A stretch of DNA of 40,181 bases from a virus. A program made the translations under genes and the position numbers. Location of the stretch: positions 1-40,181 of the IMG/VR virus record IMGVR_UViG_3300025137_000087; one strand, given 5' to 3'. A model generated the notes under the pieces. That model worked only from the letters and a program-made list of their open reading frames with translations. It had not been told where the DNA came from and ran no database searches. Positions 1 through 40,181 of this stretch are shown here, piece after piece. Position 1 is the stretch's first letter; every line of letters begins with the position of its first letter.

Positions 1-322
1 CACTTTTTTTGTGTTTACAAGTCTTACATGCAATTTCAAAAAACTTAAATTCATTGTTTTTGTCTCTTAGAATTTTATTAAAAACTTTTTTACTTGTCTG
101 TATCTGTTCCACATTGAAGGCGTTTTTTTGCTTTTCTGTTAAGTTCTCAATATTAGAAAGATCCGAATATTTTTTTATTTGCATTACATTAGCACGAAAG
201 TTTAACTTAAAATTATGAATATCTACTTTTTTACTCATAGATACCAAACGCGCATGGTTTATCGGAGTTACTTTTTTACTACTTGTTTTGTTTACTGAAA
301 CTAATGTACTTGAATTTTTCAT
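1..322 (-). CDS. Partial lysine-rich protein with CxxC at the window edge, function unknown
   Basis: Leftward reading frame that begins with ATG at 322-320 and stays open for 107 codons to the window edge, so only the N-terminal part is seen. It is rich in lysine, serine and asparagine. A Cys-x2-Cys pair at residues 99 and 102, followed by Lys-His, could be the first half of a zinc knuckle, but the rest is outside the window. A good Bacteroidota-type promoter lies upstream (468-475 with its TTG at 495-497), and two weaker leftward boxes lie further out. The overlapping rightward frame at 9-218 is a shadow of this gene. I do not recognise the family. The frame is well supported, the function is not. 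Confidence 0.7.
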   Translation of the reverse strand, partial: MKNSSTLVSVNKTSSKKVTPINHARLVSMSKKVDIHNFKLNFRANVMQIKKYSDLSNIENLTEKQKNAFNVEQIQTSKKVFNKILRDKNNEFKFFEIACKTCKHKKS

Positions 323-467
323 TTGAATAATTATTTATGGATCTTCATCCGTTTATAAAATTTGTTTTACTTTGCTAAATTAGTGTAATTTTAATTACTA
401 CACAAGTTTTTTTTAACTTTTTTTTGTTTTAAGGTTTTAAGTTTTAGTTATTACCTCAATACATTAG

Positions 468-497
468 CAAAGTTAATACTATTTTACACTTCTGCAA
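468..497 (-). promoter_or_regulatory. Leftward Bacteroidota-type promoter
   Basis: Read on the minus strand, TTG (from 495-497) is followed after 19 bases by TAACTTTG (468-475), matching the Bacteroidota -33/-7 promoter pattern TTG, about 19-21 bases, TAnnTTTG. It points at the leftward gene starting at 322 and would give a leader of roughly 140 bases. Confidence 0.6.
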
Positions 498-624
498 CTA
501 TTTTTTTAAAAAAATGTAAGAAATTTTTAAAGTTTTTTGTAATTACTTGAATATCAAATGGTTATAAATGAAAATAATTTATATAAATTTTGTAACCTAA
601 TTATAATTATATAATGATATCATA

Positions 625-652
625 CAAATATACATTTAACCACTGTAAACAA
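625..652 (-). promoter_or_regulatory. Possible second leftward promoter
   Basis: Minus-strand TATATTTG (625-632) with TTG (650-652) 17 bases upstream, a slightly short spacing. It is the middle one of three leftward boxes in this non-coding block. Confidence 0.35.
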
Positions 653-753
653 TAGACTCACATATAAAACAGGTAACAAGGTTAAAAAGTGTTTTAATTA
701 ATAAGGTTATTATATATGGATTGAAATTGCCTAAGATTATTAAACCATCATAA

Positions 754-784
754 CAAATCTATCATACATTAAAACATACTACAA
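754..784 (-). promoter_or_regulatory. Possible third leftward promoter
   Basis: Minus-strand TAGATTTG (754-761) with TTG (782-784) 20 bases upstream, a good match to the Bacteroidota pattern. It lies more than 400 bases from the nearest leftward start codon, so it would make a long leader or a separate small RNA. Confidence 0.4.
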
Positions 785-899
785 CAACAAAACAAAGATC
801 TATTATTTATATATAATATATCCCTATGAACTACAAACGATAAATAAAGAAGACACTAATACAAACGTCATATAATAGGCTTACAAATATTGAAACATA

Positions 900-1055
900 T
901 ATAAGAGGTTAGGCAAAACCTAAAAAGTTATAGCCAAACCATTTCAAAAGTCAACCCCCGTATTGATTTGAATCGAGTTTCGGAATTGGGGACTGGATTT
1001 GTATGTGGGGTTTGAACAACGACAACCTATTTTTCTAACCTATTTTTCTAACCGT
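900..1055. other. G/C-richer foldable patch with a 13-base tandem repeat
   Basis: In otherwise very A/T-rich DNA this patch holds CCCCC at 955-959, GGGG at 988-991 and GGGG at 1007-1010. CAACCCC (952-958) can pair with GGGGTTTG (1007-1014, one T bulged). A small hairpin AGGTT (906-910) / AACCT (917-921) lies at its left. CCTATTTTTCTAA occurs twice in tandem at 1026-1051. The patch has no coding potential. It could be a structured RNA or an origin-type element, and nothing seen decides between them. Confidence 0.35.
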
Positions 1056-1105
1056 ACCTAAAACATCGACGTTTTTAAAAAATCACACTCTTGGTGTCAT
1101 CAGTT

Positions 1106-1126
1106 GTTATAATATATTTATATAAC
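1106..1126. repeat. A/T-rich dyad, possible operator
   Basis: Perfect 6-base half sites GTTATA (1106-1111) and TATAAC (1121-1126) with nine A/T bases between them. It lies about 60 bases upstream of the promoter-like box of the rightward HTH gene, so it could be an operator for that protein, but A/T-rich dyads also arise by chance. Confidence 0.3.
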
Positions 1127-1182
1127 GAATGACCCCTATGTTGTGATAAATCATACCCTAATAATCAAGGTGTTATATGTAT

Positions 1183-1190
1183 TATCTTTG
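1183..1190 (+). promoter_or_regulatory. Promoter -7 box for the two-HTH gene
   Basis: TATCTTTG ends 17 bases before the ATG at 1208, matching the Bacteroidota -7 element TAnnTTTG. No clear TTG lies at the expected -33 distance, so it may need an activator or a phage factor. Confidence 0.5.
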
Positions 1191-1207
1191 CATAAAAAGA
1201 TTTATAT

Positions 1208-2101
1208 ATGGATAAGAGTACTAAATTGCTTAATGAATACGGACTAAAGTTAGTTTGGAAGGATATTGATTTAGAAGAAGCAGAGAAAAGAGGTGAACCT
1301 GTTATCTATGATGGTAGGTTGGTTGCTTATTATGTAGAAGATGGTTATGATGCTTATTCTGCATACACTGGTTTGAATAGAGGTAATTACTCTTTAGCTT
1401 TTAAAAACTCTTTAATAGTGTCCTTATTGAATCCTGACAACAGTGTAGAAGAAGTGTTTAACTATATGGATACATTGTGTACAGATAAGTTTGATACAGA
1501 TGATTTCACTATAGATAGAAAAGTCATACTAAAGAATATAGGTAAGGTTAGAGATGGTTTATATGACGTTACACCAGAAGTAAGAAAATTCTTTTGGGTT
1601 GGTAAATATCAGTTCATTGGTAGAGATGATAAAGAGATAGATGGTGTTATGTATAAAGGTAAAGGCTCTATAATATTGTCTTACATAAATAAAAGTAAAA
1701 CAAAAAGAAGCATAAGTAAGCTAGAATCAGCTTTAAACCAATTGCTAGAGCTAGGTAATAGTGATAATACTTTCTTGACGCTAAAGGATATATCAGAAGT
1801 AAGTGGATTATCTTTATCTACGGTTAAGAGATTGTCTTTCTTATACAAGGAAGAGATAGATAGATACAACTTAGCTAACTTTAACTCAAATAATTATGGT
1901 GAGTTCAACAAGTTTTGTAGTGTGATAAAAATAAACTCTGCTATAAGAAGATTCATAGAGGAAATGGAATTAAGATTGACACAGAGAAAGGTTGCTAGTA
2001 AGTCTAGTTTACACTATAACACAGTATGTAAGTTGTGGTTTGAGAAAGAAGTGCAAGAAGTATTAGAAGAATACAACGAATGGAAAAGGAATTTTAAATA
2101 G
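1208..2101 (+). CDS. Putative DNA-binding protein with two helix-turn-helix segments
   Basis: A 297-residue protein that I cannot place in a named family. Residues about 188-212 (LTLKDISEVSGLSLSTVKRL) read as a helix-turn-helix with a typical central SGLS turn. Residues about 256-278 (RLTQRKVASKSSLHYNTVCK) read as a second one. The first 160 residues look like a mixed alpha/beta domain without a recognised catalytic motif. It is a single-gene unit with its own promoter box at 1183-1190 and a terminator straight after it, and it borders the large non-coding block. That context suggests either a transcription regulator of the divergent early genes or a replication initiator-type protein acting in that block. 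Both are inference. Confidence 0.75.
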   Translation: MDKSTKLLNEYGLKLVWKDIDLEEAEKRGEPVIYDGRLVAYYVEDGYDAYSAYTGLNRGNYSLAFKNSLIVSLLNPDNSVEEVFNYMDTLCTDKFDTDDFTIDRKVILKNIGKVRDGLYDVTPEVRKFFWVGKYQFIGRDDKEIDGVMYKGKGSIILSYINKSKTKRSISKLESALNQLLELGNSDNTFLTLKDISEVSGLSLSTVKRLSFLYKEEIDRYNLANFNSNNYGEFNKFCSVIKINSAIRRFIEEMELRLTQRKVASKSSLHYNTVCKLWFEKEVQEVLEEYNEWKRNFK

Positions 2102-2103
2102 TC

Positions 2104-2146
2104 TAAAAAAAATAAGGGATGTACAACTTAATATACATCCCTTTTC
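2104..2146. terminator. Bidirectional intrinsic terminator between convergent genes
   Basis: AAGGGATGTA (2114-2123) pairs perfectly with TACATCCCTT (2134-2143). T-rich sequence follows on the plus strand, and a run of A before the stem gives the U-tract for the minus strand. It separates the rightward gene ending at 2101 from the leftward gene ending at 2160. Confidence 0.85.
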
Positions 2147-2159
2147 TCTTGTTTAATCT

Positions 2160-2324
2160 TTATTTTAGTTGTTGATTCATAATATCTATCTCTCTGCTCT
2201 TCATCATCTGACAAATTAATATCATTTCTTTTTCAAAATCTGAAGATTTTTTAGGATTCATATCTATCTCAAATAACCTACAAGCCATTAGCTCTATTTG
2301 TTCGTCTGTTAATTTTAGTATCAT
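2160..2324 (-). CDS. Small acidic protein, 54 residues, unknown
   Basis: Frame of 55 codons from ATG at 2324. It begins MILKLTDEQIELMACRL and is probably all helical, with no membrane segment and no motif recognised. Its start overlaps the stop of the gene before it in an ATGA arrangement, a sign of translational coupling, which is the main reason to accept such a short frame. It is the last gene of the leftward cluster and ends directly at the bidirectional terminator. Small host-takeover or accessory proteins are common in such clusters in phages, but nothing specific can be said here. Confidence 0.6.
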   Translation of the reverse strand: MILKLTDEQIELMACRLFEIDMNPKKSSDFEKEMILICQMMKSREIDIMNQQLK

Positions 2325-2476
2325 ATCTCTCCTGCTAATTCCTTATACCACAATATTATCTCATCATGGTTTTCTGTTACACTTACTACCTCTATCATAC
2401 CTATATTCTTATAATTAACAAAGTCTGTTAAATCTTCGTAGGTTTCAAACACTTTAAATTTAAATATCTTTCTCAT
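2321..2476 (-). CDS. Small protein, 51 residues, unknown
   Basis: Frame from ATG at 2476, with its stop overlapping the next start by four bases (ATGA). The protein begins MRKIFKFKVFETYEDL and has alternating hydrophobic and charged residues, consistent with a small alpha/beta fold such as a beta strand, helix, strand unit. No catalytic residues stand out. It lies only a few bases after the membrane protein gene at 2481-2681, so the four leftward genes look like one transcript. Acceptance rests on the tight packing and coupled start. Confidence 0.6.
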   Translation of the reverse strand: MRKIFKFKVFETYEDLTDFVNYKNIGMIEVVSVTENHDEIILWYKELAGEI

Positions 2477-2480
2477 TTTT

Positions 2481-2681
2481 TTAATTTTTATCTTTTAAAC
2501 ACTCTATACCCATGCAAAACAATCCAACTGCAGAAACAAGTAATAATGAACCGACTATAAACCCTGCTAGAACGTCAACCAAACTCTGTATAACAAAAAC
2601 TAATCCGTAAAACAACACTGGAATTACTATTGCAAGTATCATAATATAAACACCAAATGCTTTTCTTAAAAAATCTTTCAT
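2481..2681 (-). CDS. Small two-helix membrane protein
   Basis: A 66-residue protein with two hydrophobic segments, at about residues 9-31 and 36-59, joined by a short turn with one acidic residue, and a charged C-terminal tail ending KDKN. It should sit in the cytoplasmic membrane. The layout resembles small phage membrane proteins, including some holins and superinfection-exclusion proteins, but this one is in a putative early or accessory cluster far from the lysis genes, so a holin role is not favoured. It is co-oriented and closely spaced with its neighbours under the leftward promoter near 2951. Confidence 0.7.
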   Translation of the reverse strand: MKDFLRKAFGVYIMILAIVIPVLFYGLVFVIQSLVDVLAGFIVGSLLLVSAVGLFCMGIECLKDKN

Positions 2682-2708
2682 ATTTCTTCTTTAATCTTTA
2701 TTTTAATT

Positions 2709-2918
2709 CTACCTTTCATTCTCCACAAACTCTACTTCAACATTCTCTAAACCTAAAACCTCTAACATCTGTGCAACACACTTCTCAGGGTCTAAATTAA
2801 AGTCACAGTCAAGCTTTTTACCATTAACATACACATTAGTACCAAAGTCAAACGCTGTTTCCTCTGAAACTTGACTATAATTAGTCCATTCCTCAATTAA
2901 AATCTCTGTTTTTTTCAT
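2709..2918 (-). CDS. Small acidic protein, first gene of leftward cluster
   Basis: A 69-residue acidic protein with several Glu/Asp residues and two cysteines but no zinc-site spacing. Alternating segments (for example VYVNGKKLDCDF) suggest beta strands followed by a helix. No membrane segment and no recognised family. It is the first gene after the leftward promoter-like box at 2951-2958, with an A/T-rich leader of about 30 bases, so it should be the best expressed of the four. Function unknown. Confidence 0.65.
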   Translation of the reverse strand: MKKTEILIEEWTNYSQVSEETAFDFGTNVYVNGKKLDCDFNLDPEKCVAQMLEVLGLENVEVEFVENER

Positions 2919-2950
2919 TTTCTTTTATATTTAATTAAATTATACTTATT

Positions 2951-2980
2951 CAAATATAGTGATAAAAATCGTTATCTTTG
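2951..2980. promoter_or_regulatory. Overlapping divergent promoter pair
   Basis: Minus-strand TATATTTG (2951-2958) drives the leftward cluster from 2918. Plus-strand TATCTTTG (2973-2980) drives the rightward genes from 3010. Only 14 bases separate the boxes, so two polymerases could not bind at once. Neither has a TTG at the standard distance; the leftward one has TTG at 23 bases. Confidence 0.6.
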
Positions 2981-3009
2981 ACAATATGTAAAACAAAAAA
3001 CAAAGAAAA

Positions 3010-3339
3010 ATGAAAATAAATGAAGTTCCATATTTATACATTATGAACTTTCTAAACGAAGTACCTGAACCTCAACCATTTGCGTTCTGCTTGATATTAG
3101 CTAACCAATTTAATGGAACAGTACTTTGGAACAGTGGTGACTTTATAACTAAGGTCGGAGAAAGGTATTATGGTGTAGAAGGAGAGATATACGAAGAAGA
3201 ATTAGATATATTAGAATGGTCTGAAGTAGATAAACTATCAATTTTCCATACAGTAGAGTCATACGAGGCTATGAAGTGGTTATTTATTCAAGAAGATAGA
3301 ACCAATGATGAATTTATGATACAATATGGACTTAACTAA
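3010..3339 (+). CDS. Hypothetical acidic protein, 109 residues
   Basis: First gene of a rightward run of seven small genes. The protein is acidic, with several aromatic residues and segments that look like short beta strands around residues 38-60 (GTVLWNSGDF and VGERYYGVEG), followed by a helical C-terminal half. No motif or family is recognised. Its 3' end overlaps the start of the HAD-type gene by 14 bases in another frame, so the two are probably translated together. The promoter-like box at 2973-2980 lies 29 bases before its ATG. Confidence 0.7.
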   Translation: MKINEVPYLYIMNFLNEVPEPQPFAFCLILANQFNGTVLWNSGDFITKVGERYYGVEGEIYEEELDILEWSEVDKLSIFHTVESYEAMKWLFIQEDRTNDEFMIQYGLN

Positions 3340-3694
3340 CGGAGATATAAGAATATCCTTTGATTTTGATGGAACTTTATCATTACCATCAGTACAAAAG
3401 GTCGCAAAAGAGCTAATTGAATATGGTTTTGATGTAATTATAGTTACTTCAAGAAAATCTGATGGTGAAAACTCTGATATACAAGAAGTGGCACAAGATT
3501 TAGGAATTGATTTGGTGTTTTACACAGAGTACAACCTTAAATTCTCTTATTTACACCACTTGACTTGTGATGTTCATATAGATAACGATAGAAATGAATT
3601 AATACACCTTAGTAGGTTCTTAGATATAGTTGGTGTAGATGTAACCAATGAGTCTTGGGACTACGAATTAAAAAATATAATACTATGTTTATAG
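3326..3694 (+). CDS. Small HAD-superfamily phosphatase or nucleotidase
   Basis: A 122-residue protein carrying the HAD signature. Motif I is SFDFDGTLS at residues 11-19, where Asp13 is the expected nucleophile and Asp15 the acid/base. Motif II is VTSRKSDG at about 40-47. Lys72 is a candidate for motif III. The C-terminal acidic motif is HIDNDRNE at about 84-91. No cap insertion is visible, so it is a minimal, capless enzyme, of the size of phage 5'-nucleotidase-like or polynucleotide phosphatase-like HAD proteins. It probably removes a phosphate from a nucleotide or a nucleic acid end, but the substrate cannot be read from the sequence. It overlaps both neighbours by a few bases, which suggests coupled translation. 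Confidence 0.75.
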   Translation: MDLTNGDIRISFDFDGTLSLPSVQKVAKELIEYGFDVIIVTSRKSDGENSDIQEVAQDLGIDLVFYTEYNLKFSYLHHLTCDVHIDNDRNELIHLSRFLDIVGVDVTNESWDYELKNIILCL

Positions 3695-3999
3695 AAAATA
3701 CAGAAGATTTAAGTGATTTAGAGGCAGATATCATAATCTGTAAAGAATTAATGATGTATTTATTACACGATGGTCATCAAATGCCAGATATAGAGAGATT
3801 GATGCTTGTAAATGAGTTACTAAACATAACTTTAGATGATGATGACTTTGGTGAAGATGAAATATCACCATCATTCTACCTAATGGATGAGTATAATTTG
3901 TTACTTTCTGAAGGTGAGTACGACAAATTCATTGAGGCTTTCAAAAAACAATTATTAGAAAGAGAGAAATACGAATTTTTACACGAATTAGATTTATAA
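3685..3999 (+). CDS. Hypothetical very acidic protein, 104 residues
   Basis: The frame can be read from a TTG at 3655, but the ATG at 3685 is preferred: it overlaps the previous gene by only 10 bases and starts the protein as MFIENTEDLSDLEADI. The protein is strongly acidic, with an Asp/Glu cluster at about residues 50-60 (LDDDDFGEDE), and is mainly helical. No family is recognised. Acidic proteins of this size in phages can be DNA mimics or inhibitors of host enzymes, but nothing here shows this. It is followed by a short gap holding an inverted repeat. Confidence 0.65.
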   Translation: MFIENTEDLSDLEADIIICKELMMYLLHDGHQMPDIERLMLVNELLNITLDDDDFGEDEISPSFYLMDEYNLLLSEGEYDKFIEAFKKQLLEREKYEFLHELDL

Positions 4000-4006
4000 A
4001 AACAAA

Positions 4007-4037
4007 TTGTCGCAAATGTTAACTAAGTTTGTGACAA
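4007..4037. repeat. 10-base inverted repeat between two small genes
   Basis: TTGTCGCAAA (4007-4016) and TTTGTGACAA (4028-4037) form a stem of 10 pairs, one of them G-U, around an 11-base loop. No T-run follows, so it is not a normal terminator. It ends 15 bases before the ATG at 4053 and could be an RNA hairpin controlling that gene or an operator-type site. Confidence 0.5.
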
Positions 4038-4052
4038 AATAAATAACGTAAT

Positions 4053-4187
4053 ATGATAAAGAAAATAACGCAAGTACATATAGTTTTTGAATATGACAAA
4101 GAATACTATGGAGTAACTAACGCAATAGGTGTTTACTTAAACCTAGAACAAGCTGAATTAGTAGAAGCCGAAAAAAAACGAAAGTAG
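4053..4187 (+). CDS. Small protein, 44 residues, unknown
   Basis: Frame of 45 codons from ATG at 4053 to TAG at 4185-4187. The protein begins MIKKITQVHIVFEYDKEYYG and ends in a basic helix (EAEKKRK). A beta hairpin followed by a helix is plausible. It lies in the same direction as its neighbours, 53 bases after one stop and 30 bases before the next start, and its reading frame fills the gap, which is the case for a real gene. The inverted repeat at 4007-4037 lies in its leader. Function unknown. Confidence 0.55.
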   Translation: MIKKITQVHIVFEYDKEYYGVTNAIGVYLNLEQAELVEAEKKRK

Positions 4188-4217
4188 ATTTGTAGAAACA
4201 CACCAAATAATATAATT

Positions 4218-4532
4218 ATGCCAAAGAAAACAGCAACAACAAAATCATCGAAAGAATACTACGATGCAAACCCTAAAAGCAAAGCAAAGAAGAAAGTTTA
4301 TAGGAAAGAGTATAATGCTAGACCAGAAAATGTGAAAAAACGAGCCGAACTCGTTAAAATCAATCGGAAAGCAGGAACTTACGGTAATGGAGACGGAAAA
4401 GATGCAAGTCATACTAAAAATGGTATAGTAATGAAGAAAGCATCCGTAAATAGAGCAAGTAAAACAGATTCTCCAGGTGACAGAAGGTCAAGAGGAGGTA
4501 AAAAGGTTAGAGTTAAGAAGAAAAAGTGTTAA
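4218..4532 (+). CDS. Small highly basic protein with GTYGNGDG motif
   Basis: A 104-residue lysine/arginine-rich protein, probably intrinsically disordered. It has a motif of the form GTYGNGDGxDxSH at about residues 53-66, then a serine/asparagine/arginine stretch (SVNRASK), and ends in a basic tail KKVRVKKKKC. I recall similar small basic proteins from Bacteroidota and marine phages, where the role is not established; binding of nucleic acid or packaging with the genome is an inference from composition. The tail resembles those of the proteins at 7683-8129 (KKKIRVRKRR) and 16237-16509 (KKIRIKKK at the N-terminus). The next gene starts 3 bases after its stop. Confidence 0.7.
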   Translation: MPKKTATTKSSKEYYDANPKSKAKKKVYRKEYNARPENVKKRAELVKINRKAGTYGNGDGKDASHTKNGIVMKKASVNRASKTDSPGDRRSRGGKKVRVKKKKC

Positions 4533-4535
4533 AAT

Positions 4536-5222
4536 ATGTTTGAAGAGGAAGATGAAGGAGGCTTTGCTGAATGGTTAAGTGAAAACAAAAACAAAACTGA
4601 TAAAAAAGGTTTAACTAGAAATAGCTCTAATAAGATTAGGGTTAAAGAACAAGTTCAACCTATGAATCTGAAACCTGTAAAAAATAAAGATGGTAGAGGA
4701 GAGAAGAAAGTTTATGTTTTAACCAAGTATAGACAGTTTGACTTTATGAAATACTCTCTTATAGTAGAGAATTGGGCTAAAACTCAATATGGTTGGAGTA
4801 GAAATGAGTTAGGATTGATTTTCTACCTTGTTTCTGAACCATTTTTTACAAAAGAAGAGTTTTTAGAGATTTCAAGTTTACTAACCTTCAGTTCTTCAAG
4901 AAGATTCACTTCATTTTTAGAGAGAGGTATTATTTCTGAAATACCAAGAGAGAATAAAGAGAAGAATAGAAATATTAAAGTCCCAAGACTTTACAAGATT
5001 AGTTTCAGAGAGAAAAATAGAGTTAGTGCAATTTATGATAGATTGCTTTTGAAAACAAAGATTAGTGAGAAAAGACAAAAAACTAAAGTGTTTAGAGTTC
5101 ACAAATCAAGTGCAGAAGACAAGAGAATGGCTAAAGCTATAATTAAAATGAATAAAGAGATTGATGAAATTAAGAATGGTAAGGATAGTTACTTAAATGA
5201 TGATTTTTTAACAACAGAATAG
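4536..5222 (+). CDS. Winged-helix-like DNA-binding protein
   Basis: A 228-residue protein with a short acidic, then basic, disordered N-terminus (residues 1-60) and a compact domain at about 65-190. Within this, the segments FDFMKYSLIVENWAKTQYG, NELGLIFYLVSEPFFTKEEF and SSRRFTSFLERGIISE, followed by a basic strand pair and LYKISFREKNRVSAIYDRL, follow the helix order of a MarR-like winged helix. The C-terminal 40 residues are lysine-rich and helical. It may regulate phage transcription or bind packaged DNA. The gene directly follows the basic protein gene at 4218. The fold is proposed from pattern only. Confidence 0.6.
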   Translation: MFEEEDEGGFAEWLSENKNKTDKKGLTRNSSNKIRVKEQVQPMNLKPVKNKDGRGEKKVYVLTKYRQFDFMKYSLIVENWAKTQYGWSRNELGLIFYLVSEPFFTKEEFLEISSLLTFSSSRRFTSFLERGIISEIPRENKEKNRNIKVPRLYKISFREKNRVSAIYDRLLLKTKISEKRQKTKVFRVHKSSAEDKRMAKAIIKMNKEIDEIKNGKDSYLNDDFLTTE

Positions 5223-5230
5223 AAATAGAT

Positions 5231-5344
5231 ATGAGAGAAAGTAGAATTTACAGAGTGATTTGGGAGTTAGCATTGTATATTATTGTTTTTATACTACTTA
5301 TGTCTTTATTTTACGGTCTCTATATTATTATTTCTAACATATAA
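5231..5344 (+). CDS. Single-span membrane peptide, 37 residues
   Basis: Frame from ATG at 5231 to TAA at 5342-5344. The peptide has a short charged N-terminus (MRESRIYRV) and one long hydrophobic stretch from about residue 10 to 34, so a single membrane helix is expected. It starts 8 bases after the previous stop and ends at the bidirectional terminator, which supports it as the last gene of this rightward run. Such peptides in phages can be membrane modulators, but no role can be assigned. Confidence 0.5.
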   Translation: MRESRIYRVIWELALYIIVFILLMSLFYGLYIIISNI

Positions 5345-5377
5345 AATAAAAGGAGGGTTTTTACGCCCTCCCTTTTT
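5344..5377. terminator. Bidirectional terminator
   Basis: GGAGGG (5352-5357) pairs with CCCTCC (5366-5371), followed by T-runs on both strands (TTTTT at 5373-5377 on plus; the A-rich side gives TTTTATTTT on minus). It ends the rightward run that closes at 5344 and the leftward chaperonin operon that closes at 5380. Confidence 0.88.
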
Positions 5378-5379
5378 GT

Positions 5380-5631
5380 TTACTCTACAATTACTATATC
5401 CCCATACTCTAAAACTTTCAAGGTTTCTCCTTTATAGATTATATCGGAGGCTCGATAACCATCATAATGTACAACATCACCTTCTTCAACATTCTTTACA
5501 ACATCTCCAACAGATAACACTGTTCCTTTCTTAAATTTAGAAGTTTGACCTCTATCTAAGATAATACCACCTGAAGATTTTAACTCTTCGTGTATCTCTT
5601 TAACTAATACTTTTCTTTCTGTAGTTTTCAT
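5380..5631 (-). CDS. groES: Phage GroES-like co-chaperonin
   Basis: An 83-residue protein, slightly shorter than bacterial GroES (about 95). The mobile-loop region is recognisable as ELKSSGGIIL at about residues 16-25, followed by the strand KKGTVLSVGD, then EEGDVVHYDGY and the C-terminal strand YGDIVIVE. It should form a heptameric lid that caps the GroEL-type ring encoded at 6029-7585 on the same leftward transcript. Between the two genes lies a 129-residue gene, whereas bacterial operons put groES directly before groEL. Family membership is clear by reading; whether it works with the phage or the host GroEL is inference. Confidence 0.88.
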   Translation of the reverse strand: MKTTERKVLVKEIHEELKSSGGIILDRGQTSKFKKGTVLSVGDVVKNVEEGDVVHYDGYRASDIIYKGETLKVLEYGDIVIVE

Positions 5632-5635
5632 ATTT

Positions 5636-6025
5636 TTAAATTAATTTTAACGCTCCTTGCAATCCTTTTTCTAACGCTTCTTCGTAAGAATAATCGCCAT
5701 CATCAAGATTATGGTTTATTCTATTTACCATAACACAATAATCATAACTAGGCAAACCATTTTCTCCTCCTGATACTATTATTACATGTATATCATGCAC
5801 TTCCCTCAACCATTTTTGAAGTAATGATTGTGTTGGTGCATCTATTGTAAGATATTCACTAGTATCTTCATTGTTGCAAAATGCTTTCAAATACTTAGTT
5901 ACATCTCCATTCAATTTACCAAGATGATTGTAGTAATCCCTCCTAAGCTTGTGTGGGTGTTTATTTTCAAAACCTTTCTCTTTAGCTAACTTTGCTGTTT
6001 CAAATGCTATAAAATCCTCTTTCAT
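5636..6025 (-). CDS. Conserved phage protein between GroEL and GroES, unknown
   Basis: A 129-residue protein. Its N-terminal part (FETAKLAKEKGF) is helical, a central segment reads APTQSLLQKWLREVHDIHVI, and the C-terminus has YSYEEALEKGLQGALKLI. I recognise this pattern from many Bacteroidota phage and prophage proteins of unknown function that share the Q-x-LL-QKWLRE-H and EEALE-GL-xALKLI elements. No catalytic motif is visible. It is separated from its neighbours by 3 and 4 bases, so it is co-translated with both chaperonin parts. The position suggests a link with folding or host adjustment, but it may be a passenger. Confidence 0.75.
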   Translation of the reverse strand: MKEDFIAFETAKLAKEKGFENKHPHKLRRDYYNHLGKLNGDVTKYLKAFCNNEDTSEYLTIDAPTQSLLQKWLREVHDIHVIIVSGGENGLPSYDYCVMVNRINHNLDDGDYSYEEALEKGLQGALKLI

Positions 6026-6028
6026 ATC

Positions 6029-7585
6029 TTAATTACTTCTTTTAAAAGTTATTGTTCCATTTGTCATTAATAAAGTGTTTGCAGCAGAAACTGAATTTTC
6101 CAAAGCACATCTTACAACTTTAACAGGATCTATAATTCCTGACTCTATCATATCACAAAGCCTATACTCCTTAACATCATATCCAAGCTTCTCTGATACC
6201 ATTGGTAAGATTTCTGAATACTCAACACCTGCATTACCTAATATAGTCTTAAATGGTGCTAATATCGCTTCCTTGACTAATCTATACCCTTCTTTTTCTT
6301 CAGATAATATTCTTGAAGCATTTACTAAGGCTGTACCACCTCCTTCAACAACTCCCTCTGCTAAAGCTGCTCTTACTGCGTGTATAGCATCATCAACTCT
6401 ATCGGTCTTCTCTTTTAATTCTGATTCAGTAGAAGCACCAACTTTTACAACAGATACACCACAAGATAATTTAGCAACTCTATCTCCTAAGTATTTCTTC
6501 TCTAAATCACTATGACTATTCTCTATAACTTTATTTAAATCAGTCATTCTTTTGTCAATAGCCTCTGCATTAATCATTTCATCAAAGAATAATATTGTAT
6601 TCTCTTTTGTTACAGTTAAACTACTACAAACTCCTAATAATTGTCTAGGATCGTAACTTGCAATATTATCACCTGTATCAATATCTAACACCATAGCATT
6701 TGTAGCTAATGCAATATCAGATAAGTAATCCATTCTTTTCTCTGCAACAGCAGGTGGAGATATAACAGCAACCTTTAATCCTTGTTTAGCATTAGTGTAT
6801 AAAGTCTTTAATACTTGGTGTTCCATTTCAGAAACTATAAGAAGAGGTTTCTTTTCTTTATTAGTAAACTCTAATACAGGAAGAATATCTTTTATCGATT
6901 GAATATTTCTATTAGATAATAAAACATAAGGATTATCTTTAAACTCAACACATCTTTTTTCTGGAACATTATTAAAAAATTCTATATCATAACCTCTATC
7001 AATAGGCATACCATTAATACTTTCTACATAAGTTGTACTTGTATCAGAGTCTTCATAAGAAACAACACCATTTTTACCTGCTTTTAAGAAAGCTTCTGCT
7101 ATAATTGAACCTAACTCTTCATCGTTGTTAGAAGATATCTTAGCAACGTCTTTAATATACTCATCATCTACTTCAACAGAATTATGTTTTAGGTATTCTA
7201 AAACTTCATCTTTAGCACTTTCGATTTCATTCTTTAAATCAATAGGACTTGCGTTCATACTGATTGCGTGTTGAGATAGTTTAACAAACTCTTGAGTTAA
7301 CACTGCTGTACTTGTTGTTCCATCTCCTGCTTGATTAACTGTCTTGTTACAAGCTTCTTTTACAAACTCTGCACCTAAACTTTCATTAGGGTTATCTAAG
7401 AATATAGCTTTAGCAACACTTACTCCATCTTTAGTAGGATTAGGCTTACCACCTCCATCTTCGATTAACATTGTTCTACCTCTGTACCCCATAGTAGACG
7501 ACACAGCATCACATACTACATTTACACCATTGATTAATGGCTCTTTGGCATCTTTACCAAACTTTACTTCTTTAATTGGATTCAT
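6029..7585 (-). CDS. groEL: Phage GroEL-like chaperonin (Cpn60)
   Basis: A 518-residue group I chaperonin. Near the N-terminus is TKDGVSVAK (residues 51-59), then the ATP-binding loop GDGTTSTAVL (87-96), where Asp88 matches the catalytic Asp87 of E. coli GroEL. Toward the C-terminus are DRVDDAIHAVRAAL, which contains the second ATPase aspartate, and EGVVEGGGTALV. The glycine/methionine-rich tail of bacterial GroEL is missing. The frame can be extended to an ATG at 7612, but the promoter box TATATTTG on the minus strand (7610-7617) covers that codon, so MNPIKEV at 7585 is the likely start. It should form rings that fold phage proteins, together with the GroES-like proteins at 5380 and possibly 21932. 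Confidence 0.93.
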   Translation of the reverse strand: MNPIKEVKFGKDAKEPLINGVNVVCDAVSSTMGYRGRTMLIEDGGGKPNPTKDGVSVAKAIFLDNPNESLGAEFVKEACNKTVNQAGDGTTSTAVLTQEFVKLSQHAISMNASPIDLKNEIESAKDEVLEYLKHNSVEVDDEYIKDVAKISSNNDEELGSIIAEAFLKAGKNGVVSYEDSDTSTTYVESINGMPIDRGYDIEFFNNVPEKRCVEFKDNPYVLLSNRNIQSIKDILPVLEFTNKEKKPLLIVSEMEHQVLKTLYTNAKQGLKVAVISPPAVAEKRMDYLSDIALATNAMVLDIDTGDNIASYDPRQLLGVCSSLTVTKENTILFFDEMINAEAIDKRMTDLNKVIENSHSDLEKKYLGDRVAKLSCGVSVVKVGASTESELKEKTDRVDDAIHAVRAALAEGVVEGGGTALVNASRILSEEKEGYRLVKEAILAPFKTILGNAGVEYSEILPMVSEKLGYDVKEYRLCDMIESGIIDPVKVVRCALENSVSAANTLLMTNGTITFKRSN

Positions 7586-7609
7586 ATAAATTAAATTATT
7601 ATTATAGTA

Positions 7610-7617
7610 CAAATATA
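7610..7617 (-). promoter_or_regulatory. Leftward promoter -7 box for the chaperonin genes
   Basis: Minus-strand TATATTTG lies directly after a leftward terminator (7618-7658) and 24 bases before the preferred groEL start at 7585. It gives the chaperonin genes a transcript of their own, separate from the two basic protein genes upstream. No TTG is at the usual -33 distance. Confidence 0.55.
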
Positions 7618-7658
7618 TACAAAAAAAGAGAAGTAGAACATATATCTACCTCTCTTTT
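7618..7658 (-). terminator. Leftward intrinsic terminator before groEL
   Basis: Plus-strand positions 7624-7637 and 7645-7658 form a 14-pair stem with one G-U pair and a 7-base loop. The A-run at 7621-7627 gives the U-tract on the minus strand. There is no T-run on the plus side. Confidence 0.8.
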
Positions 7659-7682
7659 AGTAACCTCCTTTCTAAGTGGTTT

Positions 7683-8129
7683 TTATCTTCTCTTTCTTAC
7701 TCTTATCTTTTTCTTTTGTTGCTTAGCAAGTTTATTAGGTATAGCATCTCCAGTAGCTGTTCCGTCTCTATTGTAGTTATTTAATTGAGCTTGACCAACT
7801 TCAGTCTTAGATTGAGATCTCATGTTAGCACGTTTCAAGTCCTTCTTTCTTTTATTAACTTTTTTATCCTCTAATTTGTATTTAGGACTTCCTTTAGGAT
7901 TTCTATCTCTAAAAACCTTAGCTTTCCTTAAATTATCTTCTTCTCTAGTATTTTTTTTAGCTACAGCTCTTCCATCTACATTAGACACTCCAGATTTTGG
8001 AGAAAACCCTTTTTCTCTAACTTTCTTAGATCTTCTTAACTGTTCGCTTGAAACTCTGTATGAAGAGTTGTTGCTAGAAGGTTTCTTTCCTTTTTCCTTC
8101 TTTTTCTTATCCTTATCTTTCTCAGTCAT
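7683..8129 (-). CDS. Very basic, probably disordered protein
   Basis: A 148-residue protein dominated by Lys, Arg, Ser and Asn, with a lysine-rich start (KDKDKKKKEKGKK) and a basic tail KKKIRVRKRR. No hydrophobic core is visible, so it is probably disordered and likely binds nucleic acid or acidic protein surfaces. Its tail closely resembles that of the protein at 4218 and the N-terminus of the protein at 16237. It could condense DNA or be a virion cargo protein, by inference from charge alone. It follows the 33-residue basic gene by 3 bases and is followed by a terminator. The long rightward frame at 7822-8253 is a shadow of it. Confidence 0.7.
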   Translation of the reverse strand: MTEKDKDKKKKEKGKKPSSNNSSYRVSSEQLRRSKKVREKGFSPKSGVSNVDGRAVAKKNTREEDNLRKAKVFRDRNPKGSPKYKLEDKKVNKRKKDLKRANMRSQSKTEVGQAQLNNYNRDGTATGDAIPNKLAKQQKKKIRVRKRR

Positions 8130-8132
8130 ATC

Positions 8133-8234
8133 TTACTTCTTTTTTTTCTTTTTAAAAGCTTCTTTTGGTAATACTCCAGAGTTCTTTGAAGTTTTACTAC
8201 TTACTTTACTTTTTTCTTTTACAGTTTTTTTCAT
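8133..8234 (-). CDS. Very small basic peptide, 33 residues
   Basis: Frame of 34 codons from ATG at 8234, giving MKKTVKEKSKVSSKTS and so on, ending in six lysines. It is the first frame after the leftward promoter-like box at 8263-8270, and its stop lies 3 bases before the next start, so it fits as the leader gene of a two-gene unit of basic proteins. The composition matches its neighbour. The function is unknown, and because low-complexity lysine codons in A-rich DNA can stay open by chance, the call is moderate. Confidence 0.5.
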   Translation of the reverse strand: MKKTVKEKSKVSSKTSKNSGVLPKEAFKKKKKK

Positions 8235-8262
8235 TTTATATATAAAAATTTAGATTAATACA

Positions 8263-8295
8263 CAAATATACGACTTTTTATTTTTCGTATCTTTG
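8263..8295. promoter_or_regulatory. Second overlapping divergent promoter pair
   Basis: Minus-strand TATATTTG (8263-8270) serves the leftward basic protein genes. Plus-strand TATCTTTG (8288-8295) starts the long rightward late region. The boxes are 17 bases apart, nearly the same design as at 2951-2980, so firing of one should block the other. Confidence 0.6.
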
Positions 8296-8329
8296 TATTC
8301 GTATTTCAAACTAACTAATAATCAAATAA

Positions 8330-8689
8330 ATGAAGGGTAACGAAAAGAGAGCTAAATATGTTATTTATAAATATGCTATAATATTGGTGTTGTTTATAGA
8401 GTTATTTAGTGCTTTTATGTATTTAGTAGCAGACTACTATACAGTCTTTTTATACTCATTAACAACTCAGATATCATTAGCTATATTAACACTTAGCTTT
8501 ACTAATCTACCTAGAGTAATAATTCCTTGCAAAAGGAAAAAGGTAGCTATGTGTTGTCTAAGCTTTTATTATATATTCAACATACTATGTCTATTTATTA
8601 GACCATTATACGAAACATACATTATATATGTTAGTTTAGTTTTATTGTTGTCAAGCTTATTTATAATAGTAACCACCATAAAAAAATAA
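8330..8689 (+). CDS. Membrane protein with about four helices
   Basis: A 119-residue protein, the first of the rightward late region. Hydrophobic segments are seen at about residues 12-33, 37-60, 71-90 and 95-116, with a basic loop (PCKRKKVAM) between the second and third. It should lie in the cytoplasmic membrane. No family is recognised. It is the first of three adjacent small membrane protein genes, ahead of the fibre genes, so these are the best holin or membrane-docking candidates in the window. The order could also reflect an envelope-modification role. Confidence 0.7.
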   Translation: MKGNEKRAKYVIYKYAIILVLFIELFSAFMYLVADYYTVFLYSLTTQISLAILTLSFTNLPRVIIPCKRKKVAMCCLSFYYIFNILCLFIRPLYETYIIYVSLVLLLSSLFIIVTTIKK

Positions 8690-8690
8690 A

Positions 8691-8912
8691 ATGAAGAAAC
8701 TTAACTTACTTTTTTCCTACAGGATATTAAGAGTATTTGGACTTATAGGAGTCTTAGCGCAAATGTATAAATGGTTTATTGACGATTTAGACTTAACAGC
8801 AAATCAATTGATAGTTACATCTGTATTTGTGACTTTTGTTGTACGACCAAAAATACTAGTAGAAATACTTAGTGCAGTGTTAAATAAATTAAAAAACAGA
8901 AGCGATGCCTAA
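8691..8912 (+). CDS. Small membrane protein, 73 residues
   Basis: It starts 1 base after the previous stop. There are two moderately hydrophobic segments, at about residues 9-26 and 40-58, separated by an acidic loop (IDDLDLT), and a basic C-terminal end (LNKLKNRSDA). This is the size and layout of many class II phage holins, and it lies with two other small membrane genes in the late region, but the lysis endopeptidase is about 7.6 kb away, so the holin reading is only a possibility. It overlaps the next gene by 8 bases. Confidence 0.65.
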   Translation: MKKLNLLFSYRILRVFGLIGVLAQMYKWFIDDLDLTANQLIVTSVFVTFVVRPKILVEILSAVLNKLKNRSDA

Positions 8913-9168
8913 CCGATTATTAAACACAGATTTAACTTGTTATATGACTTATATTTTTGCAGGAGGAATAGGAATGTTCGTTCAAGACTTACTTATTAAA
9001 ATAGTAATAACTACAGTAGCACTTACTTTTGCATCAAGATTTGTACATAGGTACAAGGTTTGGAATGAGAAAAACGAAAATCTTAAAATAAATGAAGCTA
9101 GAAGGTTTCTTAAATTCTTAGCTGATGGTTTTAAAAGAAATTACGAAGAACATTGTGATAATAAGTAA
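8905..9168 (+). CDS. Small membrane-anchored protein, 87 residues
   Basis: Hydrophobic segments are seen at about residues 10-27 (YMTYIFAGGIGMFVQ) and 29-45 (LIKIVITTVALTFAS), followed by a charged, helical C-terminal half (HRYKVWNEKNENL onwards). It is probably a two-helix hairpin in the membrane with a cytoplasmic tail. It overlaps the upstream gene by 8 bases and ends 3 bases before the first fibre gene. It is another holin-type candidate. No family is recognised. Confidence 0.65.
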   Translation: MPNRLLNTDLTCYMTYIFAGGIGMFVQDLLIKIVITTVALTFASRFVHRYKVWNEKNENLKINEARRFLKFLADGFKRNYEEHCDNK

Positions 9169-9171
9169 TAT

Positions 9172-10392
9172 ATGTCTATAAAGATAGAAATAACAGGAGG
9201 TTTCTTGAAAGTAACTAATGAAGATGAGTCTATAGATAGGTTTATTAAAGCGATAACAAACTATCATTTTGACAAGGATATTACTATCTTATTCATAAGA
9301 GAACCTCAAGCTACAAACCAAGTAACACATAAATATCCTATTTCAGATTTAGTAGATTTTGAAGGAAATCCCTTTGCTTCTATTAATGATTTGGAATTTT
9401 TCTTAAATCAAAACTTAGGTATAATAAGTTTAGAGGGAGATAAAGTTATAACTCAACAAGTAGAATCTTATTCTTTCTTTGATGAAGGAACGAAGATAGG
9501 TGCTTTAGCTTATGCAGAAAACTCTGAAGGTACTCAATGGTTGCCTGGAACAATAGGAGGGTCTTATTATCCTCAAGGTTTCTATGTATGGAATGGTTCA
9601 GATTGGATATCTGATAGAAACGCTATAGCAAATCAGTTTAACACATTAATACTAGAAGCAGAATCTAAAGTTGACGAAGCTCCTTTAGGTGATTTATACG
9701 GTAGACAAAACGAAAGTTGGGTGATTATAGAAGGTGGTGATGGTATACAAGGAGAAAAAGGAGAGAAAGGAGAGAAGGGAGAAAAAGGAGAGAAGGGTGA
9801 TACAGGAGACCAAGGTATTCAAGGAGTTACTGGAAATGATGGTGAAGATGGTGCGCAAGGGGAACAAGGTATTCAGGGAGAGCAAGGTATTCAAGGAGAA
9901 AAGGGAGATAAAGGGGATTCAGGTAGTGGAGGAGGAACTTCTATTGACTTCTTTCAAGTGCAAGATAATTCAGGAATTGGTCAAACATTAACAGGTACAT
10001 CTAATTATGTCGATATTAATTCTGATATATGGAGTACAGCTTTTGCAGGTGAAGGTTTTTCTTGGGATGGAATAGAGTTAACTATTACTAATGACTCAGA
10101 TGTTATTGAGTTTAATGTTAGTATTCAAGGAATTACAACGCTAAATAATAGGGTGGAGCTTGGTGTTAGATTGATGGAGGATAACGGAAGTGGATATAAT
10201 ACATTAACAACAGTAACTCAATACGCATTAAGAAATAATACTCAAGATGAAGGTAATGTCACTTTAGTTAGTTTCTATACATTTAATGTTATTGCAGGTA
10301 CAAAATACAAGATACAAACAAGTAAAGCAGGGTCTAATTGTGAAATAGGAACACAAGGTGGTACTTATTTTAACGCTAAAAGATTTTCTTAA
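9172..10392 (+). CDS. Collagen-like receptor-binding or head-fibre protein
   Basis: A 406-residue protein in three parts. Residues 1-90 are an adapter shared with the proteins at 10415 and 12340 (motifs GGFLKVT, RFIKAIT, EPQA, VTHKY and GNPF). A middle part is followed by a collagen-like run of about 20 Gly-x-y triplets at roughly residues 191-252, mostly GEK and GIQ triplets. The last 150 residues look like a beta-sandwich head similar in layout to C1q/TNF-type trimeric tips. It is probably a trimeric fibre attached to the virion by its N-terminus, with a rigid collagen stalk and a receptor-binding tip. The repeat DNA is a purine-rich tandem array that could vary in length. Confidence 0.8.
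   Translation: MSIKIEITGGFLKVTNEDESIDRFIKAITNYHFDKDITILFIREPQATNQVTHKYPISDLVDFEGNPFASINDLEFFLNQNLGIISLEGDKVITQQVESYSFFDEGTKIGALAYAENSEGTQWLPGTIGGSYYPQGFYVWNGSDWISDRNAIANQFNTLILEAESKVDEAPLGDLYGRQNESWVIIEGGDGIQGEKGEKGEKGEKGEKGDTGDQGIQGVTGNDGEDGAQGEQGIQGEQGIQGEKGDKGDSGSGGGTSIDFFQVQDNSGIGQTLTGTSNYVDINSDIWSTAFAGEGFSWDGIELTITNDSDVIEFNVSIQGITTLNNRVELGVRLMEDNGSGYNTLTTVTQYALRNNTQDEGNVTLVSFYTFNVIAGTKYKIQTSKAGSNCEIGTQGGTYFNAKRFS
9746..9935 (+). repeat. Collagen-type Gly-x-y coding repeat
   Basis: Nine-base GGAGAAAAA/GGAGAGAAG-like units around 9748-9800 and CAAGGTATTCAAGGA-like units around 9811-9900 encode Gly-x-y triplets. The near-identical purine-rich units would allow slippage in steps that keep the frame. 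Confidence 0.75.
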
Positions 10393-10414
10393 TTGTGATA
10401 AAAAATAAAAAAAT

Positions 10415-12340
10415 ATGATTGTAAAACTTCAGTTAAGAGGTGGTTTTCTTATAGCAGAGAAAGACAATGGAAACACAGATAGATACATAAGAGCTATAAC
10501 TAACTTTACTTTTAATAACGATAGAACAATATTAAATCTACTAGAACCTCAAGGTACATTAAACGTAACACATAGTTACAATGTCTCGGATATAGTAGAT
10601 GAAGACGGAAATCCTTTTGAAGATGGCGTTAATGGTATTGAAGATTTCTTAGATACCTCTTTAGGTGTATTAGCATCTGGCAGTGACAATGGAGGAGGTG
10701 AAATAGAAAACCTCGATGAATTATTTGTTGCTGAAAAAGATAGTAATGGAAATATAATAAAGACTCGTTCTTTATATGATTTAAGAGTGCCTTCAGAATC
10801 TATAGAAATAGGTGATTCTATAAAGATGTCAGACTTAGCTCAATCTATTGGTTACTCTACAAAGTATGATGGTAAGCAATACTTAATTGTTGGTTATGAG
10901 TTTAATGAAAATGGAAGTGAACGACCAATAGTAAGAAAACTTTCAGAACCTAGTAGTTTTACATTACAGCCTGTAAGTTCATCAACTAGGGTTTTCTCTG
11001 AAGAAGCTTCTTTCAATATATTGTCTCAACAAGATGTAATAGGTGAGCTATACAATTTAAAGATATACTCAGATAGCGATATTAGACTTAGGGTTTATAG
11101 ACTTGCTGAAAATGGTGGAGAGAAAACACTATTAGTAGATGAAGTAATAAAGCAAAGTCTTTTAGATATACAAGGAAGCCCATTAGTACTTAGTCCTGTT
11201 GTTGATTTTGAGACAAATAAAGTTTACGAATTGAACTTTACTTCAGATACTGATATGACCATAAAAGGTGTTGAATTTGAAGGAAGCATATACACTTCTT
11301 TTGGAGTAGGAGTAATGAATGAATTAACATTTGTTCCATTTGTAGAAAGAACAAAGGGTTGGGAGTATGAAAAGAAAGAAGTTGCTTATTCAGATGATTT
11401 GCAAAATGATTTTGGAGATTTAAACTCATTTGAGAAAGCAGATTTATCTTTACCTAGCCAACCTGTTTATGGTATAAGTATAAAGGTAAAAGCTAAAGGT
11501 AATTTACTAAATGGTCAACCTGTTATATGGAATTATAGTGATAATCATGCTTACGCAATTACAGCAGGAGCTTTGCCTAATCAAAATGAAGTTATAGGTA
11601 TTTGTTTGGAAGATATTGCAGATGGAGATATAGGAAGGGTGTTAGAGTATGGTTTTTGTACAGCAAGAAGAATATCTGTTCCAATAGAAGACGCTGAAGA
11701 AGTATTATTAAATAGTAATACAAACGGAACAATAAGATCTTTAACCAACAACACTACATTTATGGATAGTGGTGGTGCTGAAAACAATTATAGTGATGAT
11801 GAAAACTACTCTATAACATTTGATGCAGGGGTAGGTAAAAAAGTAAATATAACAATAAATGAATTTAACTTTGAGATAACATCTTTCTCTATGTATGACA
11901 GAATGGGGTTGCAAGTATCTGATGATGGTATAAATTACAGTAATGTAAATATATCATGGATGTTGCAAAGTGAAGATGATACACCTCCTTATGATAGAGA
12001 AATAGCTTCTGAATCTAATGGATATGTTTTTCCTCAAAATAGCGATAGCTTGGCAGGTGAAGTTATAAACACGAATAACAGGTATGCTAGATTTTATTTC
12101 AAAAGCGATACTGTTACTACAGATACAGGTTGGGATTTAACTATAAAACCAGATACACCTTATGACTTAGAAGATAAGCCAATACCTGCAGGTTCTAGTT
12201 TGTTTTTAGATAACAACTATCCTAGTACATATCTTAACGAAATAAGCAACAGTAATATATTATATGGTTTTGCTGTTAGTGAAGACACTAGTAACGATTC
12301 AGTTTTGATGAGAATTTATAAACCTAAACCTTCAGTGTAA
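10415..12340 (+). CDS. Virion fibre or appendage protein with shared adapter
   Basis: A 641-residue protein. Residues 1-90 repeat the adapter of its neighbours (GGFLIAE, RYIRAIT, EPQGT, VTHSY, GNPF). The rest is rich in Ser, Asp and aromatic residues and reads as several beta-rich modules: one with an arm-like start (SEEASFNILSQQDVIGELYN), one around residues 330-420, and one around 450-560 (DENYSITFDAGVGKKVNITI) that resembles a carbohydrate-binding or discoidin-like sandwich. The last part may be a short stalk. It is most likely a receptor-binding fibre. Its stop overlaps the next start by one base. Module boundaries are estimates. Confidence 0.7.
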   Translation: MIVKLQLRGGFLIAEKDNGNTDRYIRAITNFTFNNDRTILNLLEPQGTLNVTHSYNVSDIVDEDGNPFEDGVNGIEDFLDTSLGVLASGSDNGGGEIENLDELFVAEKDSNGNIIKTRSLYDLRVPSESIEIGDSIKMSDLAQSIGYSTKYDGKQYLIVGYEFNENGSERPIVRKLSEPSSFTLQPVSSSTRVFSEEASFNILSQQDVIGELYNLKIYSDSDIRLRVYRLAENGGEKTLLVDEVIKQSLLDIQGSPLVLSPVVDFETNKVYELNFTSDTDMTIKGVEFEGSIYTSFGVGVMNELTFVPFVERTKGWEYEKKEVAYSDDLQNDFGDLNSFEKADLSLPSQPVYGISIKVKAKGNLLNGQPVIWNYSDNHAYAITAGALPNQNEVIGICLEDIADGDIGRVLEYGFCTARRISVPIEDAEEVLLNSNTNGTIRSLTNNTTFMDSGGAENNYSDDENYSITFDAGVGKKVNITINEFNFEITSFSMYDRMGLQVSDDGINYSNVNISWMLQSEDDTPPYDREIASESNGYVFPQNSDSLAGEVINTNNRYARFYFKSDTVTTDTGWDLTIKPDTPYDLEDKPIPAGSSLFLDNNYPSTYLNEISNSNILYGFAVSEDTSNDSVLMRIYKPKPSV

Positions 12341-13149
12341 TGAGTGTAAAATTAGAAATAACAGGTGGGTTTTTAAAGGTCACAGAAGACAACAAACCCC
12401 CAAAGAGATTTATAAGAGCTATAACTACTTATGAGTTTCTTAGAAATAGAACAGTCTTAGGATTGAAAGAACCTCAAGGATCTAACCAAGTAACACATAA
12501 ATATAGTGTTCCTGATATAGTAAATGAAAATGGAAATCCTTTTTCAGATACAGATGCGCTTGATTCTTTCTTATATGAGAATTTAGGTTCTTTTAGTATA
12601 ATAGGAGATTCATCTACTTTAACAACATCAAGAATATACTATCCAAATGTAGTGTACGATGTAAACAGAGAGAGCGATGGTTTTATTGTAGATATGGGGT
12701 ATAATGGAGATTGGGGTGTTGCACTTCCTCCTTTAGTTAATGTAGACGAAGGTTTTAGAATAACTTTTATACATAACAAGAATCAAACAGATAAAGGTTC
12801 TATTGTTCCTTATCCTAATGATAAAATCAATGACGAGAGCGTTCACTATGTCTATGGTAATGGATATATCGCTTTAGAGAGAATAAACAACGAATGGGTA
12901 ATAATTAATAAATCATTATTCTCAAATTACCACTTAGAAGGAGTAACAAAAAGATACGACTTTGAAAACGAGACAGAAGTATTAGTTCAACATAATCTCG
13001 GATATGTACCTTTAATTGAGGTATGGATAGAAGATGAAGAAGGAGGTTATAGTAGAGCTAGTTTAGACATACAACATGATTGGAATACTATGAACTCATT
13101 TAATGTTTGCATAGGAAGCTCTCAATCAGGTAAAATAATCTATTTGTAA
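12340..13149 (+). CDS. Virion fibre protein with shared adapter, short form
   Basis: A 269-residue protein with the same N-terminal adapter (GGFLKVTED, RFIRAIT, EPQGS, VTHKY, GNPF at residues 8-70). A beta-rich middle and a C-terminal module (VLVQHNLGYVPLIEVWIEDE at about 212-231) follow. This last module resembles the C-terminal end of the 853-residue fibre downstream (INHGLGSKKLILSLWLNDEE), a feature often seen at fibre tips. It may be an alternative receptor-binding tip or a cap. It is coupled to the preceding gene by an overlap of one base (TAATG). Confidence 0.7.
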   Translation: MSVKLEITGGFLKVTEDNKPPKRFIRAITTYEFLRNRTVLGLKEPQGSNQVTHKYSVPDIVNENGNPFSDTDALDSFLYENLGSFSIIGDSSTLTTSRIYYPNVVYDVNRESDGFIVDMGYNGDWGVALPPLVNVDEGFRITFIHNKNQTDKGSIVPYPNDKINDESVHYVYGNGYIALERINNEWVIINKSLFSNYHLEGVTKRYDFENETEVLVQHNLGYVPLIEVWIEDEEGGYSRASLDIQHDWNTMNSFNVCIGSSQSGKIIYL

Positions 13150-13173
13150 CCAATTTTTTTTATATATATAATT

Positions 13174-15735
13174 ATGGCAATTAACAAGAAACCACATTTT
13201 AGAGGCTCGGATTTTAATAATCAGGAGCTAAAGGATGCGAAATCACTACAGCTAAATCAAGATGCAGTAAATGCAGATGAGGCAGTTAGGAAATCGCAAT
13301 CAGAAACCATCGCAGAACAAGCGGCTCAAGACATACTTGTGACTTTATCTCAAAGTGCAAGTGGTGATACAGCTTTCTCTTCTGCTTCTATGGTCTCATT
13401 TCTTGCAGGAAAGCAAGATAACATGGAGATAGACTCTTCTTCTACTGCTTATTTACAAATCGTAGATGGGTATAAGATTAAGGCTACTCAATTATTAATT
13501 ACAGATGTAGAAGTAGATACAACTTATCCTACTTTAGCTTCTTTTATTATCAACACTACACCTAATAAACAACAAGGTGATGTTATTATTTTAGCAGGTG
13601 CTACTGATAATCAAGAAAGAAGTTGGATAAAGACAGGTAGTGCATCTCAAAACGCAGATGGTTATACTAGACTACAAACAGATTACAATGTAACTTCTAT
13701 TAGAGCTATGTTTAGTGCAGGTTCTTTTATGGACTACAGTGCTTCTACAGGTCAGTTTGGTGTAAACACAGGTACAGCATCTTATGAATTAGGAGCGCAA
13801 ACTTTACCTATTAGTGATGCGAGTTTTGCAAGTGCATCAGGAAACAATGTATTAGCATTAGCAAAGAGTTTAGAAGACTTGATTTTAAATGGTCAGACTC
13901 AATCTACTCAAGCTACTGCAGCAGTTGACAATAGATTTAGTTCTTGTTCAGGTGTAACAGGGAGTGATTTAGGTAACTTTGGAGGTCGTTTTACTAATGA
14001 ATCAAGTATTAAGGATGTATTAGTTGAGGCTGAGGCTGATTTAACTTCTAGCGAAAGTGATAGAGCTGCAATACGTTCTGAGTTTGCTGCGGCAGATACA
14101 ACTTTACAAAACAACATCAATGCTGAAGTTAATGCTAGAATTAGTGCTGTATCTTCTGAAGCTAGTTCAAGGATTGCAAATGACAATGCTTTGTCTAATA
14201 GCATATCTACAACTAACTCTAATTTATCTGCAGAAAACACAAGAGCAGTTGCTTCTGAAAATGCTTTAGACGCAAGATTAGATATTGTTGAGGGTGGTAG
14301 TAATGTAAATGGAAGTATTGCTAAAGCACAAGTTGATGCACAAGCATTCGCAACTAATGCAGTCAACAATGAAGCTCAAGCTAGAGTTAATGGAGACTAC
14401 AACTTACAATTACAGATTGACGCTATTTCTAGTGCGTTCTTGTATAAAGGTTTTGTAGATGCTGACGGAAGGATTCAACATATTGATACTGCTCACCCTA
14501 ACCACAATGTTTTGTTTGAGAATGTTACGCTTTATAACGGAGATTTCTACAAGGTGAACGCTTCTTTAACTATTATATTTGGAGACGGAAGTAGTGTAAG
14601 TGTTGATGCAGGTGATGGGTTACTAGGTATAAATGATGTTGCTTCAGGTACTGTTAGTGCTTCTGATGTACACAAGACAGATAATACAGAGGCTGCTGAT
14701 ATTTTAAGAGAAGGTCAATTAGATTCAACTCACTTAGAAAGAGTAGGTGGGGTTATTAGAGTTAAAGCTGATGCTTTAGGTAGAGAGAAATTAGCTGCAG
14801 ACGTTGAAACTGACATTGATAACAAAGTGCTGAAATCAGGTGATGAAATGACAGGTGCTTTAAAGATTAACAAAACCGTATTAGCTAATGATGGTTATGC
14901 AGGAGGTTATGATTTCGCAGCATACGTTAAACAAAAGTCAGTTGATACTGCAAGTTTGACTAATACTCAAAGAGCTTTACTTGTTGAAAATGAAGTTTAC
15001 ACTCAAGGTAGTGGCAATCCTTTAGATTTAGACTACGCTAATGCAGCTACATTGTCATCTCATTATAAAGGTTCAAGTAATAATATGACAGTTGCTGTTG
15101 TTGGAGCTAGTGGTGAAGGTAGAGTTTTTAGTACTGGTGCTGCTGTTTATTCAACAGGTATTTACGGAACTTCTGTAGATACTCAACTAGGAGTTAATGC
15201 AGGTGGTACGTTTGTTGCTCAAAATGCAGCGACTGCTAACTTAGGTATGTTTGCTTTTAGTGACACTGCAGGTGTTTTAAATAATAGAGGTGCTTATATC
15301 GCTTTATCACCTGATAGCATTGATATGGATGCTTATAGGATAGCAAGAGTTGCTGACCCAATACCTGTACAAGATGTTGCATTATTAGTTGATGACTACA
15401 CTGGAAATAAACACGCCATGTATATCAATGGTAAGTCTGAGTTTAACGGAAAAGTAATTGTTCCTGTTGCAACAGAAGATAATGAAGCTGTAAACTTAGG
15501 AATGACTAAGTCTAAAGAGTTTTTCGGAATAGTAGATATTGATGCTGCAAATGACGTAGTAATTAATCATGGATTGGGAAGCAAGAAATTAATTCTTTCT
15601 TTATGGTTAAACGATGAAGAGGTTACTTCTTCTTTTGATATAGAGAAGACTTCTGACAATTCAATCACTATCTATAATGGTTCTGCTGAGAATCTTACTG
15701 GAATTGAAGTTTGCGTTATGAAACTATCAGTATAA
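13174..15735 (+). CDS. Large coiled-coil fibre protein
   Basis: An 853-residue protein. The N-terminal part (MAINKKPHFRGSDFNNQELK) is followed by a helix-rich region. Residues about 230-430 are Ala/Ser/Asn/Glu-rich with heptad-like spacing (for example AEVNARISAVSSEASSRIAN), typical of a trimeric coiled-coil shaft. A beta-rich domain with Gly/Ala/Thr-rich repeats (about 600-770) follows, and a C-terminal tip module shares its pattern with the protein at 12340. It is probably a tail or head fibre responsible for first contact with the host surface. It is the longest of the fibre genes and ends at a terminator. Confidence 0.75.
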   Translation: MAINKKPHFRGSDFNNQELKDAKSLQLNQDAVNADEAVRKSQSETIAEQAAQDILVTLSQSASGDTAFSSASMVSFLAGKQDNMEIDSSSTAYLQIVDGYKIKATQLLITDVEVDTTYPTLASFIINTTPNKQQGDVIILAGATDNQERSWIKTGSASQNADGYTRLQTDYNVTSIRAMFSAGSFMDYSASTGQFGVNTGTASYELGAQTLPISDASFASASGNNVLALAKSLEDLILNGQTQSTQATAAVDNRFSSCSGVTGSDLGNFGGRFTNESSIKDVLVEAEADLTSSESDRAAIRSEFAAADTTLQNNINAEVNARISAVSSEASSRIANDNALSNSISTTNSNLSAENTRAVASENALDARLDIVEGGSNVNGSIAKAQVDAQAFATNAVNNEAQARVNGDYNLQLQIDAISSAFLYKGFVDADGRIQHIDTAHPNHNVLFENVTLYNGDFYKVNASLTIIFGDGSSVSVDAGDGLLGINDVASGTVSASDVHKTDNTEAADILREGQLDSTHLERVGGVIRVKADALGREKLAADVETDIDNKVLKSGDEMTGALKINKTVLANDGYAGGYDFAAYVKQKSVDTASLTNTQRALLVENEVYTQGSGNPLDLDYANAATLSSHYKGSSNNMTVAVVGASGEGRVFSTGAAVYSTGIYGTSVDTQLGVNAGGTFVAQNAATANLGMFAFSDTAGVLNNRGAYIALSPDSIDMDAYRIARVADPIPVQDVALLVDDYTGNKHAMYINGKSEFNGKVIVPVATEDNEAVNLGMTKSKEFFGIVDIDAANDVVINHGLGSKKLILSLWLNDEEVTSSFDIEKTSDNSITIYNGSAENLTGIEVCVMKLSV

Positions 15736-15755
15736 TAATTGCTATTTATTTATTA

Positions 15756-15794
15756 GGCGAGAGGAGGAGTTAATCTTCCTCTTGTCTTTTAATT
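15756..15794 (+). terminator. Intrinsic terminator after the fibre genes
   Basis: Positions 15756-15768 (GGCGAGAGGAGGA) pair with 15774-15786 around a 5-base loop, giving 13 pairs including some G-U, followed by TTTTAATTT. Confidence 0.8.
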
Positions 15795-15797
15795 TAG

Positions 15798-15805
15798 TAT
15801 CTTTG
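15798..15805 (+). promoter_or_regulatory. Promoter -7 box
   Basis: TATCTTTG directly after the terminator, 24 bases before the ATG at 15830. It restarts transcription for the endopeptidase and second fibre group. No TTG is at the normal spacing. Confidence 0.55.
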
Positions 15806-15829
15806 TAAAAACCTAATATTCAAACAATT

Positions 15830-16252
15830 ATGTACGGTAGTAGAAATTATTTCTTTTTACAAGATAAAGTTCAATTAGCTAAGGCTAAAAGAAAATTGCT
15901 TAGTGTTTTAGAGGCAAAAGAAAGAAATGGAAATGATAAAAGAAAGTATTTAATAGCTTTCTCTTATTTCTGTAATAAACCTCAAGATTATGATGGTGCT
16001 ACAATAGTTAAAGATTTAGTTGATGTGAGACAAGGAAAGTATTACTTAGATGCTGACGCTATGTTACATGACTATGAATATGTAACAGGTAAAGCTGATA
16101 CTATAAAAGATAGATGGGTATGCGATAAAAAGTATATCAAGAATATGGAATTAAATGGTAAAGGAGTTAGAGTTCCAAGACTAATTATCCTAACTATTTA
16201 CGGAGCAATAACTATATCTCATAAAAAAATAAAGGGATGGCTAAAAAGATAA
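15830..16252 (+). CDS. Hypothetical basic protein, 140 residues
   Basis: A lysine-rich helical protein with a central segment (FCNKPQDYDGATIVKDLVDVRQGKYY) and a C-terminal hydrophobic stretch (RLIILTIYGAITI) followed by a basic tail (SHKKIKGWLKR). The C-terminal stretch could be a membrane helix, which would make the protein a candidate lysis or membrane factor beside the endopeptidase gene. No family is recognised. It overlaps the next gene by 16 bases and is the first gene after the promoter box at 15798. Confidence 0.65.
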   Translation: MYGSRNYFFLQDKVQLAKAKRKLLSVLEAKERNGNDKRKYLIAFSYFCNKPQDYDGATIVKDLVDVRQGKYYLDADAMLHDYEYVTGKADTIKDRWVCDKKYIKNMELNGKGVRVPRLIILTIYGAITISHKKIKGWLKR

Positions 16253-16509
16253 GAATTAAGAAGAAACCCTCACAAGGAAAGAGATTTGTTAAAGTTGTAA
16301 AAGACTCTGAAACAGGTAGGACTAGAAAAGTTAGTTACGGTCAAGCAGGTAATGCAAAGAGTGGTGGAGATAGAATTAGACCAGGAACTAAAAAAGGTGA
16401 TGCGTATTGTGCAAGGTCAGCAAAAATAAAGAAATGTAAAAACCCACCTTGCGCTAATGATTTATCAAGAAAGAAATGGAAGTGTAGTGGTTCAAAATCA
16501 ATGAAATAA
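16237..16509 (+). CDS. Small basic protein with CARS and RKKWKC motifs
   Basis: A 90-residue, very basic protein. It starts MAKKIRIKKK and then has a conserved-looking core: PGTKKGDAYCARSAKIKK followed by CKNPPCANDLSRKKWKC. The Cys pattern (one Cys in CARS, then three) could bind a metal or form a disulphide. I recall the pattern G-T-x-x-G-D-x-(Y/F)-C-A-R-S with a later LSRKKW-C from small basic proteins of marine and cyanobacterial phages, without an established function. It starts inside the previous gene (16-base overlap), which suggests coupling. The endopeptidase starts 1 base after its stop. Confidence 0.7.
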   Translation: MAKKIRIKKKPSQGKRFVKVVKDSETGRTRKVSYGQAGNAKSGGDRIRPGTKKGDAYCARSAKIKKCKNPPCANDLSRKKWKCSGSKSMK

Positions 16510-16510
16510 A

Positions 16511-17020
16511 ATGGATAGAGTTACCCTAAATAGAATAGAGTTAGCACACCCTAAGATTAGGGAACAACTAAGAGAAGATTACTTATATTGTAATAATAAG
16601 TTATTAGGTAAAGGAGTTAGACTTAGGTTTGCTTCTGTATTTAGAACAATAGAACAACAGAATCAGTTATACAACAAAGTACCAAAAGTAACTAATGCAA
16701 GAGGAGGTCAGTCAATACATAACTACGGATTAGCATTTGACATAGTAATGTTATATGATAAAGACTTAAATGGTAGTTTTGAAGAGGCTTCTTGGGATAT
16801 GAATAGAGATGGAGATAATAACGGAGAGTCTGATTGGATGACTGCCGTAAACTTCTTTAAATCTAAAGGATATGAATGGGGAGGAGATTGGGCTTCTTTT
16901 AAAGATAAACCTCATTTCCAAAAAGACTTTGGTTATTCTTGGAAGGAGTTAAAAGAAAAAAGAGAAAGTGGAGAGTACTTTGTAGACTCCATAACTAATA
17001 TAAAATATGTAAAACTATAG
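16511..17020 (+). CDS. M15-type peptidoglycan endopeptidase (endolysin)
   Basis: A 169-residue enzyme of the peptidase M15 (VanY / L-Ala-D-Glu endopeptidase) type. The zinc motif SIHNYGLAFD is at residues 68-77, with His70 and Asp77 as ligands. The second motif is DKPHFQ at about 132-137, with His135 as the third ligand. FRT around residue 45 is the usual conserved arginine, and the WGGDW segment (123-127) is typical of this phage endolysin group. It cleaves peptide cross-links or stem peptides of peptidoglycan at the end of infection. No signal peptide is seen, so a holin is needed for release. The short length fits a single-domain endolysin without a cell-wall-binding domain. Confidence 0.9.
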   Translation: MDRVTLNRIELAHPKIREQLREDYLYCNNKLLGKGVRLRFASVFRTIEQQNQLYNKVPKVTNARGGQSIHNYGLAFDIVMLYDKDLNGSFEEASWDMNRDGDNNGESDWMTAVNFFKSKGYEWGGDWASFKDKPHFQKDFGYSWKELKEKRESGEYFVDSITNIKYVKL

Positions 17021-17021
17021 A

Positions 17022-17978
17022 ATGGCAAGAATAGAAAGATATAATAGGATAGATAAACCTGATGTAGAGGATATAGTTATTGGTACTGATAGAGATGATG
17101 ATAATCAGACCAAGAATTTTAGACTTGGAGATATATTAGCATTAGCAGAAGGTGTTGATTTAAACTTCATAGGTTTAGAAGATACACCATCTACTTATGA
17201 GAATAGTGCAGGGAAAATACCTGTAGTTAGATTTGAAGAACAAGGACTTATATTTAAAGACCCTTCTGAAGTATTTGAAGTTGGAGCTTTAACTTTTTTA
17301 GAACTAACTGATACACCTGCTGATTATACAGGTCAGCAATTTAAAGTTGTAAGAGTTACTAAAGATGAAGATGCAGTTGAGTTTTATGATTTAGAATCAG
17401 TAATATCTGTTATTCAGAATGAGATAAATCAACTAGAAAATAGTGTTGAAGGAAATTCTCAAGCTATAGCTGAATTAGAAAACACTGCTTCTCAAATACA
17501 AATACAAATAAAATCAATAGAAAGTGACTTAAACAATAAAATAGATGATGCTCCTTCTGATGGAAAAGAGTATGTTAGAAAAGATGGAAGTTGGGTAGAA
17601 ATAGATTTAAGTAATTATGTTTTAAGTGGTGATTTAGCAGATGTTGCTACAAGTGGTAGTTATACAGATTTAATAAATAAACCTGAGTTACCTAATACAG
17701 ATAGTAATACACAAAGTGTTAGTGGCACTTACAATATTGATTGGAACGAGTATAGTAATTGGGATTTAACGCTAACAGGAAACACAACACTAACGCAATC
17801 TAATATACCACCAACTGCAACAGAAAAGACTATTACTATTCATGTACAAGGTAATTACGCTTTAACATTGCCTACTGAGTGGGAGATTAAAAATGGTGGT
17901 GTTTATGATGGTATAAATGGTAGTCAGATAGTAGTACAAAGTTGGGATAATGGAGAATTTTATACAGTAATTAACTAA
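17022..17978 (+). CDS. Tail-fibre-like protein, MARIE-type adapter
   Basis: A 318-residue protein. Residues 1-45 form an adapter of the pattern MARIExY, VIGTDxD, TKNFxLGDI, also found in the 646-residue protein at 19175. Two short repeats follow (FIGLEDTPSTYEN and FLELTDTPADYTG), then a helical coiled segment at about 130-175 (EINQLENSVEGNSQAIAELE). Next comes the phrase ATSGSYTDLINKPEL typical of phage fibres, and a C-terminal beta domain. It is probably a fibre connecting the baseplate or head to the LamG-like protein that follows. Its stop overlaps the next start by one base. Confidence 0.75.
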   Translation: MARIERYNRIDKPDVEDIVIGTDRDDDNQTKNFRLGDILALAEGVDLNFIGLEDTPSTYENSAGKIPVVRFEEQGLIFKDPSEVFEVGALTFLELTDTPADYTGQQFKVVRVTKDEDAVEFYDLESVISVIQNEINQLENSVEGNSQAIAELENTASQIQIQIKSIESDLNNKIDDAPSDGKEYVRKDGSWVEIDLSNYVLSGDLADVATSGSYTDLINKPELPNTDSNTQSVSGTYNIDWNEYSNWDLTLTGNTTLTQSNIPPTATEKTITIHVQGNYALTLPTEWEIKNGGVYDGINGSQIVVQSWDNGEFYTVIN

Positions 17979-18616
17979 TGGCAAGTAAATCACATTTTTT
18001 TAGACAGTCGGGAGGTTTAAGGTTGTTAGCAGATTATCAGTTTAACAATAACTTAATTGATGATGCTAACGGCTATAATTTAACAGGCACAGATATTACT
18101 TATGATAATAGTAGTGCAGTATTTAATGGCACTAGTTCAGTTGCAAGGCGAACAGATACAAATGATATATTTAGTTTTACAGATGGAGTTAATGATTTGC
18201 CTTTTAGAATGGAATTGTCTGTTCAAATAAATAAACTAAGTAGCTTTAATTGGCTAGTGTCAAAAAGAGATGGAGAGCTTTCAGATGTAGAATGGCAACT
18301 TATTTATTTTGCTGATAGTCATTTTGCAATGTACTTGTTTTCAAACACTAACTCAGATTTTATTGCGTGTAATGTTTATGTAACAAAATCTGCATCATTA
18401 TTTTATGATATTGTTGTTGATTACGATGGTAGTGGAACAAAAGAGGGGTTAAATATTATATCTACAAACTCAATAAGTACAAATCAAACGCAAGATGGTA
18501 ACTATACAGGAATGGTTAAAACTCAATCAGATTTATTGTTAGGTAAGGGAGGATGGACAAACAACTCTAGTATTAAATTTCATGGTAAAATAGATTTTTT
18601 AAAAATATACAAATGA
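17978..18616 (+). CDS. LamG/concanavalin-like domain protein, possible receptor binder
   Basis: A 212-residue protein with a pattern typical of laminin-G/concanavalin A-type beta-sandwich domains: a start such as LLADYQFNNNLIDDANGYNL, then GTSSVARRTDTND, a central part with the short strands expected of a jelly roll, and an end FHGKIDFLKIYK, a common LamG_3 terminus. It presumably binds carbohydrate on the host surface. It lies between two fibre-type genes, with a one-base overlap upstream and a four-base overlap (ATGA) downstream, so it may form a complex with them. Confidence 0.78.
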   Translation: MASKSHFFRQSGGLRLLADYQFNNNLIDDANGYNLTGTDITYDNSSAVFNGTSSVARRTDTNDIFSFTDGVNDLPFRMELSVQINKLSSFNWLVSKRDGELSDVEWQLIYFADSHFAMYLFSNTNSDFIACNVYVTKSASLFYDIVVDYDGSGTKEGLNIISTNSISTNQTQDGNYTGMVKTQSDLLLGKGGWTNNSSIKFHGKIDFLKIYK

Positions 18617-19149
18617 TAGCAAACACAATAAACGGAAAAATAAGAATATTTAACGCAATACCTAAAACATTTAGTTTAAAACCTAACGTATTTGGGTATG
18701 ATAAATTAGATGCAGAGGTACATTATGAAGATGGGTTTAGAGAATTAGTAAAACCCACTTTAGAGGCTAACCAATACTTAACTACTTTGTATTTTGACTC
18801 AGAGAATGATATTTATACTTATGAGGTTGCAACTTATTCTAATGAGGAGACAAGACTTCAAGAGAATGAAAGTGAGTATTTTAAATACCAAGATAGAGTT
18901 AACAAAGGGAAAGAGAAGTATTTAAAGCTTTGTGGGGAGTTTAGACTATCTCGTGATAGAGGAGAAATAACCCAAGAATTCTACGAGCTTTTAGAAGACA
19001 CATTAGAGCCTGTAAGAACAGAACTTGTTAATGGTCAATTCATAACAGCTAAAAGAAAATTAATCGCAATAGGAAGCTCTATAATAAGCCAAGAGCTTTA
19101 TGATAGGTTTTATAATTCAATACAAACAGATATAGACGAACTTTATTAA
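18613..19149 (+). CDS. Hypothetical fibre-associated protein, 178 residues
   Basis: A 178-residue protein with a beta-rich N-terminal third (GKIRIFNAIPKTFSL) and a mostly helical C-terminal half (QDRVNKGKEKYLKLCGEF onwards). It has no coiled-coil stalk and no adapter. In its position between two fibre genes it might be a fibre-assembly chaperone or a small structural piece. It overlaps the LamG-like gene in an ATGA arrangement, so the two are likely made in matched amounts. Not recognised as a family. Confidence 0.65.
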   Translation: MIANTINGKIRIFNAIPKTFSLKPNVFGYDKLDAEVHYEDGFRELVKPTLEANQYLTTLYFDSENDIYTYEVATYSNEETRLQENESEYFKYQDRVNKGKEKYLKLCGEFRLSRDRGEITQEFYELLEDTLEPVRTELVNGQFITAKRKLIAIGSSIISQELYDRFYNSIQTDIDELY

Positions 19150-19174
19150 ATAACAATAAAAAAGAAAGAAAAAA

Positions 19175-21115
19175 ATGGCAAGAATAGAAACCTACGGAAA
19201 CGATAATAAAATTACAGGGTTTGACAAAGTAATTGGTACTGATGTTGATAGTAATAGGATGACTAAGAATTACCTAATGAAAGATATTAGAGAATATATC
19301 TTTGATGGTGCTTCTCCTGATGTTGGTGGTAAACTTAAAATTACAAATGTAGCACAAGACACTCCGATTCCAGGAACAGAAACTCCTGAAGTATTGTTGA
19401 ACAACTTAGACCCTATACTAGAAGTTTCTAAATATGAAGTTTTAGTTGTTTCTTTAACTTTCAATGATTCTAACAATGAGGGTGTTTTAACTAACAATGT
19501 TTACTTGTTTAATAAGACAGACATTGTAGTAGGGTTTCAACAGTATGAGTCTACATCTGCAGACTTTATATTATTATCATCAAGCACAGACAATTCTAAT
19601 TTAGTAGAGAGTGTTGGAGATGGAGATATAGAAGTTTATAAAGGTTTTGACACTACAGATAATAAACATCAAATAAGAAATATTAAATCTGATACTTTAC
19701 TAATTACTATTGATGGTGACGCTATAAAGATAGAAGCAGAGGAAGTTGATTTAGGAGGTGTTAGAGATTTCTATGTAAATAATAGATACACAGGGGGTGA
19801 TGAGCTAGGAACTATTGCTAAACCTTATAAGACAATAGATGAAGCTGTATCTCAATTTATAGGTAATGTTGATGGAGAAACACAGTATAGTATTATTAAT
19901 CCTAAAAACAAAGGATCAAGAGTAGTTGTGCAATCTTCTTCTTCACCTTATAATTTTACTTCTCAATTAAACATAGAAGGTATTTTATTTGATATTGAAG
20001 AAGGCGCTTCTATTTACTATCAAGGGTTAGAGGATTATATGATAGACACAAGGGTATTAAATGCTTTAAGAACTAACGAGTCTGGTCTTGCTGTTAATTT
20101 ATATGGAAAAGGTAATATATTTTTAATAGACAAAGGTTTTGCTTATTGTGAAGGTACAGATGACGATGGTGTAACAGCATTTACAAGTACAAGAGTTAAT
20201 GTTTATGAAGATTTAAAAATACAACAACAATACAAAATAACTTCAGAATACACAAATCCACTACCTAAAACTCAAGGAGGGGATGCAAGTATAGACCCTA
20301 TAACAAGTGCAGGAAATATAAATCAATATTGGACAGGAAATTCATTAGAATTACCAATGATTGTGTGTGATAAAGACAATTCTTCTACAGTTAACTTTTC
20401 TGTCGATGAGTCTGTGTCATTAATAGCTAGTACTCAGGTAGCTATTCATTTAATAAATGGAGGTTATTTTGAGTCGGATAGACAAGGTAAAGGTACTGTT
20501 AGTATTTCTAATTTCTCTCAAAACTTTCATGTTTATAAAGAGTTAGATTCCTCTGTAAACAACGGAGACCCTATAAAATTAATACCTAATAACGATTTTA
20601 GCTATATAAGGTTAGAGGATTCTTGTTTTTTTGATATAGGGGATTTGTATTGTGCTTACGGAGGAGGTCAATATTCTTACGGAGTAAATTCAGGAGGTTT
20701 TGTTTTAGATTCTGCTATTAGGGTAGTTGCTTCTTCTGAAATAAAATTAATAAGTATAAATAAAAGTTACTTCTTTTCTTTACAAGAATGTGATAGTGTC
20801 ATTAAATTAGAAGATAAAAATTCTTCTATTACTATGAGGAATGCTTTATTTGATGATATTAATACTTGTATTGAATATTTAGGTGTAGATGGTGATTTTC
20901 AGACTCTAACTTTAGAAAATTCTGTTCTTAATGGTGATGTCAAAAACATAGATTTAACTAGAAATAACTCTGTATCTGTTCAAAACAAAATAGATGGAAA
21001 CGTAGTTAATTCTTTGAGAAGTTTCTCTGATAGAACATCTGCTATAAACGCAGGATTAATGAGTGGATCTTTGTTTTTTAATACAGGTAGTGATTCAATA
21101 GATATAATACCATAA
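19175..21115 (+). CDS. Tail-spike-like protein with beta-helix domain
   Basis: A 646-residue protein with the MARIE-type adapter at residues 1-45 (MARIETY, VIGTDVD, TKNY, DI). A second conserved patch at about residues 200-225 reads DFYVNNRYTGGDELGT with KPYKTIDEA, the usual start of a pectate-lyase-like parallel beta-helix in phage spikes. The rest has the repeating short strands and Asn/Ser/Thr turns expected of beta-helix coils, to about residue 600. It probably binds or cuts a surface polysaccharide. Catalytic residues cannot be assigned. Of the fibre proteins here, it is the most likely depolymerase. Confidence 0.75.
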   Translation: MARIETYGNDNKITGFDKVIGTDVDSNRMTKNYLMKDIREYIFDGASPDVGGKLKITNVAQDTPIPGTETPEVLLNNLDPILEVSKYEVLVVSLTFNDSNNEGVLTNNVYLFNKTDIVVGFQQYESTSADFILLSSSTDNSNLVESVGDGDIEVYKGFDTTDNKHQIRNIKSDTLLITIDGDAIKIEAEEVDLGGVRDFYVNNRYTGGDELGTIAKPYKTIDEAVSQFIGNVDGETQYSIINPKNKGSRVVVQSSSSPYNFTSQLNIEGILFDIEEGASIYYQGLEDYMIDTRVLNALRTNESGLAVNLYGKGNIFLIDKGFAYCEGTDDDGVTAFTSTRVNVYEDLKIQQQYKITSEYTNPLPKTQGGDASIDPITSAGNINQYWTGNSLELPMIVCDKDNSSTVNFSVDESVSLIASTQVAIHLINGGYFESDRQGKGTVSISNFSQNFHVYKELDSSVNNGDPIKLIPNNDFSYIRLEDSCFFDIGDLYCAYGGGQYSYGVNSGGFVLDSAIRVVASSEIKLISINKSYFFSLQECDSVIKLEDKNSSITMRNALFDDINTCIEYLGVDGDFQTLTLENSVLNGDVKNIDLTRNNSVSVQNKIDGNVVNSLRSFSDRTSAINAGLMSGSLFFNTGSDSIDIIP

Positions 21116-21119
21116 TATA

Positions 21120-21680
21120 ATGCAAAACAAAAACATAATAATAGCAATAGCATCCTTTTTAATAGGGGTGCTACTTGCTTCATCTTGTGAAAGAGATGTC
21201 GTAGAAGTTAAAGAGAAAGTGGTTGTAAGAAATGTAAAAGTAACTGATACAGTTAGAATACATGACACTATAGTTAAACCTGTTAAAGTTTATGTAGATA
21301 GATGGAGATATAAACCTAATCCAAATCCTACTCCTATACATGAAGAGGAGATAATTGAAGCTAATAAATATAGTCAAGAGTTAATTGGAGAAAAAGGAAT
21401 AGCTAAAATAGATGTAATTACAACAGGTGAGTTGTTAGACTTATCAGGAGTTATAGAGTGTAATGAAAAAATAGTTGAGAAGACAATTACGAAGTACACA
21501 GCTAAGAGTAAAGTGTTTGTTTCAGGTGGTATAGATATGAGATTAAATGGTGGAGTAAAAAATATTAGAGCAGGAATTGATTATAACATCAAAAATAAAG
21601 TTTTACTTAAAGGAGGTTTAGGCTACGATATCATTGATAATCAACCATTTGCAGGTGTAGGTATAGGTTTTGGTTTGTAA
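21120..21680 (+). CDS. Lipoprotein with C-terminal beta strands, possible spanin
   Basis: A 186-residue protein. It starts with a short basic stretch and a hydrophobic segment, and ends its signal at LLASSC (Cys23), a plausible lipobox for lipid anchoring. Residues 24-60 are charged and repetitive in valine (VKEKVVVRNVKVTDTVRI), a likely periplasmic strand or coil region. The last 50 residues (FVSGGIDMRLNGGVKNIRAG to GVGIGFGL) look like four amphipathic strands with an outer-membrane-type ending. This combination could be a spanin-like or Rz-like lysis lipoprotein bridging the envelope. Nothing diagnostic is present, so other outer membrane lipoproteins are possible. Confidence 0.55.
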   Translation: MQNKNIIIAIASFLIGVLLASSCERDVVEVKEKVVVRNVKVTDTVRIHDTIVKPVKVYVDRWRYKPNPNPTPIHEEEIIEANKYSQELIGEKGIAKIDVITTGELLDLSGVIECNEKIVEKTITKYTAKSKVFVSGGIDMRLNGGVKNIRAGIDYNIKNKVLLKGGLGYDIIDNQPFAGVGIGFGL

Positions 21681-21688
21681 AAATTAAC

Positions 21689-21696
21689 TATTTTTG
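21689..21696 (+). promoter_or_regulatory. Possible promoter -7 box before the terminase unit
   Basis: TATTTTTG with a TTG at 21670-21672, 16 bases upstream (short spacing). The next ATG is at 21723. It would drive the 70-residue gene, the GroES-like gene, terminase and portal. Confidence 0.4.
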
Positions 21697-21722
21697 TATA
21701 AATTGAATTTAATTAAGTTAAA

Positions 21723-21935
21723 ATGGAAATAATAAGGAAAATATCAGTTGGCTCAGATTGGGAAAACGCTATACATTACCAAGTTGGAGGTAGAAGTAAA
21801 ATCTCTAACATTATTGAAGAAGAAGGAAGGTACAATGTCTACATAAAAGAAGAGGGTGTTAATATAAAATGGAAGAGCTTTAATAAAGATGTAGTTTCTC
21901 ATGTGGAATTTGATACTAAAAAAGCATTGCAATGA
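21723..21935 (+). CDS. Small hypothetical protein, 70 residues
   Basis: A 70-residue protein, mainly beta with a charged middle (ISNIIEEEGRYNVYIKEEG), probably a small soluble fold. No motif is recognised. Its last codons overlap the start of the GroES-like gene in an ATGA arrangement, so translation is coupled. It lies at the head of the unit that leads to terminase. Because it is next to a co-chaperonin-like gene it could be a partner of that protein, but this is only a guess from position. Confidence 0.6.
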   Translation: MEIIRKISVGSDWENAIHYQVGGRSKISNIIEEEGRYNVYIKEEGVNIKWKSFNKDVVSHVEFDTKKALQ

Positions 21936-22477
21936 AAAGTCCATTATACTTCTTAGTAGAACCTATAGGTGGTAAGTTGTACAATGACGAAAAGAATGGA
22001 ATTGTAACCACTACATCTGTTGAAGACCATAGGTTTACTCAAAGATTAGCAAAGGTTGTACAAATACCTTGTAATTACGAGGGTATTGTAAATATTGGAG
22101 ATACAGTAGTTGTACATCATAATACATTTAGAATACAATATAACAATCAAGGAGTACCATTACCTTCTAAATATCACATAAAAGATGATTTATTCTTTTT
22201 AGAGCCAGACTTATTGTATATGGTTATTAAAGAAGATAAGAGAGAAGCAGTATATCCTTTTTGTTTTGTAAAACCTATTGTAGATGAAGTAAAATACGAA
22301 GGAGTAAAAGAAATAGAGAATAAAGGAGTTCTTGTTTATGGAAATGCAGATTTAAGTAGACAAGGATTTGAGAGTGGAGATATAGTATTTCTAAAGAAAG
22401 ATAGTGAATATGAGTTTGAAATTTTTGGAGAGAAATTATATATGATGAAGTCTAACCGAATATTAGCAAAAGAATAG
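21932..22477 (+). CDS. GroES-like (Cpn10-fold) protein, possible second co-chaperonin
   Basis: A 181-residue protein whose N-terminal half reads as a Cpn10 fold: FLVEPIGG, then QRLAKVVQIPCNYEG and VNIGDTVVVHHNTF, matching the strand order of GroES (first strand, mobile loop, VxxVG, GDxV). A second, shorter copy seems to follow after about residue 105 (FCFVKPI, IENKGVLVYG, ESGDIVFLKK, LYMMKSNRIL), so the whole could be a tandem double Cpn10 domain, about twice the usual length. Such proteins lie near terminase in some phages, in the manner of T4 gp31, a co-chaperonin used for capsid folding. Its role with the GroEL of this phage is inference. Confidence 0.6.
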   Translation: MKSPLYFLVEPIGGKLYNDEKNGIVTTTSVEDHRFTQRLAKVVQIPCNYEGIVNIGDTVVVHHNTFRIQYNNQGVPLPSKYHIKDDLFFLEPDLLYMVIKEDKREAVYPFCFVKPIVDEVKYEGVKEIENKGVLVYGNADLSRQGFESGDIVFLKKDSEYEFEIFGEKLYMMKSNRILAKE

Positions 22478-22478
22478 A

Positions 22479-25103
22479 TTGAAGGGATTATCTAATGACA
22501 TAGAGGAAGCAGTAAAGATTGTTATACAGGGTTTAGAATACCCTATTGACGCTTCTGAAGTAGACCCTGACAAGCTAACCACAGTTATTCAGAGTAAAAC
22601 AGATTCTTTTATTGAAGGAAAGAAACTTATACTTGATTGGCAACAGTCTGAGAATGCTCCATCACACACCAAACTAAAGAAATACCTTAGAAGGCTTGTA
22701 GATGCAGGAGACTCTTCTATGAGTATATTAAGAATGTCTTTGAGGGAAGAGATTGATTACGATGCTTTAGCACCTGAGAAGCACAAGAAAGCTATTGCTT
22801 CTAAGACAATAATACTTAAAGGCATTAGGACTATGGATAATGGTCTTATAGAGCTTAGAAATCAAATAGAATCAGATAAGATTAACCTTAAAGAAAATGA
22901 ATTCAAAAGAGGTTATGCTGAGAAGTTTGCTAATGGAGAGTTTTATCCTGAATCTGACTACTATAAGAATTGGTTAGATGAAGATAATGATGCAGTGTTA
23001 ATCTGTCCTAAAGGTACAAAGGGTGAAACAGTAGTTTTAGATGGGCTAAATGTAACACTACCTAAGAAACCTATGAAAAAGCATATACTGTTTTCTGACT
23101 TAAAAAAGAAAGAGCAGTATTGGAGAAGATTAGATGTTCCTCCTGGACTTAACCCTGACAGTGTTGATTCATACACTAACTACATACTAGAAGAGTTTAG
23201 AAGAAGAAGAGAAGGTATTTGGTTTATGAATAATGGTAAAGCAGAATACTTAACAGGTTCTCATTACTTTGCACTTCAATGGTTTAAAATGGAAGATAAC
23301 GGAGGGTATATGAATTTCAGATACGCTCAAAGAGATATGTTTTACTTTACAAGAGCTTGTATTGTAGATAAAAGATGTTTAGGTGAATTATTTGTAAAGT
23401 CAAGGCGTACAGGATTTACTTATCAGATACTTGTAGAAATGGCTAATGACGCTACATCTACATCAAATGCAAGGTTAGGTATGACTTCTAAATCAGATGA
23501 TGATGCAAAGAAAGCATTCTCTAAGTTTTCATACGGATTCTTAAACTTACCATTCTTTTTTCAACCTATAGTTAAAGGCTCACCAGATAGCAAAAATCAA
23601 ATTGAATTTGCTAAGCCAAGTGACAGGAGTAAAGCAGGTAAGAAGAAGAAAGATACATCTACTGATGGTTACTTAAATACATTAATTGATTACTTACCAA
23701 CTAAAGATGATGCGTATGATGGTCAGAAAATGTATAGGTATTTAGGAGATGAAGCATCTAAATGGAGAAAACCTGCTAACTACGAGAAACACTGGGGTCA
23801 GATAGCACCAACCTTTGATGAAGGAGGTATGGTAGTAGGAAAAGCATTTATAGGTTCAACAGTTGCTGCAATGAAAAGTGGTGGTGCTGAATTTAAAAGA
23901 ATGTATCAAGCATCTCAAGTACATAAAAGAAACAAGATAACAGGAAGAACACCAAGTGGACTTTACTCTTACTTTCTACCTGCACATAAGAATATGTCTG
24001 AGTTTACAGATAAGTATGGTGTGTGTCACGAAATACTAGAGAAAGGTGAAACTTTCATCAATGTTAATGGTATAAAGAAGGCAATAGGGTCTATAACTTT
24101 CTTAGAGGCTAAGAGAAAGAGTAAAAGAAAAGAGAGTGACATTGCTTACAATGAAGAATTGAGAGCATTCCCTATGAAAGTATCTGAAGCATTTAGAGAT
24201 GAATTGAAGACTGCATTATTTAATACTGAAAAGATAATTAGTCAGATAGATTTCAATGACGATACTATGGCAGAACAAGGGATTTCCATAGGTAACTTCT
24301 CTTGGGAAAATGGTGTGCAAGATAGTAAAGTAGTTTGGAATCCTAATCCTAATGGTAGGTTTCATATATCTTGGCTACCTCCAAAAGAATTACAAAACAA
24401 ACACGAAACAAGATTAGGTCATGGTGGTTATAGTAAATACCCATTGAATGATGATTTAGGTGCTTTCGGTTGTGATAGTTATGATATCTCAGGAACAGTA
24501 GAAGGTGTTAGGAATGATGGAAGTTATAACCACGAAACAAGTAGGGCTTCTAAGGCTGCATTACATGGACTAACAAGTTTTACATTTTCTAACGCACCAA
24601 GTAATAATTTCTTTTTAGAATACATTGCAAGACCAAAGACAGCAGAGATAATGTTTGAGGATGTATTAATGGCGTGTATATTTTATGGTATGCCAATACT
24701 CGCAGAGAATAACAAACCTAGATTATTGTATCACTTTAAGAATAGAGGATATAGAGGTTTTAGTATAACACGATTTGATAAAGCAGCAAATAGATTATCT
24801 CCAACAGAAAAAGAATTAGGAGGAATGCCTAACTCATCTGAGGATATAAAACAAATACACGCAGGAGCGATAGAGTCTTACATTGACAAATATGTAGGAT
24901 ATAACTCTGAAACAGGGGAGTGTGGTAGTATGCCATTTAATCGTACATTAGATGACTGGAAACACTTTGATATTTCAAATAGAACTAAATATGATGCTTC
25001 GATAAGTTCAGGACTTGCTATAATGGCAGTTAATAGGAATTTATACAAGCCTAAGTACAACGTAAAGAACATACAAGTTAATATAAAGACATACAAACAT
25101 TAA
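22479..25103 (+). CDS. terL: Terminase large subunit
   Basis: An 874-residue DNA-packaging motor. A deviant Walker A is at residues 306-315 (FVKSRRTGFT), Walker B is YLGDE at 421-425, and a nuclease-type aspartate follows in AFGCDSYDISG at about 662-672, with a late acidic position in KYDASISSG at about 845. The N-terminal 200 residues are an extra helical domain, longer than in T4-type terminases but common in large Bacteroidota phages. The start used is TTG at 22479, directly after the previous stop (TAG 22475-22477); no ATG occurs until about residue 81. It pumps DNA through the portal encoded next and cuts concatemers. The portal gene follows after 3 bases. Confidence 0.9.
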   Translation: MKGLSNDIEEAVKIVIQGLEYPIDASEVDPDKLTTVIQSKTDSFIEGKKLILDWQQSENAPSHTKLKKYLRRLVDAGDSSMSILRMSLREEIDYDALAPEKHKKAIASKTIILKGIRTMDNGLIELRNQIESDKINLKENEFKRGYAEKFANGEFYPESDYYKNWLDEDNDAVLICPKGTKGETVVLDGLNVTLPKKPMKKHILFSDLKKKEQYWRRLDVPPGLNPDSVDSYTNYILEEFRRRREGIWFMNNGKAEYLTGSHYFALQWFKMEDNGGYMNFRYAQRDMFYFTRACIVDKRCLGELFVKSRRTGFTYQILVEMANDATSTSNARLGMTSKSDDDAKKAFSKFSYGFLNLPFFFQPIVKGSPDSKNQIEFAKPSDRSKAGKKKKDTSTDGYLNTLIDYLPTKDDAYDGQKMYRYLGDEASKWRKPANYEKHWGQIAPTFDEGGMVVGKAFIGSTVAAMKSGGAEFKRMYQASQVHKRNKITGRTPSGLYSYFLPAHKNMSEFTDKYGVCHEILEKGETFINVNGIKKAIGSITFLEAKRKSKRKESDIAYNEELRAFPMKVSEAFRDELKTALFNTEKIISQIDFNDDTMAEQGISIGNFSWENGVQDSKVVWNPNPNGRFHISWLPPKELQNKHETRLGHGGYSKYPLNDDLGAFGCDSYDISGTVEGVRNDGSYNHETSRASKAALHGLTSFTFSNAPSNNFFLEYIARPKTAEIMFEDVLMACIFYGMPILAENNKPRLLYHFKNRGYRGFSITRFDKAANRLSPTEKELGGMPNSSEDIKQIHAGAIESYIDKYVGYNSETGECGSMPFNRTLDDWKHFDISNRTKYDASISSGLAIMAVNRNLYKPKYNVKNIQVNIKTYKH

Positions 25104-25106
25104 TAT

Positions 25107-27560
25107 ATGAAGGCTTTTAGAAACAAAGGAGAGATTAAAATAACTAATAAGAATTTTCCAAAAGGAACAGAACCTTTTTCCGAGAAGGTTACCTCTGATT
25201 ATGGATTGAGAGTAGGTCAAGCTATTCAATATGAATGGTTTAAAAGAGAAAGTAATAGTTGTAGGTTTTTAGACCAAAGAGCAGAGTTTCACAGAAGAAG
25301 ACTTTATTCTCATGGTATGCAAAGTTCAGCTATGTATAAAGATATGTTTGCAGTTAATGGAGACTTATCTTACTTAAACCTTGATTTTAATATTGTACCT
25401 GTAATACCTAAATTCAGAAATATAGTTTCAAATGGTATATCAGATAGAAATTACACAGTAAAAGCAACTGCAATAGATCCTGTTTCTTCTGAGAATAAAA
25501 TGAGGTACAGACAGAATATGGAAGATGATATGGCTACTAAGGATATGCTTATGTTAGCTAAAGAGAAGATGGGAGTAGATGCTTTTTCTATGCCACCTGA
25601 AGAACTTCCTGAGAATGATGAAGAGAAAGAGTTACACATGAATCTTAAATACAAACCTTCTATAGAGATATCAGAGGAGTTAGCTATACAATCTGTATTT
25701 AATGAGAATAGATATGATTCTGTTGTTAAAGTTAAAGTTGCAGATGATTTAGTTGATTTAGGAATTGGTGCTACTAAACATTCTTTCGACCACAAAGAAG
25801 GAATTAAAACAGAGTATGTTAATCCTGATTCATTAATATGGAGTTATACAGAAGACCCTTATTTCCAAGATGTTTACTATTGGGGAGAATTTAAAAATGT
25901 AAATACGTCTGAAGTATTTAAAGAGTTCCCTGAATTAACTCAAGAACAAAGAGAAGAATTACAAAGTATTGCAGGTTCTTGGAATGACTACTATTCTTTT
26001 GATGCAAGTTACAATGACGATAACTTAAAAGGTAAGATAGGATTGTTGTACTTCAACTACAAGACTACAAGAGACAGAGTATTTAAAAAGAAAGATAAAA
26101 AGAAAGGTGGCTCTAAGATTATTGAGAGAAAAGATGATTTCACTTATAATGGAGATAAAAACCTTGACTTTAAAAAAGTAACTAAGACAGATGTTGTTTG
26201 GTTTGAAGGTGTTATTGTATTAGGAACAAATATTATCCTTAATTGGGAAGTTTGTAAAAATATGGTTAAGAAAGATTCTTCTTTTGATGGTTCTAACTTA
26301 GCAACTAAATCTAACTATGCAGTATGCGCTCCAAGAATGTATAAAGGACACATTGATAGTATCGTACATAAAATGATACCTATTGCAGATGATGTGCAAA
26401 TATCTTGGTTAAAACTACAACAAGTAAAACAAAGAATAGTTCCTGATGGTCAGTATTTAGATATTGATGGACTTGCAGGAATAAACTTAGGAAATGGTAA
26501 AGCTTATGATGTAAATGATGCTTTAAATATGTATTTCCAAACAGGTACTGTAATTGGTAGAAGTTCAACTGTTGGTGGTGAATTTAATAATGCTAAAGTT
26601 CCAATTCAAGAGATAAGACATTCTTCAGGTCAAGAAAAGATTAATTCTCTTTGGGGTTCTATACAAAAGTCTTTAGATATGATTGCTACTATTACAGGGA
26701 TAAACCAAGCGATAGATGCTTCAAATCCAGATTCTGATAGTTTAGTTGGAATACAAAAGATGGCAGCATACAATTCAAATGTAGCGACAAGACATATATT
26801 AAAAGCTTCTATGTATATTACTACAGAGTTAGCAAGATGTGTAACTACAAGAATATCTGATGTACTACAATATTCAGAGATGAAAGAATCTTTTGTACAG
26901 AAAATAGGTAGGACTGCGGTAACTAATCTTGATGAGATAAAGAAGTTGCACTTATATGATTTTGGTATTGATATTGAATTAACACCTGATGAAGAAGAAA
27001 GAGCTAAGCTAGAGGCAGATATATCTTTAGAGATTCAGCAAGGTAACTTGGGTGTAGAAGATAAGTATGAGATACTTTCTATTGATAACCTAAAATTAGC
27101 ATCAAGTTTCTTATCTGTAAAGAAAAAGAAGAAGATGAAAGAATTGCAAGAACAAAAGATGCAAGAGATTGAAGCTCAGAAACAAGCTAACATTGAAAGT
27201 TCTAATGCTGCTGCACAAGCTAAGATGCAGGCTACTCAAATGGAAGGAGAGTTGAAGATTCAGTTAGTTCAAATGGAAAATCAAGGAGCTATAGCTAAGT
27301 TACAAGAGGAAGCTAAACTTAAAGAATACCTTATGGGAATTGAGTTTAACATGAATATGCAACTTAAAGGCGTAGAAGTTGAAGGAAAGAAAAGCGTAGA
27401 GAAAGACAAAGAAGATAGGAAAGACGAGAGGACAAAGATACAAGCGTCACAGCAATCTAAGATGATAGAGCAACGAAATAATAATAGTAACCCTATATCA
27501 TTTGAAAGCTCTAATGACTCCTTAGATAGCTTTGATTTGTCGAGTTTTGAACCTAGATAA
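25107..27560 (+). CDS. Portal protein
   Basis: An 817-residue protein directly after terminase, with the composition of a large crAss-like portal: a mixed alpha/beta core with many Asp/Lys-rich loops, a conserved-looking piece EYVNPDSLIWSYTEDP at about residues 233-248, and a helical stem region (residues about 500-600, with TGINQAIDASNPDSDS). The C-terminal 150 residues are Gln/Glu/Lys-rich and helical, a probable coiled coil (a barrel or disordered tail). Twelve copies would form the ring at one capsid vertex and hold the terminase and later the neck proteins. Identification rests on gene order and length as much as on sequence. Confidence 0.82.
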   Translation: MKAFRNKGEIKITNKNFPKGTEPFSEKVTSDYGLRVGQAIQYEWFKRESNSCRFLDQRAEFHRRRLYSHGMQSSAMYKDMFAVNGDLSYLNLDFNIVPVIPKFRNIVSNGISDRNYTVKATAIDPVSSENKMRYRQNMEDDMATKDMLMLAKEKMGVDAFSMPPEELPENDEEKELHMNLKYKPSIEISEELAIQSVFNENRYDSVVKVKVADDLVDLGIGATKHSFDHKEGIKTEYVNPDSLIWSYTEDPYFQDVYYWGEFKNVNTSEVFKEFPELTQEQREELQSIAGSWNDYYSFDASYNDDNLKGKIGLLYFNYKTTRDRVFKKKDKKKGGSKIIERKDDFTYNGDKNLDFKKVTKTDVVWFEGVIVLGTNIILNWEVCKNMVKKDSSFDGSNLATKSNYAVCAPRMYKGHIDSIVHKMIPIADDVQISWLKLQQVKQRIVPDGQYLDIDGLAGINLGNGKAYDVNDALNMYFQTGTVIGRSSTVGGEFNNAKVPIQEIRHSSGQEKINSLWGSIQKSLDMIATITGINQAIDASNPDSDSLVGIQKMAAYNSNVATRHILKASMYITTELARCVTTRISDVLQYSEMKESFVQKIGRTAVTNLDEIKKLHLYDFGIDIELTPDEEERAKLEADISLEIQQGNLGVEDKYEILSIDNLKLASSFLSVKKKKKMKELQEQKMQEIEAQKQANIESSNAAAQAKMQATQMEGELKIQLVQMENQGAIAKLQEEAKLKEYLMGIEFNMNMQLKGVEVEGKKSVEKDKEDRKDERTKIQASQQSKMIEQRNNNSNPISFESSNDSLDSFDLSSFEPR

Positions 27561-27578
27561 ACAACAATGATTATTTTG

Positions 27579-27586
27579 TAATTTTG
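27579..27586 (+). promoter_or_regulatory. Possible promoter -7 box before the scaffold-like gene
   Basis: TAATTTTG in the 62-base gap between portal and the acidic protein gene, 36 bases before the ATG at 27623. It could boost expression of scaffold and capsid. No TTG is at the standard distance. Confidence 0.45.
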
Positions 27587-27622
27587 CATAGTAAGAATTT
27601 ATAATTAAATATAGTAGAAAAA

Positions 27623-28678
27623 ATGGAAGAATTTAAAATGAATCTTTTAGACGATAATGATGAAGTTATACAGCCTCAAGAGATTGAGAATGAGGAGGTT
27701 GTACAAAACGAAGCAGAAGAAGTTGTAGAAGAGGTAGAGGAAGTAATTGATGAAGTTGTAGAACAACAAGAAGAAGAAGAAGAAGAAGAATACGAATATG
27801 TAGACATTGACTCTGACGAACAACTTATAGATTATATTAAAGAGAATCCTGAGATTTTAAATCAATTAACACCATCGGAACAAAAAGAACTTCCTGAAGA
27901 TGTTAAGAAGTATTTAGAGTTTAGAGAAGAAACAAATGGTAGAGGGTTTTCAGACTTCTTAGAGTATCAAAAAGATTTCTCTGAGATGAGTACTGAAGAT
28001 AAGGTTAAAAAACTTATACAAGAAAATAACCCAACCTATACTAAAGAGGATGTAGAAGATGTCTTTGAAGAGCGTTATGCCTTTGACGAGGATTACGATG
28101 ATGAAAAAGATGTTAGAAAGAAGAAAAGAGAATTAAGAAAAATATCTGATGATGCTGAAAAGTATTTTACTGAACAGAAATCTAAATGGGGTACTAAACT
28201 AGGGTCTAGTGAAGAATCAATTCCAGAAGATTATGTACAGTCGAAACAGCAGTGGGATGAATACCAACAGCAAAACGCAGAAATTGCAGAGATTAACCAG
28301 GATAAATCTGATTTCTTTGTAAATGAAACTGATAAAATGTTTAACGAAGATTTCAAAGGTTTTGAATTTCAAGTAGGTGAACAGACTATTAATCATTTAT
28401 CAAGTAACCCTCAAGATATATCTGAATCTCAAAAGGATCTTTCAGGTTTTTTCAATTCGTTCTTAGACGAGGATGGATATGTAAAAGATGTGGAAGGTTA
28501 TCACAAAGCTATGTATGTAGCAATGAACTATGAGTCAATTATAGAGAGCGTTTATGAAACAGCAGTTGCTAATCATTTAGAGAACGAATCTATGATTTCA
28601 AAGAACATTGATATGGGTAGAGCTAGAAAGTCTCCTGAGACTATAAAATCAGGAATAAAAATGAAAATTATTAGTTAA
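27623..28678 (+). CDS. Acidic scaffold-like or portal-associated protein
   Basis: A 351-residue, very acidic protein with a Glu/Val-rich N-terminus (residues 12-55, runs such as EEVVEEVEEVIDEVVEQQ) and mostly helical later parts with several Lys/Glu pairs. It is located between portal and major capsid protein, the usual place for a scaffolding protein or a capsid assembly factor. Length and charge fit a scaffold, which organises capsid protein during assembly and is then lost. No protease motif is visible, so removal by a phage protease cannot be claimed. The identity is positional inference. Confidence 0.65.
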   Translation: MEEFKMNLLDDNDEVIQPQEIENEEVVQNEAEEVVEEVEEVIDEVVEQQEEEEEEEYEYVDIDSDEQLIDYIKENPEILNQLTPSEQKELPEDVKKYLEFREETNGRGFSDFLEYQKDFSEMSTEDKVKKLIQENNPTYTKEDVEDVFEERYAFDEDYDDEKDVRKKKRELRKISDDAEKYFTEQKSKWGTKLGSSEESIPEDYVQSKQQWDEYQQQNAEIAEINQDKSDFFVNETDKMFNEDFKGFEFQVGEQTINHLSSNPQDISESQKDLSGFFNSFLDEDGYVKDVEGYHKAMYVAMNYESIIESVYETAVANHLENESMISKNIDMGRARKSPETIKSGIKMKIIS

Positions 28679-28699
28679 AAACTTTAAAAAGAAAAAGAA

Positions 28700-30040
28700 A
28701 TGGCATTAAATGCAAGTCCTGCTGTGAAGTTAGTACCAACAGCAACAAAAGAAATTTTATCAAGTAACTATTTAGAAGCATCTGACTTTGACTTCACTAA
28801 CCAGTATTTACCTGAGTTATACGAAAAAGAATTTGCACGTTACGGAGAGCAACAATTAAAAGGATTCTTAGAGCGTATGCAACAAGAAGTACCTATGCAG
28901 TCTGACCTTATCAAATGGTCTGAAGAAGGAAGATTACGTCCTGTAGCAGAAGGTGTAACTAGAGTAGCAGAAGTATTTACTTCAGCAGGTCATACAGTTC
29001 GTAAGAATGATACAATCATCGTAAATGATGGTGTAGGAGTAGAGGAAAAAGGTATCGTTACTGATGTAGATACAGATACTTTTACAGTTAAGTGTTCTAA
29101 AGCAGCAGATTGGACAATCGCTGATGCAGGATTAAAACTATTTGTTTACTCTAACGAATACAGAAAAGGAACATTAGGAAGAGATGAAAGTTTAGAAGCT
29201 CAGCCAGATATCTTTGAAAACAAGCCAATTATCATTAAAGATGTAGATATCGTAAATGGTTCTGACATGGCTCAAATCGGATGGATTCAAGTTGAAGGAG
29301 ATAATGGAGCAGGGTACTTATGGTACTTAAAGTCTCGTTCTCAAACTCGTATGCGTTTTGATGACTATATCGAAATGGGTATGATTGAAGGAACTTCTTT
29401 TGAAGCAGGTTCAGCAGCAGCTACAGCAGGTTTCACAGGTACAGAAGGTTTCTTTGAAGCAGTAGAACAAGGGAATGTATTTGATGGTGAAATCACTGAC
29501 TTAGACGATGTTGATGAAGTATTGAACAGATTGAATAAGCAAGGAGCTATCTCTGAATACTTAATGTTTAACAACTTCTCTCAAGATAGAGCGATTGATA
29601 AGTTATTAGCTTCTCAAAACTCTTATGGTGTTGGTGGTACTTCTTACGGAGCATTCAACAACAGTGAGAAAATGGCTTTAAATTTAGGATTCACAGGATT
29701 CAAAATGGCAGGTTATGAAATCTACAAAAACCAATGGAGATACTTAAATGACCCTACTTCAAGAGGTTTATTTGAAGGATTAGGTTCTATTCATGGTGTA
29801 ATGTGTCCATCAGGAACAAAGACTGTTTACGATAACGTATTAGGAAGTAGAGCTACTTTACCTTTCTTACACGCTAAATACCGTAAGTCAGCTACTGAAG
29901 ACAGACGTTACAAAGTATGGAATACAGGTTCTGCAGGTGGTGCTGCTACTTCTAGTTTAGATGCTAATGAGTTGCACTTATTAACTGAAAGAGCTTTATG
30001 TACAATGGGACGTAACAACTTTGTTATGATTAAGGGATAA
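28700..30040 (+). CDS. Major capsid protein
   Basis: A 446-residue HK97-fold capsid protein of the crAss-like type. The N-terminal part contains YGEQQLKGFLERMQQEVPM and DLIKWSEEGRLRP, patterns that I recognise from crAss-like capsid proteins. An inserted beta-rich segment (about residues 98-155, with NDTIIVNDGVGVEEKGIVTD) matches the extra domain of these capsids. The C-terminal half has several Gly/Ala-rich loops and ends RALCTMGRNNFVMIKG. Codon use here is more regular (more CGT for arginine) than in the flanking genes, typical of a highly expressed gene. A terminator follows 24 bases after the stop. Confidence 0.88.
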   Translation: MALNASPAVKLVPTATKEILSSNYLEASDFDFTNQYLPELYEKEFARYGEQQLKGFLERMQQEVPMQSDLIKWSEEGRLRPVAEGVTRVAEVFTSAGHTVRKNDTIIVNDGVGVEEKGIVTDVDTDTFTVKCSKAADWTIADAGLKLFVYSNEYRKGTLGRDESLEAQPDIFENKPIIIKDVDIVNGSDMAQIGWIQVEGDNGAGYLWYLKSRSQTRMRFDDYIEMGMIEGTSFEAGSAAATAGFTGTEGFFEAVEQGNVFDGEITDLDDVDEVLNRLNKQGAISEYLMFNNFSQDRAIDKLLASQNSYGVGGTSYGAFNNSEKMALNLGFTGFKMAGYEIYKNQWRYLNDPTSRGLFEGLGSIHGVMCPSGTKTVYDNVLGSRATLPFLHAKYRKSATEDRRYKVWNTGSAGGAATSSLDANELHLLTERALCTMGRNNFVMIKG

Positions 30041-30063
30041 ACCTTAAACTAACCAATATTAAG

Positions 30064-30097
30064 AAAGAGAGGGTCAATTAGGCTCTCTCTTTTTTTG
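30064..30097 (+). terminator. Intrinsic terminator after the capsid gene
   Basis: AAAGAGAG (30064-30071) pairs with CTCTCTTT (30085-30092), followed by a T-run ending at 30096. It should limit read-through and allow capsid mRNA to accumulate. Confidence 0.82.
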
Positions 30098-30098
30098 T

Positions 30099-30106
30099 TA
30101 CCTTTG
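30099..30106 (+). promoter_or_regulatory. Promoter -7 box after the capsid terminator
   Basis: TACCTTTG, 31 bases before the ATG at 30138. It restarts transcription after the capsid terminator, with no TTG at the expected spacing. Confidence 0.5.
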
Positions 30107-30137
30107 TAAAACTAAATATAATAAAATTTAAAAGAAA

Positions 30138-30887
30138 ATGGCTACAAGAGCAAAAAAGAAAAATGAAGAGGTATCTATTGATAGAACCTATGTATTAACA
30201 GGAGATAGCACTCCTATGCAATTTATGTTAAGGAATCGACATAAAGCAAAAAGTCCTTTACAGTATTTCAATGAAGACACAGGTGTTTTAAGAACATTAA
30301 GGTATGCTACAAATCACAATTCTGTATTTGAAGACGAACAGACAGGAGATGTTACACTTGGTTACATTGTATTTAAGAATGGGAAGTTGTTCGTTCCTAA
30401 ATCTAACCCTACATTACAAGAGTTTTTGAAGTTACACCCTTTAAGAGATAAAATCTTTGAAGAGTTCCAACCAGAGAAAAAAGCACAAGAACAATTATCT
30501 TTATTAGAAGTTGAAATGGAAGCTACATCTTTAGCGTTTGGAATGGAAGCAGATGAATTAGAGAGTATGGCATTAGCTATATGGGGAAGAAAAGTATTAA
30601 CTATGAAGACTTCTGAGATTAAGAGAGATGTTTTACTTTATGCTAAGGCAAACCCTGAATCATTTATGAATTTAGCTGCAGATGATCTAACCAAGTTAAA
30701 AGGTTTAGGTGTAAGAGCAGTATCTATGAATCTGTTAACCTACAAGAATCAAGCATTCTATAATGGTAAGACTTTAGTATGTAAGTTACCATTTGATGAA
30801 ACAGATGAGTACAACACTTTAGCTAGATACATGAAAACTGAAGATGGAAGTAAATTATTAGAGTTTCTTAATAGTAAATTGAAATAA
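30138..30887 (+). CDS. Conserved virion-cluster protein, 249 residues
   Basis: A 249-residue protein between capsid and the neck genes. It has a basic start (ATRAKKKNEE), an N-terminal beta-type domain with the phrases LRNRHKAKSPLQYFNEDTG and RTLRYATNHNSVFED, and then a helical part with FLKLHPLRDKIFEEF and an acidic linker. The C-terminal part reads LTKLKGLGVRAVSMNLL, similar in form to a helix-hairpin-helix. I recall proteins of this type from phages with Bacteroidota hosts, near capsid genes and of unknown role. It may be a capsid accessory or DNA-binding virion protein. It ends at a terminator. Confidence 0.7.
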   Translation: MATRAKKKNEEVSIDRTYVLTGDSTPMQFMLRNRHKAKSPLQYFNEDTGVLRTLRYATNHNSVFEDEQTGDVTLGYIVFKNGKLFVPKSNPTLQEFLKLHPLRDKIFEEFQPEKKAQEQLSLLEVEMEATSLAFGMEADELESMALAIWGRKVLTMKTSEIKRDVLLYAKANPESFMNLAADDLTKLKGLGVRAVSMNLLTYKNQAFYNGKTLVCKLPFDETDEYNTLARYMKTEDGSKLLEFLNSKLK

Positions 30888-30955
30888 TAGTTGTACATTA
30901 GCAGTATGATAGTTGCATATCATATTGTATTTTTAAATGTTATAAGATTAAATTA

Positions 30956-30986
30956 GGGTAGGTTTGCAGACTTACCCTTTTTTTAT
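30956..30986 (+). terminator. Intrinsic terminator
   Basis: GGGTAGGTT (30956-30964) pairs with GACTTACCC (30969-30977) around a TGCA loop with two G-U pairs, followed by seven T. It ends the transcript of the 249-residue protein gene before the non-coding block. A weaker stem (TATGAT/ATCATA, 30905-30924) lies just upstream. Confidence 0.85.
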
Positions 30987-31001
30987 TCCAATAATTAGTT
31001 G

Positions 31002-31009
31002 TATCTTTG
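31002..31009 (+). promoter_or_regulatory. Promoter -7 box for the non-coding block
   Basis: TATCTTTG, directly after the terminator at 30956-30986. It has no open reading frame after it until 31425, which itself has another box at 31391. So the transcript it starts is apparently non-coding. Confidence 0.5.
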
Positions 31010-31390
31010 CTAACAGATATTACTAGCCTAATATAACATACGATTTAACAGAAAACCTATTAGAATTTGTTTGGCTAGAAACATTTGATAATAGGTATTT
31101 TTGTTTCTGAGGTGTTTACAATGGTCTGACCTTAACTCAGACAACGACCACGAAGTTTTATTAGTGGGAACAGATGAAAGTTACTCTCGAAAATCTAGGC
31201 ACTAACCCGCAAACCGTTAACCTAGTCAAATATAGTATTTATACAAACAGAGGCTTAGCAGTAAGTAAAGGTAATTAGTAGGTAGTTCAATGAAGTTTAA
31301 TCGTTTTGTTATGATTATTTATATTTAGTTAAAGATATACTATATATAAGTATAGGGTTTGCATTTCCATATACTAATCTATAAATTAAC
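31010..31390 (+). ncRNA. Candidate structured non-coding RNA
   Basis: About 380 bases without a reading frame, between a promoter-like box and the next promoter-like box. Complementary segments are CTAGCC (31023-31028) with GGCTAG (31073-31078); ACCTATTA (31055-31062) with TAATAGGT (31089-31096); GTCTGA (31124-31129) with TCAGAC (31137-31142); CTAGG (31195-31199) with CCTAG (31221-31225), with TAAC/GTTA inside; and AGTATA (31349-31354) with TATACT (31369-31374). The first two pairs interleave, which is a pseudoknot order or a choice of two folds. TCTGAG (31106-31111) and CTCAGA (31136-31141) form an alternative. No tRNA arms were found. A regulatory, packaging or anti-defence RNA are all open. 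Confidence 0.45.
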
Positions 31391-31398
31391 TATCTTTG
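31391..31398 (+). promoter_or_regulatory. Promoter -7 box for the neck and tail genes
   Basis: TATCTTTG, 26 bases before the ATG at 31425. The hairpin AGTATA/TATACT (31349-31374) lies just upstream and overlaps the place where a -33 element would sit, so it might act as a control site. Confidence 0.5.
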
Positions 31399-31424
31399 CA
31401 TATACACAATAAATTGATATAAAT

Positions 31425-32123
31425 ATGATAAATAATGTAAGAAACACTGTTCTTTTTATGTTAAACAAAGAGAATAGAGGTTACATCACTCCTTCAGAGT
31501 TCAATCAATTCGCAGATTTAGCACAGATGAGTATATTTGAAGATGACTTTCATGCGTACGCTAAAGCTATTGTAAAACAAAATGCAAGACTATACAATAA
31601 TGGAAACTCTGATATACCAAGACATTTAAGAGAGAGAATAGATTTACTAACTAAAGAATCTAATTTAACTTATAACGCAACAGATTTAACTTGGAGTAAT
31701 ACAGACTCTTCTTTCTATAGATTGGTTAATTTATATTGTAATGGTATAGATATAGAAGAGGTTTCTAAATTAGAAGTGAATAAGCTTTTAAAGAATAATT
31801 TAATTAAGCCAACAGAAGATTATCCTGTTTATGTAAAACTTGGAAGTACTTTTAAAGTATATCCTGATTTATCTGCAAATGATATAACATCTCTTTACGT
31901 GAAAAGACCATCTGTTCCTAAATGGACTTATGTTGATGTACAAGGAAATCCTTTATTCAATCCTTCTGCAACAGATTACCAGGACTTTGAAATACATCCT
32001 TCTTGTGAAATGGAGTTGGTTATAAAGATATTATCTTATTGTGGTATGAGTATTAGAGAAGCAGATGTTGTACAAGCATCTCAGAATATAGATATGTCAG
32101 AGAAACAGAATCAAGGAATATAA
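31425..32123 (+). CDS. Ring/connector-type neck protein 1
   Basis: A 232-residue protein with the pattern of a conserved crAss-like structural protein: a helical N-terminus with NKENRGYITPSEFNQFADLAQ, a central beta part (YPVYVKLGSTFKVYPD and LYVKRPSVPKWTY), then LFNPSATDYQDFEIHPS and a final helix (ELVIKILSYCGMSIREADVV). Related proteins in crAss-like virions form rings between portal and tail. The position before the second ring-type gene and the muzzle gene supports this. It should be part of the neck, making the DNA channel. A ring role is known in the family, and here it is inferred from reading and order. Confidence 0.75.
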   Translation: MINNVRNTVLFMLNKENRGYITPSEFNQFADLAQMSIFEDDFHAYAKAIVKQNARLYNNGNSDIPRHLRERIDLLTKESNLTYNATDLTWSNTDSSFYRLVNLYCNGIDIEEVSKLEVNKLLKNNLIKPTEDYPVYVKLGSTFKVYPDLSANDITSLYVKRPSVPKWTYVDVQGNPLFNPSATDYQDFEIHPSCEMELVIKILSYCGMSIREADVVQASQNIDMSEKQNQGI

Positions 32124-32134
32124 AAAACATATAG

Positions 32135-32998
32135 ATGAGTAATATTATAAACCCACCAATAGACTATTACCAAAGTGAAGATGATTGGGGTAGCTATCAA
32201 TACATCTCTATACACGACTTAGTGAATAACTTTATGTTAAACTATGTTGGAGATGATAAACAATTAAATAATGTAAAGAGACATAATGTATTATACCAAA
32301 TGAAACAAGGTATAAAGCAATTTACTTTTGATGCTTTAAAAGAAGTTAGAGCTATTGAATTAGAATTGAATGATACATTACAAATACCTTTGCCACACAA
32401 CTATGTATCTTATGTAAGGATATCTTGGGTAGACAGTAATGGTATGCTACATCCTATGTCAATGAATAATAACACAAGGTTAGCAGAAGCATACTTACAA
32501 GACCATGAGTATAACATTCTATTTGATGAGAGTGGTGATATTCTACAAGCACACGAAAGTGAAATGCAAAAGAACTCAAGAGGTTATAACTTTAGTAGAG
32601 AAGGTGTTGATGGTTGTGATACAAAAGCTATGGGTAATCAAAGATATTATGTAGACCCTACAATTAATGGTAATGGTTACTTTGTAATAGATAAGAGAAA
32701 AGGTGTTATATCTTTTAGCTCTAATGTAGGAGGTAAATTAATTGTTATAGAATATGTTTCTGATGGATTAGAGTATGATTCTACACAAATATCTATACAT
32801 AAGTTTGCTGAGAAAGCATTGTATGATTATGTTAAATTAGAGCTTCTAAGAAACAAATACGGAATACAAGAGTATGTTATTAGAAGAAATGAGAAGGATT
32901 ATAATACATCACTTAGAAACGCTACAATAAGACTACAAGAGCTTAGATTGCAGGAAGCTATATTTACGTTGAACGGAAGAAAGAAATGGTTAAAGTAA
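32135..32998 (+). CDS. Ring/connector-type neck protein 2
   Basis: A 287-residue protein with features of a second crAss-like neck or tail-tube protein: a helical start (HDLVNNFMLNYVGDD), then QFTFDALKEVRAIELELND, PLPHNYVSYVRISWVDSNG with LHPMS, a middle with an RYYVDPTINGNGYF loop, a short beta hairpin, and a helical C-terminus (KALYDYVKLELLRNKYGI). The LPHNYV-YVRISWVD phrase is what I recognise from Bacteroidota podovirus structural proteins. It lies just before the muzzle-like gene, in the usual order. It probably forms the lower ring of the neck or the short tail tube. Confidence 0.75.
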   Translation: MSNIINPPIDYYQSEDDWGSYQYISIHDLVNNFMLNYVGDDKQLNNVKRHNVLYQMKQGIKQFTFDALKEVRAIELELNDTLQIPLPHNYVSYVRISWVDSNGMLHPMSMNNNTRLAEAYLQDHEYNILFDESGDILQAHESEMQKNSRGYNFSREGVDGCDTKAMGNQRYYVDPTINGNGYFVIDKRKGVISFSSNVGGKLIVIEYVSDGLEYDSTQISIHKFAEKALYDYVKLELLRNKYGIQEYVIRRNEKDYNTSLRNATIRLQELRLQEAIFTLNGRKKWLK

Positions 32999-33001
32999 GA
33001 T

Positions 33002-36000
33002 ATGAAAATACAAAACAATTTTTTAAAGGCAACCGTTAATAAAGATTTAGATGAAAGACTAACACCTAATGGTCAGATGGTTGATTCTGAAAACTTTATG
33101 GTTAAGTCTGAAGATGATAGTAATGCAGGTGTAGGTAAGAATGTACTTGGTAACACTCAGAAAACTAATTTAGGAATAGTAGGAGGAGAAACGATAGGTA
33201 GTGAAGCAGATGGCTCGAGAGATAGAATATTTTATCTTGTAGCAGGGGATTTGTTTGACTACCTTATTGTATGGAATCTAAAGAGTAATACTTCTGAGAT
33301 ATTGTTACAAAGTACAGCAGGTACAGGTGTTTTAAATCTAAGTAAAGAATATAGAGTATCACATATAGATATATTTGAAAGTGATGAAGATTCTTACCTA
33401 ATTAGTTGGACTGATGGGTTTAACCCTCCAAGAATAGTTAATGTAGATAGAGCTAGTGAATATGGTATAGATGGTTTTACAGAGGAAGAAATATCTACTA
33501 TAAAAGCGCCACCAAGAGTTGATATTCAAGCTACACCAACACAAAGTACTAATAACCAAGATAGTAACTTTATTAAAGATAAATTCTTGTGCTTTGCTTA
33601 CAGATATAAATTTAAAGATGGATTCTTTTCAGCTATATCTTCTTGGACTGCACCTCAATTTATACCTAGTAGACTTGAGATAGATCCTGAAACTGGATAT
33701 AATAAAGGAATGATAAACTCTGCTAATGCTGTTGATTTAATATTTAATACAGGTAGTAGGGAAGTTGTAGAGGTTGATTTATTATTTAAAGAAACAAACT
33801 CTTCTTTAGTTTATGTAATAGATAAATTTAATAAAGAGGATGAGGGTTGGTCTGATAATGTTCCTGAGACTTTTGAATTTAATAATAGTAAAATATATTT
33901 ACCTCTTCCTGAATCACAATACTTTAGAAACTTTGATAATGTACCACTTATAGCAAGTACACAAGCTAAGATTGGTAGTAGATTAGTTTATGGTGATTAC
34001 GAAGAAGGTAGGGATATAGATATAGATGGCAAAATAGATTTTGATGTAGACGTAGTTTCTGAAGCTGTTAATGAGAATAGTTATACTGCTACAACTATAA
34101 TACAAGATACTCCTTTTGCTTTATCTAATAAGATATTTTATGATACAGCTACACGAGTATCAGGAAGTACTAATGATTTTTTAGATTTAAATACAGGAAT
34201 ATTAAATATAAATGTGATAGATGGTGCAACTGTAACTTTTAAAATTGATATAGACTTAACTGAAGAGGATTGTAACTATAAAATAGTATTCGACAGTAAT
34301 ATAGATGGTATTCAAGAAAGCTCACTTTTTGATAATGACGGTAATGATAGTTACATATTTACAAATAACACAGGCTCAGATGTAAGCCTAATAGTAACAT
34401 CTTTTATTAAGAATGTATTTGGAAATGTAAAGTACAATGTAGATGCTAATTTAAAATACACAGAAGCTGGTTCTTTTAGTTTTGAATACGATTATTCTTC
34501 TGATTTTAAGATAGCTTATAGTTCAAGCTTAGGTTCTAGCACAGCAGGAAACCAAGTTTATAATGGTACTATTTTAGTTGATTTAGATGGTTTTGAATTT
34601 GAAAAAGATAGTGTATTATTTATTGATTATGTAGCTGACCCTAACCTTAATATAGATTCACCTGATATTTTTGGTAGTTTATTTTATATTTTAGAAGATG
34701 ACTATTCTAATGTGCAAGATTTCTATAATAATTCAGGATTCAAGAATTACATAGAAGGAGATGCTTCTGATAGTTTCGAGGAGAATAATACTACAGGTGG
34801 CGAGGTTTATGAGTTTACAGGTTTTACTTGTGAATTAGATGACTTTGAGATAAAAATTAGTATGCCTATTACTATTTATAAAGGTAAAGAAGATTTAGAA
34901 AACCCAGACGCAAGAAGACAAGAGTTGTACCCTGTTAAGAATGTAGATGCTTATTCTACTATAGGTGGCGCATTTACAAGTTTACACAGTAATAGAGATT
35001 ATGAAGTTTCTATGTTGTATATGGATAAGCAAGGTAGAAAAACAACTGCTCTTACATCTAAAGAAAATACAATATACATACCTAATAATAAATCTACAGA
35101 ACAGAATAAACTAAAAATAACAGTAAATCACAACCCTCCATCTTGGGCTGACAGATATAAGTTTGCAGTTAAACAAGTTAAAGGTAATTATGACACTATA
35201 TTTTCTAATGTATTCTATATTGATGGATTATATGTTTGGTTTAAAGTTATAGGAAGTAATAGGATTGACTTAAAAGAAGGAGATGAGTTAATAGTTAAAA
35301 GAGATTCTGATGGGGCTTTAGATAGCAATGTTGTAAAAGCTACTATATTAGAAGTTAAGACTCAAGAGAAAGATTTTATATTAGATAATAAAGATGATTT
35401 AGGTTTAGATATTGTAGAACAATCTGGAACTTATTTTAAAATAATACCTGATGGATTCTCTGTTACAAGCACAGAAGAAACTAAGATTATAACTTATGAT
35501 GAAGACAGGAAAACAGGAAATAATACTTTCCCTAGAACATATAATGGTGTAGGAGAATGGGTTGTAGATGATGAAAATTCAAACGTACCAAATGAAGTTC
35601 CATTAAGTATAATTGTAGGTGATTTTTCAATATACAGAGCTAAAGTATTATCTGGACTTTCTTATTATGATAGTGAATCAGGCTCTGTTAAAGATAATGA
35701 AATAGCTTTAGGGTCTTCTATTAGAGTTAATTTAAAATCAAAAAGAACTTATAAGTCAAGAGCAGATGGTAATACTATTTTTGACAAAACGTATTTTGCT
35801 ACAAGAAGTTATTCTAGTTTTAAAGAGTTCTTTGATAATCAAATACAACCTGAAATGCCATTACAACCTACTAATGGAGCTGAAGATGGGAATTACGAAG
35901 AAGTAGAGGTTGTTAGGGGTTTTATTTACTATAAAGAAAACGAATCAACCATTAAGCCTGGAGAAAGTTTTGAGTTTATAGAAAGTGATGAAGGTTATTT

Positions 36001-37567
36001 ATTTTTAAAAACTAAAGGTATTTACAATGGTAACGGAGGAAGTGTAGGTGGTAGATTATATACAGAACTAGATATAAAACTAAACAACGTAACTCTTTGT
36101 TTTGAAACAGAACCAATCGAAAGTATAGAAGCACCTTTTTATGAGACACCTGAAACTTACGAAGTAATAGATGGTCAGCACGAGTTTACAGAACATATAC
36201 TAACAGAAACATTTAATTGTTATGCTTTTGGTAATGGTGTAGAGTCTCATCAAATACAAGATAAGTTTAACGAGAAATATGTATCTCTTAATGCAGTGCC
36301 AACAGCAGTTAGTGAAGATGAGTATAGAAGAATTAGAAGATATGCTGATTTAACTTATAGTGGTGTTTTTCAACCTAATACAAATGTAAATTCATTAAAT
36401 GAGTTTAACTTATCTCAGGCTAACTTTAAAGATGATATAGAGAAAAGATATGGTAAGATAGTTAAACTTTATCCTAATGAAACAGATTTATTAGTTATAC
36501 AAGAAGATAAATGGAGTAAAGTGTTATATGGTAAAGATTTACTATTTAATTCAGATGCTACAACAAACTTATCTAGGATAGCAGAAGTATTAGGTCAGCA
36601 AGTTATGTATGGTGGTGAATATGGTATATCTAAACACCCTGAATCATTTGATGAATACTCGTTCAACAACTATTGTACAGATGTTAATAGAGGTGTTGTA
36701 ATGAGAAAGAATAATGCAAATGGTCTCTCTGAGATATCTAATTATGGTATGACAGATTACTTTAAGAAGTTGTTTAGAGATAATGATATAGTTAATATAA
36801 TAGGGGCTTATGATGCTTTCTATGATGTTTATTTCTTAAATATAAAGTATAACACTAATCAATATGTTACTTGGGTATTTAGTGATTCTGACAAAGGATT
36901 CTTAACTAGAGCTACATTTAACCCTGAAGATATGGTTAGACTTAATAACGAATTTATATCATTTAAAAACGGAGATGTTTATTTGCATAACAACGGAGAG
37001 TATAATACTTTTTATGGTGTACAATCACCAAGTAAGTTCTCATTTAACTTTAGTCAAGAACCTAGTACAAGAAAACTATTTAGAAATATATCAATAGAAG
37101 GTACTGATTCTTGGAATATAGACTTAAAGACAGACTTACAAGAAGGATTTATCAATAAGGTAGACTTCAAGAAAAAAGAAGGTGTTTGGTATGGTTATGT
37201 AAGAGGAGAAGAAGGAGAAGTAGATTTAGCAACTTTATCTGTACAAGGTATAGGTCAAATATCAGAAATTGTTGGAGATACAATATCCTTTGTAACTGAT
37301 GTTCCAAGTATAATTAGTGTAGGAGATGTAGTTTACAACACTTCTATGTTAGGAATAGGGAATATTACAAATAAGACATCTAACAGCATAACTTTAAATT
37401 CCGTAGTTGGACTATCGGTGTCTGATTTCGTGCTATCTACGAAGCCACAATCTATTGAGACAAGTGGATTGTTAGGATATTATATGAGAGTGGATGCAGA
37501 ATTGACTTCAGATGAGTATTCTGAGGTGTTTGCAGTTAATAGTGAGGTATCAAAAAGCTTTGAATAA
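33002..37567 (+). CDS. Muzzle-like tail protein (stabilisation protein)
   Basis: A 1521-residue protein, the largest in the window. Its N-terminus (NNFLKATVNKDLDERLTPNGQMVDSENFMV) is the signature start of crAss-like 'stabilisation' or muzzle proteins, which in the crAss-like virion form the tail nozzle that guides DNA and cargo out. The rest is Asp/Asn/Ser-rich, beta-dominated, with a propeller-like series of strands, several inserted domains (for example around residues 360-560 and 760-900), and no coiled coil. It ends about 70 bases before the next gene and is followed by a promoter-like box. Confidence 0.8.
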   Translation: MKIQNNFLKATVNKDLDERLTPNGQMVDSENFMVKSEDDSNAGVGKNVLGNTQKTNLGIVGGETIGSEADGSRDRIFYLVAGDLFDYLIVWNLKSNTSEILLQSTAGTGVLNLSKEYRVSHIDIFESDEDSYLISWTDGFNPPRIVNVDRASEYGIDGFTEEEISTIKAPPRVDIQATPTQSTNNQDSNFIKDKFLCFAYRYKFKDGFFSAISSWTAPQFIPSRLEIDPETGYNKGMINSANAVDLIFNTGSREVVEVDLLFKETNSSLVYVIDKFNKEDEGWSDNVPETFEFNNSKIYLPLPESQYFRNFDNVPLIASTQAKIGSRLVYGDYEEGRDIDIDGKIDFDVDVVSEAVNENSYTATTIIQDTPFALSNKIFYDTATRVSGSTNDFLDLNTGILNINVIDGATVTFKIDIDLTEEDCNYKIVFDSNIDGIQESSLFDNDGNDSYIFTNNTGSDVSLIVTSFIKNVFGNVKYNVDANLKYTEAGSFSFEYDYSSDFKIAYSSSLGSSTAGNQVYNGTILVDLDGFEFEKDSVLFIDYVADPNLNIDSPDIFGSLFYILEDDYSNVQDFYNNSGFKNYIEGDASDSFEENNTTGGEVYEFTGFTCELDDFEIKISMPITIYKGKEDLENPDARRQELYPVKNVDAYSTIGGAFTSLHSNRDYEVSMLYMDKQGRKTTALTSKENTIYIPNNKSTEQNKLKITVNHNPPSWADRYKFAVKQVKGNYDTIFSNVFYIDGLYVWFKVIGSNRIDLKEGDELIVKRDSDGALDSNVVKATILEVKTQEKDFILDNKDDLGLDIVEQSGTYFKIIPDGFSVTSTEETKIITYDEDRKTGNNTFPRTYNGVGEWVVDDENSNVPNEVPLSIIVGDFSIYRAKVLSGLSYYDSESGSVKDNEIALGSSIRVNLKSKRTYKSRADGNTIFDKTYFATRSYSSFKEFFDNQIQPEMPLQPTNGAEDGNYEEVEVVRGFIYYKENESTIKPGESFEFIESDEGYLFLKTKGIYNGNGGSVGGRLYTELDIKLNNVTLCFETEPIESIEAPFYETPETYEVIDGQHEFTEHILTETFNCYAFGNGVESHQIQDKFNEKYVSLNAVPTAVSEDEYRRIRRYADLTYSGVFQPNTNVNSLNEFNLSQANFKDDIEKRYGKIVKLYPNETDLLVIQEDKWSKVLYGKDLLFNSDATTNLSRIAEVLGQQVMYGGEYGISKHPESFDEYSFNNYCTDVNRGVVMRKNNANGLSEISNYGMTDYFKKLFRDNDIVNIIGAYDAFYDVYFLNIKYNTNQYVTWVFSDSDKGFLTRATFNPEDMVRLNNEFISFKNGDVYLHNNGEYNTFYGVQSPSKFSFNFSQEPSTRKLFRNISIEGTDSWNIDLKTDLQEGFINKVDFKKKEGVWYGYVRGEEGEVDLATLSVQGIGQISEIVGDTISFVTDVPSIISVGDVVYNTSMLGIGNITNKTSNSITLNSVVGLSVSDFVLSTKPQSIETSGLLGYYMRVDAELTSDEYSEVFAVNSEVSKSFE

Positions 37568-37571
37568 TTCG

Positions 37572-37619
37572 TATATTTGCTTAACGAGTTTATAATCAAA
37601 GCATTAAAAATTTATAAAC
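37572..37619 (+). promoter_or_regulatory. Promoter -7 box and leader hairpin for the cargo genes
   Basis: TATATTTG (37572-37579) in the gap before the ATG at 37637. The leader can form a weak stem GTTTATAA (37588-37595) / TTATAAAC (37612-37619). It should start transcription of the internal virion protein genes. Confidence 0.45.
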
Positions 37620-37636
37620 CAAAATAAAAAAACAGA

Positions 37637-38290
37637 ATGGCGTTAATTACAGGAATAATGGCAGGTGTAGGTGCTTTGAGCAGTGGACTTCAAGCACTTC
37701 AAGGAGCTAAACAAAAAAGGAGGGCTGAGAAAGCTCTTGAAAACTATAAAAGACAAGAGTTAACCAATAAAGCTAAAGACTTAACAGTATCTACAAGAGG
37801 TGCTGATATGCAACAAGAGCAACAGGCAAGACTTCAAGCAGGTCAGATTGATGCTTTAAGGGGTGCAGGTACAAGAGGATTGATTGGTGGTTTAGGTAGA
37901 GTAGAAGCAGGTAGTCAACAAGTATCACAACAAATAGGTGCTAACTTAGACGAACAGCAGAAAGCTATTGATAGACAGATAATGCAAGAGGAGATTAACC
38001 TTAGAAATATGACAGAACAAAGAGAGAATGCAGATTTAGCAGGATTATCCTCTCAGTACAACTCAGGCAATCAACAAATGTGGAGTGGTATTGGTGGTAT
38101 AACTCAATCAGCTATCTCAGGATTAGGTGCAATGAAGAATCCATCTCCAAGTGGCACACCTAACCCTCAAGCTCAAACTCTTAGTCAAGCAACAGGTGTT
38201 AGTTTAAATCCTATGGTTGCACAACCTATGAATACAGGTTTAAGTTTCTCAACATCATCTATACCTAGTAATTTAGGTGGTGCTAATTAA
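37637..38290 (+). CDS. Internal virion (ejection/cargo-like) protein, 217 residues
   Basis: A 217-residue protein with a hydrophobic/small-residue N-terminus (ALITGIMAGVGALSSGLQALQG), followed by a long helical, Gln/Arg/Glu-rich middle (residues 25-140) and a low-complexity Ser/Pro/Gly/Asn-rich C-terminus. This layout resembles podovirus ejection proteins of the T7 gp14 kind and crAss-like cargo proteins, which are packaged with the DNA and enter the host envelope at infection. The small-residue first helix could insert in a membrane. It is followed after 14 bases by another cargo-like gene. Confidence 0.65.
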   Translation: MALITGIMAGVGALSSGLQALQGAKQKRRAEKALENYKRQELTNKAKDLTVSTRGADMQQEQQARLQAGQIDALRGAGTRGLIGGLGRVEAGSQQVSQQIGANLDEQQKAIDRQIMQEEINLRNMTEQRENADLAGLSSQYNSGNQQMWSGIGGITQSAISGLGAMKNPSPSGTPNPQAQTLSQATGVSLNPMVAQPMNTGLSFSTSSIPSNLGGAN

Positions 38291-38304
38291 AATAAAGGAA
38301 AATA

Positions 38305-40014
38305 ATGGCAATAGGTAATAAAGGATTTTACGCAACAACTCAAGCTCCGAATGTAGATTTTGGAGCTATGGTTGATAAAGGTATAGATAAGAAGTTAGCG
38401 AGAGATGCTGATGAAGATGCTAAGAGATTAAAAGCAAAGGCTGATAAAGAAGCTAAGAAGAAAAAATTAACTGTAGAATGGGATAAGGTAAAACAGACAG
38501 GTAGAAATATGTACGACACCTCTACAAATTCTTATGTCAAAGAAACCATCAAAAACACACAAGCACTTCTTCGTCAATACGATGCTTCTAACAACCCTGA
38601 AGAAAGGGCTATGCTTGAAGATCAAATAAAAATGAATGAACTGAATGTACAAACATTAGCAGGTTCTACAGATGTTTTTAAAGGACTTATAGATAAGGTT
38701 ACAGGTAATTTAGATAATTACAATGCAGATGCTGTTGATTATTTCACAAACCTAATGACTAATTTAGACAAAGGTAATGCAAGGGTTTATAGTGATGAAA
38801 ATGGAATGCAGATGTATGAAGTTTTTGATACAGACCCTAACGATGACATTGATGATTCTTATACGATATCTGCATCTGACTTAATGAAAGAGCCTATGTT
38901 GGCTTCTGATTACTACACAAAAAAGAATACTTTTGTAGATAATGTTCAATTACAGAAAACCCAAAGAGGAAGTAGGCTTTACAATGTGACAGAAGAAAAG
39001 AGAACAGAAGAAACTATAAAGCAAGTTAAGGTTTTTGCTGAAAAACTAACTAACGATAAAGCTGAAATGTTTAAGTTTTTTGTTGATGAACATGGAGGTG
39101 GTGCAGAAGGTATTAATGCTTGGAACAATAAAACTGATGAAGAGTATAAGGAATATAAAGACAAGTTTTATGAAGAAACTTATAATGACGCATTGACAGC
39201 TATACAAGGGGAGAAAACTATAGGTTTTGGAACTCCGACAGGCGATAGCGGTAATAAACCTAAAGTAACATCAGGAGAAGTGACTACTGCAAATTCTGAA
39301 GGAGGCGAGATTACTGTTACTAAAACTGGTGAGATTATAAGTAGAGGTTATGAAGATGGTTCTTCTGTTACACCTGTATCTAAATCTAATATGGATGCTG
39401 TAAAATTAGCTAAAGGAGTTCTTACTAAGACTGGTTATGACTCAAATGGAGCTTTTGTTGTTGTATTAGAGCCTGAAGAAAACAGAAAAGGAATGACAGC
39501 AAGAATAAATATTGCAGGACAAAAAGAAGAAGATGGATCTAAAACTCCTTCTGTAAGTGCAGGTGTATCTGATTCAGGAACACCTAAAATCACAAAAATA
39601 TATCGTGAAAACTCTGATGTTTATGCTGAAGCAACTGGTAAATTCCCTAACTATAAAGAAGTAAAGACTAACAACTACAACGATTTTGTAAGAAGAAGAC
39701 GAGCAGAGTTTGGAATGGATGATAGTTATTCTAACGATGATGTAATATCTAAAGCTAGAAAAGAAGCTAAATACACTGCAGGAGAGAGAACTAAATACGA
39801 GAGTAACGCAAAAGAGTTTGTGAATCACGATGACATAAAAGGTCGAGTTGCAAAACTCAAGTCTGAAGGAAAAATAAAAGATAATGCCACAGATAAAGAA
39901 ATAATTGATTACTTTAAGAATAATGTAAAATCTGTTTGGGATAAATGGAATAAAGGAGGTAAAATGGAGAAAACAAAATCTAAAGGAAATACAACAGGAG
40001 GAAACGCAAGATAA
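38305..40014 (+). CDS. Cargo-like virion protein, 569 residues
   Basis: A 569-residue protein. The N-terminal 70 residues include a Lys/Ala/Asp/Glu-rich helix (KLARDADEDAKRLKAKADKE), then a long helical region with many charged residues, a low-complexity Gly/Ser/Thr-rich stretch around residues 310-420, and a basic C-terminus (KWNKGGKMEKTKSKGNT). No catalytic motif is seen. By position after the muzzle and the 217-residue protein it is likely a packaged internal protein. It ends 2 bases before the last gene. The overlapping leftward frame at 39574-40062 is a shadow. Confidence 0.6.
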   Translation: MAIGNKGFYATTQAPNVDFGAMVDKGIDKKLARDADEDAKRLKAKADKEAKKKKLTVEWDKVKQTGRNMYDTSTNSYVKETIKNTQALLRQYDASNNPEERAMLEDQIKMNELNVQTLAGSTDVFKGLIDKVTGNLDNYNADAVDYFTNLMTNLDKGNARVYSDENGMQMYEVFDTDPNDDIDDSYTISASDLMKEPMLASDYYTKKNTFVDNVQLQKTQRGSRLYNVTEEKRTEETIKQVKVFAEKLTNDKAEMFKFFVDEHGGGAEGINAWNNKTDEEYKEYKDKFYEETYNDALTAIQGEKTIGFGTPTGDSGNKPKVTSGEVTTANSEGGEITVTKTGEIISRGYEDGSSVTPVSKSNMDAVKLAKGVLTKTGYDSNGAFVVVLEPEENRKGMTARINIAGQKEEDGSKTPSVSAGVSDSGTPKITKIYRENSDVYAEATGKFPNYKEVKTNNYNDFVRRRRAEFGMDDSYSNDDVISKARKEAKYTAGERTKYESNAKEFVNHDDIKGRVAKLKSEGKIKDNATDKEIIDYFKNNVKSVWDKWNKGGKMEKTKSKGNTTGGNAR

Positions 40015-40016
40015 AT

Positions 40017-40181
40017 ATGGAAGAGCAATTATTAAAAGATTTACTAGAAACAGCGAAAGCAAATAATTACAATTGGGATGTTATAATGCCAAAGTTTCCA
40101 GAGTTAAAAGACGTAGATTTGCAGTTGTTAAAGGATTATACTGAAACTGCAATAAAGTATGATTATGATTATGATGTCATA
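40017..40181 (+). CDS. Partial large internal virion protein with tandem repeats
   Basis: Open frame from ATG at 40017, 55 codons to the window edge. Two copies of a repeat are seen: QLLKDLLETAKANNYNWDVI (residues about 4-23) and LQLLKDYTETAIKYDYDYDVI (about 35-55), so a repeat of roughly 31 residues. I recall N-terminal helical repeats of this type from the giant virion proteins that close the structural block of Bacteroidota phages, some of which are very long. Its real size and role cannot be told from this piece. The start lies 2 bases after the previous stop. Confidence 0.65.
   Translation, partial: MEEQLLKDLLETAKANNYNWDVIMPKFPELKDVDLQLLKDYTETAIKYDYDYDVI

Follow-up and report, generated by a model that had tools for sequence, protein, structure and literature searches.

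A Lineage-Specific, ORF-Free Insert with a Predicted Promoter Between Virion Genes of an Elemovirus-Related Virus: Possible Non-Coding RNA Cassette or Degraded Gene

The Locus and Its Flanking Genes

The window is the whole of the 40,181-nt virus record IMGVR_UViG_3300025137_000087, whose relatives include the Elemovirus group of Flavobacterium phages. The locus of interest includes: (i) two genes upstream, one of which probably encodes the major capsid protein, (ii) an intrinsic terminator followed by a promoter-like box, (iii) an ORF-free insert and (iv) a second promoter-like box and the head gene that it precedes (Table 1). Comparison of the capsid and head genes with solved structures gives no match. 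Elsewhere in the window, the minus strand encodes a GroEL chaperonin (6029-7612, Cpn60_TCP1, E 3.7e-54), which is likewise annotated in Elemovirus phages.

Table 1. Features of the insert and its surroundings (window coordinates).
Feature	Position	Strand	Description
Probable major capsid gene	28700-30040		5' of the 249-aa gene; PHROG label, virion structural protein
Gene 5' of the slot	30138-30887	+	249 aa, function unknown; phrog_34748; syntenic in IMG/VR relatives
Intrinsic terminator	30955-30985	+	AGGGTAGGTTTGCAGACTTACCCT-TTTTTT; predicted to close the upstream transcript
Promoter 1	31002-31010	+	Bacteroidota -7 box TATCTTTGC; predicted start near 31014-31016
Insert	31013-31390	+	ORF-free, lineage-specific; ~380 nt
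CTAGCC	31023-31028	+	Complement of the entire hairpin apical loop
Coding-like fragments	31030-31278	+	Codon usage resembles coding sequence, with shifts of frame; possible degraded gene
Hairpin	31047-31105	+	AACAGAAAACCTATTA...TAATAGGTATTTTTGTT; -18.9 kcal/mol; apical loop GGCTAG
Promoter 2	31391-31399	+	-7 box TATCTTTGC; predicted native promoter of the head gene
Virion structural (head and packaging) gene 3' of the slot	31425-32123	+	phrog_14543, E 5.5e-46

Terminator and Promoter Boxes

The preliminary description of this DNA placed a terminator and two promoter-like boxes around the stretch, and all three are found. The terminator is one of only two in 2.3 kb, where shuffled sequences give 0.7, and the local fold of positions 30880-30999 reaches z -3.7. 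Both boxes are of the TAnnTTTG type, the Bacteroidota -7 consensus that is confirmed in Flavobacterium johnsoniae as well (PMC7366714). The + strand of the 40 kb window has just three copies of the exact 9-mer TATCTTTGC, at 1183, 31002 and 31391; the first of these ends a very AT-rich region of about 1 kb without ORFs near the left end (219-1207), 5' of the gene at 1208. Eight other intergenic boxes on the gene strand lie 25-65 nt 5' of an ATG start codon, and the box at 31002, with the next gene start 423 nt away, is the sole exception in this comparison, which sets aside the boxes at 31096 (inside the hairpin) and 5987 (overlapping a minus-strand gene). On sequence grounds, the insert has a promoter of its own.

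The stretch had also been described as an independent transcription unit. Its own start is retained with the box at 31002, while its own end is not, as the terminator scan of 2.3 kb detects none between 31002 and the second promoter. Without a terminator ahead of promoter 2, transcription should continue into the gene at 31425, and the insert is thus not a closed unit.

The Insertion Slot in Related Phages

Protein scans of IMG/VR recover 157 loci with both flanking genes. The window apart, the gaps at these loci measure 44-152 nt and then 386 nt upward. In distant relatives, each long gap contains at least one gene of ~95 codons that has its own promoter and, in the sequences inspected, its own terminator. 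The encoded ~95-aa family (M.KFL.IPVT...) occupies the slot gap of L032-L181 in one to three copies per phage; Pfam gives no match to it, and PHROGs a marginal one at best. In the close group, defined by a capsid identity of at least 72%, most gaps are 81-152 nt long and hold a terminator and a promoter only. Other occupants of the slot include a GIY-YIG gene (L198, L199 and L203), a reversed HNH gene (L200 and L223), a 57-aa ORF (L189) and, in L195, an ORF-free gap of 677 nt with its own promoter. Three phages that are ~95-97% identical around the slot (L196, L195 and L200) present it as empty, non-coding and HNH-bearing, respectively. The site between the 249-aa gene and the head gene is an insertion slot, because relatives differ in whether it is empty or holds non-coding DNA, an HNH or GIY-YIG gene or a small ORF.

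The ORF-free cassette of L195 (L195:4877-5555) is ~520 nt long and unrelated to the window insert, with its own TAACTTTG promoter and the repeated words AAAGTGTCTAT and TGCGGAGG. On the + strand it folds at z -2.4, most strongly at the 5' end (z -3.2). The HNH gene that fills the slot of L200 keeps the 3' end of this cassette, and L196, whose slot is empty, shares ~96% identity with L195 in the surrounding sequence. In L195, the capsid gene and the one that follows it are also separated by an inserted gene (L195:3119-4083), which encodes 307 aa with the homing-endonuclease-type motifs NUMOD1 and NUMOD3 and is absent in L196.

The window insert itself is absent from every close relative with a sequenced gap. 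In the closest of these, L003, the downstream protein is 69% identical and the gap holds only the terminator and promoter 2, where TATCTTTGCATATACA is common to L003 and the window. Conservation in the equivalent gap of relatives, proposed earlier as a check, is therefore not what is found; the close relatives have the short terminator-promoter gap or other insertions. The argument that this much non-coding DNA is kept in a late region and hence functional is weakened by the insertion slot and by the weak coding-like signal of the + strand described below.

Reading Frames and the Degraded-Gene Alternative

The absence of a reading frame holds: no ORF of at least 60 aa is found in the stretch, and the longest frames with a possible start span ~34-36 codons. 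The best 90-nt window of the insert scores 0.20 for codon usage vs. 0.42 +/- 0.16 in true frames. In no 90-nt frame does the resemblance to codon usage in the window's genes exceed chance; for a 60-nt piece at 31119, p is 0.025. These codon scores do not fit an intact gene.

A degraded gene is a real possibility. In this explanation, a moron (a cassette of one gene and its promoter) once filled the slot, then lost its start codon, frame and terminator, and persists as an untranslated remnant. A frameshift-tolerant codon score on the + strand reaches 12.8-21.1 vs. 6.7-8.1 in shuffles (p at most 0.014 at low frameshift cost, 0.02-0.09 at high cost or without frameshifts; overall p 0.001-0.09, varying with frameshift cost), and no such signal is present on the - strand or in control non-coding stretches. 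This result is suggestive of a heavily degraded gene, short of proof. The 389 nt from one promoter to the other also fall inside the 367-429 nt of most single-gene cassettes in distant relatives. By contrast, about six frame changes must be allowed within 380 nt before significance becomes strong, no such gene is present in close relatives, and the translated fragments have no match in Pfam, PHROGs or phage proteins and only chance-level matches in 397 Flavobacteriaceae genomes. Likeness to the 95-aa slot family is also lacking, as a profile of the family gives no signal with or without frameshifts (12.9 vs. 13.0 in shuffles); among the controls, copies with 20% substitutions score 20-80 in this test and those with 35% overlap the shuffles, such that decay of 35% or more escapes it. 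A decayed homing endonuclease was rejected, since the insert has no HNH or GIY-YIG sequence or remnant.

Folding of the Insert

Two interleaved pairs, in the order expected of a pseudoknot, had been noted in the insert, and both are present. The first would join the GGCTAG apical loop of the hairpin (31073-31078) to its perfect complement CTAGCC, which occurs once, 45 nt upstream, compared to an expectation of 0.02 occurrences in the whole insert. The second would join ACCTATTA (31055-31062) to TAATAGGT (31089-31096). The hairpin, as the best + strand window of the insert, has p values vs. shuffles of 0.02, 0.03 and 0.05 for windows of 60, 70 and 100 nt, respectively, and the best local hairpin of the - strand has p 0.2-0.6. 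While the hairpin and CTAGCC thus exceed chance, the interleaved arrangement of 6 and 8 bp within 90 nt arises in 8% of shuffles (p 0.08). The statistical support for the 5' structure is modest and partly post hoc, and it is the CTAGCC/GGCTAG pair that speaks most for an RNA. Two alternative pairings that had been proposed further downstream, TCTGAG/CTCAGA vs. GTCTGA/TCAGAC (31106-31141), are at chance level; positions 31100-31160 fold at z +0.4, and the insert has many other stems of 6-7 bp.

These data bear on a plain spacer or long leader, in which recombination left an extra promoter and filler DNA with no function of its own and with a hairpin formed by chance. Such an origin is consistent with a whole-insert fold no better than that of shuffled sequence (z -0.8 to -1.4), with most helices being at chance level, and with the absence of the insert from close relatives. 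The promoter box, however, is kept perfect, and the hairpin has both a strand bias and a loop complement, which together leave a spacer improbable.

Homolog Searches

No homolog of the insert is detected by blastn in phages and plasmids or in the 397 Flavobacteriaceae genomes, nor in four k-mer/motif scans of viral sequences (IMG/VR) and a k-mer scan of GTDB contigs, the exact-word scans being of a kind that misses diverged copies, and the collections possibly lacking the records nearest to the window. In 39 related records, searched by blastn and with a covariance model of the hairpin, no homolog is found and the model matches only itself. Several candidates were rejected: (i) viral k-mer scans with three other words give chance matches only, (ii) an apparent paralog at window positions 2878-2959 (68%) is an AT-rich chance match adjoining a gene start, (iii) the motif AGGT..CTGACCTTA, common to the insert and L195, has no homologous sequence among the 80 viral-scan matches listed, and (iv) a 48-nt match in L426 (E 7e-5, one of the 397 Flavobacteriaceae genomes) lies inside a gene whose coding frame resembles one window fragment over a short length, and was judged a chance match.

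An assembly artefact is very unlikely: the record is a single contig and no second sequence spans the gap (the closest one, L184, which is contig 3300009436_001085 and 92% identical in DNA, ends inside the capsid gene, before the gap), but the flanks match those of relatives, with genes, the terminator and promoter 2 continuing on either side. Membership in a described class (GOLLD, ROOL, pRNA, tmRNA or tRNA, group I intron or riboswitch), suggested only by size and a position outside genes, is already largely refuted for the families in Rfam 15, as the Rfam search called for at the outset gives nothing at gathering score and nothing convincing at E up to 10 (4227 covariance models) and ARAGORN finds no tRNA or tmRNA.

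A Possible Non-Coding Cassette with a Folded 5' End

The reading preferred here, at a probability of about 0.43, takes the stretch for a non-coding cassette, specific to this lineage and equipped with its own promoter, in a slot that gains and loses small cassettes; its RNA would act, if at all, via the folded 5' end. The cassette would lie 3' of one virion gene and its terminator, and 5' of the promoter that serves the next. Transcription would start near 31014, and the first ~100 bases may fold into a compact 5' structure, a putative pseudoknot, in which the six-base loop of the hairpin pairs with CTAGCC upstream. The remainder, mostly weakly folded, would form a long untranslated leader of the head gene through transcriptional read-through, unless the RNA is cleaved. 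Any function of the RNA could reside in a stable 5' fragment or in setting the amount of read-through mRNA that reaches the head gene. The earlier suggestions of a packaging RNA, a regulator of late genes or an anti-defence RNA are not supported, as no finding bears on them. What the analysis supports, at the level of prediction, is an untranslated stretch that is transcribed from its own promoter and folds at its 5' end.

A working RNA and a degraded gene are nearly even; the RNA is slightly favored by the strand bias of the hairpin, the complement of its loop and the second ORF-free cassette of the same layout in L195. Against the non-coding cassette stand the lack of a homolog in the collections searched, the shuffle-like fold of the whole insert, the frameshift-tolerant + strand signal and the missing 3' end. 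A broader proposal, that this phage group carries interchangeable, promoter-bearing non-coding RNA cassettes with folded 5' ends (the window and L195) where others carry homing endonucleases, and hence an RNA-moron slot, is unlikely. If the RNA is functional, phages would swap small non-coding RNAs between virion genes, as they do morons and homing endonucleases, and the slot would be a place to look for more such RNAs. If the stretch is instead a degraded gene, it captures an unremarkable moment in the turnover of cassettes.

Comparison with Known Systems

Phage morons are single-gene cassettes with their own promoter. The window insert resembles them in its own promoter directly after a terminator, as do the ~95-aa genes with their own promoter in the slot of distant relatives; unlike morons, it lacks both an intact gene and its own terminator. 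The Flavobacterium phages of the elemo group (Elemovirus, MT497065) share the gene order at the slot and have a terminator and then an TATCTTTG promoter 5' of the homologous head gene; by contrast with the window, their gap is ~83 nt, with no insert and no second promoter. The GOLLD and ROOL RNAs of phages (PMC12286853) are similarly non-coding and phage-borne, with a transcript of their own presumed, whereas the window insert is much shorter, has no Rfam similarity and is not near tRNA genes. The seg and mob genes of T4 are free-standing homing endonucleases inserted in phage intergenic regions (PMC2988022). While the window insert encodes no endonuclease or remnant of one, it resembles such insertions in lying between virion genes, and relatives of the window carry HNH and GIY-YIG genes in the very same slot.
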